A DNA stretch of 59,555 nt from a virus. Under the pieces are notes generated by a model, which worked only from the letters and a program-made list of their open reading frames with translations, had not been told where the DNA came from and searched no databases. Location of the stretch: positions 1-59,555 of IMG/VR virus record IMGVR_UViG_3300033571_016888. One strand, 5' to 3'. Of the stretch, positions 1 to 59,555 are shown one piece after another. Each line of letters starts with the position of its first letter. Position 1 is the stretch's first letter. Position numbers and translations under genes: made by a program.

Positions 1-126
1 ACAATTCACATCACCAAGATAATGAAGGTTCAGGAAACGATTGAGTTGTTGCTTTTGTTCGTGGTCAAGTTGAATTCTTACAAATGTAATGAATTCGTTT
101 GATACTGGGAGTTCTTCTTCGTTCAT
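1..126 (-). CDS. Partial hypothetical protein (5' end only)
   Basis: An open frame starts with ATG at 126 and runs off the left edge of the window after 42 codons with no stop. The peptide starts MNEEELPVSNEFITFVRI and is polar with no motif I recognise. Its ATG overlaps the stop of the RNA ligase gene as ATGA (123-126), the coupling used throughout this region, which supports it as a real gene. Function unknown. Confidence 0.65.
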   Translation of the reverse strand, partial: MNEEELPVSNEFITFVRIQLDHEQKQQLNRFLNLHYLGDVNC

Positions 127-1181
127 CGGTCTTTATGCTTCAGTAGATACGAGTTAGCAATAGCTTTGAACGTGAAATCACTTTCCCACGACTTGAATAC
201 CAAACCTTCACGCTTAGTTTGTGGGTTCAGAGAAGGACCTTCTGCATATTCCAGAAGTTCATCAATAGTGTCATATGCTTGAGCAACACGAAAATGACCA
301 TCAATGATAGGAACATGCTCAATATCAGCACCATAGATGTTATTCATCTTATCCAGAATGCTGTAGCGTTCATCTGTCCGAAGATAACGACCTTCAGTGA
401 TACTGTAGATGTCAAACAAGTAGAAACGTTGACCAGTTAGTTTTTCAGGATTGCCCTGAATACCTTCACCAATCAGTTCACCCTGAATAGCATACTCTTC
501 ACCTTTGTCTTCACTGACTGTACGAAGAGCATAAAGAATATTCTGTTGATGTGCTGATTTCCAGAAACTATTGCCTTCAGTTTCTACAAGGTCAATATTA
601 CGAGAGCACACACCAATTTCACCATCCTTGACATACACAGTCATACTACTACCATCAAGTTTGGTAGTTACTTCATAGATTTCATCTTTGTGAGTTTCAA
701 AGATGTGTTTACGAAGATTCTGGCAACGTTCTTGGTCAGTTTTAGGAATGAAGTGTGGAAAGTTACCCTTCATTGTACCCTGAAGTTGAGCAGGAATAGG
801 TGGTTCCCACTTCTGAATACCCAGCATTTCAGTAACATCATCACCCAAAGAAACTTGGTCGGCAAGTGGAGAATTAAGATTGATGGGAAGCAGAAGACCC
901 TGACTTACTTGACCACGAAGTTTAACAGTGCGAAGACGCTCACCCTTTACACTATTATATTCACGAGGTTCTTTGTCACTGCTGAGAAATGGAGCTAGTT
1001 CATGAGGAACCCAACTATCAATCTCAAGATAGATAGCAACATCACCAACCTTATACTCACCTTTTTTGACAACTACTGGCCAACCACCATTCACGATGGC
1101 ACATTCAATAGCATCAGCACCCTCAATGGGTTTGATGTAGGTGATTTCAGCAATACTGGCAAGTTTACGTACAGTGTTCAT
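123..1181 (-). CDS. RNA ligase, DraRnl (Rnl5)-like, with N-terminal OB domain
   Basis: A 352-aa nucleotidyltransferase expected to seal RNA 3'-OH/5'-phosphate ends through a lysyl-AMP intermediate. The active-site motif KLDGSS lies at about residues 174-179, with Lys174 as the expected adenylated residue. Further motifs are CSRNIDL (about 193), QGELIGEG (about 234), EGLVFKS (about 325) and the C-terminal KAI..YLLK. The first 120 residues look like an OB-type domain rich in beta strands, the arrangement of the Deinococcus DraRnl family rather than T4 Rnl1 or Rnl2. The start overlaps the upstream 101-aa gene as ATGA, and a strong promoter lies inside that upstream gene. The role is probably RNA repair, possibly of tRNA broken during host defence (inference). 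Confidence 0.88.
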   Translation of the reverse strand: MNTVRKLASIAEITYIKPIEGADAIECAIVNGGWPVVVKKGEYKVGDVAIYLEIDSWVPHELAPFLSSDKEPREYNSVKGERLRTVKLRGQVSQGLLLPINLNSPLADQVSLGDDVTEMLGIQKWEPPIPAQLQGTMKGNFPHFIPKTDQERCQNLRKHIFETHKDEIYEVTTKLDGSSMTVYVKDGEIGVCSRNIDLVETEGNSFWKSAHQQNILYALRTVSEDKGEEYAIQGELIGEGIQGNPEKLTGQRFYLFDIYSITEGRYLRTDERYSILDKMNNIYGADIEHVPIIDGHFRVAQAYDTIDELLEYAEGPSLNPQTKREGLVFKSWESDFTFKAIANSYLLKHKDR

Positions 1182-1483
1182 GGTGTAGTGTCCGTTGGTA
1201 CTGGTGGGGGTGGAGTGATTGGTGGTGGTAGTATAGCAGGAGGTGGAGTTTGTGTCAATACCTGTTGTGGCGGAAGACTAACTGGTTGAGGAGCAGGAGT
1301 TTCTACTGCTGGAGCTGGTTTAGTTAAATCTTCAAGTTTCTGGTCTAGCTGATTAATCTTCTGGTCTAAAACTGTTGGTGGTTGTGTAGAGTTTGCTTCT
1401 GAAAGTTTCCAGCCTGCCGCAGCAGCACCAAAAATACTTGCAAGAGCAGCAACAGTTGAAATAGTTGATTGGAACTTACTCAT
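1178..1483 (-). CDS. Hypothetical membrane-anchored proline-rich protein
   Basis: A 101-aa protein with three visible parts. Residues about 7-24 form a hydrophobic Ala-rich helix (VAALASIFGAAAAGW) that could be a membrane anchor or signal. A short charged heptad-like stretch follows (about 40-55, LDQKINQLDQKLEDL). The C-terminal half is dominated by Pro, Thr and Gln. This suggests an anchored extended protein, but I do not recognise a family. It overlaps its neighbours by ATGA at both ends (1178-1181 and 1480-1483), so it is translated as part of the chain. The C-terminal coding region doubles as the promoter for the RNA ligase. Confidence 0.75.
   Translation of the reverse strand: MSKFQSTISTVAALASIFGAAAAGWKLSEANSTQPPTVLDQKINQLDQKLEDLTKPAPAVETPAPQPVSLPPQQVLTQTPPPAILPPPITPPPPVPTDTTP
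1230..1258 (-). promoter_or_regulatory. Sigma70-type promoter inside the 101-aa gene, driving the RNA ligase
   Basis: On the minus strand TTGACA (1253-1258) is followed by exactly 17 bases and TATACT (1230-1235), with TGC just before the -10. This matches the other early-type promoters in this phage. It lies in the proline-rich coding part of the upstream gene, about 50 bases before the RNA ligase ATG. Confidence 0.6.
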
Positions 1484-1686
1484 TGTAGGTTTTCAATTTC
1501 AGTTGACAAAGAAATTAAATCGTTTTTATCAATAACTGAAAGATTATTCATCTTTTGAGCAACAAAAGTACGAGAATGTTCTGCAACTCTACGAATAATT
1601 GCAGCTACTAATTTCTCTTCTGTATCTGCACCAGTATTTCGTTCATTCCAGATTTCTTTCATTAACTTTTGTGCTCTTTCAGTCAT
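1480..1686 (-). CDS. Small hypothetical protein
   Basis: A 68-aa soluble, mostly helical and charged protein (MTERAQKLMKEIWNERN at the start). No motif is recognisable. ATGA overlaps couple it to the genes on both sides (1683-1686 upstream, 1480-1483 downstream), which supports it as a real gene in the small-ORF chain. Function unknown. Confidence 0.7.
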   Translation of the reverse strand: MTERAQKLMKEIWNERNTGADTEEKLVAAIIRRVAEHSRTFVAQKMNNLSVIDKNDLISLSTEIENLQ

Positions 1687-1883
1687 GATTTTTTAATACT
1701 CATAATTTGTGGTTTTTGCTTCCACTCATGAAGACCATGACATTCAATTCCTTGTTGAATCATTTTTATCATTGCTTCTTGAGCAGACTCTAATTGAAAA
1801 TATACTGCTTTCTTCTTTTCATTCATATATGTATATTCTACATAATAAAATCCAAATTTAAGTGGGTCCTGTAGGATTGCCAT
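1683..1883 (-). CDS. Small hypothetical protein (start set at 1883)
   Basis: A 66-aa protein beginning MAILQDPLKFGFYYVEYTY. The frame stays open to an ATG at 1973, but I prefer 1883. The extra 30 residues are a shifted reading of another small gene (1858-1998) that itself has an ATGA junction and a more protein-like sequence. With the 1883 start the two genes overlap by 26 bases. No family recognised. There is one Cys and one His, but no metal-binding arrangement. Confidence 0.6.
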   Translation of the reverse strand: MAILQDPLKFGFYYVEYTYMNEKKKAVYFQLESAQEAMIKMIQQGIECHGLHEWKQKPQIMSIKKS

Positions 1884-1998
1884 TTTTAGGTTCAGATTCA
1901 GTAGGTTTTTGCACGTTTTGTCTATCTTTAATAGCCCAGCCAAGATTTGGCCAGGTATCACGATAAATTTCATTTAATTTATCATTATCATAAATCAT
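1858..1998 (-). CDS. Small hypothetical protein, 46 aa
   Basis: A short frame begins at the ATG at 1998, which overlaps the stop of the 68-aa gene upstream as ATGA (1995-1998), and ends with TAA at 1858-1860. The peptide begins MIYDNDKLNEIYRDTWPN. It has a natural composition and a Pro/Thr-rich tail. The junction and composition make it a better gene than the alternative-frame extension of its downstream neighbour. Function unknown. Confidence 0.6.
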   Translation of the reverse strand: MIYDNDKLNEIYRDTWPNLGWAIKDRQNVQKPTESEPKNGNPTGPT

Positions 1999-2201
1999 TT
2001 TTCTACTACTTCAAAACACGCAGAATTGAATTTTCCTCTTACTCCTCGTAATTCTATTTTTGTATGCTGAGAATGCACACTTACCTTCTCAACAAAATAT
2101 TTGTCTCCAACTATTAAAATACCAGTTGGGTCATCATTAGACCCCCATCTAATTTGTTCTTGCGAACATCCTAAAAATTTAACTATGTCTCCGTATTTCA
2201 T
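1995..2201 (-). CDS. Small hypothetical protein, KOW/SH3-like in appearance
   Basis: A 68-aa beta-rich protein starting MKYGDIVKFLGCSQEQIRWG. The pattern of a short basic strand, a Gly turn and alternating hydrophobic strands (GDIVKFLG, PTGILIVGDKYFVEKV, TKIELRGVRGKFNSACFEVV) resembles small SH3-barrel or KOW folds. That is a fold impression only. It overlaps the downstream 46-aa gene as ATGA, and its first 23 bases overlap the 3' end of the GTG-started gene upstream. Confidence 0.7.
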   Translation of the reverse strand: MKYGDIVKFLGCSQEQIRWGSNDDPTGILIVGDKYFVEKVSVHSQHTKIELRGVRGKFNSACFEVVEK

Positions 2202-2346
2202 TGCTCTGATTAACTTCTGTGAATAAATGATTTAATATTTCATCACAAAGCTGATACTCTTTTCCATTTAATGGCACTTTGTTCATTTGATAATAGCGAA
2301 CAGCCTTAAAAATGATTTTTCGTTGTTCTATAGTGAATTCAGTCAC
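2179..2346 (-). CDS. Small hypothetical protein with GTG start
   Basis: A 55-aa frame starts at GTG (2344-2346), overlaps the stop of the upstream 61-aa gene within the 8 bases GTGACTGA, and ends with TAA at 2179-2181. The peptide reads MTEFTIEQRKIIFKAVRYYQ at its start, a well-formed amphipathic helix. It fills what would otherwise be a gap in a tightly packed gene chain. No function is assigned. Confidence 0.65.
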   Translation of the reverse strand: MTEFTIEQRKIIFKAVRYYQMNKVPLNGKEYQLCDEILNHLFTEVNQSNEIRRHS

Positions 2347-2524
2347 TTGCTCTCCATTGACCTAAGTTGGCACGTTTTGTTTGAAATTCTTCTACTGCCT
2401 GAAGAATCATTGAAGCTGATTCCTGTGCATCTGCTTCATCCCAGCCATCATTATGCTGACCACTAATGTAATAACCATATAGATGGTCTTTAATTGTATC
2501 AATGAGTTTGTCGTAATGTGTCAT
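2339..2524 (-). CDS. Small hypothetical protein
   Basis: A 61-aa acidic protein, MTHYDKLIDTIKDHLYGYYI at the start, followed by a predicted helix with DEADAQESASMIL. No known family. The ATG lies only about 5 bases after the T-tract of a terminator hairpin (2530-2553) and has no visible Shine-Dalgarno, so its expression may depend on read-through or on that structure. It is coupled downstream to the GTG-started gene. Confidence 0.65.
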   Translation of the reverse strand: MTHYDKLIDTIKDHLYGYYISGQHNDGWDEADAQESASMILQAVEEFQTKRANLGQWRASD

Positions 2525-2529
2525 GATAG

Positions 2530-2553
2530 AAAAAGGGAACTCAATGAGTTCCC
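2530..2553 (-). terminator. Intrinsic terminator or attenuator hairpin
   Basis: A perfect inverted repeat (gggaactca at 2535-2543, tgagttccc at 2545-2553) reads on the minus strand as a GC-capped stem followed by TTTTT (2534-2530). It ends the 60-aa gene unit. The next gene starts at 2524, so it may act as an attenuator. Confidence 0.75.
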
Positions 2554-2562
2554 GTAAAGAAA

Positions 2563-2745
2563 TTAAGAATCATAATCGTCATAATCTCGGAACGTGGATT
2601 CATTACGATTCCAGCGTTTGAGTCCAGAAATTTTGTATTCCTGAAATCCTTCATCATATTCAAGGTCTTGAATTGATGCGTTTTGGCGTAGCTCAGAAAG
2701 GCTTCCAGGTTGAGATTTGTTTCCTTTACGAAATGTGCGTCCCAT
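2563..2745 (-). CDS. Small hypothetical protein
   Basis: A 60-aa protein with a basic N-terminus (MGRTFRKGNKS) and an acidic Tyr/Asp C-terminus (FRDYDDYDS). The charge split suggests a small binding or adaptor protein, but nothing is recognisable. It sits between a terminator on its 3' side and the 54-aa acidic gene, inside which a good promoter points at it. Function unknown. Confidence 0.65.
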   Translation of the reverse strand: MGRTFRKGNKSQPGSLSELRQNASIQDLEYDEGFQEYKISGLKRWNRNESTFRDYDDYDS

Positions 2746-2754
2746 AGTTAGTAA

Positions 2755-2919
2755 TTAGTCTGCGTAATCGAAAGTGTAATCGTAATCGTAGTCGTTAGAG
2801 AAATCATCATAGGACTCTTCATCATACTTGTCAAGTCCTTTTTTACGGTAAATGGAATCAAGTTTGATTTCATCCCGAATTTCATCTAGAATTGACCCTC
2901 GGTAACTCAGGTAAGCCAT
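2755..2919 (-). CDS. Small acidic hypothetical protein (start at 2919)
   Basis: A 54-aa protein starting MAYLSYRGSILDEIRDEIKL and ending in a strongly acidic Asp/Tyr tail. The frame is open to 2973. I chose 2919 because the longer start lies inside the promoter (2945-2973), while AGGA sits about 8 bases before the 2919 ATG. The acidic tail could mimic nucleic acid or block a DNA-binding host protein, but that is speculation. Confidence 0.65.
   Translation of the reverse strand: MAYLSYRGSILDEIRDEIKLDSIYRKKGLDKYDEESYDDFSNDYDYDYTFDYAD
2806..2834 (-). promoter_or_regulatory. Internal sigma70-type promoter before the 60-aa gene
   Basis: Minus strand TTGACA (2829-2834), 17-base spacer, TATGAT (2806-2811), inside the 54-aa gene. 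It matches the other early promoters in sequence and spacing. It could instead be a by-product of the Asp/Tyr-rich coding sequence (GAT/TAT codons). Confidence 0.4.
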
Positions 2920-2944
2920 GATTGAATCCTGTCGAACATGTAAT

Positions 2945-2973
2945 AATATATATGAGGCTTGGTGAATTGTCAA
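2945..2973 (-). promoter_or_regulatory. Sigma70-type early promoter
   Basis: Minus strand TTGACA (2968-2973), 17-base spacer, TATATT (2945-2950). It lies in a true intergenic gap and points at the 54-aa gene starting at 2919. Confidence 0.75.
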
Positions 2974-2998
2974 GGGGATTGGACATTAGTAAATTTTA

Positions 2999-3145
2999 TC
3001 AGTCCAATAAATGAGTTTGATTTTTCAAATCAGTATCTGCAATATGTATCATAAGAATAATCTTATTGACTAACATTTGCAGTTCTTTGAGTTGGATTTC
3101 CAGAATTTCTATTCTGTCGGCCAACTCTGGCATACTGCTATCCAT
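2999..3145 (-). CDS. Small coiled-coil hypothetical protein
   Basis: A 48-aa frame (ATG at 3145, TGA at 2999-3001) beginning MDSSMPELADRIEILEIQLK. Leucine and isoleucine recur at heptad spacing over most of its length, so it should form a short coiled coil. It overlaps the 3' end of the 50-aa gene (3109-3261) by 37 bases in another frame. There is no Shine-Dalgarno that I trust, and the function is unknown. Confidence 0.5.
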   Translation of the reverse strand: MDSSMPELADRIEILEIQLKELQMLVNKIILMIHIADTDLKNQTHLLD

Positions 3146-3261
3146 TCGTCAAATTCCTCTCCAATTGAAATTGCATCTTCATACCGACCTTCTTCAATAA
3201 GGTGTTGAAACCTATCACATCGGTCTTTTAGAATGTTATCTAAAATTTTTGTTTTATTCAT
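3109..3261 (-). CDS. Small hypothetical protein, 50 aa
   Basis: The frame begins at the ATG at 3261, overlapping the stop of the zinc-binding gene as ATGA (3258-3261), and ends with TAG at 3109-3111. The peptide begins MNKTKILDNILKDRCDRFQH and looks like one or two amphipathic helices with an acidic second half (EEGRYEDAISIGEEFDEW). The junction strongly suggests translation. Function unknown. Confidence 0.65.
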   Translation of the reverse strand: MNKTKILDNILKDRCDRFQHLIEEGRYEDAISIGEEFDEWIAVCQSWPTE

Positions 3262-3530
3262 AGAACTTTACCCCATTTTCCGATGGGACAAGAACCTTGA
3301 CGAAGTTTAGTTTTTGCAGACATAAAACACCCACAACGTCTACATTGAGTGGTGTTAGAATTAAAATCATCACAATTTCTGCAAATTGACATTCTCATTT
3401 GCTGAGTTTGTTCGGGAACAAATACTGGTTTTCCTTTAGAAAAATCAGATAACGAATCTGATACTGTTTCAGTAAGACCTTTTAATTTATCTAAAAGTTC
3501 TTGCTTAATTTCATCAGAGAAATTTTTCAT
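3258..3530 (-). CDS. Zinc-ribbon-like small protein
   Basis: A 90-aa protein with a helical N-terminal half and a Cys-rich C-terminal half. Cysteines are at about 50, 53, 63, 66, 68 and 81 (CRNC...CRRCGC...C), a typical small zinc-ribbon arrangement. Proteins with an ICRNCD...QCxxCGCFM pattern are common in cyanophages but have no assigned role; a nucleic-acid or protein-binding adaptor is likely. It is joined to the upstream gene by a TGATG overlap at 3530 and to the downstream one by ATGA. Confidence 0.75.
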   Translation of the reverse strand: MKNFSDEIKQELLDKLKGLTETVSDSLSDFSKGKPVFVPEQTQQMRMSICRNCDDFNSNTTQCRRCGCFMSAKTKLRQGSCPIGKWGKVL

Positions 3531-3724
3531 CAGTTTTCTTCAGAATATTCTGCTTCTTCTGCTCCCTCTGGTTGTTCTAGTAGTTGAAGAGTTTCTAGAC
3601 CACCAATAAGCTTAACACGATATTCGGTTAGACGAGACAGCTCAGCTTGAAGCTTTTCGATTTGCTCGTTTGCATTCTTTAGTTGTTCTTCAAAACTTTC
3701 TTTAATTTTATCTGGATTAGACAT
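3530..3724 (-). CDS. Small coiled-coil protein (start at 3724)
   Basis: A 64-aa protein starting MSNPDKIKESFEEQLKNANE, followed by a clear heptad coiled coil (NEQIEKLQAELSRLTEYRVKL) and an acidic tail ending AEYSEEN. The frame is open to 3781, but that start would lie within the promoter, and the 3724 start has TTGGAG about 9 bases upstream. It is the first gene of the unit from the promoter at 3753-3781. Function unknown. Confidence 0.7.
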   Translation of the reverse strand: MSNPDKIKESFEEQLKNANEQIEKLQAELSRLTEYRVKLIGGLETLQLLEQPEGAEEAEYSEEN

Positions 3725-3752
3725 AGTTAAACTCCAATTGTTTGATGTTGTC

Positions 3753-3781
3753 ATCATAGAATATTTATTCAGGTTTGTCAA
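3753..3781 (-). promoter_or_regulatory. Sigma70-type early promoter, minus strand
   Basis: Minus strand TTGACA (3776-3781), 17-base spacer, TATGAT (3753-3758). It drives the small genes from 3724 downward. Its -35 forms an inverted repeat with the -35 of an oppositely directed promoter, only 4 bases away. Confidence 0.8.
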
Positions 3782-3785
3782 CCCC

Positions 3786-3814
3786 TTGACAAGACCTCTG
3801 GATTTGTGTATAAT
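3786..3814 (+). promoter_or_regulatory. Perfect consensus sigma70 promoter on the plus strand (antisense)
   Basis: Plus strand TTGACA (3786-3791), exactly 17 bases, TATAAT (3809-3814): full consensus. No plus-strand gene follows. Transcription would run into the 3' end of the minus-strand 945-aa gene, so it would make antisense RNA. Confidence 0.55.
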
Positions 3815-3860
3815 GACTCTGTTAAGGGTCAGAAATAATATCTAAGTATATAAGTTACTA

Positions 3861-6698
3861 TTAAGCTTGAGCTTCTGTCCAGGATAATCTTGCATTAATT
3901 GTTGCTGCAGTAGCCCCAAGATTTCTTGCAGTAACTGTAACAATATCTGGACCATCTGGATATATATTTGCGGTTCCTGTTGGATGAGCTAATGAGTTTC
4001 CACCACCCAAGATAGAGTTACCTAAATCTCTAACTAGATTTAATTCTTTTGTAAGAATTCCATTAGTTACAAAGAAAGAATAAATTGGTTCTCCTCCAGT
4101 AATAGTTGTTCCAGCTGTATGCAAACACAACTGAGAAAGTGATGAGCCACCAGCTGAAGTAAAGTTTGTTGCCACAGAAGATCTTCCATTAAGAACTATA
4201 TTAATCAAAAAAGTTCCAGCAGAAAAAATACCAACTTCACGAAGAGTTAATTGCATTCGATTAATCAATTCTCTTTGTCCTAAAATTCCAGTAAATCCAG
4301 AATCTACACTTGGAGCCAATCTAACTGAGAGAAGAGCATTTGTAACCGCAGAATTAACAGATAATGAATTAACCATTCCTGCAGTAAATAGGAATGATTT
4401 ATCATCATCATATCTTCCATCCATGATTACTGAAGACCCCCAGTGGCCAACATTTGCTGCAGTTTGTGGAGAATGCAATTCTACTGAAATTGGTGCGGTT
4501 GCACTAAATGTAAATGTTGCTGCAGTTCCTGTACCACCACCTCCTGTTAATCCTCCAGGTCCAGTTAAATTAGTAACTGCTCTACTAAGGCCAGTTAATG
4601 TTGTTGCTGTTTTTCCAGTATAATTTACATATTCTATTACAGCTCCAGTATTTCCAGCTGCACGAATCATAACTGTTCCTGAAGATGGAAATTCAGATGT
4701 GTCATTAACAGTCATAGACGTAGTATTTGTGTTTGCAAGAGTTGCTGTTAGATAAGTAATTGGAGGAATTGTATTACATTCGTATCTTGCAGGTAAGTTA
4801 CCTGAACGCATATATGCTTCAGTTCTATAATTAGCGTTTGCAATTCTATGTCCATATATAATTTCACCTCGTTGATTTTTAAATCCAAAACGAATTGCAC
4901 CTGCTCCATACCAAGAATAATCTATATAAAGCATCTGCATTTTTGTTAAATCAACATTATATCCAGAATATCCAGTTCCATCACACCTATCAATATTCCA
5001 TTGAGTTTGTGGAATTCTTTGTTGAGTCCTCTTGGTTGCAACAATTTTTCCTCCAGAAATTGTAGTTCCTTTATATTCTGGGGAAACAAATAATTGAGTA
5101 TTACTTGCAATTGAAATAACAATATAACTCATTCCACGAATAGTAATATAATCTCCTGGTTTTAATTCAGATGAAAATTTAGTTGCAGTTCCTGTGATTG
5201 TTGCTGATCCATTTGTTACAGAAACTCCTCCAGAAAGTTGATCTGTACTAGATCTTCTTACAGCATAAAGTGTTTGCCCATCATATTCATAGAAAAATCC
5301 ATTTTGCTCATCAAACATTCCAATACGAATTTTAGCACCATACCAATTTGTTGGAGAAATTGTAATTGGAAATCCAGTGGCTGGGGTAGCAGAAGGAGTT
5401 GATAACGCAGTATATGTAAACGTTAGTTCTCCAGTAATTGTTGCTACAGCGAATGTTCCATTATATGCAGATTGATCTGCTCCAGAAACAGTAATTGTAC
5501 ATCCTGGTCCTAAATTATGGGGAAATTTGGTAGTTACAGTTACTGTTGTTGTAGAAGATGTTATATTATCAATTTGAATAGCTGGTTTTAAATTAGTTCC
5601 TGTACTAAATTGTACTCCTTTACCAGATTGATATCTGAAATATCTTCTAGTTTGACGAATAAGTTGATTACCATGATATGGAGTACCTGCAGAAAAGCTT
5701 ACTCCACCATCAAAAGCTCTATGAATTGAAGTAGCATATGGTCTAGGATATAAATTTTGACTTCCTCCAGTTGCGGTTATAGTTCCAGTTGGAGCAAGAT
5801 CCACATCAAATGTAAATGTATTAGATGTAGGAACAGTCTTTACAAAGAATGCTCCATTGGGTGGGTTTGTAGTTGCACTAGTATCTTTGACAAAAATTCC
5901 ATCTCCAACTGATAACCCGTGTGCATTAGTAGTTGTGCAGGTTACAAGTGTTCCGACGTTTGTAAATGCAGCACCAGCAGTTGCACTTACTGGAATTTGA
6001 GATCCAGTAAAAAATGATCCTATAAACAAATAAGTTTTAGATGCATCTAAGATAGAACCATTTGTTACGTTAGCTCTAGCAACATAAGTAAAATTAGTAT
6101 TTAATGTAACAGCTTCAATTAATTGCCATCCATTTGCAATTGCATCTGTTGTATCTTGTACAAATATTGGTGTTCCTACAGTAAGTCCAGTTGTATTTGG
6201 TAATGCAACTGTAACTGTTCTAGTATCAGCTCCAGTAATTGCCGTTATTCCTGTGATAGGTGCAGTAGCATCATAAAACACAGATGGTTTATTATTTAAT
6301 AAAGCTGTTGTTTCCCATTTTGTTGGCTGTGTTCCATATTCAAAGTCAGTATCAATTAATGCCTGTGGGGTGGACACACGCATTTTTCCAACTGGATCCA
6401 TGTAGGTTTCCGATGGAGAAAATTTCTCATCATATTCATCAACTATAATCTGAAGTTTATCAGTAGAACTCATTCCAGAAGTAGAATATGATAAAACTAA
6501 AGTTGTAGTATCTAAGGTTCCACTTACTGTATATGACGTTGCTTTTAAATTAGAATCTGAAAAATTATAGATTACCGTATTTGTAGTTACATTAGTAATT
6601 AAAATTAATCTTTCCCTTGGAATAGCACGAGGAATTACAATAGTATTAGTTGAGGGAGTAAATGTATAATAAGTTTCAAGTATTGCCTTTCTTGACAT
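3861..6698 (-). CDS. Virion structural protein, adhesin or tail-fibre type, 945 aa
   Basis: A 945-aa, Thr/Ser/Gly-rich, beta-structured protein. The N-terminal part (YTFTPSTNTIVIPRAIPRER) resembles a segment I associate with cyanophage virion proteins. Two short beta modules also occur in other fibre genes of this window: an HGLSVGDGIFV module at about residue 256 and an AYNGTFAV module at about residue 414. The C-terminal 200 residues contain a further beta domain. It is the last gene of the fibre cluster, with its own late promoter (6740-6747) and an AGAGGA ribosome site before the ATG. Likely role: host-surface attachment at the baseplate or whiskers. Confidence 0.8.
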   Translation of the reverse strand: MSRKAILETYYTFTPSTNTIVIPRAIPRERLILITNVTTNTVIYNFSDSNLKATSYTVSGTLDTTTLVLSYSTSGMSSTDKLQIIVDEYDEKFSPSETYMDPVGKMRVSTPQALIDTDFEYGTQPTKWETTALLNNKPSVFYDATAPITGITAITGADTRTVTVALPNTTGLTVGTPIFVQDTTDAIANGWQLIEAVTLNTNFTYVARANVTNGSILDASKTYLFIGSFFTGSQIPVSATAGAAFTNVGTLVTCTTTNAHGLSVGDGIFVKDTSATTNPPNGAFFVKTVPTSNTFTFDVDLAPTGTITATGGSQNLYPRPYATSIHRAFDGGVSFSAGTPYHGNQLIRQTRRYFRYQSGKGVQFSTGTNLKPAIQIDNITSSTTTVTVTTKFPHNLGPGCTITVSGADQSAYNGTFAVATITGELTFTYTALSTPSATPATGFPITISPTNWYGAKIRIGMFDEQNGFFYEYDGQTLYAVRRSSTDQLSGGVSVTNGSATITGTATKFSSELKPGDYITIRGMSYIVISIASNTQLFVSPEYKGTTISGGKIVATKRTQQRIPQTQWNIDRCDGTGYSGYNVDLTKMQMLYIDYSWYGAGAIRFGFKNQRGEIIYGHRIANANYRTEAYMRSGNLPARYECNTIPPITYLTATLANTNTTSMTVNDTSEFPSSGTVMIRAAGNTGAVIEYVNYTGKTATTLTGLSRAVTNLTGPGGLTGGGGTGTAATFTFSATAPISVELHSPQTAANVGHWGSSVIMDGRYDDDKSFLFTAGMVNSLSVNSAVTNALLSVRLAPSVDSGFTGILGQRELINRMQLTLREVGIFSAGTFLINIVLNGRSSVATNFTSAGGSSLSQLCLHTAGTTITGGEPIYSFFVTNGILTKELNLVRDLGNSILGGGNSLAHPTGTANIYPDGPDIVTVTARNLGATAATINARLSWTEAQA

Positions 6699-6739
6699 GA
6701 GTAAAAATCCTCTTATTTGTTAATGTTCTATTCCTGCTT

Positions 6740-6747
6740 TATTTATG
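6740..6747 (-). promoter_or_regulatory. T4-type late promoter
   Basis: CATAAATA on the minus strand, matching the NATAAATA late motif. It overlaps the last codons of the 2108-aa gene and lies about 40 bases upstream of the 945-aa gene. Confidence 0.6.
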
Positions 6748-9700
6748 CCCACCCACCCTGAACTGTAGTAGTTCCAGATGTGCTTATTGGAATAAGTCTC
6801 ATGTAGTTTGTTGCACTACATGTTGTTGTTGTAGTTGCACTAGTTAATACTGCTGTTAATCCATATGCAGGAATAAATGTTCCCGCTGTGGTAATTTTAA
6901 TTATTCCAGAAATTTCAGTTTGATAACTACCTGCTGCAGTTGTGATAGAAGGTGCTACTGTATTGTTTGTGTTGATATTAACAGCAGAAAAATGATACGC
7001 AGTTGATGCACCAGTGCCAGCATTGAATCCAATAGCAATTCCAGTAAATGTTCCTGCTGCAGTGCCAGCTCCAAGAAGGTTTATTCTTAGTTGTGATGCA
7101 GTAGTAGAAGTTGCACCTCTAGTCACGAAAACAAGCATTTTAACTTCATATACACCAGCAGCTAAAGTAATAGTATCTCCAGGAACAGGGAATAATGGTT
7201 GATTTGTTGTTTCTTGTGTTGCTGTTAATGCTGTTCCAGCACCTTGAGTAAATGGGATTAGGTAGGTTTTATTTGATAAAGTCTGAGTTGCGTCTGTTCC
7301 AACTAGGGTTGTCGTAACGTCGGGGATCGTAAGAATTCTATTGCCAGTCGGACTGTTTGTAAATGTATGACTAAAAGTTCCAGTACTGTTATAGAGTTTA
7401 AACTCATTAGTTCCAGTAAAAGCAAATCCTAAAGAAGGTTCTAGTCCGCTTTGCGAGGTCCATACTTCTAATCTTCCTCCTCCTTGAGTTCCTTCTGCTA
7501 CTCCACGAAGTTGAACTTTATCTCCATACCCTCCTGAATTAAGGTCTTTAGCTGAGAATACTATATTTCCAAGAATAGTAGACGAAGTTGTTGATGTTGT
7601 TTCTGTCGCTTCAAGTCTTATGGTGTTTAAAGAGCTATTTAATATAGAAAGTCCCGCTTTTCTTACAGTGGACACAGTAACTTGTCCTGTGGTTGTAACT
7701 GTAGTTCCTTGAGCTAGTGTACCTGTGGTTCCTGGAGTAGTTGTGGCAGCTCCTGGGAATGCATAAGTAACAGATGTAGCTGTAGAACTTATGACAGCAA
7801 CATTAGTTGCGTTGTAATTTGTTGGAGTAACAAGAGTAATAGTTACTCTATGAGCTGTAGTGAATGGGTGAATTGAAACAGTTCCTCCTGTTCCTGATCC
7901 AGTAGTTGCGTTGGTGTATGTAACAGTAGTAGTAGTACAACCAGTGACGGTAAATGTTCCATTATGACCTGCAACACTCAATCCAGTTACTGTGATTGTA
8001 GACCCAACTGGATATGGTGCATATGTTTGTTGTACTGCAAAAGTTAAAGTTACAGTAGTTCCACTTCCACTAGAAGTGCAATCAATAGGAGTGACTCGTA
8101 AGAAATTAACAGTCGCATTTGATCCACTTCCAGTGGCACTAGTTATACCAACAATTGATTCTGGAGTATTAACTGATAGTACTTCAGATTCACGATATGC
8201 GGCACCTTCTCTAAGTGGGGTTGATACTACAGATCTTATAATTCCTCCTCCAACTAGTAAAGTAACTCTAGCTAGAAAACCACTCTCAGCAGATGTTGTT
8301 AAAAATGTGTTTACGCCATCTCTATATCCAAGTCCTGCGACTGTAGGAGTTGTGTTAAATGCCGTAACTGGTCCAGTTAAAGCTAGATCAGTTCTTCCTA
8401 TTACAACTGGATTGTTAATATAATTTTCTGTGGATCTAATATTTGTGGGATTAAATGTAGATCCAACAACAACTGTGGCTATAGAGGGAGATAGTGTTCC
8501 AGGAATTCCTGTAACTGCAAAATAACTATCTGTGGAACTCCCATTTGGGGCAATTTTGTAGTTATAAGTATTATTTCCGTTATCAATTACGATTGTATCT
8601 ACATTATTAAGATGATTAATTCTTGACTGCGTTGCAGATGGGTTTGCTACACTTAGAGTGCCATTTACGTCAACAGACCCCTGAAATAGATTTGTAGAGG
8701 CAACCGATTGAAACTGGGTTTGAGTTACTGTTAGTAAAGGTGATCCTACAGAGTTTTTCCCCAAATAAAGATACCCTGTCCCCTTGGGATAAATACCTAA
8801 ACTGACATCGGTATCTGATCCTGAAGCTTCAATAGTAGGATCAATGCCAGTCGGCGCATTTGATATAGTAATTTCATTAACAGCACTTGCAACTGCAGTA
8901 GGGAACTTAATTAATTCATTACCATTTGAATCTGCAATATGTGTATTAAATCTAATAAAACCAGTACCAGCATTTAGGGCAAGAGTAGATGCACCAGTGG
9001 AGTTTCCAACTGTTATGGTTCTAGCAATTGCATTAGAACCGATGTTTAAAGCGCCAGTACCACAATTTAAGACCACTGACGTAGCACCAGTAGCGTTACC
9101 AATAGTAATAGTTTTAGCGTTGGTATTAGTGCCAATGTTAATACCTCCAGTTGAACCAGAATCTAGAGTTAATACGCCAGTTGTTCCTGTAGTTAATGAA
9201 ATAGCATTAGTTCCAGTACCAGTTACAGTTAATCCAGTTAAAGTTCCTACAGAAGTCAGTGAAGAAGCTGTAATAGATGACGGTAAAGTAGTATCTCCAG
9301 AACCAACTAAAGTACCAGCAGCAGTAGGTAGCGTGATATTTACAGCACCACCTTGCAGTAGGAATGTCTGACCAACTTTTGTTTTACCTGTTGGTAGATT
9401 AACTGCAGTGGAACTTGTACTTCCTACGTTGATAGTGTTCGCACCAGATACTGAGCCTATATTAATAGTTCCCGTTGTAGTTCCACCAATTGTAATGTTC
9501 TGAGCAGATGCTGTGGTACTTCCGATCTGTATGGCTCCCGTCGAAGCACCAGTTGCGATATTTACTGGAGAACCAGTACCACCAATAGATATAGTACTCG
9601 TAGTTCCAGATCCAATAATAATTTGTTGTGCTGCTGCAGTGGTAGTTCCAATTTGTACAGTTCCCGTTGCAGAACCAGTTGCAATATTTACTAGTGAAGT

Positions 9701-12700
9701 AGCACCACCAATTGTAATAGTACCAGTAGTTGCAGTTGCAATATTAACTGCTTGTGCTGCTGCAGTACCTGTATTACCAATATTAATTGCTCCTGAGCCA
9801 GTAGTAGAACCTATTCTTATAGCTCCTGTGGTTAGTGCTCCGCCAATTTCAATGGCTGCCGTTGTAGTAGTACCAAATAAATTACTAGCAACTGCGGCCC
9901 CAGTAGTGATACCTCCTCCAGATACAGTTAAGTTTCCAGTTACCGAAGCTCCATCAGCAGAGGTTGCAAGTTTAGCACTATTATTATGATATAATGTAAC
10001 TGCACCACCTCTTGTCATAGTCATTCCGAGATGGAATGAACTTGAGGTATTATTAACAAGTCTTAAATGTGCAGTGTAATTAGTTACATCATCTGTAGTA
10101 TAAAAATCAATATATTTATTGGTTGCATTAGAAAAATTAAGTTCTCCTCCAAGGCTTACATCATTACTTGCAGTGACGCTTCCGCCAGCTGTAAGATTAC
10201 CAGCAGAAGTAACTTTTAATTTTTCAGTTAAAGTTCCATCAACTGCAAGGTCAACTGAAAAATATGAATCTTGTGTAGAAGCAGTAGTAGTCCACTGTTG
10301 TTCTTTAAGAATATTAATTCTTCCCGCACTAATTGCAGTTGTTGTAGTATTAGTTCCAAATTGCCATAAAATACTATTTCCATGATTTGTTGTAGAAGTA
10401 ACATCAGAAATATTTTGAAGAATTAAGTTAGAAGTATTTGTATTATTTCCATACGCAAGAGTTAAAATACCATCAGTTGCTATATCTGCCCTTCTTCCAG
10501 CACTTGTAGTTCCGCCAAATCTTGACGTACCAAAAACTTCAAGTTTTGCACCTGGATTAACTGTACCAACTCCAACGTTACCAGAAGCAAGAATGGAAAC
10601 TGTAGAAGATGCTAAAGAATTTCCAAAGGAATTAATATAACCACTATACACACCCGTTCCAGTACCGCTATGAAAATAAATATCGCCGGTAGCAGCAAGT
10701 CTTATATTGTCTTGAATAGATGTTCCACCATCATTACCTTTGTATATAAGTAATTCAGAATCATCACCAGCACCATAAATTCTTTCAGAAATTACTGTGT
10801 GATCAAAAGTATTACCACCATCTCCAAATGCCCCAGGGAATCTAATTTGTGTTTCTGGGTAAATAGTGCAAGATTGAGCAGAGTTGGCTGCAGCAATAAC
10901 ACCGCCAGTTACAGTGAATGTACTTGAGTTTGTTACTGTTACTTGGTTGTAATATGAATCCCCTGCAGTTCCAGAAGTATAATCAATATAAACTGAATCT
11001 CCAGTTGTCAGTCCATGGTTAGTGCAAGTTATAGTAATAACTGTTCCACCAGCAGAGTTTGAATAAGTTCCTGTCTTTGTGCTAACACCTAATCTAAGAT
11101 TAGTTGCTAATGTAGTATATCCAGGAGTTGTTGAATTGCTTCCAATTGCAAATCCAGCAGTTGTGTTTAAATAAGAACCTGAAGTGTTATTTGAATCTAA
11201 AACTAATCTCAATGTTCCAGAACCATCTCTTGCAGCAAGTTGCATATTGTTTGATGCATCTTGGTAAAGACCACTATCATTTGCAATTCCAGTTGTAATT
11301 CCTTTCAAAACCCAAGCTGTAGAAGAAGCTATTTGTGATGTTACAGTAAATACGTTTGAAGAAGTATTCGCAACAGAAACTGCCCCATTTACCAAATTAA
11401 TTGTGAGGGGTCTTAAAGTGTTCCAAGTTCCAGAAGGAGTTGTTCCTGCAGCACTTAATAGATGATAGTAATCACTACCATCGTTTCTTAAAATTACTGT
11501 AGGAACATTAGTACCTGTATGTAAAAGTATTTGGTTATTTGTGTTTACAAACTGACCTACTCCAGCAACATCTAATTTTGTAGATGGATTAGTAACACCA
11601 ACTCCAAGATTACCAGAAATATAAGCACCTCCAGTAACCTGAAGTGGTTGTGATGCTGTTCCTGTTGCTGTTGCTGAACCTATAAGAACATTACCACCAT
11701 AAGCAAGTCTCATTACCCTGCCTTGGTTTGCATCAGATGCAGTATCATTAGTAGCATTATTTAAATAGAAATCAAGATATTCATTTCCCCAAGCACTGGC
11801 AGAAAATCCAGCACGAAGAGATGCAATTAACCTAGTTCCAGTATCAGCACTTGTATGGAAAGTTCCTCCGAGTCTTATCTTACCTTCTCGCTGAACTGCT
11901 CCAGAAGAACCTCTTGCATATAAATGCCCACCCGTTGCAGATGTAGCAAATTCAATAAGTTGTTGATCAGTAAATGTATTAGCACCTAAAACTGCAAGAG
12001 TACCTGAAGTAGGTAATGTAACGTTAGTAGCAGCAGTAGTTGTTAATGTTAGAGCAAAGTTGCCAGAAGTTGTTAAACTATTTGCTAAAGTTAAATCTCC
12101 ACTTAATGATACTGTTCTGTTGGCATCATTTACATTTACACTTAAACTTCTAGCAGCAGTTAAATTGGCACTGTTTGTTATTTGTAAATAATGAGATGGA
12201 GTAGAATCATCAAATAAGAAAATATCTCCAAAGTATCCAGATTGAGTAGAAGATGTTGACGCAGATAATCCAGTTGCTGCGGTTATATCTGCTAAAGTTG
12301 CAAGAGTTCCTGCTGCAGTTGGTAAAGTAATATTTACTGCACCACCTTGTATTAAGAATGTTTGTCCAACTTTTGTTTTACCTGTTGGTAATTGAACTGC
12401 ATTGGCACCAGTACCACCAATTGTAATAGTTCCAGTGGTTGCAGTTGCAATGTTTACAGCTTGTGCCGCTGCAGTTCCAGTATTACCAATTGCAATTGTT
12501 CCAGAACCATTAGCGGAACCTAATGTTAATGTACCTGTAGTTAATGCTCCACCAATTCCAATAGTTCCAGTTGTGGTATTACTGAATAGAGTTGAATTAA
12601 TTGCAGCTGCAGTAGTAATATCCCCCCCAGATACTGTTAAATCTCCAACAACTATTGTATTTCCAGCCCAATCAATCAATAATTTTGTAGTCGGATCACT

Positions 12701-13069
12701 TGTAGATCCTGCAGTATCTAAAGTCTGAAAAGCTAATGAAGTACCTCGTGTAGTATTAATAGAGTCATCATTAATTTGATGTAAAATTCTACCAAGAGTT
12801 CGTTGTGTATTATTGCTATAAGTTGATCCTCTAAAAACCAATCCTTGACCAAATCCAGCAAATTCTATAGCACCAGTATTTTCTGATTCAATTGTTAAAA
12901 CATCTAAGGGTGTTATTCTACCTGCAACAGTATCTGAAGTTGATACATATGCATGAAGTCTTGTTTGTGCAGCTGCAGTACCAACACCAATATTACCACT
13001 AGTTACAGTTAAATTATTATCAACTGTAGCATTGCCATATACTCTGGTTCCGTTTTTTAACTGTGCCAT
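6743..13069 (-). CDS. Long tail-fibre protein with internal triplet beta repeats, 2108 aa
   Basis: A 2108-aa fibre protein. The N-terminus (MAQLKNGTRVYGNATVDN) precedes arrays of short TITIGG or INIGS-type repeats at about residues 155-255 and again at about 1060-1260, which should form a triangular beta-helix shaft. Both arrays end in the same 30-residue block (LPTGKTKVGQ...), so part of the shaft was duplicated. HGLTTGD and HNGTFTV beta modules follow at about 683 and 1703. The last 170 residues look like a compact C1q/TNF-like jelly-roll head, the likely receptor-binding tip. It has a late promoter at 13122-13129. Trimerisation and tip function are inferred from repeat type. Confidence 0.8.
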   Translation of the reverse strand: MAQLKNGTRVYGNATVDNNLTVTSGNIGVGTAAAQTRLHAYVSTSDTVAGRITPLDVLTIESENTGAIEFAGFGQGLVFRGSTYSNNTQRTLGRILHQINDDSINTTRGTSLAFQTLDTAGSTSDPTTKLLIDWAGNTIVVGDLTVSGGDITTAAAINSTLFSNTTTGTIGIGGALTTGTLTLGSANGSGTIAIGNTGTAAAQAVNIATATTGTITIGGTGANAVQLPTGKTKVGQTFLIQGGAVNITLPTAAGTLATLADITAATGLSASTSSTQSGYFGDIFLFDDSTPSHYLQITNSANLTAARSLSVNVNDANRTVSLSGDLTLANSLTTSGNFALTLTTTAATNVTLPTSGTLAVLGANTFTDQQLIEFATSATGGHLYARGSSGAVQREGKIRLGGTFHTSADTGTRLIASLRAGFSASAWGNEYLDFYLNNATNDTASDANQGRVMRLAYGGNVLIGSATATGTASQPLQVTGGAYISGNLGVGVTNPSTKLDVAGVGQFVNTNNQILLHTGTNVPTVILRNDGSDYYHLLSAAGTTPSGTWNTLRPLTINLVNGAVSVANTSSNVFTVTSQIASSTAWVLKGITTGIANDSGLYQDASNNMQLAARDGSGTLRLVLDSNNTSGSYLNTTAGFAIGSNSTTPGYTTLATNLRLGVSTKTGTYSNSAGGTVITITCTNHGLTTGDSVYIDYTSGTAGDSYYNQVTVTNSSTFTVTGGVIAAANSAQSCTIYPETQIRFPGAFGDGGNTFDHTVISERIYGAGDDSELLIYKGNDGGTSIQDNIRLAATGDIYFHSGTGTGVYSGYINSFGNSLASSTVSILASGNVGVGTVNPGAKLEVFGTSRFGGTTSAGRRADIATDGILTLAYGNNTNTSNLILQNISDVTSTTNHGNSILWQFGTNTTTTAISAGRINILKEQQWTTTASTQDSYFSVDLAVDGTLTEKLKVTSAGNLTAGGSVTASNDVSLGGELNFSNATNKYIDFYTTDDVTNYTAHLRLVNNTSSSFHLGMTMTRGGAVTLYHNNSAKLATSADGASVTGNLTVSGGGITTGAAVASNLFGTTTTAAIEIGGALTTGAIRIGSTTGSGAINIGNTGTAAAQAVNIATATTGTITIGGATSLVNIATGSATGTVQIGTTTAAAQQIIIGSGTTSTISIGGTGSPVNIATGASTGAIQIGSTTASAQNITIGGTTTGTINIGSVSGANTINVGSTSSTAVNLPTGKTKVGQTFLLQGGAVNITLPTAAGTLVGSGDTTLPSSITASSLTSVGTLTGLTVTGTGTNAISLTTGTTGVLTLDSGSTGGINIGTNTNAKTITIGNATGATSVVLNCGTGALNIGSNAIARTITVGNSTGASTLALNAGTGFIRFNTHIADSNGNELIKFPTAVASAVNEITISNAPTGIDPTIEASGSDTDVSLGIYPKGTGYLYLGKNSVGSPLLTVTQTQFQSVASTNLFQGSVDVNGTLSVANPSATQSRINHLNNVDTIVIDNGNNTYNYKIAPNGSSTDSYFAVTGIPGTLSPSIATVVVGSTFNPTNIRSTENYINNPVVIGRTDLALTGPVTAFNTTPTVAGLGYRDGVNTFLTTSAESGFLARVTLLVGGGIIRSVVSTPLREGAAYRESEVLSVNTPESIVGITSATGSGSNATVNFLRVTPIDCTSSGSGTTVTLTFAVQQTYAPYPVGSTITVTGLSVAGHNGTFTVTGCTTTTVTYTNATTGSGTGGTVSIHPFTTAHRVTITLVTPTNYNATNVAVISSTATSVTYAFPGAATTTPGTTGTLAQGTTVTTTGQVTVSTVRKAGLSILNSSLNTIRLEATETTSTTSSTILGNIVFSAKDLNSGGYGDKVQLRGVAEGTQGGGRLEVWTSQSGLEPSLGFAFTGTNEFKLYNSTGTFSHTFTNSPTGNRILTIPDVTTTLVGTDATQTLSNKTYLIPFTQGAGTALTATQETTNQPLFPVPGDTITLAAGVYEVKMLVFVTRGATSTTASQLRINLLGAGTAAGTFTGIAIGFNAGTGASTAYHFSAVNINTNNTVAPSITTAAGSYQTEISGIIKITTAGTFIPAYGLTAVLTSATTTTTCSATNYMRLIPISTSGTTTVQGGWA
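9308..9397 (-). repeat. Duplicated 30-codon block in the long fibre gene, copy 2
   Basis: It encodes LPTGKTKVGQTFLLQGG plus 13 more residues. It matches 12302-12391 at 29 of 30 residues but differs at many synonymous sites. Confidence 0.7.
12302..12391 (-). repeat. Duplicated 30-codon block in the long fibre gene, copy 1
   Basis: It encodes LPTGKTKVGQTFLIQGG plus 13 more residues. It follows a TITIGG array, as does the second copy at 9308-9397, so the duplication included the array. Confidence 0.7.
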
Positions 13070-13121
13070 CTTAAAATTCTAGTGAAAGATTGAACTTCAT
13101 TACAATATGATTACTTTATAT

Positions 13122-13129
13122 TATTTATT
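13122..13129 (-). promoter_or_regulatory. T4-type late promoter
   Basis: AATAAATA on the minus strand in the intergenic gap about 55 bases before the 2108-aa fibre gene. Confidence 0.65.
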
Positions 13130-13133
13130 GGTA

Positions 13134-14636
13134 TCAAAGACCGAATCTATGTTTGAGAGCATTATAATTTTGTAAGATTTCTGATTCTGAAAGTTCTCTG
13201 TTATATGCTCTCAAACAATAAATGTTTCCAACAAAACTTCTTTGGTCCACATCTCTCCATCTACCTATCCTATCTACACCCCAAGCAGACATTGTTGCAT
13301 TTATAACAGTTCCTGAAGTTAAAACATTATTTACATATATTTTTAATTGAACTCCATTGTAGATAGAAACAATATGATAAACTTGATTATTTTGTAGTGT
13401 CGTATCGTGCGTTAAAGTTCTTTGACTACCAGCACTTATCGACAAAAATGCTTTTGAACCTGTTATTCTTAAATAAAACCCATCAGAAGTCGTTCCTGCA
13501 TACATTTGGTCTTTTGATACATTTGTTGGCATTAAAAATGCTTCATATGTAAATTGAGATGATGTTTCTCTTTGAGAAATAATAAAATGGTCGTCAGTTC
13601 CATCAAAAGTTAATCCGCTACCATTCGATGTAATATACCCAACTCCATTTTGTGCTGTTGCATTTTTTCCATTACCACTTAAATCATTCCAAGTAGTTCC
13701 AGTATTATTGAAAGAAGAATTCATTCCTGCATCTAAATCTAGAACCAATCCAGTTCTTACAATATTTCTAAAGTCAGTAATTTCATCAATCTCATTATAA
13801 ACAATCACTGACTTATCAGTATTTTGTCTCATATATCTTCCTTGTCCAGGACCAAATAGAGTTCCACCAAACTCATCATACACAGGATCATAAGGAGCAA
13901 AGACATTTGCAGAAAGGAAAGTAGTAAAACCAACATTCTCATCAAATCCAGAAGCATAATATGTTCCAAGATTTGTGATATTTGTGTTTGTTGTTGCTGG
14001 TAAAACTCTACTAATTGCTGTGCTTGTTGTTGGTGTGTAATCTGTTGCAACACTTCCTTTTTCAAGTTGCCTTCCCCAAACATAATTTGAACCAGGAGTA
14101 TTACCAAATCTATTAATCATATCAACAAAAGTACTTACTGTATTGGTGCTTGTAGTAAATGTTAAAGATAACCTATACCAACCATTTGTCAGTTTAGTCG
14201 CAGTAGAACCTACAACTACACCATCATTAGCACCACCAGTTATACCCGATGTTACAGTTTCATTTGAATATGTAAATCCTACATAATATCTTTTTCCACC
14301 AAAACTATTTTCATCTATTGTGACTTGAAAATCTGGTTTTGTTCCTTGTTTAATATGAATACTATAAGTGTATGTTGTATTTGTTGTTAATGCAGTTTGT
14401 TGAGAGTAGACATATTGATTTACATTTCCATTATTATCTACAAGTGTTGCTTCATTTAAACCATTTGGGGAAGTAGTTGCAGTTGTATTTAATCCTACAA
14501 TTCCCCCATTAAGATATGTGCCAGAGTTGTTACCAATTTCAGAAGTCTGTAATACTAAATTCTCAGCCATAGAATATTCATCAAACTCTGTTACAAGCAT
14601 TGATGCATATTGATCCAATCTTCCTACAACACCCAT
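13134..14636 (-). CDS. Structural protein with C-terminal LamG-like lectin domain
   Basis: A 500-aa protein. The N-terminal half contains a beta-sandwich resembling a carbohydrate-binding module, ending in WGRQLEKGSVATDYTPT (about 190-207). The C-terminal part (about 290-500) is a LamG/concanavalin-like domain: GLVLDLDAG, WNDLSGNGKNAT, LTFDGTDDHF, an IYNGVQLKIYVNN strand, and the end LRAYNRELSESEILQNYNAL. This fold binds sugars, so host lipopolysaccharide recognition is the likely role. It lies between two fibre genes in the same direction, 4 bases after the 183-aa gene stop. No clear own promoter. Confidence 0.8.
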   Translation of the reverse strand: MGVVGRLDQYASMLVTEFDEYSMAENLVLQTSEIGNNSGTYLNGGIVGLNTTATTSPNGLNEATLVDNNGNVNQYVYSQQTALTTNTTYTYSIHIKQGTKPDFQVTIDENSFGGKRYYVGFTYSNETVTSGITGGANDGVVVGSTATKLTNGWYRLSLTFTTSTNTVSTFVDMINRFGNTPGSNYVWGRQLEKGSVATDYTPTTSTAISRVLPATTNTNITNLGTYYASGFDENVGFTTFLSANVFAPYDPVYDEFGGTLFGPGQGRYMRQNTDKSVIVYNEIDEITDFRNIVRTGLVLDLDAGMNSSFNNTGTTWNDLSGNGKNATAQNGVGYITSNGSGLTFDGTDDHFIISQRETSSQFTYEAFLMPTNVSKDQMYAGTTSDGFYLRITGSKAFLSISAGSQRTLTHDTTLQNNQVYHIVSIYNGVQLKIYVNNVLTSGTVINATMSAWGVDRIGRWRDVDQRSFVGNIYCLRAYNRELSESEILQNYNALKHRFGL

Positions 14637-14640
14637 AATA

Positions 14641-15192
14641 TTAACCTGCTACAAAATCCAAACTATTTGCAGTTGAGTTGTACTGAATAAAATAATTAGA
14701 AGAAGTAGAAGTTCCTCCAAACCTTAATCTGTTTGTAGAAGTAATTCTAGCATCACCATTAACATCAAGTAGATAATTTGGGGCAGCTCCATTTAGTCCT
14801 AAATTTCCACTTATATAATTATTTGCTGCAGTTACATACAGACCATGTGCAGCATTACCTTGGTTTACAAATAGTGCTCTCCATGCTCCACTTCGGTGTG
14901 CTAATGCTGCAAATTCAGTATTAGTCAGACTACCACCTAAAGGATATAATGCTCTAATTGCAGATTGGGTTGCACTTCCCTTAGTGCTCGCAATATCCAA
15001 CATGTGGTTGGTGCTGATATTTGCTACAGCACCGACTCCAAGATCTCCACTAACAGTTAATTTATGTGATGGACTTGTAGTTGAAACACCAACCTTATCA
15101 TTCACATAATCAACATATAAAGTATTGGTTCCAACCCCAGACTGATCAGCCTGAAGACCATAACTAATTGTAAAATCTCTTCTAGTAGCCAT
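14641..15192 (-). CDS. Short tail-fibre-like structural protein
   Basis: A 183-aa protein sharing fibre features with its neighbours: DNKVGVSTTSPSHKLTVSG and NYLLDVNGDARIT are the short 'xGxxxPxxxLxVxG' shaft repeats common in phage fibres. A strong ribosome site (AAAGGAGG) precedes the ATG at 15192. It may be a fibre subunit or an adaptor linking the 588-aa fibre to the LamG protein. The small size suggests a short fibre or connector; not resolved further. Confidence 0.7.
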   Translation of the reverse strand: MATRRDFTISYGLQADQSGVGTNTLYVDYVNDKVGVSTTSPSHKLTVSGDLGVGAVANISTNHMLDIASTKGSATQSAIRALYPLGGSLTNTEFAALAHRSGAWRALFVNQGNAAHGLYVTAANNYISGNLGLNGAAPNYLLDVNGDARITSTNRLRFGGTSTSSNYFIQYNSTANSLDFVAG

Positions 15193-15203
15193 CTAAACCT
15201 CCT

Positions 15204-16970
15204 TTATACAACAATGCTTGTTCTTGCTACTTTGACACTTGCAGTTGTAGCAGAACCCATTGTTACTAATAGTCTTACACTTCCAGTTGCAATGTCAGCA
15301 TCAAGTGTTCCAAGAACACTTCCAGAAGTTACAGTACCATATTCAGTAATGTATGCTGTAGTTCCGTCATGAGTAAGTAGAATTTTACTAATTTGATATG
15401 CAGAACCTTGTACAATTTGAACTAGGTATTCACAGCTTCTAAATGTTGCGGCAGTAAATGTATCAGTTGCAGTTTGAGTAGTTGTAGCAACAGTTGTGGT
15501 AGTTCCAGTAATTGCTGCCTGAGTTCCCATATAGATTGTAGATCCAACACCACCAAGGTTTAAAGTACCAGTAACAGATGTAAATACGTTTGCAGTACCA
15601 GTTGTTACGTTTGTTGCAAGTGTTGCAGAACCTCCAGTACCATTACCTCTTACTGATAATGTTGAGTTTCCTGCAGTACCACCGATATTAACGGTTGCTC
15701 CAGCACCACCAATAGTAGTGGTAGATGCACCACCAGTAGCCAAGTTTACTGAACCTGTAGTTGTTCCAGTAAATAGATCAACTGTTCCAGTAGTAACGTT
15801 TGAAGTAATAGACGCAGTGCCACCAGCACCATTACTTCTAATAGCAAATGAAGAGTTTCCAGTTGCAGTACCAATAACAACAGCCGCTGCTGCACCACCG
15901 AGGTTAATTGCTGAAGCTCCACCTGTAGCAATGTTTAGAGTACCAGTAGTTAATGAAGTAAAGATATTTGCAATGCCAGTAGTAACATCAGTAGTTACGT
16001 TTACTGTACCTGCAGCAGTGCTAGCAATCTTTAGAGTATTACCAGAAACTCCTCCACCAAATGTTAATGTAGATGCACCGCCAGTTGCACCAGTAGCGAT
16101 ATTAACAGTTCTTGCTCCAGTACCAGTATTTGCAAGTGCTAATGTAGTTGCAGCACCACCAATACTGAGATCAGTAGTATTAGTATTGAAAATAGTTGTA
16201 GCGCCAGTTACGGTGGTTGTAATATCTCCACCGTTAACAGCAACGTCTCCACTAAATGTTCCTACTGAAGCACCAATAGTTGCAACGTTAATATTACCTG
16301 AAGAATCACGAAGAACTAATTTATCTCCAGTTGCAGCAGTTGAAGCATCATTAGTTACGTAAATGCTATAATAATTTGTCCCATCGTTAGTTAATTGCCA
16401 TCTGTCAGTGGTAGTCTCATCCCACTTTAAAGCAACATCACTGCCAGTAGTACCTCTTGCTACTGTAATAAATGCATCTGTTGATGCAGAACCTGCAGAA
16501 ACTGCAGTTACTGTAACCTGGAATCCAGAACCGTTTGGAGTTGAATCTGAATCAATATCAGCTGCAGCTACAGTAAATACAGTGTTTGTAGCATATCCAT
16601 AACCACCATTTACAATTGTTACTGCAGATACTGCTCCAGAAGCATTTACTGTAATATCAGCAGTTGCACCTACACCAGCAGTTCCAGATACTACAGAAAG
16701 TGGGACATTTTTATAATTTCCTGTGGTATAATTAGTACCACCAGTAATTGTTCCTAAAGTAGTAATTGCTCCCGCTTCAATACCCGAATTTAGGAGTATG
16801 TTGTTATCTTTAATATATGTTTCTGTAGAATTTACAGCAGTTAAAGTTCCAGTTACTTGGAGGTTTTTAATGCTAGCATTTTCTACCGCAAGGTTTCTTT
16901 CTCTATCAAGTACTAAAGTACCATTTAGAGTTAACCCGTATTGAATGTCTAATGGTCTTAGTGTAGCCAT
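15204..16970 (-). CDS. Tail-fibre protein with beta repeats, 588 aa
   Basis: A 588-aa fibre. The N-terminus has the DIQYGLTLNGTLVLDRERN start. A module with NGGYGYATNTVFTV lies at about residue 120. Residues about 250-480 are tandem repeats such as NVTTGTxxxFTxxTxGxxNxAxGG that should form a beta shaft. The final 100 residues are homologous to the end of the 229-aa protein next door (EYLVQIVQG..., LTHDGTTAYITEYGT, DIATGSVRLLVT), so both fibres share one tip type. A ribosome site (AGGAG) precedes the ATG at 16970. Confidence 0.78.
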   Translation of the reverse strand: MATLRPLDIQYGLTLNGTLVLDRERNLAVENASIKNLQVTGTLTAVNSTETYIKDNNILLNSGIEAGAITTLGTITGGTNYTTGNYKNVPLSVVSGTAGVGATADITVNASGAVSAVTIVNGGYGYATNTVFTVAAADIDSDSTPNGSGFQVTVTAVSAGSASTDAFITVARGTTGSDVALKWDETTTDRWQLTNDGTNYYSIYVTNDASTAATGDKLVLRDSSGNINVATIGASVGTFSGDVAVNGGDITTTVTGATTIFNTNTTDLSIGGAATTLALANTGTGARTVNIATGATGGASTLTFGGGVSGNTLKIASTAAGTVNVTTDVTTGIANIFTSLTTGTLNIATGGASAINLGGAAAAVVIGTATGNSSFAIRSNGAGGTASITSNVTTGTVDLFTGTTTGSVNLATGGASTTTIGGAGATVNIGGTAGNSTLSVRGNGTGGSATLATNVTTGTANVFTSVTGTLNLGGVGSTIYMGTQAAITGTTTTVATTTQTATDTFTAATFRSCEYLVQIVQGSAYQISKILLTHDGTTAYITEYGTVTSGSVLGTLDADIATGSVRLLVTMGSATTASVKVARTSIVV

Positions 16971-16982
16971 TTGTTATTTCTC

Positions 16983-17672
16983 CTATGCTGTTAGTGAAAT
17001 TCTAGAGATTTTTGTTGTAGTGTCGGAAACCGCAGGGGTTATTAATAATCTAACATTTCCAGAATTTATATCAGCATCAATAGAAGAAACAGGTGAGATT
17101 TCTGTGTTAAGTGTTCCATACTGAGTGAGATACACATTTGTTCCATCATGAAGAACTAACACCTCTGCACTATAAAAATTAGAAGTTCCTGTTTGTCGTA
17201 CCTGTACTAAGTATTTAGTTGTTCTAAAGGTTGAAGCTGAAAAAGAATCTGCTTCAAACTGTGCAGTGGATGATGTAACTGTGGTTGTTGTACATTTTAA
17301 TTGAGAATCACTTATAAGAACTGAATCATTTGTTTTAATTTTTCCATTTACATCTAATTTTTCAGTTGGAGACGAGATTCCTATCCCAATACTATTAGTT
17401 GTAGTAATTTTACCAGTAGTGTTAAATTCTGCTGTAACACCAGTTCTGGTATTTGTAGTGTGAATGTACTGTAGATGATCATCATCTGCAAGACCATCTA
17501 TGGAACCATGATCAGATAAATCTCGGATCGTATCTGTACCGATTCCAGTACCTTTTCTAATGAATAATTTGCCATCAACAGTATTAACTGCTAACTCTCT
17601 AGGGGAAAGGTCTGAAAGTGTGGGTGTTTTCCCAGCTACTGCACTGGATTTTAATCGAATATTTGTTGCCAT
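16983..17672 (-). CDS. Short fibre protein with Mtd-like N-terminus, 229 aa
   Basis: A 229-aa fibre. Residues 1-50 (IRLKSSAVAGKTPTLSDLSP then ELAVNTVDGKLFIRKG) match the small beta-prism segment seen at the N-terminus of phage tropism determinants and many fibres. A short shaft follows (STGSPT-like EKLDVNGKIKTND). The C-terminal 100 residues are homologous to those of the 588-aa fibre. The late promoter 17718-17725 is just upstream and overlaps a terminator. Likely a receptor-binding short fibre. There is no sign of a variable repeat or reverse transcriptase. Confidence 0.75.
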   Translation of the reverse strand: MATNIRLKSSAVAGKTPTLSDLSPRELAVNTVDGKLFIRKGTGIGTDTIRDLSDHGSIDGLADDDHLQYIHTTNTRTGVTAEFNTTGKITTTNSIGIGISSPTEKLDVNGKIKTNDSVLISDSQLKCTTTTVTSSTAQFEADSFSASTFRTTKYLVQVRQTGTSNFYSAEVLVLHDGTNVYLTQYGTLNTEISPVSSIDADINSGNVRLLITPAVSDTTTKISRISLTA

Positions 17673-17690
17673 GTGCGGTATATACCTATT

Positions 17691-17718
17691 AAAAAAGAGG
17701 GATATATATCCCTCTTTT
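17691..17718 (-). terminator. Intrinsic terminator fused to a late promoter
   Basis: A palindrome, AAAGAGGGATATATATCCCTCTTT, lies at about 17694-17717. On the minus strand it is followed by T residues (17696-17691). It lies after the 155-aa gene and can probably act in both directions. The next late promoter overlaps its upstream edge. Confidence 0.75.
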
Positions 17719-17725
17719 ATTTATT
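17718..17725 (-). promoter_or_regulatory. T4-type late promoter
   Basis: AATAAATA on the minus strand, directly abutting the terminator palindrome. The expected start point, a few bases downstream, would lie inside the hairpin. It drives the 229-aa fibre and following genes. Confidence 0.65.
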
Positions 17726-17727
17726 GA

Positions 17728-18195
17728 TCATTCATTTGATGGAATGTAATATCCATTTTCTTTAAATTCTTGCGTATTTTCAGGAATATCATAATTTATA
17801 TGTTCGGGCAGAGCAGATTTTAACTCTTCGTAATCAGTTTCTGCTGTCGGATGAATTACTTCTGCATTAATTGCATCCTCACCTTCTTCAACTTGATCTC
17901 CATCATCAATTATAACTCTAGAAGGATCATAGATTGCTTCAGAAACATTGGTTAGATGATGATGAATATAAATTCTGTTTCCTTTGTCTACTGGAGTAAA
18001 AGAAATGGAATAATATCCAATTCCAGGATTAAAAAATGGAAGAGGAGAATCAGTTTCAATAGTTTTTCTAATTAGATCTTTGAATTCCTCTGGGATTTCT
18101 TCAGACTCTAATTGTTTTTCACAAATTTTACGATTCTCCCTATCGAGGAACTCATTTACGAGTCCCTCTTGGTCTTCAGTTAGAAAAAATGACAT
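17728..18195 (-). CDS. Hypothetical protein in the structural cluster, 155 aa
   Basis: An acidic 155-aa protein. Residues 1-50 are helical and charged (TEDQEGLVNEFLDRENRK). The middle has an IYIHHHLTNVSEAIYDPS segment, and the C-terminus is rich in Glu and Asp. It lies directly between the 5011-aa gene and the fibres, with GGAG before its ATG. It could be a small virion part or an assembly chaperone for the giant protein. I do not recognise the family. Confidence 0.65.
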   Translation of the reverse strand: MSFFLTEDQEGLVNEFLDRENRKICEKQLESEEIPEEFKDLIRKTIETDSPLPFFNPGIGYYSISFTPVDKGNRIYIHHHLTNVSEAIYDPSRVIIDDGDQVEEGEDAINAEVIHPTAETDYEELKSALPEHINYDIPENTQEFKENGYYIPSNE

Positions 18196-18210
18196 GGTTC
18201 ACTCCGAATT

Positions 18211-21200
18211 TTAGATGTATACACTATCTAGTCCAATTGTAGAACCGCTAGCGTTTACGGTAACGGTAGATTCTAAGTGGACTTTCTTATTAAATCTAGT
18301 CATATTTATATTCATTGGAGTCCATTCAAATGCTGATAGATCACCAAATGTAGGTCTTACAGATAGATGTCCTACCTCACCTCCACCCCACCACCATCTA
18401 TTTCCGATAGGTTGAACAGTGTTTTCAGTATTAATTAGTGGTGTAGTATTGTAAGTTCTTCTGCTAATAACCATTGCCACGTTATATTGGTTACATCCTG
18501 CCATTTCAGATGATAGAACGTTTTCACCCTTGAGGTTTGTTAAACCTCTATTTGTAACTGAGTTATCAAATGTAGTTGTCTTGAGACCACGTACTCTCAG
18601 GACATACACATTAGCAGCAGAAGAGATTGCAGCAATTGGAGCACTCAATCTTACTCTTGTTGTGTTGAGTATAGAATTTACAAATCCAATGAATGTAAAG
18701 TTTACACCATCTGCAGAAGTGTAGATTGCATCATTCTTAGAAATCTTTCCACTCATATCAACGAAGCTTCTAGCAGTACCTCCTCCCTTAATTGGTGGAA
18801 TTCCAGTGATTGTAGCAGTGAACACTGTACCAACCTTATTATTAGGAGCACCGAATACAGTAAAGTCAACATCTGGAGTATAATCAGTTCCAATAGCGTT
18901 TGCAACCGCACCAGTTACTCCACCGATAAAGTAATCTTTACCTGCAACAATCTGATCAGTTCCAGTAGTGAGAACTCTACCATCAAAAATATTAGCATTG
19001 AAGTTTATATCTGTGATAATTGGTGTGATAGTTCCCGCTACAGTTTGGTTGCCAGATGCATTTGAATAGAATGTTACATTTGTAGTTGAGCAACTTACAA
19101 CTGTCCAGGTTCCATTATATGATGCAGGAGTCATTCCAGAAACGATAATCTTTTGACCTGGGAAGTATGGAGCTGAACCTTGAGGTGCAAATGTTAAGCT
19201 TACTAGACCATTTGAACCAGATGCACCAGTTGTATTCAGAGCAGTGCTGAATAGGCTAGTGATGGTATAGTTAGCAACTCTTACCATTCTTGAAGAATCA
19301 TATGCACAGAGTTGATATGGTTGAACATAATTCATAATCATTGATTCTTGTAGTCTGGTGTTTACACCAGTTCCAGCTCTAAGATCTCCCCATTTTCCAG
19401 AAACACCTCCTCTAAACTTAGCATCTTGATACCTCCATGAAACCTTATTCAGATTTCTAATTCTAGAAGGCTTGGTAGAATCAAAAGTAGATGACCACTT
19501 ATACATTCCATAATTTAGAGATCCAATTCCTCCAGTATGGTAGAATCCACTGGACCAAGTTGGGCTGTAAGCTGGTGCAGCATTATTAAGAGTAAGTAGT
19601 AGATTTTCAGTATTTAGATTTGTGTGCTTGATTGTATTTGGTTGTCCTGCATTTGTGATTGCCTGACCATTTTCCATTACATAGAATGGATATGCAGAGT
19701 TGAAGAATGTATCCGACCCATGGCAATATACATAAGCGAAGTTTGGAGAGAATGCAGATGTGGTAAGTTCGGTTGAATTTGATACCCCAGTGTGGGTCCA
19801 TCCTGGTCTAATTGGTTGTGCAACTTGCCAAATACTATTTGCTCTTTGTCTACTCCAGTTAATACTTAATGCACCACTTGAAGTTAAACCAATCATTCTT
19901 GCACCATCAATAGATCTCGCAAAATTACCTACCCATCCAAAGCTTCCATAAATTCCATAACCTTTATTTTCACTTCCATTTCTGTAGTAACTATTCCAGA
20001 TGCTGAAGTCTGAGAATTGTAATCCCCCACCGTATTCACTGTGAATAAATCTTTGTGCTACTGGACCATCATATGCAAACAGATCATTTTGATGTGAAAC
20101 GAGAATATCACTTACAGATAGCCAATCTTCTTTTGTTGGATGTGTAGAATATAGAATATTGTCTGCGGTATCTACTGTAACAGTGGAGTAACCATTTGCA
20201 TCTACAGAAGTAACTGCAGTTACAACACCAGATACAGTCTTCAGAGATGGTTTTGGAGTTGTAAATACTACTCTTTGACCAGCAGTAAATCCTCCAAGAT
20301 ATGATACTGTATACTCTATAGTTTGACGAATTAATCCATTAATAGTATATCTTGCCATCAAGAAGATATCACTTCCATTCACATTATCAATATACATTGT
20401 TTCATCTGGTAAGAATGTAGTAAATACTAATGGAGTAGATTCAATTGCAGTTCCAAGACCAGTTGTATATGTACCAGTAGTAATAGGAGTATTTACAACA
20501 AATGTAAATGTAGTTCCAGATGGTACTGATGCAACTTCCCAAGTTCCGTTTAATTTAGTTGGTTCAGTGCCAGTAGCACCTGAAATAACAACTACATCAC
20601 CAACTAAAATTCCAGTAGTAGAAGAAACTGTTGCAGTTATTGTAGTAGTACCTGTAGAAATATAATTTGTAACTGTTAATGTAACTGGAGCTGGAGCACT
20701 TACTGCAGTGTTTAAAGTAATTTGAGTATCACTATCAACAGATACTACTTCTACATTAGTACCCAATCCAAACAATTTATCTCCAACATTGATTCCAGAA
20801 ACACTAGAAACAGGAAGTATAGTAGATGAAGTTGTAGCAGCAGTATTTGTAGTTAATGATTGATAATAGAATTTATCAGTTCCAATATTAACATTTCCAG
20901 TATTTGTTCCAGTTAACGAAGTTGGGTTAGTAATATTAAATGCATCTGGTGTTGCATTGATAACCTTATATTGACCAGTAGAAGCAATATTAGATCCAGT
21001 TGATAAACTAAATGTTAGATTTACAATATCGCCATTTACATATCCATGGTTTACCGCACTTATTGATACAGTAGCAGTATTTGTAGCAGTCCATGTAGGT
21101 GTTGCACCTGAGTGAACAAAATCAAAATCGACAATTCTATTATCTAGTGGAGAAGATAGTCTAAATCTTGGAATGAAAGATAGAATTCTACCAGTTGGGT

Positions 21201-24200
21201 CCACTTTACTGATATAAAGATATAGATCACTAGAATATCTTGGGTTATTAAAGTTAAATAATCCACCTTTGATGATGAGATAATCATTAATTCTATATCC
21301 AGTTCCTCCGTTAGTAATAGATAATGTTTCTATTCCACCAAATTGATCAACTGTAAATGTAATCTCCGCATTTTCACCAAAACTTTGTCTATTTCTAACT
21401 CCAGGCTTATCTTTTGGACCAGAAAGAACAATAGATTGTTTCCATGGGTCAGTAGTATTTTGAACTAATGTAGTTCCATTAAAGTAATATGTACCCCATG
21501 CATTACCTGTTTGAGTCCAAACACTAATTGCAGTGGCAGCAGGTGTTGGAGAACCACTAGTTTGTCCACTAATACCATAATCTATGTAATAAGTAGTCCC
21601 ATTAAATGAATATGATGTTGTAGGAGTAGCCGTGGATAATCCATAGAATGTTAATGTAGTTCCACTTGCAACAATTCCAGTAGTAGAAGGACTGATACTA
21701 ATTATATTTCCGTTAATTGCAGTGACACTTCTATTAGAACCAATGTTAGTTCCAGTAACAACATCACCAACTACAATTCCACTAACATCAGTCAATGTAA
21801 TTGTTGAAGCACCTCCACTTGCTTGTACATCAGTTGTCTTAGCATATGTTGTAAAGAAGGTTCCTCCTGCTGTAGAATATGAGTTATTGAAACGATAATC
21901 ATCAGTAGAATCGCCATATTGGTCAAGATATCTTCTATGTGTTACGACATAAGTACCTTGAGTTCTATAAATGTCTCTAGTTCCATAGTATTCAGTTTTC
22001 TTATTAAATAGAGCTTTAATGGAATCACCTTGATCAACCGCAATTGAAGATAATCTTAAGAAATTATTTGCTCTTCCAAGATTTACAGAACTTGTTGAAA
22101 TACCCTGAATAACAGTGTTTGCTTCATATGTATATCTTAGAATGTCCCCAGACTTAATTCTATTTGAATAGTTAGGAAGTTTAAGTTGATCTGCCTGAGT
22201 TAATGTCCTCACAGCATTAGAATTAAAATAGCTTCCTCCACTTCTTGGATATGACCAACCACCCATGTTTATAGAACAGAAACCATAATGTCTGGAATCT
22301 GGGTGTGTCATGCTATTTTCATTTGCAGCATCAGTGATATAATTTGTTCCACCAAAAGTAAGAGGATCTGCTAGATAAAGTCTAATAACATTATCACTTC
22401 CACCAATAGCTTGAATGTCAACAATTCTGCTCTTATAGATTTGTACGAATCTAGTTAATGTAGTTCCTTCTTGGTTGAATGTAGGTACAATATGGAATTC
22501 AGTTCCCACTGGAAGATCTGCAAGTAGAGGATGATCAATTTTTAGAATTACAGGCTCATTTGCTGCAAATGTTATTGTACCATTAGTGATATTTGCAGTT
22601 GGACCCGAGTTTAGATTTATTTCATAAGTAAAGTTTGGAGAGGTTCCAGTTCTTCTTACAGTGCTAATTCTGCATTCTTCACTTAGATTTGGATGGATAA
22701 CTCTTAATCCAGGAACTATTCCAATTCCACTAGTAGTGGTGATTGTTCGTGAACCAACATTTAGAGTTACTCCAGAAAGAGTTCCTTCACCAGTAGTTAG
22801 ATTTCCATTTAAAGGAACCCCAGGAAGTGAATCTATACCTCTAGTTGCTTGTACTACTGAAAGTGGATCAACGTAGTCAGAAATTTGATACGTAGTTTTT
22901 CTATTTGTAGAAGTTCCTGTATAGGTATTTGTAGAGTTTAGAATTTGAGACATTCCAGCAATATTCTGGAAGTAAATTCTTCCTGAAGTATCATTTGTCT
23001 GTGATGCCTGATCTGTTGTTGCTGGCTTAGTATTATAGAGAATACCAGTAATTAAGTTATCTCCTTCACGGTTAGTTGAACTTGCACTACCTTCAGTACC
23101 AACTGAAGCTGTTACCTTAAACTTATAAAGTTGTGGATATGAATCATAGAAATTATTATACCCTCTTCTATAATATCCGTGCTGAAGATTTCTAAATGGA
23201 ATGCTAATTGTCTGACCAATTTCGTACTTCTGGAAATCTTCAGCTAAAGTTGATGTAGAACTTACAATATCAACATATGCTCTATTTGTAGTAGCAATAC
23301 CACTATGAGTAAAGTATTGACTATTTAATTCTTCATAACCGACAGACTTGATTCTCTTATAAGTTGAACATGTAGCATCCACAGGATCTGCTAGTCTGAG
23401 TTCAGTAGCAACAACATTATTTACAGATATTCCAGGGGCTGCAAGTGTTGGAGCAGTAGGATCTCCAGCAATAATTGTTTCTACGATATCAATACCATCC
23501 CAATCATGAATATAGGAAGGCCAATATTTAGTATTGCTTCTATCAAGAGTTAGTCTATACCCAGTAAATCCATCAATATACTGTTTTGTAAAGTCTGCAA
23601 GTTCAAGTTCACCAATTTCTAGTCGTCCAGCATCTGGCCAGTATCTTAGAACATTATCATCTTCATAAAGTTCAAATCTAGTAATTAGTTCATTATTATA
23701 TGCAGCACCTAATGTTCTGCTGTAAGTGATATTATAGCTTTCTTCTTCTAGTCTTACTACTAGAGAAGTTCTAATATCTTCAATATTTGCTGGATTTACA
23801 TACTGATATACAGATAGATATGGCTTATTTGGCTGGCTCTTAGCAATCTTATAATATTGACCACCATAGAGAATGTAATTACCAGGAGCAATGATTGACT
23901 TGGCACGTTGTAAGGAAGCCTTGATTCCAGTTAAACTGGTTTCAATAAAGTTATTAACAATAAATGTATTGTTAGAAGGAGCAACTGTAACTTCTCCAGG
24001 AGCAAACATTTCATAATCAATATCAGTTATTTGAGTTCTTACTCTTGCACTCTTTTGTACGGTAAGCTTATATCCATTACCTCCAGTAGAATATTCTGAA
24101 ATTTCATCTGGGTTATTATTGATTCCAAGAGAAATAATATCCATAGAAAGAATCTTTCCACTTGCATCAGTTTCCATCAATACTTTAATTTTATCTCCTT

Positions 24201-27200
24201 CTGATTGAGCAGGAGCTTTATTTGTATTAGTAAATGTGACTACAGAAGCTCTAGTTATATTAGGAATACCGTTTCCAATATATTCCACCTTTAAATCTTT
24301 ATTTTCTGCAAATACAGAACGCTTCTGTGCAGCATCATATCCAATTTCTAGTCTTGAATATGTTCCAACTGCAGCACCAGTAGAACTGATAACATCAGAG
24401 TTTGCAATCTTCTTATATCTTGTTGTTAGTGTAGCAAGATAATTAAATCTCTGGGATGGAATATAGTTAGTTAGTAATTGAAGTTCAAATCCAGTCCAAT
24501 TTGATGGAGTGCCATCTGTCTTATCTAGATTATTATATTCAATATTTCCACTGAAAGTAATCTCAAAATATGCTACTCCTAGTTGATTATAGAATGAAAG
24601 TTGAGTAACAGTAGCAAGAACAGAATCAGTGTTACCAAATCTTACAATTTTAGTAAAGTTAGGGAATACATTTTTAGCGATATTTTCTGCAATATTTTGC
24701 TCATTTTCAGTGCTATAAGGAAGAGTAAATACCAGAGTTTTTCTGAGAAGTTCCTTAGCAGAGTTTGGATGTCCTCCAGGAGTATTAGCAGGAATAGTTG
24801 TAGTAGTGTTATTATATCTTAGATTATATCCACTTGTATTTGCACCACTTGATGCATAAATCAGTCTTTGTGTGCTAAACTTCTCATCTAGTATAACTTG
24901 AGTCTTATAATTTAAAGTTTGGTCATCAAATTTAGGAATTGCAGCAATGGTTGTGATTGGGAATGCTCTTGAGTCATAATCAACCCTCTTTCCAGTTGGT
25001 AGGAAATTAGGCTCAATATACATATTATTTGTTCTTGTATATGTCGTATAGTACTGGAAGTTAATATCATCCTTACTTACATTCAATCTTCTATAATTAT
25101 TAGCACCAATTCCAGTTACATAGGAAGTTTCTCTAGGCTCAATTAAATCTACAGAGTGACCATATCCAAATTTATTATTTGAATTTAATCTAGAAGCTCC
25201 ACCAGCAGTTAGAAGACTGGACCAATCAAGAATTAAATTACCTCTAATTCTGAGACCACGGATATTAATTTGGCCATTATTAATTGCAATTAGACCCCCG
25301 TTATATCCACCACCATATGTGTTGGATCTGTCACTAGAATCTGAGAATGCACCGACAGTTACATCACTAAGAGTTACTTGGTTTGTACTTCCAGGAATAC
25401 CATTTACTCTAATTAAAGTAGTACCTAGATTTCCGACTGAAGGAGGAGCAGAAGTTGGGAATTTCTTTCTAGAAATTCTATAATTTTGTGCATAGTTAAT
25501 GAAAATTTCTCTGCCTCTTGTGGTCATTCCGAGAGCACCACTTCTGTAGTATCCGTATGGATTTGCAGATTGATTACCTCCAGACTGATATAGATTATAC
25601 TTAGCAACAGCATCAAGCTCAGCTCTGCTTGAAAATACAGTCTTTCTTCTTGCAGATTGAGGATAAGTCTTACCTTCAAATGTAAATGTTCCTCCGTCTA
25701 GAGCACTATATCCATTAATATCAGAGAAACCATAACCAGAGAATCCACCAACTACAGTACCATTTACACCAATATTATCAGTAGTACTTCCAATAACAGC
25801 GGAGTTTACTTCCAATAGATAGAATCTATCATTTGTAAATCCATAAGTTCTTAGGAATCCATTAGGTGTGGTTGGAATAGTTACACTATATTCTTCACTT
25901 GTATCACCGATCTTAACAAGAATAGATGGGTGCTTGCCCATAATTCCTGCACCTGTATATCTAGACTTAGCAGGAGTAATTGCTCCAACTGTTACAGTGA
26001 TATTAGATCCACCACCAACTGCAGTTCCAGAAAGTGTGATTATATCACCAATCTTATATCCAGAACCAGCCTCTGCTATAAGTACGCTATATACTCCACC
26101 ACTTCTGGTGACTGTAAATTGTGCTCCAGTTCCTCCAGATGTAGGTGGACTTACTGGAGTAATTCCATTATAAGTTTCATCTCCAGCTGCAGCTCCTGCA
26201 GTAGTGAATGAGAATGTTCTGATTCCACCAAAATCTGCAGTAGGATTAAGGTCGATAACTAAGTTTAGAGTATCTCTAGTGTAACCTGCAATGATTCCAT
26301 AAATTTCTGGGGTGTCAACTGAAGTTGGATCATATCCTTCTCCAGAAGTTGTAAATGTTTTTGGCAGTAACTGGCGTCTCATTTCTAAACACCAGTTGTA
26401 AGTAAGAGTTACAAACTCATCACCATCACGATTAACAAATACAAAATAGAGTCCATTAGTTAGATCATTAATCTCACTGATATTTAAATCTTCATCTTCT
26501 GAAGTAAATCCACCACCATCGTACATCGCAACATAAACTTGAATGCTAGTAAGAGTAGTTCCAGTAAAGTTCTTTCTTACATCAAGAACTCTAGTCTTTC
26601 TAGTAGTAGAATCTACAGTAGCACTAGTTCCAGTATTATTTGGGAAATAGAATAACGTAGTTCCAGGAATTACATAATCTTTAATCCAATTAAATCTTTG
26701 GTTATCACTTGGAGAACCAGATGTGCTGCTAAAGTTAGTTGCAGTAAATGTGATAACCATGTACCTAGCATCTTTTGCAACATTATTAACATCTACTGCT
26801 GGAGCTACAATTACACCAGATTCATCAGTTAATCCTGCATCATTTACAGTATAACTAAATGATGGTTTTCCAGTTGTACTTGCATAAGTTGCATGGAAAC
26901 CAAGTCCACCAAGAACACCAGCAGTGCTTGTTGGGAATCCAGTTGACTTCTTAACATACCATGCTTTTCTTACTCTTCTTCTTGAAATAATAACTTGTGT
27001 ATCATCAGAGTATGAGTTATCAAGAATCTCATTTCTTGTGATAGCTTCATTGAGACCTAAGAAGTGTACATTACTAATGTCTAGACCACCAGTAGAAGTA
27101 ATATTTCTTCCACCAGTTGAAACATAGAGTAAGTCAGTTCTACCTGCATAGTTGTTACTGAAATCTGCACTTCTAAAGAAGTTTACGCTATCTCCAGAAC

Positions 27201-30200
27201 GAACATCTGTTAATGCATATCCACCGATTCTTCCAGCAGATCTCTTAGCAAATTCTTTAGAGTATTGCTCTGTAGTGCTTGTTACTCCAGAACCATTAAT
27301 TCTAACTTGACATGGGAATGTAGATCCAACAAGTCTGTAGTAACCAGGCTTCATTAGAATTTCAATTTCATCAGTTGGACCAAATGCAGACTCTTCTGCA
27401 AACTTAGCTGCTTGAGTTAGGGTTTCAAATGGCTGGAAGGTCTTAACTGCACGCTTGGTCTGTAAGTTTGCACCAAGAGCTTTTGAGGTTACTGGGTTTG
27501 GAACAATAGAATCTGTATATGTTGTATCTACATCTCCAGTATATGGAACAGGCTTTTCTGGTAATGTGTATAGAGTTGCACTTTCGATGTCTACATCTTC
27601 CGTAATTGTTTCTACTGAAGGAATGAATGCGGATTCAAACGTCCACTTATCTCCATAAGATGCATAGCAAGTAGAACCAGTAAAGAAGATCTTAGTGAAT
27701 GGATCGCTAGTGCTGTAAGTAAATGAGCTATCACTCTTAGATTGAGTATCAATTCTTCTTAGAATACAAAGTTGATTGGAGAAATTAGTATTCTTGAAGT
27801 ATACCAATGTTGTATATCTTACTGATCCAGACACACTTCTTCTAATGGTTACTGCACCTCTGGAAGGAACAGTATTATAGAATGTGGAGCTTACGCCGAT
27901 TCTTACTAAGAAATCATTTCTAGGAACATCAACAATACTTGAAGGAATTGAAGTGTTTGAAATTAGTCCTGCAGTTGGATGTGCAGTTACTCCAGTAATA
28001 GTTCCACTTAGATACTGAGTATCAGTTAAAGTTGCATCACTATCAATTACAGGTAGAACTGAGGAATAATTTCTTGTAATTGTATGTAGATTGAACGCAC
28101 TAGAAGCTGGTAGAACACTACGTACATAATCATAATATGAAAGGTAATTTTGAATTGTTGTTACTTCAAGAGTGTTATTAGTATAATCAATATCATCATA
28201 CTGTAAAGAAATATTAATAGTAGGATTGAAGTAGTACTTAATGCCAGAATCAAGAATATAATCTTCTGCAGTAATTTGGTTGATTGACATTTCAAGATCA
28301 ATTCTACCAAATGGAGGTAATCCACTGGTATCAAACAATCTGATTCTATCAATTCCATAGAATTGACCAGAAGTTGAAGTTGCGGGAACAGCAGTTACAT
28401 TTTCTAAAGTAACCTGAGTTGTGGAATCAATTGATTTAATTCTTGCCTCGCCAGTAAGAACAGCACTTCCAGAAGTTACATACTGAGCAATTTTCATTCC
28501 AACGTATAGATTTAGAGAAGTTGCAGTTGCACCACCAGTAATAGTTAATACACCATAAGTTACACCACCAACTATATTTCTTACAAGGCTTCCATTGAAT
28601 AATGTTGGAATTGTGAGAGCGGTAGTTAAACTAGTTTGTATAGAATTAATAAATGTTCTGCTGAGTGGTTCAATATAGATTCTGTTGTTATCTAGGTTAA
28701 CGTTTGAAGCAGATAGAATCTTCTTCTTAATTCTCCATGCATCAAGGAATTTAGGAGATACATAAAGTCTATCATTAGTATCAGTTGCAATAAAACCAGT
28801 CTTTTCTGGTCTTGCACCCTTAGCAAAACCATATCCTTCGGGACCGCCTTCTGGGAACTTATCTCCGTTGAGAATCTTAGTATTTGCAATATAAAGTTTA
28901 TCAGTGATGTATAGAGTTTGAATATTAGCTCTATCAGAAACAGTTAATCTTGCAGTAGTGAAGAAGTTTGAAAGCCCCTTGAGAAGATTCTGGCTAGCAG
29001 AACTTCTATTTTCAGATGCAATAACGTTAATAACGTTGTTTGCAATTCTGTTTTCAATATCAGTAAAATCAACTGAGTTTGATTCTGAAGATTTACGAAC
29101 TTTTGGTACGTTTAGAGTTGTAGTGGACTGACCACCAGCTTGAATAACTTGGTTTCCGATGTAGAAGTCACCAGCAGAGTTTGTACCTGATGATGCAATG
29201 AAACCACCACCATTTTCATATCCCTGAACAATGAATTGCTCATATGGCTTGAGAACTCTGGTCTGTAGATTTGGGAAACCAGTTGAATAGTTACCAGGAC
29301 CAATACCAATGTATTCCCATGTATGTGAAGATGCACGAAGAATAGATGGTCTGTAAAGAGGTACTACTGGACCTAGAGAAAGAATAGTATTACTTTCGTT
29401 AGTTACTTCATTACCATTTGTAATATTTGTAACTGAAGGTGAATATGAACAACAGACAATCTTTCTATCTTCTTCAGATCCATTAACACCATATTGATTT
29501 AAATCACTAGTTGAGTTGAATGATTTACCAGAACCCCATCTATAGTTTGTAGGATTGCTTTCACTTACATCACCATAGATATTGAACGTAGTAGATACTG
29601 AATTGAATAATGCAGTATTAGCAGTACCATTAATAGTTTGAGTTCCAAATGTAGTTCTAGCATCCCAACTGCAAACTGGAGCTACCTTAATTTGGGTAGA
29701 TGTAGTAGATACGTTTTTAACATAGCAAAGATTTAATGCTGCTACAAGTCTATGGCAAGCTTCTGCAGTAACAGATGTTAATGCAGGAACTTCATAGAAT
29801 GGAGTGGTTGATACTGATGTATTATAATATTTTTTGTTAGGTACAGAAACATCTTTTGGTCTATATGCTCCATTAGCACCCTGCCCACTGAGATATTCAA
29901 CAATACAACGTGAATCTGTTTGTGGTGGGTTCCAAATTGTTCTTGCATTAGTGATATTACCTTCTTCGTTAGTTGAAGGATATAGGTAGTTTACGTTAGT
30001 AGATACTCTATAATTATTATCATTTCTATAAAGTTCAGATAGTCCATCTGCAACAATAGTTTGATATTGATCATCACGAGTTAATGTGATTGGTGAGTTC
30101 TTATATGAACCACTATCACCATCCATAAATTTATCAACATCAGCTCTTAATACTGTTAGATAGTATACACCATCTCTAACATCTCTTTCCCAAGTATCAA

Positions 30201-33200
30201 TTTCTTGTACATCCCAAATTGTAAACCTATAGCTACTATATGGAATACCGTATCCATCATTTCCTGGAGCAGTACCTTTAATAATAAATCTCTTTTCTGG
30301 TGGCTTTGGAGTAAGAACTTTCAAATCTGGATCTCTATAATCCTTAGGAATAACGTACTTAACTCTCCAGAGTAAATCATTTGGATTTGCTGCTCTAGCA
30401 TCAACAAACTTCGCAGATGTAATACTTCCTGGGAATGAATCCCACCATTCTAGTACATTTACATCCTCAGTTCTAGAAACAACCTGGCTGCTTCCATCTG
30501 GAAGAGTTTCTGTTACTGTTACGAATTGAGTTTCAATTACGCTAGAAAATAAGAAGTCTGCAACATATGTTCTAGATGAGGTGTAATTTGGGTTGATTTT
30601 TAAATAAACTTTTTGTCTACTTGGATCCCAGAAGTAACCTTGTCTCTGAAGGTTGCCTGGTACGTTAGTTGTATTATCCCCAGTAGCTGATGCAGCAAGT
30701 TCAATGACTGCTTCGTAGTTTGAAACTCCACCAGTAGCAGTATCTACTTGGTTAGAAATTTTACAATCTGCCTGAGCTTGCACCCCAGCAGTGGTGTAAT
30801 AATCTCTGAATAAATTGTAGTTATTATTTGCGCCAAATGTTAAGAATCTTTTAACTACTATATTTCCAGTATTTACATCTTTTGATTCTACTACAAGTTC
30901 TGGAATATCTGATTCTGCCTGTACTCCTGGAATTTCAAGATATAATTTAAAGAAGTTTCCATTAGCAGTACTAAAGTTAGTCTTTGCCTGTCCCCAGAAT
31001 GGCTGAGTTTTTTCTGCGGATTCTCCAAGGTTTGCTTTCCAAGTAATGTCAGTTGCAATTGGATAAATTTCAGTATACTGTGAAGTATTGGAAATACCAG
31101 CAGGAGGAATAAGTGCTGTAATTTTACCATATGCAGAAGGTGGATCTACAGTAAATTTGTTTCCAACTGCTCTGAGTGCAATATGTCCAAAGTTAGAGTT
31201 AGAGTTGGTGATGGACATATCACCACCATTAACTGCCAAGAATTGGTCCGCATAGCCAACTGCGAAAACCGAAACTACCTGAATGAATGCACCTTCAGAA
31301 GCTTTAATGTGGAAGTGTCTCCAATCATGCTTATATTCTGCGTTTGGATCTGCATAGATTGGGCCAAGATTGTCTATACTCTCAGATTCATTTTCTACGT
31401 TTCGTATTGAATCTCCAGTTTGGAATGTTGTAAGAGAATCTGTATATACTCTACCAGTTGCGTTTCTTGGTTGCCAGTATGCGTTTGGATCTTTCTGTAG
31501 AGAAATTCCAGTGAACTGAGCAACAACCATAGACTTGAAGCTACTCTCTTTAACTTTACTACCATCGGTATGCATACCGCAAAGACCGAGGATAGAACGT
31601 AGTGAACAGTTAAAGATGTAAGGAGATGCAGAGTTTACAGTATCAATACTTTGCTTAGTAGAAGCATCACCAACGATAGTATATTCTTCTGGACGTGCAA
31701 TTCTTGGCTCATTGCCAACAGTAATATCTGCAGCCCAAGAGTCAATTCTCTTATAGTACTTATCTAGTTCACCATCAGTTGTTCTTTGATCTGCATAAGT
31801 AAATGAAACAACTCTGTGGTGAGAATAGAATGGCGTAGTTGCTTGAGTGAATGTTGGAATTCCACTTCCATTATAGGTTACAGAATTTAATGGATTTGTC
31901 TTGGCATCTTTAAAGGTCATCTGCCAGAAGTAGCAGCCACCAGTTACTTTAAAGATTGATGTTTGGAACCCAACACCTAGAACTTTCTTGTATAACTCGG
32001 TATAAGTATCTGGATTACTGACAATGCCAGTAATAATACCCATTAAACTAATAATTGCAGACTCTGCAGTAGCACATGAAGAATCATATGTGCTACCAGT
32101 AGAATAATCCTTATTTACACCAGTACTAGTATATGAAGGCTTGAGACCTGGAGTAGCTCCAGTTGTAATCTCAGTAAAGCTATAATTAGCAGGAACATTA
32201 TTAGTAATCCATGCATTAATAGCATGAAGCATGATATCTCTAGCTTTATTGAATGCAGCTAGAGTCGCAATTTTTTCAGTACCATCAGCAATAAATCTTA
32301 GTGAAGTTCCATCAGTATAGAATTCACCAGCTACAAATGAATTTGCGTTACCACCTTCTCTAAGGTCAGTAATAACAGCATCTACAATGTATCCAATATC
32401 TCTTTTGCAAGTTTCATTGATATTTCCAATGGAAGGATATAGTTGCTTTGCATGTAAAAATGCTTGCTCTACAATAAATCCACGAGCCTTCTGAATCATA
32501 TTAGCAGCATCATACATGACACCACTAATCACATAGTTGTCACTTGTTATGCTTCCGTCATCAGAAATTGGTGATGGAACATACTTAGGACGAATAACTG
32601 TCTTTCTTAGGTCATAACCAACAATAGAAGTACCTCTAGGTACAATGACCCCACCATTTCTTGGGTTAAATCTCCATGCAGATCCTGTTGCAAGATTTCC
32701 AGTTGTTGCAGAAGATCCTGGGGTTTCTGATGCAGAAGCAGCAAGTGGGTTAGTAGTTACATCAATACCTGGACGGTTATCAATTGTATAATCTCCAGGT
32801 AACACCATAATGGTGTACGCTTCAAATCTGTCTTGTCCTTGTGCTACATAACTCTTTCTTGCTGCTTCTACAAGTCCTCTCTCAATTGTTTTAAAAGGTC
32901 TGTTAATATTACCGCCGTCGTTTGTCTCTACATCAGTTGCGTTCTTATCTGACTGGTTAACGTAAAGAACAATATTTGTAGCATTTGCGAAGTCTGGGTT
33001 AGTACCTCCAAGAGAAGTTCCGTTCCCAGTAACAATCTGACCATCAGACTTGAAAATTAGTCTAGCAGTTCCTCCAGTAGTAATTGCAAGTTCATTTGGA
33101 TTTGGATTGTATACGCCTGTATCTGTGTCGTTCTCAAACGTAATTGCAGGTGATCCTGGCACACGGTATTCTGGAGTGCCGTTTCCACTAAATCTAATAA

Positions 33201-33246
33201 CTACGCCTTCTGCAATACCACCAGAAGTTACTCTAGTTAGAGCCAT
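18211..33246 (-). CDS. Giant virion structural protein, 5011 aa
   Basis: A single uninterrupted frame of 15 kb. The N-terminus (GNGTPEYRVPGSPAITFEND) leads into segments that look like right-handed beta-helix starts: NINRPFKTIERGLVEAARKS at about 115 and FQPFETLTQAAKFAEESAFG at about 1935. Small beta modules recur (GSGYKIGDIITLSG about 2400, GGTGYRINDYLIIKGG about 3970, LNGTWEVASV about 4220, SYNGTWTVVS about 4700) and also occur in the other fibre genes. It has a perfect late promoter (TATAAATA) upstream. It is probably a very large baseplate-attached fibre or adhesin. Giant proteins of this kind occur in cyanophages; the precise role is unknown. Confidence 0.82.
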   Translation of the reverse strand: MALTRVTSGGIAEGVVIRFSGNGTPEYRVPGSPAITFENDTDTGVYNPNPNELAITTGGTARLIFKSDGQIVTGNGTSLGGTNPDFANATNIVLYVNQSDKNATDVETNDGGNINRPFKTIERGLVEAARKSYVAQGQDRFEAYTIMVLPGDYTIDNRPGIDVTTNPLAASASETPGSSATTGNLATGSAWRFNPRNGGVIVPRGTSIVGYDLRKTVIRPKYVPSPISDDGSITSDNYVISGVMYDAANMIQKARGFIVEQAFLHAKQLYPSIGNINETCKRDIGYIVDAVITDLREGGNANSFVAGEFYTDGTSLRFIADGTEKIATLAAFNKARDIMLHAINAWITNNVPANYSFTEITTGATPGLKPSYTSTGVNKDYSTGSTYDSSCATAESAIISLMGIITGIVSNPDTYTELYKKVLGVGFQTSIFKVTGGCYFWQMTFKDAKTNPLNSVTYNGSGIPTFTQATTPFYSHHRVVSFTYADQRTTDGELDKYYKRIDSWAADITVGNEPRIARPEEYTIVGDASTKQSIDTVNSASPYIFNCSLRSILGLCGMHTDGSKVKESSFKSMVVAQFTGISLQKDPNAYWQPRNATGRVYTDSLTTFQTGDSIRNVENESESIDNLGPIYADPNAEYKHDWRHFHIKASEGAFIQVVSVFAVGYADQFLAVNGGDMSITNSNSNFGHIALRAVGNKFTVDPPSAYGKITALIPPAGISNTSQYTEIYPIATDITWKANLGESAEKTQPFWGQAKTNFSTANGNFFKLYLEIPGVQAESDIPELVVESKDVNTGNIVVKRFLTFGANNNYNLFRDYYTTAGVQAQADCKISNQVDTATGGVSNYEAVIELAASATGDNTTNVPGNLQRQGYFWDPSRQKVYLKINPNYTSSRTYVADFLFSSVIETQFVTVTETLPDGSSQVVSRTEDVNVLEWWDSFPGSITSAKFVDARAANPNDLLWRVKYVIPKDYRDPDLKVLTPKPPEKRFIIKGTAPGNDGYGIPYSSYRFTIWDVQEIDTWERDVRDGVYYLTVLRADVDKFMDGDSGSYKNSPITLTRDDQYQTIVADGLSELYRNDNNYRVSTNVNYLYPSTNEEGNITNARTIWNPPQTDSRCIVEYLSGQGANGAYRPKDVSVPNKKYYNTSVSTTPFYEVPALTSVTAEACHRLVAALNLCYVKNVSTTSTQIKVAPVCSWDARTTFGTQTINGTANTALFNSVSTTFNIYGDVSESNPTNYRWGSGKSFNSTSDLNQYGVNGSEEDRKIVCCSYSPSVTNITNGNEVTNESNTILSLGPVVPLYRPSILRASSHTWEYIGIGPGNYSTGFPNLQTRVLKPYEQFIVQGYENGGGFIASSGTNSAGDFYIGNQVIQAGGQSTTTLNVPKVRKSSESNSVDFTDIENRIANNVINVIASENRSSASQNLLKGLSNFFTTARLTVSDRANIQTLYITDKLYIANTKILNGDKFPEGGPEGYGFAKGARPEKTGFIATDTNDRLYVSPKFLDAWRIKKKILSASNVNLDNNRIYIEPLSRTFINSIQTSLTTALTIPTLFNGSLVRNIVGGVTYGVLTITGGATATSLNLYVGMKIAQYVTSGSAVLTGEARIKSIDSTTQVTLENVTAVPATSTSGQFYGIDRIRLFDTSGLPPFGRIDLEMSINQITAEDYILDSGIKYYFNPTINISLQYDDIDYTNNTLEVTTIQNYLSYYDYVRSVLPASSAFNLHTITRNYSSVLPVIDSDATLTDTQYLSGTITGVTAHPTAGLISNTSIPSSIVDVPRNDFLVRIGVSSTFYNTVPSRGAVTIRRSVSGSVRYTTLVYFKNTNFSNQLCILRRIDTQSKSDSSFTYSTSDPFTKIFFTGSTCYASYGDKWTFESAFIPSVETITEDVDIESATLYTLPEKPVPYTGDVDTTYTDSIVPNPVTSKALGANLQTKRAVKTFQPFETLTQAAKFAEESAFGPTDEIEILMKPGYYRLVGSTFPCQVRINGSGVTSTTEQYSKEFAKRSAGRIGGYALTDVRSGDSVNFFRSADFSNNYAGRTDLLYVSTGGRNITSTGGLDISNVHFLGLNEAITRNEILDNSYSDDTQVIISRRRVRKAWYVKKSTGFPTSTAGVLGGLGFHATYASTTGKPSFSYTVNDAGLTDESGVIVAPAVDVNNVAKDARYMVITFTATNFSSTSGSPSDNQRFNWIKDYVIPGTTLFYFPNNTGTSATVDSTTRKTRVLDVRKNFTGTTLTSIQVYVAMYDGGGFTSEDEDLNISEINDLTNGLYFVFVNRDGDEFVTLTYNWCLEMRRQLLPKTFTTSGEGYDPTSVDTPEIYGIIAGYTRDTLNLVIDLNPTADFGGIRTFSFTTAGAAAGDETYNGITPVSPPTSGGTGAQFTVTRSGGVYSVLIAEAGSGYKIGDIITLSGTAVGGGSNITVTVGAITPAKSRYTGAGIMGKHPSILVKIGDTSEEYSVTIPTTPNGFLRTYGFTNDRFYLLEVNSAVIGSTTDNIGVNGTVVGGFSGYGFSDINGYSALDGGTFTFEGKTYPQSARRKTVFSSRAELDAVAKYNLYQSGGNQSANPYGYYRSGALGMTTRGREIFINYAQNYRISRKKFPTSAPPSVGNLGTTLIRVNGIPGSTNQVTLSDVTVGAFSDSSDRSNTYGGGYNGGLIAINNGQINIRGLRIRGNLILDWSSLLTAGGASRLNSNNKFGYGHSVDLIEPRETSYVTGIGANNYRRLNVSKDDINFQYYTTYTRTNNMYIEPNFLPTGKRVDYDSRAFPITTIAAIPKFDDQTLNYKTQVILDEKFSTQRLIYASSGANTSGYNLRYNNTTTTIPANTPGGHPNSAKELLRKTLVFTLPYSTENEQNIAENIAKNVFPNFTKIVRFGNTDSVLATVTQLSFYNQLGVAYFEITFSGNIEYNNLDKTDGTPSNWTGFELQLLTNYIPSQRFNYLATLTTRYKKIANSDVISSTGAAVGTYSRLEIGYDAAQKRSVFAENKDLKVEYIGNGIPNITRASVVTFTNTNKAPAQSEGDKIKVLMETDASGKILSMDIISLGINNNPDEISEYSTGGNGYKLTVQKSARVRTQITDIDYEMFAPGEVTVAPSNNTFIVNNFIETSLTGIKASLQRAKSIIAPGNYILYGGQYYKIAKSQPNKPYLSVYQYVNPANIEDIRTSLVVRLEEESYNITYSRTLGAAYNNELITRFELYEDDNVLRYWPDAGRLEIGELELADFTKQYIDGFTGYRLTLDRSNTKYWPSYIHDWDGIDIVETIIAGDPTAPTLAAPGISVNNVVATELRLADPVDATCSTYKRIKSVGYEELNSQYFTHSGIATTNRAYVDIVSSTSTLAEDFQKYEIGQTISIPFRNLQHGYYRRGYNNFYDSYPQLYKFKVTASVGTEGSASSTNREGDNLITGILYNTKPATTDQASQTNDTSGRIYFQNIAGMSQILNSTNTYTGTSTNRKTTYQISDYVDPLSVVQATRGIDSLPGVPLNGNLTTGEGTLSGVTLNVGSRTITTTSGIGIVPGLRVIHPNLSEECRISTVRRTGTSPNFTYEINLNSGPTANITNGTITFAANEPVILKIDHPLLADLPVGTEFHIVPTFNQEGTTLTRFVQIYKSRIVDIQAIGGSDNVIRLYLADPLTFGGTNYITDAANENSMTHPDSRHYGFCSINMGGWSYPRSGGSYFNSNAVRTLTQADQLKLPNYSNRIKSGDILRYTYEANTVIQGISTSSVNLGRANNFLRLSSIAVDQGDSIKALFNKKTEYYGTRDIYRTQGTYVVTHRRYLDQYGDSTDDYRFNNSYSTAGGTFFTTYAKTTDVQASGGASTITLTDVSGIVVGDVVTGTNIGSNRSVTAINGNIISISPSTTGIVASGTTLTFYGLSTATPTTSYSFNGTTYYIDYGISGQTSGSPTPAATAISVWTQTGNAWGTYYFNGTTLVQNTTDPWKQSIVLSGPKDKPGVRNRQSFGENAEITFTVDQFGGIETLSITNGGTGYRINDYLIIKGGLFNFNNPRYSSDLYLYISKVDPTGRILSFIPRFRLSSPLDNRIVDFDFVHSGATPTWTATNTATVSISAVNHGYVNGDIVNLTFSLSTGSNIASTGQYKVINATPDAFNITNPTSLTGTNTGNVNIGTDKFYYQSLTTNTAATTSSTILPVSSVSGINVGDKLFGLGTNVEVVSVDSDTQITLNTAVSAPAPVTLTVTNYISTGTTTITATVSSTTGILVGDVVVISGATGTEPTKLNGTWEVASVPSGTTFTFVVNTPITTGTYTTGLGTAIESTPLVFTTFLPDETMYIDNVNGSDIFLMARYTINGLIRQTIEYTVSYLGGFTAGQRVVFTTPKPSLKTVSGVVTAVTSVDANGYSTVTVDTADNILYSTHPTKEDWLSVSDILVSHQNDLFAYDGPVAQRFIHSEYGGGLQFSDFSIWNSYYRNGSENKGYGIYGSFGWVGNFARSIDGARMIGLTSSGALSINWSRQRANSIWQVAQPIRPGWTHTGVSNSTELTTSAFSPNFAYVYCHGSDTFFNSAYPFYVMENGQAITNAGQPNTIKHTNLNTENLLLTLNNAAPAYSPTWSSGFYHTGGIGSLNYGMYKWSSTFDSTKPSRIRNLNKVSWRYQDAKFRGGVSGKWGDLRAGTGVNTRLQESMIMNYVQPYQLCAYDSSRMVRVANYTITSLFSTALNTTGASGSNGLVSLTFAPQGSAPYFPGQKIIVSGMTPASYNGTWTVVSCSTTNVTFYSNASGNQTVAGTITPIITDINFNANIFDGRVLTTGTDQIVAGKDYFIGGVTGAVANAIGTDYTPDVDFTVFGAPNNKVGTVFTATITGIPPIKGGGTARSFVDMSGKISKNDAIYTSADGVNFTFIGFVNSILNTTRVRLSAPIAAISSAANVYVLRVRGLKTTTFDNSVTNRGLTNLKGENVLSSEMAGCNQYNVAMVISRRTYNTTPLINTENTVQPIGNRWWWGGGEVGHLSVRPTFGDLSAFEWTPMNINMTRFNKKVHLESTVTVNASGSTIGLDSVYI

Positions 33247-33281
33247 ATTTCTATTTCCGTAGAGAGCTTGAAATCTAAGTT

Positions 33282-33289
33282 TATTTATA
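33282..33289 (-). promoter_or_regulatory. T4-type late promoter
   Basis: TATAAATA on the minus strand, identical to the T4 late consensus, about 36 bases before the 5011-aa gene. Confidence 0.75.
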
Positions 33290-33294
33290 CAGAA

Positions 33295-33630
33295 TTATCT
33301 ATCAAAGCATTTCATGTTATAATTTGTTGGTTTCAATACTTCAACACAATGAAGCAAAGCTAGTTCTGGTTGACTGATACCACAAGTAAACACATCCAAA
33401 GCAGCACTTCCTAACTCTGGCCAAGTGTGTATACTTATATGACTTTCAGATAATAACGCAACTATAGTAACTCCTTGCGGATCAAATTTATGCGATGCTA
33501 TATTCAACAAGGTAGCCCCAGAAAGTATAATAGCTTCTTTAAATGTTTCCACTAGAAGTTGCTCATTATTTAAAATTTCATGCGGGCAGCCATATACCTC
33601 TGCAACACAATGCTTACCTAGCTTTTCCAA
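33295..33630 (-). CDS. speD: S-adenosylmethionine decarboxylase
   Basis: A 111-aa pyruvoyl-dependent enzyme of spermidine synthesis that makes decarboxylated SAM. The LLSESHISIHTWPELG segment holds the autocleavage site between Glu62 and Ser63, where Ser63 becomes the pyruvoyl group. His68 and Cys83 (DVFTCG) are the other catalytic residues, at the same numbers as in the small bacterial enzyme class (Thermotoga type). The length fits that class, so it looks functional. It is a known cyanophage auxiliary gene; polyamines could help pack DNA or support translation. It sits alone with a late promoter (33657-33664), so it is probably expressed late, next to structural genes. Confidence 0.95.
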   Translation of the reverse strand: MEKLGKHCVAEVYGCPHEILNNEQLLVETFKEAIILSGATLLNIASHKFDPQGVTIVALLSESHISIHTWPELGSAALDVFTCGISQPELALLHCVEVLKPTNYNMKCFDR

Positions 33631-33656
33631 TATACCAACTAAAAATAATACAGGGT

Positions 33657-33664
33657 TATTTATA
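33657..33664 (-). promoter_or_regulatory. T4-type late promoter for speD
   Basis: TATAAATA on the minus strand, about 27 bases upstream of speD and directly touching the 3' end of the tRNA-Leu gene. Confidence 0.7.
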
Positions 33665-33748
33665 TAGGAGCGGGGGGACTCGAACCCCCACGGTCATACG
33701 ACCAGCAGATTTTAAGTCTGATGCGGCTACCAATTACGCCACGCTCCC
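33665..33748 (-). tRNA. tRNA-Leu (anticodon TAA)
   Basis: A class II tRNA on the minus strand. The acceptor GGGAGCG pairs with CGCTCCT (first pair G-U) and the discriminator is A. The anticodon loop CTTAAAA gives TAA. The variable arm is GGTC-loop-GACC, and the T arm is GGGGG TTCGAGT CCCCC. CCA is not encoded. It reads the UUA codon, common in this AT-rich genome. Confidence 0.93.
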
Positions 33749-33750
33749 GT

Positions 33751-33808
33751 AAAAAAAATCTCAAAATACTCTTATGAAAAGATTAACATCAAAAACTATT
33801 TTGAGATT
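33751..33808 (-). terminator. Intrinsic terminator upstream of tRNA-Leu
   Basis: Twelve-base arms (aatctcaaaata at 33757-33768 and tattttgagatt at 33797-33808) form a long-looped hairpin. On the minus strand it is followed by TTTTTTTT (to 33751). The 28-base loop may hold extra structure. Confidence 0.6.
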
Positions 33809-33861
33809 TGTATTTAAATGACTAAGTAAAGTGTCATTTTTTAAACTTCCTTCACACGGAC
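33751..33861 (-). ncRNA. Candidate small RNA between a promoter and a terminator
   Basis: A good promoter (33868-33896) predicts a start near 33861, and an intrinsic terminator ends at 33751, giving about 110 nt. The only reading frame from an ATG is 7 codons. The 5' part holds a second palindrome (ATGAC ... GTCAT, about 33817-33836). Either this is a phage small RNA, or the terminator limits read-through into tRNA-Leu. The start point is estimated from the -10 position. Confidence 0.4.
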
Positions 33862-33867
33862 AAGACT

Positions 33868-33896
33868 ATCATAATATGGATTCCGTATTTTGTCAA
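33868..33896 (-). promoter_or_regulatory. Sigma70-type early promoter
   Basis: Minus strand TTGACA (33891-33896), 17-base spacer, TATGAT (33868-33873). It overlaps the last codons of the 61-aa gene and points at the candidate small RNA and tRNA-Leu. Confidence 0.75.
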
Positions 33897-34078
33897 TACT
33901 TGTACTCAATCATATCTGGGGTCAGAGTTTGATTGACGAACGCACACATCTTAGTAAAATCCTCTGGATTAGATTCTTCTACTTTAAGGTATTCACCATC
34001 ATCACCGTGTAAATGAATAACTCTAGACAACATATCAATTTCAACCCTACCTAAAGTTGAGTAGTCTGTGATTTGCAT
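33893..34078 (-). CDS. Small hypothetical protein, 61 aa
   Basis: A 61-aa protein (MQITDYSTLGRVEIDMLSRV) with alternating beta strands, then an acidic helix (YLKVEESNPEDFTKMC). It is a single-gene unit with its own early promoter (34103-34131), placed between the late baseplate genes and tRNA-Leu. The promoter type suggests early expression, possibly in host takeover. No family is recognised. Confidence 0.7.
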   Translation of the reverse strand: MQITDYSTLGRVEIDMLSRVIHLHGDDGEYLKVEESNPEDFTKMCAFVNQTLTPDMIEYKY

Positions 34079-34102
34079 AAGGTGTATTCGATTTACTTGT
34101 AT

Positions 34103-34131
34103 AGTATAGCACAGACAGATCGACCTGTCAA
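34103..34131 (-). promoter_or_regulatory. Sigma70-type early promoter
   Basis: Minus strand TTGACA (34126-34131), 17-base spacer ending TGC, TATACT (34103-34108). About 25 bases before the 61-aa gene. Confidence 0.82.
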
Positions 34132-34149
34132 GTACTAAGTAAATTATAT

Positions 34150-36636
34150 TTAAGCGTTCATTATAGCAGGAGATTGAGTGAATGTTAATGCATCGGATAA
34201 ATTAAAATCAATTCCTTCGGATAAGTCAAAATTCAATCCAGTCATAGTTTTAAAGTCTGTGCCAACAACGGATTTTAATCTAGTAGCAAATAAATTATCG
34301 GTAGTAGTTCCAACTGTGGTTTTATTATCTACTGACATCTTAACTTGATTTGATGCTCCTATTATAGTTTGACTATATAATCCTCCTTTCCACACAGTCT
34401 CTGCTGTTGCTTGATATTTTTGCGAAGCTCCTGTACCGATATCAGAATTTAATCCTGCTCGTAATGAAGTTTTATTTCCGCCGACTAAACAAAATTTATT
34501 CAATGCAATATAATCATTTTTAAAGTTTGCATACAAGTTCCAAGATCCAGTACATAAATGATTTTGTTCTGTTACATAAGTAGATAAAGTTGGTGTATGT
34601 ATATCTAATTGTCCAGAAGCACTAAATCCAATTTTAGATCCTGCAATTCCAAGTCCATTAGCAGCACTTAGTTTTGAATCACTTTTAAATATTGTTTCAT
34701 GTTCTCCTCCATATGTAATTTTGCTTTCTCTGTTTGCATATACGTTATACTGACCATTAACGTTAAGATGATAATTTCCATCTACTTGTAAATGATAATT
34801 ACCTTTAACTTCAGTATATACATCTCCTTTTATTATAACCTTTTGTTTGCCGAAAGTTATTTCAGTTTTATTATTACTATTTGTTACTTCAATGTCTCCA
34901 TTATCTAAAATATGAAATCCAGTTTTACTACCACCAGCTTCGATTACAAGTCTATTGCTATGTGGAGTATCGTCCATTACAATAGTATGTCCAGATTCAG
35001 AAGTTTGTACAAATAATTTAGAATATTCTGGATTCCATCTTCCAGGTATACCACCAGTAACAACAAAATTAAATGGATTACAATTATTTTCAGTTAACTG
35101 GCAATCTTCCCATGTAATTTGCAATGGAGAATCAGTAGTTCTATTACAACCAATTCCAAGTAAGTTTAAAATAAACCCAACAATATTTCCAACGCTACCT
35201 AATGCTGCAGCATTAACCATACCATTACTATCAAATAAATCTCCAGCATTTCCAATATTTGAAACTGAAGATATTAAATCTGTAATTCCAGCTACTGCAT
35301 CGGCAATCTGAGTTGCAATAGATGTTAACTGAAAAATAGAACCAAATACATCATTTATACATTGTTCTGCAAAATTAATAAATTGTTCTGTTTGTCTTAT
35401 TAACTGATCTGCTAAATTTTCTACAAATTCATTAATAAATCCTTCGATTCCTCCCATTATTGCATCAACGAGAGCTTCATCTAAAGTACATCCAATAGTT
35501 CTTAGTACTTGAATGATTACTTCAGTTACCGTTTTTACAAAAAATGGAATTGGACTAACTGAAGAAAGACCAAGAATATTTAAATATTTTGTTACTTCTT
35601 TCATTAAGAAAGATTTTATTTCATTTACAATATACCAAACTAAATTTCGTATAACAGATATACAAGCATTTACGGCAGACTTAATATCTACAACTTTATC
35701 AGTGAATTTGCCAACAATTTCTATTGGACTATCTGTTTTTGGTATGTATGTAACCTTTGTTCCTTTTGTATATTGAGATGGTTTTGTTGAATTCATTCCT
35801 CTAACAATATTTGTCAGAGAATATTCATTCTTTCCATTATACCCAATATATTCACTTCCTATTTTTATTTTTCCGAAATCTGGAAAGTCGTTAACATTAG
35901 ATATTGGAATATATTGTTGTTCTTTAGATATATCTGAAGTTAATACTGGATTACCTTTATTTGGTTGATATACTTTACCCGTCTTGAAAATATTACCAAG
36001 TTCTTCAATACACATCTTAATTTGTTCACTAATTATTTTTAGTGGACCATCTTTTCCATCTGCAATTGGAACAGCACCCACTCTTCCAGAAGGGTTTGAT
36101 GGAGATGCAGGAGAAGATTTAGCAGCAATGCTATCAGAAACTGGAATTCCTCCACCAGTTTCTGATGTTGTATTACTAGCTTTTTCTGCAGTAGGAACTA
36201 CATTTTCCGATTCTTGTGGTTGTCCAGTTTCGGTGGAACCTTTAGACTTTCTAATGTGTACAGCCCCTGGATTATCTCTAGCTTGTTGAGTGTCTGGTTC
36301 GATTACTTTTTTTATTTGACTATAAAAAGTTCCCATCACAACAGGTTGTTGACAATCTGGGTAATCTAAAAAGAATCCCATAACAAAACTTCCAGGCTTC
36401 AAGCAATTAGCAGCATTTCCAATTCCACCTACTGCTGGATTTGTAGTTGGCTGCAATACTAATGCCCATGGAAGATTATCTGGCTTTTCATCCGAACGAT
36501 GAAACCCAAGAATATTTACTTTTACTCTTCCTAATTTTGCATCTCTATCGTCAGAGTTTTCTACTGTTCCTAACCACCAAGTAAAATCATTATTACCTAG
36601 GAAAGCAGGAGTCTGTAATGTAGGATTTATTGACAT
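34150..36636 (-). CDS. Baseplate hub / tail spike protein, gp5-like (no lysozyme domain seen)
   Basis: An 828-aa protein. Residues about 15-105 form an OB-fold like that of T4 gp5 and VgrG (WLGTVENSDDRDAKLGRVKV, ..FVMGFFLDYPDCQQPVVMGTF). The C-terminal third contains beta-prism needle repeats (VKGNYHLQVDGNYHLNVNGQ) typical of the gp5 or VgrG spike. The middle (about 310-480) is unusually long, helical and hydrophobic, and replaces the T4 lysozyme domain, for which no motif is visible. The lytic functions may have moved to the two large tail proteins upstream. It follows the CP12-like gene after a 3-base gap. Confidence 0.82.
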   Translation of the reverse strand: MSINPTLQTPAFLGNNDFTWWLGTVENSDDRDAKLGRVKVNILGFHRSDEKPDNLPWALVLQPTTNPAVGGIGNAANCLKPGSFVMGFFLDYPDCQQPVVMGTFYSQIKKVIEPDTQQARDNPGAVHIRKSKGSTETGQPQESENVVPTAEKASNTTSETGGGIPVSDSIAAKSSPASPSNPSGRVGAVPIADGKDGPLKIISEQIKMCIEELGNIFKTGKVYQPNKGNPVLTSDISKEQQYIPISNVNDFPDFGKIKIGSEYIGYNGKNEYSLTNIVRGMNSTKPSQYTKGTKVTYIPKTDSPIEIVGKFTDKVVDIKSAVNACISVIRNLVWYIVNEIKSFLMKEVTKYLNILGLSSVSPIPFFVKTVTEVIIQVLRTIGCTLDEALVDAIMGGIEGFINEFVENLADQLIRQTEQFINFAEQCINDVFGSIFQLTSIATQIADAVAGITDLISSVSNIGNAGDLFDSNGMVNAAALGSVGNIVGFILNLLGIGCNRTTDSPLQITWEDCQLTENNCNPFNFVVTGGIPGRWNPEYSKLFVQTSESGHTIVMDDTPHSNRLVIEAGGSKTGFHILDNGDIEVTNSNNKTEITFGKQKVIIKGDVYTEVKGNYHLQVDGNYHLNVNGQYNVYANRESKITYGGEHETIFKSDSKLSAANGLGIAGSKIGFSASGQLDIHTPTLSTYVTEQNHLCTGSWNLYANFKNDYIALNKFCLVGGNKTSLRAGLNSDIGTGASQKYQATAETVWKGGLYSQTIIGASNQVKMSVDNKTTVGTTTDNLFATRLKSVVGTDFKTMTGLNFDLSEGIDFNLSDALTFTQSPAIMNA

Positions 36637-36639
36637 GTA

Positions 36640-36858
36640 TCAAACTTCGTATATAAGACATTCTGGAGCGGCTGGGTTATCACTACAATATAGTTCTAGA
36701 CTTGTAGGATCCTCAGTTTTATCTGGGTTCTTTTCTTGATATCTTTCTAGTTGTTCTAACTCAGATTCTAAATGACGACGACGTTGCCCATTAGTAACTG
36801 GACAATCTATTTCTTTTATATCATCATTAATATGTTGTTGTAATGTTCTTTTTTCCAT
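36640..36858 (-). CDS. CP12-like protein
   Basis: A 72-aa protein whose C-terminus matches CP12, the small regulator that locks GAPDH and PRK of the Calvin cycle. The key pattern is SLELYCSDNPAAPECLIYE, with Cys58 and Cys67 spaced C-x8-C as in the redox-active CP12 loop. A short helix before it (ESELEQLERYQE) replaces the usual AWDxVEELQ region, which is only weakly similar. Phage CP12 is known to shift host carbon flow towards the pentose phosphate pathway. The location inside the baseplate operon is unusual for a metabolic gene, although the small size and disorder fit CP12. An alternative is a structural protein with a CP12-like tail. Confidence 0.65.
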   Translation of the reverse strand: MEKRTLQQHINDDIKEIDCPVTNGQRRRHLESELEQLERYQEKNPDKTEDPTSLELYCSDNPAAPECLIYEV

Positions 36859-36862
36859 TTGT

Positions 36863-38212
36863 TTAACTTCCTAAATTAGTTTGACCTGTTGATGGAACTA
36901 CATCTGGAATATTATTCCCACCAAAAGAATCTCTAGCTAAAGTTATAGTAGTTCTTAGTTCAGTTCTATTTAGGATAGTATGCCTAACGGAATGTACTAG
37001 ATACTTTCCACTAATTCTTTTATCTTCCTGTACACTGCCATCAGAATTTCTTTTTGGAGATGGAATAGAAACGGATATTGTGTTGCCCGCACTAATTTTT
37101 AAATCTCCTGGAATAGTTATTTCTAATTTATTATACTCTAAAAAGTAATATCTATAAATTGATTTTTCATAAGTTTTATTCACTTGATCTATATTTTTAT
37201 CTTCGGTATCATCAATTTCTTTCCAACCAAATGTACTTAGTGTAGTTGGTCTATAAATTATTCTTGTTGGGAACTGCAATACTTTATCTTCACTATCCAT
37301 TCTAAATGGTTTTAAATTATCTAAATGGTTCATATCATTCCAATACTTTGCAGCGTTAGTATTAAATACTCTATAAATTCTATTGTTTATATCTACATAA
37401 ACAGATCTATGGCAAAAAGCACCATTCCTTAAATCTTCAAAAATATCAAAAGCTTTTGGGGATGAATAGTTTAATATTCTATAATTATTTTGAGTAGTTC
37501 CTTTAGCACCAGTATTACCTTGAGCAAAAGTATATTTTGTGTTTGCATTTGGGTATGTTGGTTGATGATATAAATTATCTATAGATTTAAATTTAAATCC
37601 ATCAAAAGTCTCAAAGAACAAATATCCAACTGAGTTTTTATACGCTGTAGGAACACTCCTTCTAGCCATCCATATTGCAGTATCAAATATTCTCCAGTTA
37701 GGTACATACATGTTAAATGGATATAATGTCTCATCAGCATCAACTTTTTTCTTAGTAAAAATTCCTCCATTTGCAGTTCTTGCAGTCATTTGTTGGGTTA
37801 TAAAATCATGAGATTTTATCCCATCAACTCTTTGCATAATTCTAGTAGACTCATTATAAAGAGCTTCCAGACTTACCAAATGAATTACATATGCTTGATT
37901 TTTCTCCTGCATCACACGACCATCAATTTTAAAGATATAAAAATTTAAATCATAATCAGCAGTAGACGTAGAAATTTCAAGTTGAATTCTCTCTTGACCC
38001 ATTAAAGGTAAAGAGCTAATAAGGTTCTCTGCAATATCAGTTACAACAATCTGACAATAAAGACTAGCAGAAATTACACTTTCATAAATTGAAATTTCTT
38101 GAACTAATTCTTTAATATCAAAATACTTATCTTTGGATGGAGTTCCTTCGATAACAATTGGAAATAGTTTTACAGTTTTTAGAGAAAAATCTCCAGAAAA
38201 TTTTGCTTGCAT
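36863..38212 (-). CDS. Baseplate hub protein, gp27-like
   Basis: A 449-aa protein. Hub-type features are ELVQEISIYESVISASLYCQ near residue 40, a beta-rich core with VIHLVSLEALYNESTRI near 105-125, and C-terminal strands (DLKISAGNTISVSIPSP, KYLVHSVRHTILN) like the end of the late-control-D/gp27 family. It should form the trimeric collar on which the gp5 spike sits. Neighbours are gp5 (via the CP12-like gene) and the paralogous tail lysin proteins. Its start overlaps the stop of the 947-aa gene as TAATG. Assignment is by pattern and position, not alignment. Confidence 0.7.
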   Translation of the reverse strand: MQAKFSGDFSLKTVKLFPIVIEGTPSKDKYFDIKELVQEISIYESVISASLYCQIVVTDIAENLISSLPLMGQERIQLEISTSTADYDLNFYIFKIDGRVMQEKNQAYVIHLVSLEALYNESTRIMQRVDGIKSHDFITQQMTARTANGGIFTKKKVDADETLYPFNMYVPNWRIFDTAIWMARRSVPTAYKNSVGYLFFETFDGFKFKSIDNLYHQPTYPNANTKYTFAQGNTGAKGTTQNNYRILNYSSPKAFDIFEDLRNGAFCHRSVYVDINNRIYRVFNTNAAKYWNDMNHLDNLKPFRMDSEDKVLQFPTRIIYRPTTLSTFGWKEIDDTEDKNIDQVNKTYEKSIYRYYFLEYNKLEITIPGDLKISAGNTISVSIPSPKRNSDGSVQEDKRISGKYLVHSVRHTILNRTELRTTITLARDSFGGNNIPDVVPSTGQTNLGS

Positions 38213-41055
38213 TATAGTCTACTATGAAGGTAACTGGAAGAACTATCAAGATATGCAAATGAAGTATTCATACTAGGTGTATTTTGTGGTAATGGTCCTA
38301 CTACATTTACTGTACTTGCTATAGTAGTTGGAGGAGTTATAATATATGTATCTGAGCTGTATGCAGTTGTAATCATTTGTTGAGTTTGAATCATATCCAT
38401 ACTACTACGTTGCAATGCAGCTCCATTAGTTTTTGGAGTTCCTGTCAATCCTTTATATAAATCAGATAGATTTTTTGTAATCTCTCCCCAAGAAACTTCT
38501 GGAGTTCCAGTATCACTTGCAGGGGATTCTTGATTTTGTGAAGGTACGTCTGATGGCTGAATTCCTTGACCTCCAAATGTAAAGTGTCCCCCATGATCTC
38601 CAGGACCACCATATGGAGCCCAGTTCCATCCATACTTTCCACCATTCTTTTTAATCCATTCTTTTGAGGACCCATGAATATCCATGCCAATTCCATATAA
38701 ATGTTTGGATCTTGTGGCTCCACGCACATCAGTATTCTTTTTAGGGCTTCTCTTACTACTTGCAATATCAGTTCCTTTAACTACTCCACCAGAATCTTTC
38801 ATCATTTTTGCAAATCCAAAAGCAGCATCCCGAGAGAATACAACTGGTCTTCCATTTACATCATTAGTACCTTGTATTGTATATCCAGGACCAGTATCTG
38901 GATGTCCTTGAGTAGCAACTACACCTCCAGTTTGGTATCTATCTCTAAACCAATTTCCTCCATCTGGTCTTCTTCTATCGTTTCCCGTAACTTTATATCC
39001 CATAAAATACTGAGAACCACCAACAAATTTCTTTGCATTTTGTGATAGTGGTCCATTCTTTTCAAAATCAGATAATACCTGAGCTGCAACTTTAGGATTA
39101 CCAGCTTGGAATCTATTTGTTAATTGTTGAATTCCGTCTGACTTTCCTGCCAAATCAAACAATTCTTTTTTAGTTAACCCAAGTCCTCCATATTTTTTTG
39201 ATGCTGCATCATCAGCACTACCACCATATATTGCAGCAGAATAAGGAGAAAATTGTTCTTTTGCGGTAATAACAGAAGGAATACCTCCACTTTGTCCAGC
39301 AGCTCGATTTAAAATTACTTGATATACATCAGCGACATGTTGAGGTGCAGATGCTTCAAGTGTAGCAAGGTGTGCGGCAGCTCTTTTATCTGCAGATGAA
39401 GCTTTAATGGCATCCAATTCTGCCGCAGTCAATGCTTGATCTGCACCGCCACCGCCACCGCCTCCCCCTGGCGTAGCAGTTCCAGAATTAAAATCTAAAT
39501 TAATTATGTTATTGAATATATCTGCAAGTAATTCTCTAATACTATTTCCAGCATTATATCTAATCTTTTTATCAGATTTTTTATCTCCTAATAAGTTTAC
39601 TTTTTTATTTTTTCCAACAATATCATTTAATTTTGTATCATCTCCTTCTTTAGCACTAGCTTTCGTTGTTAATGTGGCAGCATCTATTACAGTGTTTCCT
39701 AACTTAGAAGAAAATGTAAATCGTTTGATACCAAAATCTCTAACAAAAGGTGCAAATAATTGTTGAGCAAATGGTCTTATAATATTACCAACTGCTCCCA
39801 TAGAAAATAATACTGCATTAATACCGCCAATCAAAGACGATGCTAATACTGCTAATGGAGCAGAAAATATAGATCCAGAAAATAGTTGTGGTAATGGAAT
39901 TACTGCCTCAGGACCAGCTTCCCCAATTATTGCTTTAGTTGGTTGAGTTACAATACCTCCTACTGCTAACTGCGGAGTATTTTCTTCTTTCTTATTAAAT
40001 AATCCTTTCACCCATCCATATAATTTATCTGCAGCCCAATCTCCTAGTAATCCTCCTAAAGCTCCACCAATTATAGTTCCTGGTCCTGGGAATGCGGATC
40101 CTATCAATCCACCAAGACCCATTCCTAATGCAGAACCTGCAGCCTTTACAATGGCCTTATCTATTGGATCTCCTAAAGCTAAATTAATTCCGAGATCTAA
40201 TAAAGGTCCTACAATAGGAATACCCTTTACAGTTGTTTTTGCAAAAGTTTTAATTGGACCCAGTATGATATTTTTTACTGCTCTAAAAGCAGGTCCAAAT
40301 ATTTTTGATAATAATCTAACTCCACCTTTTCCAAATACCTTTAGTAGTCCTCTTGTAATTCCTCTGGTTAATCCTCTTTTGAAAACTTCTGCAGTTTTTG
40401 GAAGAGTTTGTAATAATTTTTCAGACCCTTCTTTTATTCCAGCTTTTCTAAAAGAGGTAAATACATCTAATATTTTACCACTATTTTTTATAACAAATCC
40501 TAAATCTTTAAACAGTTTTCCAGGACGCAGTAAGTATCTAAATCCAAGAAGACCTACTACTAATTTAAAAAATCCTAAAAATCTTTCTAATAAAGTTTCT
40601 CCAAATAAAACACTATGCAATCCACTAAATGCATTGTCTATAGTTCCAGTCACAAACCAGCTAAGGAAATCAAAAATTCCCTTTAATGCTTTAGTAATAG
40701 CTAAAACTTTTTTCTTATTCTCTGGTTTCGATACCCATTCTACTACTTTATACGTAATAAAAAATTGTAATAAATCAAATAAAAATGATCCTAATCCAAC
40801 TGCTTTATTCCTTACAAATCTTTTAGCAGATGATTTTAAAGATAATTTTTTCTTAGATTCTTGAGAAGACTCTCTTTCTTGTAGTTGTCTTTTCTCTAGA
40901 GATTTTTGCTCAAGTTTATATAAACGTTTCTCTAACAAAAATCTATCTCTTTTATGTTCATATAATTTTTTAGACAAAACATTTATGGCTTTAAGTTCTT
41001 TAAGCCTTGCAGGTACTAAAAATGGAGATGGTTTTATTGGTGAAGAAATAGCCAT
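38212..41055 (-). CDS. Large tail protein with SleB-like hydrolase and M15-like peptidase domains
   Basis: A 947-aa protein. The N-terminal 130 residues are coiled-coil and basic, ending VVEWVSKPEN. Glycine-rich hydrophobic segments and the GGIVTQPTKAIIGEAGPEA motif (about 365-385) typical of tape-measure proteins follow. A region at about 555-720 resembles cell wall hydrolase SleB (VYQVILNRAAGQSGG, ITAKEQFSPY). A region at about 725-826 resembles an M15 D-Ala-D-Ala peptidase (SKHLYGIGMDIHG, then HGGHFTF) with the metal-binding His and Asp. The C-terminus has EVSWGEITKNLSDLYKGLTG. It probably serves as a tail structural protein that also opens peptidoglycan at infection. Confidence 0.8.
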   Translation of the reverse strand: MAISSPIKPSPFLVPARLKELKAINVLSKKLYEHKRDRFLLEKRLYKLEQKSLEKRQLQERESSQESKKKLSLKSSAKRFVRNKAVGLGSFLFDLLQFFITYKVVEWVSKPENKKKVLAITKALKGIFDFLSWFVTGTIDNAFSGLHSVLFGETLLERFLGFFKLVVGLLGFRYLLRPGKLFKDLGFVIKNSGKILDVFTSFRKAGIKEGSEKLLQTLPKTAEVFKRGLTRGITRGLLKVFGKGGVRLLSKIFGPAFRAVKNIILGPIKTFAKTTVKGIPIVGPLLDLGINLALGDPIDKAIVKAAGSALGMGLGGLIGSAFPGPGTIIGGALGGLLGDWAADKLYGWVKGLFNKKEENTPQLAVGGIVTQPTKAIIGEAGPEAVIPLPQLFSGSIFSAPLAVLASSLIGGINAVLFSMGAVGNIIRPFAQQLFAPFVRDFGIKRFTFSSKLGNTVIDAATLTTKASAKEGDDTKLNDIVGKNKKVNLLGDKKSDKKIRYNAGNSIRELLADIFNNIINLDFNSGTATPGGGGGGGGADQALTAAELDAIKASSADKRAAAHLATLEASAPQHVADVYQVILNRAAGQSGGIPSVITAKEQFSPYSAAIYGGSADDAASKKYGGLGLTKKELFDLAGKSDGIQQLTNRFQAGNPKVAAQVLSDFEKNGPLSQNAKKFVGGSQYFMGYKVTGNDRRRPDGGNWFRDRYQTGGVVATQGHPDTGPGYTIQGTNDVNGRPVVFSRDAAFGFAKMMKDSGGVVKGTDIASSKRSPKKNTDVRGATRSKHLYGIGMDIHGSSKEWIKKNGGKYGWNWAPYGGPGDHGGHFTFGGQGIQPSDVPSQNQESPASDTGTPEVSWGEITKNLSDLYKGLTGTPKTNGAALQRSSMDMIQTQQMITTAYSSDTYIITPPTTIASTVNVVGPLPQNTPSMNTSFAYLDSSSSYLHSRL

Positions 41056-41056
41056 C

Positions 41057-44000
41057 TTATGGAGTTGCAGGGAATACAGTTAAAGGTGTGGGAGGAATAG
41101 TATTTCCAAGAGCTGGAGCTAAAGTTTCAACCTGAGTTTGATTGATTACATTAGTTCCTTGAGAAAGACTGACTACATTACCTCCAGATGGTTTTGTTGT
41201 AGAAGCTTGTTGTGTTGCTTTATTTTGATTTGAAGTTTGTTGTGCTTGTTGTAATCTAGTAGATGATGAAGGAATAGATGTGGTTGGAGCAGGAGCAAGA
41301 GGTAACGTAGGAGCAGGAGGAATTGTTTGAGAAGGAGTTCCAGTTAAACCTTTATATAAACTTCCTAAACTCTTAGTAATATCTGCCCAAGAAACTTCAG
41401 ATTCTTGGGTTTCTGAAGTAGATCCAGGACCACCACCTACAGTACCAGTTCCTCCTAATCTTACTCCTGCTGCAAATGTCTGTCCTCCAGAACTAGTGTA
41501 CATACTAGCTTTTCTAAATCCAGCTGATCTGCCATGATGCCAAAGATCATTTCCTTCTCCTTTAATACCAACGTGAGTAATAGCCCCAGAAGGATAACCA
41601 TTTCCTCCTTTCCACAACACAACATCACCAGCCTGCAATCCTGAAGTATTTTTAATAATAGATCCCATATCACTTCCTGCAAAAGATGCAGCAAAATTAA
41701 CTCCATTGTATTTTGTTCCTTCTGCGTCTAAATCCCCTTTCTGAGTAACCTTTCCTGCATCAGGATGTCCAGCAGCTCTTAATGCAGCTCTGGTGGTTGC
41801 GGCACACATATTACCTTGTCCCTTTCCCATTCCAGCTATTTTTTTCGCACCTTCTAATATTGCTGCTCCTCCAATTTGAAGCATTCTTGTTCTTGGTCTT
41901 CCATCACCACTTGCTTTTTCTTCATTTCTTTGAATCTGTGCAATTTTAGATGTACCAAATCTAGGATGAAGATTGAAATTTAAAGGATCTAAAACCTTCG
42001 GTCCACCCATAGCTTTAACTAAATTTTTATTCAATACATACTCTTCTGGTTCAAGTAATGCAGGCTGTTTATCTCCAATACCAGAGCCCTTTACTCTACC
42101 ACCACTATTAAATTTTGCAGGTTTTCCATAAATTCCTTCAGTTGGAGCTTCCCAAACATCCGAACCAGATGTTCCTTTGGGTCCTTTCGTAGGTCTAGAT
42201 TTTAATACTTTACCTACTGCATAATTATACATTCCAACTGCAGTTTGATCTCCACCAAACAATCCTTTTAGAATTTTAACTTCTCCTGTGCTAGGAATTC
42301 TTACTAATGGACCTCCTAAAGTTTTTGAATCAAATAATTTAGTTGATGTAATATCTGTTAAAGGATCTCCTGGTTTTTCCCATTTAAATACATTTCCAGT
42401 AGCATCATACCAATACTTTCGGTTTCCATTAATTACTGCTTTTAGACCACCTCCAGGAGAATATTCTTTTCCTCCCCTACCCTTGTCTATAAAAGTACCT
42501 TGAACTCCTTTCAGAGTTCCATCCTCTCGCAATCCACCAGCCTTTTTTATTGATTCTTTTGCATTGTCCGTGGCAGTTGCTGTACCTGCTCCTGGAGGAG
42601 GACTTGAACCACCAGTACCAGAAGGAGATCCACCAGAAGGAGATCCACCAGAAGGTGAAGGTGTACTTGGTACTGGTTGATCTGAATTTTTACTTGCCAA
42701 TGCTCCCAAAATATTAGCAAGCAATCCTCTAACTGAAGTATCGTTTGATGGGGTAAATTTTCCTCCCTTTTGTTTTGATACTCTAGGAGAAGTATCCCCA
42801 AACAATTTAGATATATTACTAGCTCCTCCCTTTACTGCTTCTATTGGATTTTTTACAAACTTGGATACTCCTTTAACTATAGAAGGAGGAATGCCAAAAG
42901 TGGAAGCAATACTAGAAATCAATGGCAGCATCAATGGTCCGATGCCAGGAATTACTGCTAATGAAGATGACATTAATGCAATAATTCCAGCACCAACTAA
43001 AGTGAAAGGAATCGTCAACATCTTCATAAATTTAGGAATTATTTTTCCTACATCTGATTCAATACCTTTTCCTGTAAATGAAGTTAATTTATCTAAAGGA
43101 AGAATTGCTTCTGGTCCAGCTTCTCCTACTATTGCTTTAGTAGGTTTAGTTACAATACCACCTTTTGCTAATTTTGGAATTTTTTTATCTTCTTTTTCCT
43201 TTTCCTTGGCAAGATCTCTTGCTACCAATGCTGCGTCAATACCTATTGATGCTGCAGTTCCCCATCCAGGTAACAAAGAAGCTACACCAGATGCAGCCTC
43301 CATCCCAGCTCCAACCCAATCACCTTTAGATGCTCTATCTACTGCAAAGATTCCTCCTGTGACTGCTCCTATAACAGGAAGTTTTTTCAGTAACGACTTA
43401 CCTGCACCCTTGGCTGCTCCCTTTGCGGCACCTTTTGCTGCGACTGCTCCTGCTCCTTTTGCAGCACCCTTAGCAGCACCCTCTGCTGCTGCTTTGCCTC
43501 CAGACTTTGCTGCCTGCTCTGTGACCTGTCCTGCAGCGGTTTTAACAGCTTCTGTTCCTGCAGCAGCTGCTCCTTTCAACCCTTCGTTTACTGCAGTATC
43601 TACAGCTTGTGTTGCAACTGAAGGTATTAAATTAGTAAAGAAATTTAATACTCCATTAATTGCGTTCGGAATTATTTTTGTAAATAATGTCCCGATCATT
43701 TTAATATCAGAAATTATTTTGGTCGGATTCAATAACCACTTTAAAGTGAAGAATCCAACGATCATTTCAAGAGCGCCAAATACTCTTGTAATTCCACCAC
43801 CATCAACTAAATGGCTAAGACCTGACATTATTTTGTCAACGCCAAATCCTACAACGTTGCTAATAAATTTAAATATTCCTACAAATAATTTAGCAAAGTC
43901 TTGAATCTTTTTTAAATTTTCTGGTTTTGATACCCACTCTACAATTTTATATCCAATAAACCATTTAAATAAATCTCCAAAAAAGCCAACAAGTCCGTCA

Positions 44001-44368
44001 AGACCTTTCATGGCTCCTTTTACAACAGGATTAACTTTTGCTTTCTTTTCTGTTTTATCTTTGGTTTCTTGTGAAGATTCTCTCTTTTTAAGTTTTGTTC
44101 TTTCTTCTGATCTTGCAAATTTTATAATTTTATCACCAAGAAAATCATTATACTTTTTTTCGATGGCAACCAACGAAACTAAATTCTTTTTAATGGAAGA
44201 TAATTCACCTAACTCTGCAGCAGAAAATGCTCCTGGTGTTGACATTCCAGGAGCACTCATTACAGCAGTACTTGAAGTAAAAGCTGATTGATTAATATAA
44301 GAGGATTTTAATTTTTGACCAGTTAATGCTTGGCCAAATGATTTCATTGAAGGTTTGAGTTGTGCCAT
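41057..44368 (-). CDS. Large tape-measure-like tail protein with NlpC/P60- or CHAP-like domain
   Basis: An 1103-aa paralogue of the adjacent 947-aa protein. It shares the basic coiled-coil N-terminus (RESSQETKDK), the IVEWVSKPEN segment, GGIVTKPTKAIVGEAGPEA (about 401-420) and a C-terminal EVSWADITKSLGSLYKGLTG. An Ala/Gly/Lys stretch lies at about 285-330. The lytic module differs: residues about 839-976 have a Cys (MCAATTRAAL, about 853) and a His (AITHVGIKG, about 929) arranged like NlpC/P60 or CHAP peptidases. It is directly downstream of gp26 and its frameshifted extension, the classic place of a tape measure. Confidence 0.8.
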   Translation of the reverse strand: MAQLKPSMKSFGQALTGQKLKSSYINQSAFTSSTAVMSAPGMSTPGAFSAAELGELSSIKKNLVSLVAIEKKYNDFLGDKIIKFARSEERTKLKKRESSQETKDKTEKKAKVNPVVKGAMKGLDGLVGFFGDLFKWFIGYKIVEWVSKPENLKKIQDFAKLFVGIFKFISNVVGFGVDKIMSGLSHLVDGGGITRVFGALEMIVGFFTLKWLLNPTKIISDIKMIGTLFTKIIPNAINGVLNFFTNLIPSVATQAVDTAVNEGLKGAAAAGTEAVKTAAGQVTEQAAKSGGKAAAEGAAKGAAKGAGAVAAKGAAKGAAKGAGKSLLKKLPVIGAVTGGIFAVDRASKGDWVGAGMEAASGVASLLPGWGTAASIGIDAALVARDLAKEKEKEDKKIPKLAKGGIVTKPTKAIVGEAGPEAILPLDKLTSFTGKGIESDVGKIIPKFMKMLTIPFTLVGAGIIALMSSSLAVIPGIGPLMLPLISSIASTFGIPPSIVKGVSKFVKNPIEAVKGGASNISKLFGDTSPRVSKQKGGKFTPSNDTSVRGLLANILGALASKNSDQPVPSTPSPSGGSPSGGSPSGTGGSSPPPGAGTATATDNAKESIKKAGGLREDGTLKGVQGTFIDKGRGGKEYSPGGGLKAVINGNRKYWYDATGNVFKWEKPGDPLTDITSTKLFDSKTLGGPLVRIPSTGEVKILKGLFGGDQTAVGMYNYAVGKVLKSRPTKGPKGTSGSDVWEAPTEGIYGKPAKFNSGGRVKGSGIGDKQPALLEPEEYVLNKNLVKAMGGPKVLDPLNFNLHPRFGTSKIAQIQRNEEKASGDGRPRTRMLQIGGAAILEGAKKIAGMGKGQGNMCAATTRAALRAAGHPDAGKVTQKGDLDAEGTKYNGVNFAASFAGSDMGSIIKNTSGLQAGDVVLWKGGNGYPSGAITHVGIKGEGNDLWHHGRSAGFRKASMYTSSGGQTFAAGVRLGGTGTVGGGPGSTSETQESEVSWADITKSLGSLYKGLTGTPSQTIPPAPTLPLAPAPTTSIPSSSTRLQQAQQTSNQNKATQQASTTKPSGGNVVSLSQGTNVINQTQVETLAPALGNTIPPTPLTVFPATP

Positions 44369-44371
44369 CTA

Positions 44372-45264
44372 TTATAATGACTGCGTTGTTTTTTGTCTGT
44401 TATTTTCGTCTTCAATATAATCAATTAACATTTGAACATAAACTTCTCGTTCCCATGGTATCATTAATTCTAGCTCACTTAGATTCCACTTATGATGTTG
44501 TATCAATATAAAATTAATTCTAAAATAATTTTCTAAGGTTTCATGAGCTAGGGCTATGCGAAAAAACTTGCTAGACCTTCAATTACTACATCACTTGTAA
44601 CATCAGTATTTGGATTTGTCACTTTAATAGTGTGAGAAAGTTTTGGCATAGTTTCAAAAAACTGTTGAATTTTTAAGAACTGTGCCGTGTCTAAGCTATC
44701 AAGGAAATCATTAATTTCTTTTTTAGAGAAACTCTTGGTTTCATATACATCTTCACCTTCTACAACCTGCTCAATACAAGATGCAGCAATTTCAAATACA
44801 TCTTCTGCAGTTCCATTAGAAGAAAGATTAGTCTTCACAAAAGTTTCCATACTAGGATATTTCATGACTACAGACACCGAATCATTCAATTCAATAATTC
44901 TATTATGATCTTTTGATTTTTGTACCTTAATATCTTCTACATTAATTTTAACTGGAACCACAGTTTGATTATCATCTGGACATGGAACATTTAATTCAAT
45001 TTCTTCTCCAACAGACTTTGCACGAATATTTAAAAATAGATACTCGATATCAAATGTTGCTAAATCATCTACTTTAATTTTTGAAGAAATGCAGTTCTTT
45101 AAAATAGTTTTCACTGCATTGGTCATTTGTTTTTCATCTTCAGATTCCATAGCAAGAAGAAGAATTTTTTCTTCTTTTACTAGAAATGGTCTATATTTAA
45201 TTGTATCTCCAGTTGAAGGAAGTTCCAACTCATATGTTGGGGCAACTAATTTTGGTAAAGGCAT
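44372..45264 (-). CDS. gp26 -1 frameshift product (gp26-extended)
   Basis: The zero frame of gp26 ends at TAG 44554, but an overlapping -1 frame continues for 62 codons to TAA at 44372. The overlap contains the canonical slippery heptamer TTTTTTC (44560-44566, read T TTT TTC). The extension reads RIALAHETLENYFRINFILI and ends with a conserved-looking MIPWEREVYVQMLIDYIE helix. No ATG or plausible start precedes its well-formed part, so frameshifting is the simplest way to make it. The product would be about 297 aa. This mirrors the G/G-T tail chaperone pairs that precede tape-measure genes in many phages. Confidence 0.6.
44554..45264 (-). CDS. Baseplate hub / tail assembly protein gp26
   Basis: A 236-aa protein of the T4 gp26 family: the start MPLPKLVAPTYELELPSTGD, the KYRPFLVKEEKILLLA segment, and a middle region with ILKNCISSKIKVDDLATFDI and LFLNIRAKSVGEEIE are hallmarks. 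It acts in hub or tail assembly in T4-like phages. Its late promoter is at 45293-45300. The last residues, ..GLASFFA, lie on a T6 run where a -1 frameshift can extend the protein. Confidence 0.82.
   Translation of the reverse strand: MPLPKLVAPTYELELPSTGDTIKYRPFLVKEEKILLLAMESEDEKQMTNAVKTILKNCISSKIKVDDLATFDIEYLFLNIRAKSVGEEIELNVPCPDDNQTVVPVKINVEDIKVQKSKDHNRIIELNDSVSVVMKYPSMETFVKTNLSSNGTAEDVFEIAASCIEQVVEGEDVYETKSFSKKEINDFLDSLDTAQFLKIQQFFETMPKLSHTIKVTNPNTDVTSDVVIEGLASFFA
44560..44566 (-). other. Slippery heptamer for -1 ribosomal frameshift
   Basis: TTTTTTC on the minus strand, in frame as T TTT TTC, two codons before the zero-frame stop. It fits the X XXY YYZ rule exactly. I did not find an obvious strong stem just downstream. 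Confidence 0.6.
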
Positions 45265-45292
45265 AGTATAAAACTATAACATAATTTGAAAT

Positions 45293-45300
45293 TATTTAGG
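45293..45300 (-). promoter_or_regulatory. Probable late promoter
   Basis: CCTAAATA on the minus strand about 29 bases before gp26, a CTAAATA variant of the late motif. Confidence 0.5.
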
Positions 45301-45306
45301 TTACTT

Positions 45307-46149
45307 TTAGATAATTGTTTCTATGCTTCCTTGTACGGTTCCATTATTATGGGCACTTGTAACTGCAGTCTCATATTCAAATGTAACTTGCACTTTTACA
45401 ATTTCTGAAGCACCACTAGAAAGTCCGATTGAAGAAATATTTGTAGGGAATGCATTCATTAATCGTACAGAATATAATGGTTTTGCTTTTTCAAAATTAC
45501 TTATATTCTCCTGTAAAGATTTTGGTTTATAATCTGGAATTATGTCAGTAGATTTCATATATGTTCCAGATCTTTCTAAATCACTTAATATAGTATTACC
45601 TTTACTAGTAACCTCAAATTGATTAGCTTTTTCAAACTTGACAACTAAAATATCAGTAACATATTCATCTCTATATCTAGTTCTGCCTAAATTTTGCTTG
45701 CGATTTACATTTAAAACTCCTGATGTAGCTTGTCGTGAATTTGGAACATTGTGTGCATAGATATAACTTTGCCATGCATCAAAAGTTTTTCTAATCTCTG
45801 AATTTGCATCCCCAATAAATGAAAATGTAATTTCATTATTTACAATTCCATATGCATATTTTAATTGGGGAGAATTATTAATACGATATTCTCCTGTGGA
45901 AATTTGAAATCCTGGAATAGAACATTCTTCTGCATAGAATCTCATCAATCCAGTCATGTTGGATGGATCATTGGCATTTGGCTGACCACCCCCAGGAACT
46001 CTTTTGAGTATATTATTTAAAACTCCAGTGGAATTGGTTAAGTCAAAATGAACATCATAAAAGTTATTAATACTGTATCCAAATTTAGATACATAAGACT
46101 TGAACTCTTTAAGAGTTCCAATATTTCTATCAAAAGCTCTAGTTGTCAT
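45307..46149 (-). CDS. Baseplate tail-tube initiator, gp54-like
   Basis: A 280-aa protein with the tail-tube fold layout of gp48 and gp54. It has a strand-rich core with FYAEECSIPGFQISTGEYRI, then YGIVNNEITFSFIGDANSEI and FDAWQSYIYAHNV, and ends with AFPTNISSIGLSSGASEIVK then VQVTFEYETAV, the usual tube-protein closing strands. It overlaps the upstream 200-aa gene as ATGA (46146-46149). In T4, gp54 sits on gp48 and starts tube growth. The choice of gp54 rather than another tube-fold protein is by elimination, as gp48 is at 47219. Confidence 0.6.
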   Translation of the reverse strand: MTTRAFDRNIGTLKEFKSYVSKFGYSINNFYDVHFDLTNSTGVLNNILKRVPGGGQPNANDPSNMTGLMRFYAEECSIPGFQISTGEYRINNSPQLKYAYGIVNNEITFSFIGDANSEIRKTFDAWQSYIYAHNVPNSRQATSGVLNVNRKQNLGRTRYRDEYVTDILVVKFEKANQFEVTSKGNTILSDLERSGTYMKSTDIIPDYKPKSLQENISNFEKAKPLYSVRLMNAFPTNISSIGLSSGASEIVKVQVTFEYETAVTSAHNNGTVQGSIETII

Positions 46150-46748
46150 TGGCTACTATCTCCCCAAACAAAAGACTTACTTACTCGTTGATACAATCCT
46201 CTTCTCCTTGTAACAAAACTTTCATTTGGTATGAAGATTGCGGTTTTCCAATCATCAGTATTTATTTCAAATAATGGTGTTTCAAGACCTTCATAAACAT
46301 AATTATGAAAGCACTGTTTAGGAATTGTTGGTGTTCCATTCAAAATACTTTCTATTACTTGAACTCTTCTTGCATATGTAAGATAATGTAAATTAGCTCC
46401 AAAAAATTTTGGTCCCCCCTGGAGCATGTATACTAAAGGAAACTCATCATAATACTTTAATTTTTTTGCCCAGGTTGCATTATATTCAAAAAAATATAAT
46501 TTACTTCCAACTGGAGATAGAGTTTCATTACAAGTAGATAAGGTTTTGTAAATATCACTTTTCTTAGAAACCATCCTTATTGTATCACGATACCAAGAAT
46601 AGCTTCTTTCTCTTCCTCTGGCTAATTTTTTAACGTCTGAAAAAATATTACCACTAAGATCTGGAGTACCAAATCCAGTACTTATATTATCTCCTCCTCT
46701 TATATTGGAAGGAGATCGTGGAACCATATTTCTGAAAGATGATGTCAT
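46146..46748 (-). CDS. Virion assembly protein of unknown role, 200 aa (start at 46748)
   Basis: The frame is open to 46787, but the ATG at 46748 overlaps the gp4 stop as ATGA and gives MTSSFRNMVPRSPSNIRGG, the likely start. The core has LYFFEYNATWAKKLKYYDEF then PLVYMLQ, and GANLHYLTYARRV. This hydrophobic block recurs in myovirus virion proteins as far as I can recall, but I cannot name it securely. Position beside gp4 suggests head or tail completion, or a DNA end protector (gp2 type). It has a basic C-terminus (RRRGLYQRVSKSF). Function left open. Confidence 0.6.
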   Translation of the reverse strand: MTSSFRNMVPRSPSNIRGGDNISTGFGTPDLSGNIFSDVKKLARGRERSYSWYRDTIRMVSKKSDIYKTLSTCNETLSPVGSKLYFFEYNATWAKKLKYYDEFPLVYMLQGGPKFFGANLHYLTYARRVQVIESILNGTPTIPKQCFHNYVYEGLETPLFEINTDDWKTAIFIPNESFVTRRRGLYQRVSKSFVWGDSSQ

Positions 46749-47182
46749 ACCTTTAATTCCTTTTCGGTGAGTATCATAAACTTCCAATTTCTATCTCGAC
46801 AAAAATCCTCAGCCGCAGACCACTTTGCTTGATTTTTTACGTATTCAGTTACTTCATAAATGTAACTTTTTGTTTTTCTGTTTGAAATCTTTGGTTCTAC
46901 TGTTTGTTTTTTTGGCTTAATCTCAATTAAATATTTTGTAATGTTATTATTTGAATCTTTTATTTTCACATAAAAATCGACAAAATATCTGTGAATTCTA
47001 TTATCTAAAGGAGATCTATAAGGAATTACTATTTCTTCACTTCCCCACTCAAGTACAGTAGCTCTTTCATCGCAATACTTCATGAATTTAAGTTCCCATG
47101 AAGATCTGTAAATTATATTTCTATAATCACCTCTGTACTTATGAATATTTCTAGGAGAAAATTTTCCCTTTAAAGTACTCAT
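46745..47182 (-). CDS. Head completion protein gp4 (nuclease-fold)
   Basis: A 145-aa gp4 family protein that completes DNA-filled heads so tails can join. Characteristic parts are KYRGDYRNIIYRSSWELKFM, EWGSEEIVIPYRSPLDNRIH and the C-terminal WKFMILTEKEL. It keeps a PD-(D/E)XK-like pattern: Glu50, Asp69 (YFVDF) and Glu87-x-Lys89 (LIEIKPK), so it may have nuclease activity, as suspected for the T4 protein. It is divergent from gp48, with late promoters shared in a 15-base inverted repeat (47174-47227). Confidence 0.88.
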   Translation of the reverse strand: MSTLKGKFSPRNIHKYRGDYRNIIYRSSWELKFMKYCDERATVLEWGSEEIVIPYRSPLDNRIHRYFVDFYVKIKDSNNNITKYLIEIKPKKQTVEPKISNRKTKSYIYEVTEYVKNQAKWSAAEDFCRDRNWKFMILTEKELKV

Positions 47183-47227
47183 AAATAGTTTATAAATGTC
47201 AATCTATACCTACTATTTATGAGTACT
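47174..47227. promoter_or_regulatory. Inverted repeat carrying divergent late promoters and both start codons
   Basis: Arms agtactcataaatag (47174-47188) and ctatttatgagtact (47213-47227) are perfect reverse complements. Each arm gives a CATAAATA late promoter on one strand (plus 47180-47187, minus 47214-47221) and the ATGAGTACT start of the gene on the other strand. A second weaker TATAAATG lies at 47191-47198 on the plus strand. Confidence 0.65.
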
Positions 47228-48211
47228 GGTTCAAAAAGTTACGCCCCACCTGCAGAAGGTCAAGGAGGTCAACAGTTCAAAAACTTATATTGGCCAGATA
47301 CTGTTGCTAAGTATGACCTATTAAAGATTGATATTGTAGACTTCACTCCAATCACACAATCTGGATTGGGAGGAATGGCTGCATCCGAATCTAGCAGTTC
47401 CACTCCAGGGACATCCTCCTCTTACAAAGGAACACTAAGTAATGTTCAATTGTCTTCTGGAGCAAAAGCAAAAAAATCTTTAGCTACGATTCTACTACCA
47501 ATTCCAGAAAAAGTAAATTACTCAGATTCAATGGATTGGGGAGAGCAAAGTATTGGAGCTATTGGAAAGATTTTACCTTCTATTGCAAAAGGATTTACCG
47601 ATTCTAATACGGATGCAATTGGAACAAACTTACAGACCTTGGCACAAAATGGTCTTGCTGGAATGTTATTAAAACAATTAAGTGAAAAAAGTATTGGTAT
47701 TAGTGGTGAAGCATTGACTCAAGGTATCGCTGGAAAAGTTTTAAATCCATATAAGGAACAAATTTTCGGCGGAGTAAGCATGAGAAACTTTAACTTCACC
47801 TGGAAATTAGTTCCTAGAAGTGAATCCGAGCAAATTAAAATTGATAATATTATTAAAGCATTAAGATATCATGCACTCCCTAATTATAGTGGAACTTCTG
47901 CATTTGAAGGAGAAGAAGGAAACTCATTTAATGAACTTAGTGACAGATGGTTATCTGTACCAAGAATCTTTAACTTGAATTGGGTATACAATAATAACAA
48001 TAATGATATTAAAAGTTTACCCAAAATTAAACCCTGTGTGCTTACAAATGTAAGTATTGATTACACTCCAGATGGAGTATGGGCTACACATTATTCAAAC
48101 AAATTAGGACCAGCACCAGTTGCATATAACTTGACATTAGACTTCAAAGAAACAGAAATTATTACTGGTGTAGAGGTAACAGAGTTCGGAACAGGAGAGG
48201 GAGGATACTAA
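47219..48211 (+). CDS. Baseplate tail-tube cap protein gp48
   Basis: A 330-aa baseplate protein that caps the hub and seeds the tail tube. Features are the N-terminus with FKNLYWPDTVAKYDLLKIDI, a flexible Ser/Thr linker (about 60-80), then a helical portion and the tube-fold core with GVSMRNFNFTWKLVPRSESE and NIIKALRYHALPNY. The end ALNLTLDFKETE-type strand (YNLTLDFKETEIITG) is typical of gp48/gp54. It is one of only two plus-strand genes and is followed after 1 base by gp53. Expressed from the divergent late promoter. Confidence 0.8.
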   Translation: MSTGSKSYAPPAEGQGGQQFKNLYWPDTVAKYDLLKIDIVDFTPITQSGLGGMAASESSSSTPGTSSSYKGTLSNVQLSSGAKAKKSLATILLPIPEKVNYSDSMDWGEQSIGAIGKILPSIAKGFTDSNTDAIGTNLQTLAQNGLAGMLLKQLSEKSIGISGEALTQGIAGKVLNPYKEQIFGGVSMRNFNFTWKLVPRSESEQIKIDNIIKALRYHALPNYSGTSAFEGEEGNSFNELSDRWLSVPRIFNLNWVYNNNNNDIKSLPKIKPCVLTNVSIDYTPDGVWATHYSNKLGPAPVAYNLTLDFKETEIITGVEVTEFGTGEGGY

Positions 48212-48212
48212 A

Positions 48213-48896
48213 ATGTTCTTTGATTCACAGCCAAACATTTATTATCCTCAAGTAAAGGGAGGAGCAAAGTTATCAAAAAATTTATTCCGAAGAGTAAGAT
48301 TTAGAGATAACATAAATGCGTTATACATTAACTCATTTAAATATACTATCAAAGATGGAGAAACTCCAGAATCTATCTCATATGATAAGTATGGATCTAC
48401 AGAATGGTATTGGACTATTTTACTTTTAAATAATATTATTGATATTAACAATGATTGGCCAGTTGATGCGGTCGAATTAGATGTTTCAATAGAAAAGCAA
48501 TATGGTCCAAGACAAAATAATATCAAACATTGGGAAACCTTTCAGATTAAAAATACTGCTGGAGCAGTAGTTCTTCCTGGTGGAGTTATCATTGAACTGA
48601 ACGAAGGTAGAACAGAACAAAATAATCCTAATTATTATCCAAAAGACTCAAGGGGAAACCAGTACACATTTACATTTAAAGATGGTCAAGTTGTTAAAAC
48701 TTTAGCAGCTCCCCAAGTATTACGTAGAGTTACATTCAGAGAATTTGAATATGATAAAAATGAAAATAAAAAAGATATATTTTTAATTCAAAAAAAATAT
48801 CTAACAAAGATGAAAGAAGAAATTGCAAAACTATTTGCATATGATACTGAGTATAATATAGATGAACTTGGTGTCAGACTTCCAGATATAAAATAA
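48213..48896 (+). CDS. Baseplate wedge protein gp53
   Basis: A 227-aa wedge protein. The LysM-like segment with YTIKDGETPESISYDKYGST, EWYWTILLLNNIIDINNDWP is a hallmark of the gp53 family and links the wedge to the hub. A tail of alternating charge (KNENKKDIFLIQKKYLTKM) closes it. It lies 1 base after gp48 in the same transcript and is followed by a bidirectional terminator (48902-48919). Confidence 0.85.
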   Translation: MFFDSQPNIYYPQVKGGAKLSKNLFRRVRFRDNINALYINSFKYTIKDGETPESISYDKYGSTEWYWTILLLNNIIDINNDWPVDAVELDVSIEKQYGPRQNNIKHWETFQIKNTAGAVVLPGGVIIELNEGRTEQNNPNYYPKDSRGNQYTFTFKDGQVVKTLAAPQVLRRVTFREFEYDKNENKKDIFLIQKKYLTKMKEEIAKLFAYDTEYNIDELGVRLPDIK

Positions 48897-48923
48897 AAAA
48901 AGGGGGGCTTACGCCCCCCATTG
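48895..48923. terminator. Bidirectional terminator between gp53 and gp32
   Basis: GGGGGGC (48902-48908), TTAC loop, GCCCCCC (48913-48919). On the minus strand TTTTTTT follows (gp32 side). On the plus strand a weaker TTGTTTT follows (gp53 side). It separates two convergent genes. Confidence 0.88.
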
Positions 48924-48937
48924 TTTTACTAATTAAT

Positions 48938-49831
48938 TCAGTCTTCTTCAGCTAGTCGAGCGAAGTAACTTAGGGTATCATCTTCATCATCATTAGTAGA
49001 GCTTACACGAGAAGCTACAGTTGGACGAGAGACTTCTTCTACCATTTGTTCCTCTTCCTCCATTGTTTCGGCATCAGCTTTAAATGCGGATACCTTAGAA
49101 GGACTTAGAACTGATTGAAGCCTACGCTCTAGTTCTTCGTAAGTTTTGAAGTTACTTCCAGAAGTAAACTCTTCAAGAGTATGAATCTTGTTGTAGATTT
49201 TTTCTAGTTGGTCATCGTCAAAGTTACCTAGAGTTCCAGTAGATGCAAACTCAGACTTATCATAATTCCAATAGCCATCTACCTTACGAATCTTTAGTTT
49301 GAAATCAGCACCATCCCAAAGGTCAAATGGGTTTACTGGAGTTTCATCTGCAAATGCTGGTTGCATTGCTTCGATGATTTTATCGTGAATCTTCTTGCCG
49401 TACTTGTATAGAAATACTTTACCTTCGTTATCTGGATTTGCAGGGTCTTTTAGTACGTAGATATTGCTGTAGTATGACAGCTTACGCTTCTGCTTACGTG
49501 CAGTTTCTTTATCCTTTTCACTACCACTATTCCAGAGCTGGCGATTGAGTTCTCCTACTGGGTCTTTCTGATTTAGTGTGGTGAGTGAGTTTTCGATATA
49601 CCATCCACCAGGACCTTGGAATGCATGGGAGTATAGTTTGGCCCAGGGAATACCACCTTCTTCTGTAGCAGGTAGGAATCGAATTACAGCATAACCATTT
49701 CCAGCTTTGTCTACTTCTGGCTTCCAGAGACGTTCATCTGAACCACCTTCAGATGAAGCACTTTTTTCAATCTCTTTAGTTAGCTTATCAAAGACTGAAG
49801 ATGAATTACGCTTTAGAGTTGCAAATGACAT
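48938..49831 (-). CDS. 32: Single-stranded DNA-binding protein gp32
   Basis: A 297-aa protein coating ssDNA in replication and recombination. It has the basic N-terminal cooperativity segment (LKRNSSSVFDKLTKEIEKS), the core with KLSYYSNIYVLKDPANPDNE, GKVFLYKYGKKIHDKI, and an acidic C-terminal tail (NDDEDDTLSYFARLAEED) that binds partners. The T4 zinc ligands are missing: where T4 has a CPVC segment this protein has DPVG, so it should fold without zinc. It has its own early promoter (49901-49929) and a leader with four AATCCAA repeats (49832-49874), suggesting autoregulation. It stands last in a gp33-gp59-gp32 order like T4. Confidence 0.92.
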   Translation of the reverse strand: MSFATLKRNSSSVFDKLTKEIEKSASSEGGSDERLWKPEVDKAGNGYAVIRFLPATEEGGIPWAKLYSHAFQGPGGWYIENSLTTLNQKDPVGELNRQLWNSGSEKDKETARKQKRKLSYYSNIYVLKDPANPDNEGKVFLYKYGKKIHDKIIEAMQPAFADETPVNPFDLWDGADFKLKIRKVDGYWNYDKSEFASTGTLGNFDDDQLEKIYNKIHTLEEFTSGSNFKTYEELERRLQSVLSPSKVSAFKADAETMEEEEQMVEEVSRPTVASRVSSTNDDEDDTLSYFARLAEED

Positions 49832-49874
49832 TTGGATTCTCCGTATTAGTTGGATTAATTGGATTGTTTGGATT
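49832..49874 (-). promoter_or_regulatory. Repeated leader element, probable gp32 translational operator
   Basis: TTGGATT on the plus strand (AATCCAA in the mRNA) occurs at 49832, 49850, 49859 and 49868. Starts are 9, 9 and 18 bases apart, so all lie on a 9-base register. The last copy touches the ATG (AATCCAAATG), and the ribosome site GGAG lies in the free slot. The leader is poor in G, so likely unstructured. Confidence 0.6.
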
Positions 49875-49900
49875 CAGCGTTGTCCACCGAATACATGACT

Positions 49901-49929
49901 AGTATAGCAGGGTTAGGTCGGCTTGTCAA
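49901..49929 (-). promoter_or_regulatory. Sigma70-type promoter for gp32
   Basis: Minus strand TTGACA (49924-49929), 17-base spacer ending TGC, TATACT (49901-49906). It overlaps the last codons of the 111-aa gene. Confidence 0.85.
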
Positions 49930-50248
49930 GCTTCTCCAGAGCACTGGCGATGTCTTGTTTCATATGTGTAAATATTTCAGACAAATCAGTTCCTGGAGGT
50001 ATTCCTAAGAATACTGCAGAGTCTCTCAATGTAGATGCAAATTCTTTTGCTTCAGAATCTTCTGAATATTTTGCTCTAAAGTATAATAATTCTTGTAACT
50101 CTACCAATCTCTCTAATTTACCTAGACACTCTTTTTTAGTTTCTAATGTTTGACTCAATGGGTTAGCCAAGCTTTCACGTATCTCCATGTAGAGATTCAT
50201 CATTTCTTCTAACTCACTTTTAATTAAATCTTGTTCAAAGAAAGACAT
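49913..50248 (-). CDS. Hypothetical protein between gp59 and gp32, 111 aa
   Basis: A 111-aa acidic helical protein. The first 70 residues form helices with heptad character (IKSELEEMMNLYMEIRESL ... CLGKLERLVELQELLYFRAK). It is joined to gp59 by a TAATG overlap at 50248, so it should be made with gp59. Its position in the replication cluster suggests a helicase-loading or ssDNA partner, but there is no identifiable domain. The stop codon region doubles as the gp32 promoter. Confidence 0.7.
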   Translation of the reverse strand: MSFFEQDLIKSELEEMMNLYMEIRESLANPLSQTLETKKECLGKLERLVELQELLYFRAKYSEDSEAKEFASTLRDSAVFLGIPPGTDLSEIFTHMKQDIASALEKLDKPT

Positions 50249-50832
50249 TAATTTACTTTATCTAAGAGTATCTTCTTGTATTTAGTTCTCTCTATAGATA
50301 TGAAAGGTTCGTATTTTACTACCTTTCTTTTTAAATCTGGCCATATAATAGGCTCAGTTATTTTTTTATTAAAATCAGGAATGTAATTTAATAACTTATT
50401 TAATATAACAAGAGTTTCTAAACTCACTCTTCCAGACATATATTTTGTTATTAATGGTGGGTGTGTACCAGTAACTGTAAATATATCTTCAAAGCTATGT
50501 TCATTTAATAATTCTATAATCTCACTCTCAAAGATAAATGACATACTTTGAATTCTTTTTTTCCAAGTAGGATAAACTTTAGAATTTTCAATCTTTGAAA
50601 TACTTCCAATCCAAGTATGCTCATTATCAATAAAGTTAGCAACAAAATATTGGATGAGTTCATCCCTTGAAAATTTTGTTGCTAACTTTTTAAAAAAATA
50701 ACAATCTTTTCTTTTTTCAAAAGATTGAACTGATGCTCTAGCTTTTCCGTTACATAGAAAAAAATCAAAATCTTCTTTTGTAAAATGTAATTTTATAGAT
50801 AGATATAATCTATAAACTTCAAAACCATTCAT
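50248..50832 (-). CDS. 59: gp59-like loader of the gp41 helicase
   Basis: A 194-aa protein matching the gp59 pattern: the start GFEVYRLYLSIKLHFTKEDF, then DFFLCNGKARASVQSFEKRK, the KKLATKFSRDELIQYFVANF segment, and the basic C-terminal third. gp59 loads helicase onto gp32-covered forks. It lies between gp33 and gp32 as in T4 (33-59-32), with an ATGA overlap to gp33 and TAATG to the 111-aa gene. Confidence 0.8.
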   Translation of the reverse strand: MNGFEVYRLYLSIKLHFTKEDFDFFLCNGKARASVQSFEKRKDCYFFKKLATKFSRDELIQYFVANFIDNEHTWIGSISKIENSKVYPTWKKRIQSMSFIFESEIIELLNEHSFEDIFTVTGTHPPLITKYMSGRVSLETLVILNKLLNYIPDFNKKITEPIIWPDLKRKVVKYEPFISIERTKYKKILLDKVN

Positions 50833-51134
50833 AGAGGAAGTCTTGCTCTCGATGATTTTTTCATAAAGTTCATTCGTTGTGCATCAACTTTAATTTTTTC
50901 CTTTAACGGTTTTGAAATTAATTTTGACACGTTCTCCAATTCAATATTATATTTTTCGCAGTAAACAAGAACTGCTTCAATATAATTAAGTCCGCCCTGA
51001 TTAGAGCGAACAATTTCTTCAACTTCCATAGAAAATTTTGTAGCTGTCATAAATTTGTCTTCAATAAATTGTTCAAAAGTTTCAGTGTTAGGAATAACAG
51101 GTTGTTTTAATTTTATTTGTTTTGTATTCTCCAT
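50829..51134 (-). CDS. 33: gp33-like late transcription co-activator
   Basis: A 101-aa protein which in T4 bridges the sliding clamp and the gp55 sigma factor at late promoters. Pattern support: FSMEVEEIVRSNQGGLNYIE, AVLVYCEKYNIELENVSKLI and the basic C-terminus (AQRMNFMKKSSRARLPL), which is the usual cyanophage gp33 layout. Its presence fits the T4-type NATAAATA motifs found before structural genes here. It overlaps gp59 as ATGA. Confidence 0.75.
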   Translation of the reverse strand: MENTKQIKLKQPVIPNTETFEQFIEDKFMTATKFSMEVEEIVRSNQGGLNYIEAVLVYCEKYNIELENVSKLISKPLKEKIKVDAQRMNFMKKSSRARLPL

Positions 51135-51140
51135 TAGAAC

Positions 51141-51809
51141 CTAGGGATTAGTTTGCATTTTCCATTCTCTAATGTAATCTAATAACACGCTCATATATTT
51201 CTTAATGTCATATTCCTGAAAGACTTGAATTTCTCCATCCTCACATGCAATTAGAGTTACGAGTTTCTTTACTTTAATCCCAGTACGTTCATAATACATC
51301 ATTGCGTATGCACATTCCTGAGCTATGTAATTGTCAATCCATTCTCGCTTCTTTGGTTCAGTAGATGTTTTGAAATCTATAATTGCAAGCTCATTCTCGT
51401 ATTCTGCAATGCAATCGACTCTTCCAGCAAGCTTTAATTTATCGCTATACAATGCCCCCTCTAGAGTATGGATATTATTAATTTTATCTAGAAAAGGTTT
51501 TAAACATTTAAACATGTATAGAGGAAGCACTTTATCCTTGTACTTCTCTTCATTGAATATATTATTTAGGTAATCTTCATTTATTAGATGAAGATTAGTT
51601 CCCCTAAGTGCAGCTCTGGAAGAAATACGATTAGCTTCTTTTTCTCCTACTCTTTTTCTCCATTGGAGAATAGATTTTTTTGATTTTGCCCCAATAACAG
51701 TAGTAACGGAAGGATACTTATCACCTGCAGGGGTGACATAGTACCTTCCGTTACCTGTTGTTTCAGCTTGTAAATCAATCAAAGAAGCATTATTTAAATG
51801 TACAAACAT
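51141..51809 (-). CDS. PD-(D/E)XK (RecB/Cas4-like) exonuclease
   Basis: A 222-aa nuclease. Residues 65-75 (RAALRGTNLHL) give the RxxG..H motif with His74. Glu117, Asp132 (GRVDCIAEY) and Asp145-x-Lys147 (IIDFKTS) form the metal-binding PD-(D/E)XK site. A C-terminal QxxxYAMMY helix (AQECAYAMMYYERTG) is typical of RecB-type nucleases. There are no Cys for an Fe-S cluster. It is likely used in recombination or host DNA breakdown. Its ATG overlaps the phoH stop (TAATG at 51809). Confidence 0.85.
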   Translation of the reverse strand: MFVHLNNASLIDLQAETTGNGRYYVTPAGDKYPSVTTVIGAKSKKSILQWRKRVGEKEANRISSRAALRGTNLHLINEDYLNNIFNEEKYKDKVLPLYMFKCLKPFLDKINNIHTLEGALYSDKLKLAGRVDCIAEYENELAIIDFKTSTEPKKREWIDNYIAQECAYAMMYYERTGIKVKKLVTLIACEDGEIQVFQEYDIKKYMSVLLDYIREWKMQTNP

Positions 51810-52564
51810 TACAGTCCTAAATTCATTTTACTAATTAGATAACTCTTGATAAGACCAGAACGAACGATATCTTCAATACCAAATTCAATCATAGAAAATT
51901 CTTCCATTGTTTGAAGAATACTCATAAAATTTAAAATGCCATTTCTTTCGTTGGTTTTAATTAAGTCTGTTTGATTTACATCGCCACAGAAAATAATTTT
52001 AGTGTCCTGACCAACACGAGTGATAATCGAATCTAACTCATGGAAGTTAAGATTCTGACTTTCATCTACAATTATAACACAGTTGTCAAGTGTTGTACCA
52101 CGAATAAAAGAAGTACTCCAGAAACTAATTGTTCCTTGACCTTTGAGATTGCCGTATAAAGCTTCAAACGATGCTTCATCTGGCATTTCAAACATGTACT
52201 TCACCATGTTCTTATATGGAATTTGATAAAGACTTGACTTGTCTTCATGGTCTCCAGGAAGAAATCCAATTTCTCTAGTGGATACTAAAGAACGAACCAT
52301 ATAAACTTTGTCATATGGAGTTTTTTCATTCAAGACATCCTTGAGAGCAAGATATAAACTAACGAAAGTTTTACCAGTGCCTGCAGCACCATAAAGAAAA
52401 AGATTCTTTTCATTAGAATATTCCTCAAATACCTTTTCTTGAGCTGGAGTAAGAGGAGAAATATTCCTCATGTGCTCATTATCAATTGGTCTTTTTCTTC
52501 TCATTTTTTTAGCTGGAATATCAGCAAATGATTGGTCGGGTTTTCTTCTGCGTGAACTGGTCAT
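51809..52564 (-). CDS. phoH: PhoH-like P-loop ATPase
   Basis: A 251-aa ATPase. Walker A is GAAGTGKT (59-66), Walker B is VIIVDESQN with Asp167-Glu168, and IIFCGDVNQTDL (about 190-201) is the sensor motif of PhoH. The basic N-terminal tail (SSRRRKPDQ..KKMRRKRP) could bind nucleic acid. phoH is a widespread cyanophage gene of uncertain role, linked by name to phosphate stress; a helicase-like RNA function is also possible. Overlaps its upstream neighbour as ATGA (52561-52564). Confidence 0.92.
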   Translation of the reverse strand: MTSSRRRKPDQSFADIPAKKMRRKRPIDNEHMRNISPLTPAQEKVFEEYSNEKNLFLYGAAGTGKTFVSLYLALKDVLNEKTPYDKVYMVRSLVSTREIGFLPGDHEDKSSLYQIPYKNMVKYMFEMPDEASFEALYGNLKGQGTISFWSTSFIRGTTLDNCVIIVDESQNLNFHELDSIITRVGQDTKIIFCGDVNQTDLIKTNERNGILNFMSILQTMEEFSMIEFGIEDIVRSGLIKSYLISKMNLGL

Positions 52565-52791
52565 ACGTCTATAGTTGAATGTGCATGGTTTGATTTGATG
52601 CGACGAAGAACGTCTTTAAAAGTATCTGGAGCTTGGTTTTTCATTTCTCCAACCCCACCAACTACATTAAGTCCTGTGGGGACTTGTGTAAGGTGAGGAT
52701 TTTCCGCCAAGTACGTTTCTCGTTCAGCCATGTACATCCATTTATCAAAATGTTCACCCGTGTTATTATCTCTAAATCTATATGTTGGCAT
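52561..52791 (-). CDS. Conserved small phage protein (start at 52791)
   Basis: The frame opens at 52857, but the ATG at 52791 gives MPTYRFRDNNTGEHFDKWMY, a start resembling the FmdB-type 'MPTYxF' small proteins, and avoids most overlap with the upstream gene (14 bases remain). No Cys pair is present, so it is not the zinc form. The 76-aa product ends with DTFKDVLRRIKSNHAHSTI. The family is common in T4-like cyanophages, function unknown. Confidence 0.7.
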   Translation of the reverse strand: MPTYRFRDNNTGEHFDKWMYMAERETYLAENPHLTQVPTGLNVVGGVGEMKNQAPDTFKDVLRRIKSNHAHSTIDV

Positions 52792-53326
52792 TTGTTTTAA
52801 ACCATTCAGGAATTGTTGATGGAGATTTCCATTTCGCAAATGAAACTTTGTCCCCAATGTAATAATTTTTGTAAGACTGAATTGAATCAGCTACTTTGTA
52901 TTTATCGGGCATGGCAGGAGGGGGGTCTTGCCAACCAAAGTCAGGAAGATTATTGGGAGAATATTTTAGATATGCTCTCAAAGATTCAGTAGCATGAAAC
53001 TTGCCATATCTCCTGGTGTATTCAATACAGCACTGTTCAAAGAGTTCGTATAGCCACTTGTAATGTGATTTAGAACTCCTAGCCCAGACAGCAGAAGGGT
53101 GGTTAATATGACAAGCTTTATAGAGATTTGATTCTCGTGGTTCATCGAGTTTGAATCGTTTGACTTTACGATTCTTTTCAGAAAGTTCAACATAACCAAT
53201 ACCGTCAAGAACTCGATGAGCGGTAGAAAGAAGTTGTGCATATTCAACAATCATTTTAACAACATGCTTATCACAATGCTCTTGAGCACACACAACTGGA
53301 TTGTAATTCAAATAAAAGATGTTCAT
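52778..53326 (-). CDS. Conserved phage protein of unknown function, 182 aa
   Basis: A 182-aa protein. The N-terminal pattern MNIFYLNYNPVVCAQEHCDK then HVVKMIVEYAQLLSTAHRVL and the CHINHPSAVWARSSKSHYKW segment belong to a protein often found in tailed phages. Conserved His, Cys and Asp residues hint at metal or nucleotide binding, but no activity is known to me. It lies 30 bases after thyX with its own -10 element (53348-53353), so could be separately transcribed. Confidence 0.7.
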   Translation of the reverse strand: MNIFYLNYNPVVCAQEHCDKHVVKMIVEYAQLLSTAHRVLDGIGYVELSEKNRKVKRFKLDEPRESNLYKACHINHPSAVWARSSKSHYKWLYELFEQCCIEYTRRYGKFHATESLRAYLKYSPNNLPDFGWQDPPPAMPDKYKVADSIQSYKNYYIGDKVSFAKWKSPSTIPEWFKTNANI

Positions 53327-53347
53327 AATGTAAGTTTAGATAATTCT

Positions 53348-53353
53348 AGTATA
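53348..53353 (-). promoter_or_regulatory. Extended -10 promoter element, weak
   Basis: TATACT with TGC before it on the minus strand, as in the strong promoters, but the -35 position at 17 bases reads GGGCAC. It lies between thyX and the 182-aa gene. Confidence 0.4.
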
Positions 53354-53356
53354 GCA

Positions 53357-54109
53357 TCAGGGACTCAGCCGTGCCCTATGCAGACGTTTTTCTTCATAAT
53401 ATTTCCAGACGTTGGGAGCCCACTTCTCAAGCTCAGGGATAAATGCATCACATAATGCTTGAATTTCAACTTGAGCATCAAGCTTAGAACGAAGGTCCAT
53501 AAAGTGAAGCATAGAACGAAGGTTAAAGGACACTACAAAGTTTTGACGGATTGCTTGAGGAAGGTAGTCACGAATATGCTCTTCACACATTCCTTGCTCA
53601 TAATACTCAGCATACTCTTGACATTCACTTAGAATACGTCCAAGTTTTCTCGCTCTATGTTCTTGAGTCCATTCATATTTCTTCCCTTTACGATTGGTAT
53701 AGAAACCTTCTGGGCGAACATAAAATACATCTTCAATAGGAAGTTGACCGTTAGCAACTTTAACTACACGTTTTCCAGTGTATCGCTGAGATTGAACATC
53801 CCAACTTGTTCCAATACGATGAGTTCTTGCTTGAACAATTACATTGTGAACAAAGCCAGCACAAGAAAATGTAATCTGAGGATGCTCAATAGGTCCCCAA
53901 TGTCCACGTTCGTTTGCAAGTAGTTGTTCAACAATCCACTCACCGCATTCTTGGTTGGGAGGAACCTTCACTGTATGAATAGGAACTTCAGAATAATCAC
54001 CTTTACCTGCTTGCCAAATGACTTGTTCTGGAATTGGATATCCTTGAAGTTTTACAACTTCAAGTCTTGTATCAAGTTCAAGTAGGTCTTTTGCTTTAAT
54101 TGGTTTCAT
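53357..54109 (-). CDS. thyX: FAD-dependent thymidylate synthase ThyX
   Basis: A 250-aa enzyme making dTMP from dUMP with FAD and methylene-folate. The signature region is QARTHRIGTSWDVQSQRYTG (93-112), a form of the ThyX motif RHR-x7-S that here reads RTHR followed by 8 residues before Ser107. The C-terminal NLRSMLHFMDLRSKLDAQVE segment is the usual ThyX helix. Length fits a complete enzyme. It belongs to a run of nucleotide and DNA genes and supplies thymidine for phage DNA. It starts 2 bases after the 85-aa gene. Confidence 0.92.
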   Translation of the reverse strand: MKPIKAKDLLELDTRLEVVKLQGYPIPEQVIWQAGKGDYSEVPIHTVKVPPNQECGEWIVEQLLANERGHWGPIEHPQITFSCAGFVHNVIVQARTHRIGTSWDVQSQRYTGKRVVKVANGQLPIEDVFYVRPEGFYTNRKGKKYEWTQEHRARKLGRILSECQEYAEYYEQGMCEEHIRDYLPQAIRQNFVVSFNLRSMLHFMDLRSKLDAQVEIQALCDAFIPELEKWAPNVWKYYEEKRLHRARLSP

Positions 54110-54111
54110 AA

Positions 54112-54369
54112 TTACTTTTTCTTTTTAGTTTCTTTTGGTTCAACTCCCCAAAATTTTGGGTTGACTTTTCCATCAGTCCAACGAATATCTTTTAGACCTT
54201 CTCGGTACGTATCCCAATACAGGTCAAAGATTTGTGCTCGTTTGTTACATACTACTATATCATATTTTGTCTCATTGTCAAGTACGTATGTGACAATATA
54301 AGAATTCAATGGAAGGGTTTTATCTTTTGCTAGAGATTTATTGCAATCTTGATGTACGATTTTACACAT
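54112..54369 (-). CDS. Small hypothetical protein, 85 aa
   Basis: An 85-aa basic protein. A beta segment (NSYIVTYVLDNETKYDIVVC) is followed by an aromatic helix (FDLYWDTYREGLKDIRW) and ends in KETKKKK. It is packed between the DUF6433-type gene (1 base away) and thyX. Nothing is known of its function. The conserved-looking aromatic pattern and dense packing make it a real gene. Confidence 0.7.
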   Translation of the reverse strand: MCKIVHQDCNKSLAKDKTLPLNSYIVTYVLDNETKYDIVVCNKRAQIFDLYWDTYREGLKDIRWTDGKVNPKFWGVEPKETKKKK

Positions 54370-54370
54370 G

Positions 54371-54823
54371 TCACGACCTATTTCCCCACTGAATTTCTGG
54401 ATATGCTTCTTCTATAGCATTCTTGGTAATTTTATATCTCTTGCCTAATTTTTTATCTTTGACTAAGCAAATAACCGCAGCTTCATCTTTATGAAGACTT
54501 TCTAAAAGTTGAATAAACATGGTCTCTCGTTTTGAATTAGGTAGACCATCATTTCCACCCTTTACAAAGTTATAAAGAGTTCTATATTCATGTAGAAGTC
54601 TTGTATGCTCAGTATCTACTGGAGCTTCATTTACAGTGTATGGAACATCGCCTTCAGGAAGTAAAGACTTTACACTATCATCAAAATTCCAAATAAGAAT
54701 AGATTGTAGTGCAGGTGTTTTATACTTCTGTAGTAGAGCTACTTTTTCTGCTTTTGTTTTTGCGTTAGAAATTTTTTGTAGAACTTCTGATAAAAGAAGT
54801 CTCTCAACTGGTAATTCAGCCAT
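54371..54823 (-). CDS. Conserved phage protein, DUF6433-like
   Basis: A 150-aa helical protein. The start with VERLLLSEVLQKISNAKTKA then EKVALLQKYKTPALQSILIW resembles a family present in T4-like phages of cyanobacteria and others (DUF6433, from memory). The second half has RETMFIQLLESLHKDEAAVI and a basic end (KKLGKRYKITKNAIEEA). It is in the same transcript as rnh, and often found near replication genes. No biochemical role is known to me. Confidence 0.65.
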   Translation of the reverse strand: MAELPVERLLLSEVLQKISNAKTKAEKVALLQKYKTPALQSILIWNFDDSVKSLLPEGDVPYTVNEAPVDTEHTRLLHEYRTLYNFVKGGNDGLPNSKRETMFIQLLESLHKDEAAVICLVKDKKLGKRYKITKNAIEEAYPEIQWGNRS

Positions 54824-54826
54824 GGT

Positions 54827-55705
54827 TTAAAAATCCTCCATTTCATTTAATAGTGTGACTAATTTGTTGCTGATAAAATAATTTATCGACAAATGGTTTG
54901 GCTTAATACTATTTAAGCGTTCGTATTCATCAATAATTTTAGTTTCAATTTCATTGGGAATCATACTAAAATCAATAAGTTTTAAATTCCTATGATAATT
55001 AGAAAGTTGTTCAGTATTACAATATGATTCTGGGTCAGATTGAATCCACTTTTCAATATTTTTCTTACTAATAGGTTTCTGTCTTTTGCCAGAAACAAAA
55101 GTATCTGAAGGAGATAAAAAGTTTGGAATGCCGTCAGACCTATCTCCCTTGATTATATGTTCCTTAATATAAGATTTTGCATCTATTCCACTGACATATT
55201 TTTTCTGTAGCGGATTATATTGAGAAACACAAGGATATTTTTTTAATTGGATAAAATCTTTATCGCCAGAAAGTATTAGAACCTTTTCTATAGGAATATC
55301 TTGTTTTTGTAATTTAATATTCTTGATTGAAGTATATTTAGATAGAGTTGCTATTATATCATCTGCTTCTGCACCATAACTTTCCATCACAATGTATGGA
55401 AAGTTATCACGTATTTCGTCTCTTATTTTATTGAGAATATCAAAAATTTGAGACCAATTATGTGATGATTTTTCTCTATCTTTTTTTCTGTTTTGTTTAT
55501 AGTACGGAAAAAATTCTTTTCTCCAATAATGCTTACTATCGTAGCAAAGAACTAATTTTCCATATTCAGCACTGAACTTTTTCTTGTATGACTTAACTGA
55601 TGTTAAAACCATATGGCGAACCATATTTTCATCAAGTTCATCATCAATTTTAATCTGCATCATTAAGTTACTAATCATGCACTGATTCATATCAACTAGT
55701 ATCAT
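54827..55705 (-). CDS. rnh: RNase H (T4 Rnh-type 5'-nuclease)
   Basis: A 292-aa FEN/5'-3' exonuclease that removes RNA primers in lagging-strand repair. The acidic metal-binding residues are visible: Asp5 (MILVDMNQ), Asp56 (LCYDSK), Glu113-x-Asp115-Asp116 (GAEADDIIATL) and Asp148/Asp150 (LSGDKDFIQL). The YYKQNRKKDREKS loop is the T4-like arch region. It is full length. Starts 3 bases after the transmembrane gene. Confidence 0.88.
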   Translation of the reverse strand: MILVDMNQCMISNLMMQIKIDDELDENMVRHMVLTSVKSYKKKFSAEYGKLVLCYDSKHYWRKEFFPYYKQNRKKDREKSSHNWSQIFDILNKIRDEIRDNFPYIVMESYGAEADDIIATLSKYTSIKNIKLQKQDIPIEKVLILSGDKDFIQLKKYPCVSQYNPLQKKYVSGIDAKSYIKEHIIKGDRSDGIPNFLSPSDTFVSGKRQKPISKKNIEKWIQSDPESYCNTEQLSNYHRNLKLIDFSMIPNEIETKIIDEYERLNSIKPNHLSINYFISNKLVTLLNEMEDF

Positions 55706-55708
55706 GTG

Positions 55709-55945
55709 TTAATCCTCGTCATCATCCTCATCCTCTTCTTCTTCAAAACGAACAGCAATTAATTCTTCAGTAATGTAGTTTCCATTTTCATCATACATTT
55801 CTGGATGTGAACTAGGGTTTCCAGATGTAACAGGATTAAAATATTCATTAGCGAACCATCCAAATACCATCCCAACCATAAAACTCATACCTATTAAAAC
55901 AAAACCAACCGCTAAAACTGAAATTAGAACTAGTAAGCTTGACAT
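55709..55945 (-). CDS. Small membrane protein with acidic tail
   Basis: A 78-aa protein. Residues 2-33 form one long hydrophobic stretch (LLVLISVLAVGFVLIGMSFM...) expected to span the membrane once. The end is highly acidic (EEEEDEDDDED). A good ribosome site (AGAGGAG) precedes the ATG. Membrane proteins of this sort are common in cyanophages. Possible roles include superinfection exclusion or lysis control, without direct evidence. Confidence 0.75.
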   Translation of the reverse strand: MSSLLVLISVLAVGFVLIGMSFMVGMVFGWFANEYFNPVTSGNPSSHPEMYDENGNYITEELIAVRFEEEEDEDDDED

Positions 55946-55966
55946 GGTTCTACTCCTCTACCGTTT

Positions 55967-56134
55967 CTAAGTATTATCCTGAATGAAGATTTTAACTTCC
56001 ACTCGGTAGATTTTTTGAAGAAATGAAACTACCTTAGAAAAATGGAAGCTAGGCTTTTGTTGAAAAGTCTGTCTCCTCCCACTTAGCATTGCTCTTACAT
56101 TTTTATTTAGGTACTTTTCTGGAATTGAACTCAT
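55967..56134 (-). CDS. Small basic hypothetical protein, 55 aa
   Basis: A frame begins at the ATG at 56134, overlapping the stop of the 236-aa gene as ATGA (56131-56134), and ends with TAG at 55967-55969. The product is basic (MSSIPEKYLNKNVRAMLSGR then RQTFQQKP) and would otherwise leave a 185-base hole in a gapless gene chain. Could bind nucleic acid; no family known. Confidence 0.6.
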   Translation of the reverse strand: MSSIPEKYLNKNVRAMLSGRRQTFQQKPSFHFSKVVSFLQKIYRVEVKIFIQDNT

Positions 56135-56841
56135 TTAACTACCTTGAGAATAATTTGTTTTGTATTAGTTCTTCCTGTAGGAACCTTTGGTTTAGTAGTA
56201 AGATGACCACTCATATGTTCAATGTTATACTTTGTACAAGAATTAACTTCTGGTAGAAATTCCTCAGGCTTTCTCAGTTTACGAACCCATGATTTTTCAG
56301 AATCAAATCCAGTAACCATAGTACGCTTTACACCTAGACATCTTCCAGTATAATATGTAAGTTCTCTAGTTTCTACATTATAAAGAAACACATGTTTAGC
56401 ACTTATGATTTCAGTTGCAGAAAGAGTCTTGTATGGAAGACCACCAATCTCAATCTCAGTCTCATACAATTTCATGTACTTAATGAGTTTGTCTGGAGAT
56501 ATATTCCTTCTCTTGCGAATAATTCGTTTGCTATCTTTATATGAATACAAATCATCTACAATCTGCTCAAGCATTTCTTTGAATTCTCTAAGTTCTGGCT
56601 TTCTAAAATTTCCATAACCTTCCTTAACTTGAGGGTCCAACCCACTCATAGCTAGTTCAAGTTCTTTGATTTGAGATTCAATGTAATCAGACTTAGTTTC
56701 TACAAAGGTATTAATAGTTCTCCTATCAATATTTTCAGAGTGTAGAAATTTAATAAAATTTGCTTTAGGCTTCTTTCGATTAATTACAAAGTCATCAATC
56801 AGTATATCAATGAAAGAAGAAATTTCACATACGGCATTCAT
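56131..56841 (-). CDS. Conserved hypothetical protein, 236 aa
   Basis: A 236-aa protein. The N-terminal 110 residues are helical with charged coiled-coil segments (ESQIKELELAMSGLDPQV, ELREFKEMLEQIVDDLY). The C-terminal half has beta strands (EIISAKHVFLYNVETRELTY then YTGRCLGVKRTMVTGF) and a basic tail. The LTYYTGRCLGVKRT segment resembles a nucleic-acid-binding strand set. It overlaps glutaredoxin as ATGA (56838-56841). Seems a conserved cyanophage gene, function not known. Confidence 0.7.
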   Translation of the reverse strand: MNAVCEISSFIDILIDDFVINRKKPKANFIKFLHSENIDRRTINTFVETKSDYIESQIKELELAMSGLDPQVKEGYGNFRKPELREFKEMLEQIVDDLYSYKDSKRIIRKRRNISPDKLIKYMKLYETEIEIGGLPYKTLSATEIISAKHVFLYNVETRELTYYTGRCLGVKRTMVTGFDSEKSWVRKLRKPEEFLPEVNSCTKYNIEHMSGHLTTKPKVPTGRTNTKQIILKVVK

Positions 56842-57074
56842 ACTAGATTGTTCTCCTGAATATAACGAACAGTTTCCGAAGCACCACCAATCAACGTGCC
56901 ATCAATAATAACCCTAGGAAAAGTAGACCCTACTCCAAATTCAGAGATAAAATTTTCTCGGGTAAAATCTTGGTCTAGTTTGTATTCTACAAACTTAATA
57001 TTTTGAATATTAAAAACAGTTTTAATTTTGTCGCAGTAAGGGCAGTTCTCCTTACTGTAAATTACTACATCCAT
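56838..57074 (-). CDS. nrdC: Glutaredoxin
   Basis: A 78-aa thiol-disulfide oxidoreductase. The CPYC active site is at residues 11-14 after a VVIYSKEN strand. The cis-proline loop is STFPRVIIDG and the glutathione-binding GGASETV region follows. In T4-like phages the equivalent feeds electrons to ribonucleotide reductase. First gene of its unit with a good promoter (57102-57130). Confidence 0.92.
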   Translation of the reverse strand: MDVVIYSKENCPYCDKIKTVFNIQNIKFVEYKLDQDFTRENFISEFGVGSTFPRVIIDGTLIGGASETVRYIQENNLV

Positions 57075-57101
57075 TTTGGTATGAGATTTCTATGCCTGCA
57101 T

Positions 57102-57130
57102 ATCATAGCACACGGCAAAGAAAAAATCAA
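57102..57130 (-). promoter_or_regulatory. Sigma70-type promoter for the glutaredoxin unit
   Basis: Minus strand TTGATT (57125-57130), 17-base spacer ending TGC, TATGAT (57102-57107). It lies directly after tRNA-Tyr and before the glutaredoxin gene. Confidence 0.75.
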
Positions 57131-57134
57131 GAGA

Positions 57135-57216
57135 TGGGCAGGGAGGGATTTGAACCCCCGTAGGCAGAGCCAGTGGATTTACAGTCCACCTCCATTAACC
57201 ACTCGGACACCTACCC
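57135..57216 (-). tRNA. tRNA-Tyr (anticodon GTA)
   Basis: A class II tRNA. The acceptor GGGTAGG pairs with CCTGCCC, discriminator A. The anticodon loop CTGTAAA gives GTA. The variable arm is GGC-TCT-GCC and the T loop is TTCAAAT. CCA is not encoded. Confidence 0.93.
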
Positions 57217-57377
57217 TAGAAACGTTTAAACTTCCACTTCATTTTTATATATTGAAGTTGAAGATAAACTAAAAAATGATTAATTTTAATATTAATCCAA
57301 TCTGTTACATTTGAATCTATAACACAAAGATAACAGATTAAAGCTACAGTAACTAAAAAATAAAAGTAAAGATTCAT
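57216..57377 (-). CDS. Small membrane protein, 53 aa
   Basis: A frame starts at the ATG at 57377, sharing a base with the stop of the upstream gene (TAATG), and ends at TAG 57216-57218, at the first base of tRNA-Tyr. The product begins MNLYFYFLVTVALICYLCVI, a single strong transmembrane helix, and ends basic (YIKMKWKFKRF), so the C-terminus should face the cytoplasm. Tiny membrane proteins like this are typical of cyanophage small-gene clusters. Function unknown. Confidence 0.6.
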   Translation of the reverse strand: MNLYFYFLVTVALICYLCVIDSNVTDWINIKINHFLVYLQLQYIKMKWKFKRF

Positions 57378-57571
57378 TAGTCTAGTGGGTCATCCACTGT
57401 AATATTATTTGTATCATTAAAATATCCATTTTGAATGGCGTCATCCAAAACCTGTTGGATTAATTCTTCTACTGTAATACCACGTTCCTCTGCCATAAGA
57501 TGTACAATAGCAGCAGTATTATCATCTAGTTCAATTTCAAGTTCTTCAGTTTTTTCTTGATTAGTTGTCAT
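57377..57571 (-). CDS. Small acidic protein, possible ribbon-helix-helix
   Basis: A 64-aa protein with LEIELDDNTAAIVHLMAEER then GITVEELIQQVLDDAI, a strand then two helices, the outline of a CopG-like ribbon-helix-helix domain. However, the protein is acidic and the strand lacks basic DNA-contacting residues. It could be a regulator of phage genes, or a protein-binding version. Assignment is tentative. Confidence 0.6.
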   Translation of the reverse strand: MTTNQEKTEELEIELDDNTAAIVHLMAEERGITVEELIQQVLDDAIQNGYFNDTNNITVDDPLD

Positions 57572-57581
57572 ACTGTGTTTT

Positions 57582-57773
57582 TTAAAAAATTAAATCTTCA
57601 TATCCAGGTGGATATTCTTGTTCTTCATTATAACATGGATTTATACAAGGAGCATCTACTTTTCTGTACTGACAAACTCTTTTTGCAAGAAATTCTAAAT
57701 CTCCAGGTTTTCCATGTGAAAATTTTGCTACTCCATCTTCAATAACTACTTTACATGCAGGGCATTGCTTCAT
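57582..57773 (-). CDS. Small Cys-rich hypothetical protein
   Basis: A 63-aa protein with CPAC at 4-7 and further Cys at about 34, 43 and 47 (RVCQYR, PCINPC), suggesting a bound zinc ion. Sequence around it (GKPGDLEFLAKRVCQYRKVD) looks like a short helix between the two Cys groups. No known family. Packed between two small genes of the same strand. Confidence 0.6.
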   Translation of the reverse strand: MKQCPACKVVIEDGVAKFSHGKPGDLEFLAKRVCQYRKVDAPCINPCYNEEQEYPPGYEDLIF

Positions 57774-57797
57774 AATAGTATTTTTGATAGAGTGTTA

Positions 57798-57953
57798 TTA
57801 TTTAGTATCATTATGATACTTATGTCTCAATTCATTAACAATTACCATAGACTTTCTAAGTCCTAGTGCATATTCATTGTGTCCATGTTTAATTGAAATT
57901 TGCATACTATGTTGAATTCTTTCGCAGAATTCTTTGTAAAATTTTTCATCCAT
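57798..57953 (-). CDS. Small hypothetical protein, 51 aa
   Basis: A frame starts with ATG at 57953 and ends with TAA at 57798-57800. The product, beginning MDEKFYKEFCERIQHSMQIS, has a plausible helical composition with a His-rich middle (KHGHNEY) and end. It fills the space between the Cys-rich gene and tRNA-Ser. No Shine-Dalgarno is obvious, so confidence is moderate. Confidence 0.5.
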   Translation of the reverse strand: MDEKFYKEFCERIQHSMQISIKHGHNEYALGLRKSMVIVNELRHKYHNDTK

Positions 57954-57971
57954 AATTAAAGTATGAACAAG

Positions 57972-58054
57972 CGGAGAATAATAGAATCGAACTATCAGGC
58001 TATTAACCTGGCATCGTTTTCAAGACGATTTACCGACCATCGGTGCTATTCTCC
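57972..58054 (-). tRNA. tRNA-Ser (anticodon TGA)
   Basis: A class II tRNA. The acceptor GGAGAAT pairs with ATTCTCC and the discriminator is G, as usual for serine. The anticodon loop CTTGAAA gives TGA. The variable arm is CAGG-loop-CCTG. Its 5' 25 bases overlap the 3' end of the HNH gene on the same strand. Confidence 0.93.
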
Positions 58055-58407
58055 ATTAATACTAATAATCCAGCATGAATTTTTCTATGACAAAGGGCAC
58101 AAAGCATAATACATTTGTCAATTTCTTCTTGAATAGTTTTCCACTTATATCCTTTAGAGGCAAGCTTTGACACCTCTGTTTTTTTATTTAGTTCATTTAC
58201 ATGGTGAAAGTCAAAACAGCAAGCAGGATGAGACTCTCCACACAATTCACAGCAACCCTTTTCAAGCTTAAAATTATTAAGTTTTTCTACCATTAATTTT
58301 TTGTTATCGTATTCACGTTGATATTTAATTTTTTTGAACTCATCCGATTGTTTTTGTGCCCACCGTTTCTGGGCTTCTCGTTGCTGTTCTTTATTTTTAT
58401 AAGGCAT
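58030..58407 (-). CDS. HNH endonuclease, likely homing type
   Basis: A 125-aa nuclease. A basic helical N-terminus (EQQREAQKRWAQKQ..) precedes a zinc-HNH domain: CCELC (52-56), FDFHHVN with His68 and His69, and CALCHRKIHAG (103-113). The frame's last 8 codons (...MENSTDGR) lie inside tRNA-Ser, so the gene ends within a tRNA. That position fits a mobile gene inserted next to a tRNA. No intron seen; it is free-standing. It may have been shortened by the tRNA overlap. Confidence 0.8.
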   Translation of the reverse strand: MPYKNKEQQREAQKRWAQKQSDEFKKIKYQREYDNKKLMVEKLNNFKLEKGCCELCGESHPACCFDFHHVNELNKKTEVSKLASKGYKWKTIQEEIDKCIMLCALCHRKIHAGLLVLMENSTDGR

Positions 58408-58424
58408 GATGATGAAAAAATAAT

Positions 58425-58456
58425 AGGTTCTAATTTATATATAGAAATTAGAACCT
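58425..58456 (-). terminator. Probable weak terminator hairpin
   Basis: Twelve-base arms (aggttctaattt 58425-58436, aaattagaacct 58445-58456). On the minus strand the stem is followed by ATTATTTTTTC. It lies between the 73-aa gene and the HNH gene. The loop side contains TATAAATT, a poor late-promoter match. Confidence 0.5.
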
Positions 58457-58477
58457 TAAGAATAATTTAAGTAATAA

Positions 58478-58699
58478 TTACTGAGGTAAATCTTTCATTT
58501 TTTGTTCGGCATCCATTTTCCGAACAAGGTGAATAGGACTTCTCATATATCGTTTAATTTTTTTAAGTTCTCTATTTAATTGTTTCATTCGTTGCATATC
58601 AATTCTAGCTTCCTCTTTAGTTTTCACTGGAGGTTCTAAATTTAATTCTTGTTCTTCAGATACGACAGAAGCATCAATATCTACAATTTGTTCTTCCAT
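58478..58699 (-). CDS. Small hypothetical protein, 73 aa
   Basis: A 73-aa protein, acidic at the start (MEEQIVDIDASVVSEEQELN) and basic and helical at the end (MKQLNRELKKIKRYMRSPIH). The two-part charge suggests a nucleic-acid or polymerase-binding protein, but nothing is recognised. Single gene with a good early promoter (58723-58751) and a terminator after it, so probably an early takeover gene. Confidence 0.65.
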   Translation of the reverse strand: MEEQIVDIDASVVSEEQELNLEPPVKTKEEARIDMQRMKQLNRELKKIKRYMRSPIHLVRKMDAEQKMKDLPQ

Positions 58700-58722
58700 G
58701 TGTTATGTATTAACGCAATTGA

Positions 58723-58751
58723 ATCTTAGCACAGGATTAAAAATTTGTCAA
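58723..58751 (-). promoter_or_regulatory. Sigma70-type early promoter
   Basis: Minus strand TTGACA (58746-58751), 17-base spacer ending TGC, TAAGAT (58723-58728), before the 73-aa gene. It overlaps the end of the nuclease gene. Confidence 0.75.
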
Positions 58752-59146
58752 GTCAAATAACGAATGTCATCTACAAATCCTGCATCTAATGCATTCTGTA
58801 ACATCAAATCAGAAGAACTTCCTGGTTTTGGTCTCGCAGAAAAATAAATTACAAAGTATGCATCAGGTTTCATAGACTTTAATAAAGCTCCATTTGCGAT
58901 AGCTTTTTTAACACTGTCTGTACGTTGGGCTCCTGGTCTCTTTTTATCTCCAGAAAGTCCACCTTTTACCTCGATGTATTCAGTTATTAGACCATCTGTT
59001 GCTACGAAGTCAACATCTATTCCAATTGAATCAAATTTAAAATTTTTATGTAGAACTGATTTTCTGGAATCTCGTAAATGTTCTTCTACAAGATTTTCAA
59101 ATTCCATTCCAGTTTTTTTACTTTGAGATTGAAAATTAATTTGCAT
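58748..59146 (-). CDS. PD-(D/E)XK-like nuclease beside psbA
   Basis: A 132-aa protein. GMEFENLVEEHL supplies an N-terminal Glu. IGIDVDFVAT (Asp44, Asp46) and YIEVKGG (Glu59-x-Lys61) give the metal-binding PD-(D/E)XK triad, and Gln74 in GAQRTDSVKKAI follows at the usual place. It should be a small endonuclease. It lies directly downstream of psbA with its own promoter, the place where a free-standing homing endonuclease acting on psbA has been described in cyanophage S-PM2 (from memory). Whether it is related to that enzyme I cannot tell. It could alternatively be a repair or recombination nuclease. Confidence 0.7.
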   Translation of the reverse strand: MQINFQSQSKKTGMEFENLVEEHLRDSRKSVLHKNFKFDSIGIDVDFVATDGLITEYIEVKGGLSGDKKRPGAQRTDSVKKAIANGALLKSMKPDAYFVIYFSARPKPGSSSDLMLQNALDAGFVDDIRYLT

Positions 59147-59166
59147 TATGTTTATTCATAGATAAT

Positions 59167-59195
59167 AAAAAACCACCTACGTATTGTAGGTGGTT
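59167..59195 (-). terminator. Intrinsic terminator of psbA, overlapping the next promoter
   Basis: AACCACCTAC / GTAGGTGGTT forms a 10-bp stem with a 5-base loop (59171-59195), then TTTTTT on the minus strand. The next promoter's -10 lies in the first arm and loop. Confidence 0.9.
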
Positions 59196-59211
59196 CGGAA
59201 AGATTTGTCAA
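59183..59211 (-). promoter_or_regulatory. Sigma70-type promoter embedded in the psbA terminator
   Basis: Minus strand TTGACA (59206-59211), 17-base spacer, TACAAT (59183-59188). The start, about 7 bases on, lies in the second stem arm, so new transcripts lack the hairpin. It drives the nuclease gene. Confidence 0.75.
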
Positions 59212-59216
59212 GTACC

Positions 59217-59555
<339 letters not shown>

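Follow-up and report, generated by a model that had tools for sequence, protein, structure and literature searches.

Most tailed phages require both a short and a long tail-assembly chaperone. In phage lambda the slip takes place on GGGAAAG, and the gene order resembles the tail tube, chaperone, tape measure order of the present locus. In P2, E and E+E' (PF10109) belong to a contractile tail and are linked by a -1 slip on TTTTTTG, with the tape measure gene T next. Vladimirov, Gautam and Davidson (2022, Virology 566:9-15, PMID 34826709) reportedly identified the tail-assembly chaperones of T4-like phages, which, going by the title and by citing papers, exist in a short version and in a longer one that is a fusion; the genes concerned are presumably 26 and 51, which is our reading and not a quotation. 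The lambda products G and G-T arise as a short and a long form via a -1 slip, and the tail-chaperone frameshift was described in a review of 2016 as widely conserved, T4 excepted (PMC5009743). A passage of the PRFect paper citing Vladimirov et al. describes some T4-like phages that have, in place of frameshifting, one short gene plus a longer one for the fusion (PMC10885494), and one of the phage Adele paper cites the same authors for poly-T slippery sequences in the chaperone genes of T4-like phages (PMC12846349). Going by Vladimirov et al. as represented in these two papers, the kind of arrangement described here is thus known and the present locus is a new member.

The window analyzed here is the whole 59,555-base virus record IMGVR_UViG_3300033571_016888, which belongs to a marine T4-like phage. 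As in lambda G/G-T, a -1 slip would occur near the 3' end of a gene lying ahead of a tape measure gene, and its products would have a common N-terminus; the contractile tail, poly-T slip site and following tape measure gene are shared with P2. We consider it very probable that a -1 ribosomal slip on T TTT TTC, at the end of gp26, yields a short gp26 and a long gp26-51 chaperone.

The slippery heptamer and the reading frame beyond it

The 3' end of gp26 reads ...GCA AGT TTT TTC GCA TAG, so that the heptamer T TTT TTC lies in X XXY YYZ register two codons 5' of the stop, as the original prediction stated. Its further claims are likewise borne out: a -1 frame runs on for 62 codons past the slip to a stop at 44374-44372 (minus strand), none of ATG, GTG and TTG occurs in the window's -1 frame ahead of the conserved part of this extension, and the 1103-aa gene starts 3 bases beyond the extension's end. 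Slipped ribosomes would read ...SFF and then RIALAHETLENYF..., adding 62 new residues to give a product of 297 aa, with SFF-RIALAHETLENYFRINFILIQHHKWNLSELELMIPWEREVYVQMLIDYIEDENNRQKTTQSL as the reading across the junction. The -1 frame opens just 25 nt upstream of the gp26 stop. The 41 called genes of the window (18,226 codons) contain 121 in-frame X XXY YYZ heptamers, among which TTTTTTC occurs once; only the gp26 heptamer is followed by a -1 reading of at least 20 codons past the stop of its own gene. The gp26 site with its long -1 reading is not due to chance.

Table 1 Features of the gp26-51 locus in the window (positions of the 59,555-base record).
Feature	Position	Strand	Remarks
Tail tube protein gene, directly upstream	45307..46149	-	PF23849 1.8e-11; phrog_45 4.6e-31
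gp26 zero-frame gene, 236 aa	44554..45264	-	PF12322 and phrog_150 profile matches
GAAGGT, weak form of the SD-like element, 9 nt 5' of heptamer	44576..44581	-	GAGGG in most relatives
Slippery heptamer T TTT TTC	44560..44566	-	Invariant in 67/67 non-redundant relatives
-1 frame extension, 62 codons and stop	44372..44560	-	phrog_634 match; aligns with T4 gp51
Predicted stem, 5' arm CUAGCUCA	44544..44551	-	Begins 8 nt past heptamer
Predicted stem, 3' arm UGAGCUAG	44470..44477	-	Same 97-nt fold
1103-aa tape-measure-like gene, directly downstream	41057..44368	-	phrog_10093 tape measure match

The extension matches phrog_634 (2.1e-26, positions 56-116 of 121), a family of short 'gp51' genes labelled 'baseplate hub assembly catalyst', and is thus what databases and annotators call gp51; searches of Pfam, NCBIfam and PADLOC with it yielded no match. 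It was found in 525 phage records. GenBank phage records with gp26 include 377 from Synechococcus, 61 named 'Cyanophage' and 24 from Prochlorococcus, and those with the extension 376, 61 and 24, respectively. In records holding both, the extension match starts at the last gp26 codons among the matches listed. Divergence in the -1 frame amounts to 0.30, 0.18 and 0.48 at the three codon positions, and this third-position excess is the signature of a frame under purifying selection. Taken at the sequence level, it is almost certain that slipping extends part of the gp26 made by these 62 residues.

Conservation of the heptamer and its surroundings

A close set of 67 non-redundant relatives (<95% nucleotide identity) was assembled. 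These loci are related and not independent of one another, and formal probabilities are therefore not quoted for heptamer conservation. A look for relatives lacking the slippery run left the frameshift reading standing: the two Phe codons are TTT then TTC in 67/67, although in the rest of these genes 76% of Phe codons are TTT, and the base 5' of them is always T (67/67; 42 expected), although the amino acid encoded there varies between Ser, Asn, Ala and Asp. The codons flanking the heptamer vary among the 67 relatives while the heptamer stays invariant. Distant relatives keep T6C, T6T, T6G or T6A in nearly all cases, and such runs are found together with the extension in Vibrio, Pseudomonas, Stenotrophomonas, Aeromonas, Sinorhizobium, Rhizobium, Agrobacterium, Methylophilales and Xanthomonas phages, the majority of their extensions being matched by phrog_634. 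A search for stop codons in the -1 frame had the same outcome, with about 60 codons open in nearly all relatives; in the close set only L017 and L022 read short, each of them stopping near a contig end. A heptamer before the zero-frame stop and conserved -1 coding past it, two hallmarks of -1 frameshifting, are both present.

Stimulatory elements, i.e. an upstream SD-like element and a downstream structure, are present in most relatives, and are weaker and different in the window. The fifth codon before the first Phe codon (Glu) is GAG in 53/67 relatives against a background of 0.30, yielding GAGG or GAGGG about 9 nt upstream of the heptamer; the window has GAA. In most relatives a local covarying stem can form from about 8 nt after the heptamer. 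The best evidence for it comes from one pair, in which the third base of an Ala codon covaries with the middle base of a Glu/Ala/Val codon (GCT-GAG 17, GCG-GCG 16, GCA-GTG 10). Across 63 distinct rows, 80.2% of cells pair compared with 73.3% after shuffling, and both-sided changes affect 38 cells compared with 14. Neither the observed pairing nor the both-sided changes were reached in any of 500 shuffles, and slid versions of the stem scored far lower. It should be noted that RNAalifold reported no structure on the gapped alignment and that the stem appeared with ungapped columns. The window itself lacks this local stem. The 97 nt after its site are predicted to fold into the long-range stem of Table 1 (z -2.19; 5/200 shuffles equally stable), and this stem was not seen in the nearest relative, L001, and is therefore lineage-specific or due to chance. 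Two tRNAs were the only Rfam matches. The tRNA genes of the window, all on the minus strand, are Leu (TAA) at 33665-33748, Tyr (GTA) at 57135-57216 and Ser (TGA) at 57971-58054.

T4 genes 26 and 51 and the probable identity of the chaperones

The gp26 protein matches PF12322 (T4_baseplate) over positions 2-219 of 219 (2.1e-75) as well as phrog_150 (1.7e-83). In T4, gp51 has 249 aa, of which PF12322 covers residues 1-201 only. The fused gp26-51 matches T4-type gp51 end to end (hhalign 3.4e-23), gp26 alone matches it up to residue 201 (8.7e-14), and the extension alone matches profile positions 207-253 (1e-9). The extension had no hhalign match to T4 gp26, and no matching extension was found at the end of T4 gp26 in any frame. 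In this alignment T4 gp51 is colinear with the predicted frameshift product, i.e. gp26 domain plus extension. One PF12322 gene is present in the frameshift phages checked and two are present in T4, RB43 and Pet-CM3-4. Because of this colinearity and these gene counts, T4 gp26 can be likened to the short form and T4 gp51 to the whole fusion, and the reading of gp26 as the short tail-assembly chaperone (TAC-N, the analogue of lambda gpG) and of gp26-51 as the long one appears well supported. The extension would accordingly form the C-terminal domain of the long chaperone.

Unlike the single frameshift gene of the window, T4 genes 26 and 51 are separate and divergently transcribed. In RB43 (L112) the gp51-type (2001-2744) and gp26-type (2737-3294) genes lie in tandem on one strand with an 8-nt overlap, in contrast to the divergent T4 pair. 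A tree of 46 proteins separates the frameshift type (support 100/98) from T4-type gp51 (100/99). Most simply, a duplication or a loss turned one of the two arrangements into the other; with midpoint rooting only, the topology does not fix the direction.

The gene order is tail tube, gp26-51, tape-measure-like, which together with a short and a long form is what characterizes tail-assembly chaperones. The 1103-aa protein matches the tape measure family phrog_10093 (8e-7, residues 382-444) and carries a GEAGPEA motif; in RHph_I1_18 the tape measure is annotated for a later gene in the same run. The window genes at 38212-41055 and 41057-44368 (minus strand) are adjacent tape-measure-like paralogues that align with 31% identity over 464 columns (E 1e-35); GEAGPEA occurs in both, and the 947-aa protein weakly matches M15 peptidase. 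By sequence, gp26 had no match in the PDB. Its AlphaFold2 model is confident (pLDDT 87), and PDB fold searches with this model and with a T4-type gp51 model returned nothing significant; for gp26 the top probabilities among the matches listed were 0.25 and 0.18 (3fgx and 2ob9, E above 2), the HK97 chaperone 2ob9 reaching E 4.5-6 at probability 0.18. No Pfam match to PF10109, the P2 E/Mu 41 family, was found in gp26-51. Comparison of P2 E and E' with gp26 and the extension gave a best hhalign E of 0.045 over 13 columns from a shallow P2 alignment; P2 E differs in showing no profile similarity to either part, and in being less than half the length of gp26. The lambda system differs in slipping on GGGAAAG, and no sequence relation of G/G-T to gp26-51 is claimed. 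As no significant link to known chaperone families emerged, the function is read from position, short and long forms, and the literature. The original prediction saw a G/G-T arrangement in a T4-like baseplate gene; the arrangement stands, with site, extension and adjacent tape-measure-like gene, and gp26 is best read as a tail-assembly chaperone itself and not as a baseplate part borrowing the chaperone trick.

We infer that most ribosomes would translate gp26 (236 aa) to its own stop, and that a minority, with Phe-tRNA on TTT and TTC, would slip back one base at T TTT TTC and read the 62 further codons of the 297-aa fusion. In many relatives the slip may be aided by the SD-like GAGG about 9 nt upstream and the stem about 8 nt downstream. 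The gp26 domain common to both forms would coat the tape-measure protein, whose gene comes next, and the extension on the rare long form would recruit tail-tube subunits. In T4, gene 26 would supply the short member of this pair and gene 51 the long one.

Alternative readings, exceptions and implications

Most GenBank records annotate a separate gp51 CDS, and gp51 might be a small gene of its own, translated from its own start or by ribosomes that reinitiate past the end of gp26, in which case the slippery run would be incidental. An in-frame ATG that could serve it lies 2-8 nt past the start of the gp26 stop in 52/68 loci. However, this nearby ATG has no SD at the usual spacing, in the main clade it sits inside the 5' arm of the stem, and a start codon (ATG/GTG/TTG) before the conserved core is missing altogether in 13/68 loci, among them those of the window, P-HM1, Melnitz and Milchi. 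Annotated starts vary from phage to phage and trim conserved residues: the 'gp51' CDSs of D479 and C48C1 (L098 and L099) start within the conserved extension, losing its first third or more, and in Aeromonas phages G2 and Ah1 (L092 and L245) the extension is present with gp51 unannotated. A separate gene, which would also leave the invariant heptamer and the fused T4 gp51 unexplained, is considered highly improbable. A change of frame by RNA polymerase instead of the ribosome would suit the T7 or T8 runs of some relatives (phiM7, C48C1, Melnitz), but T6 followed by C is what the window and almost every relative carry, and polymerases usually need a longer run than T6 to slip. Tandem tRNA slippage agrees with the conserved X XXY YYZ register, with the synonymous T in front of it and with the stem downstream, making polymerase slippage barely credible.

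Some loci depart from the arrangement. In L243 and L246 (Ackermannviridae PhaxI and phi1_175010) and in L094 (Vibrio phage D495, which has its nearest gp26 counterparts in these two phages), the extension with its MPWHL motif is kept in the -1 frame after gp26, and no X XXY YYZ heptamer was found at the gp26 ends. These heptamer-less, Ackermannviridae-type extensions count against the frameshift reading. In L029, from base 4001, gp26 and extension share one open frame, which was also counted against it. Compared with L044, two bases are deleted at its slippery run, either in reality or through an assembly error, which creates the single frame, and no second gp26/extension copy is present in the 236-kb record; L029 had looked like an exception without the site, a reading rejected because the deletion fuses both parts.

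Returning to ribosomal slippage, a more elaborate and rather doubtful version would combine a dnaX-like three-part signal (GAGG, T TTT TTC, and a stem at about 8 nt covarying through a synonymous base) with a different recoding event in the Ackermannviridae-type relatives, where the extension would be reached without a tandem heptamer or clear start. Neither the SD-like element nor the covarying stem turned up in the literature examined, in which Vladimirov et al. 2022 is represented by papers citing it; together with the taxonomic spread they may be additions to the known picture. Being strongly conserved, the site would be well suited to a reporter test of frameshifting in cyanobacteria. A standing mis-annotation is corrected, in that the small 'gp51' gene annotated in hundreds of genomes of cyanophages and related phages most likely represents the 3' part of gp26, read after a frameshift.
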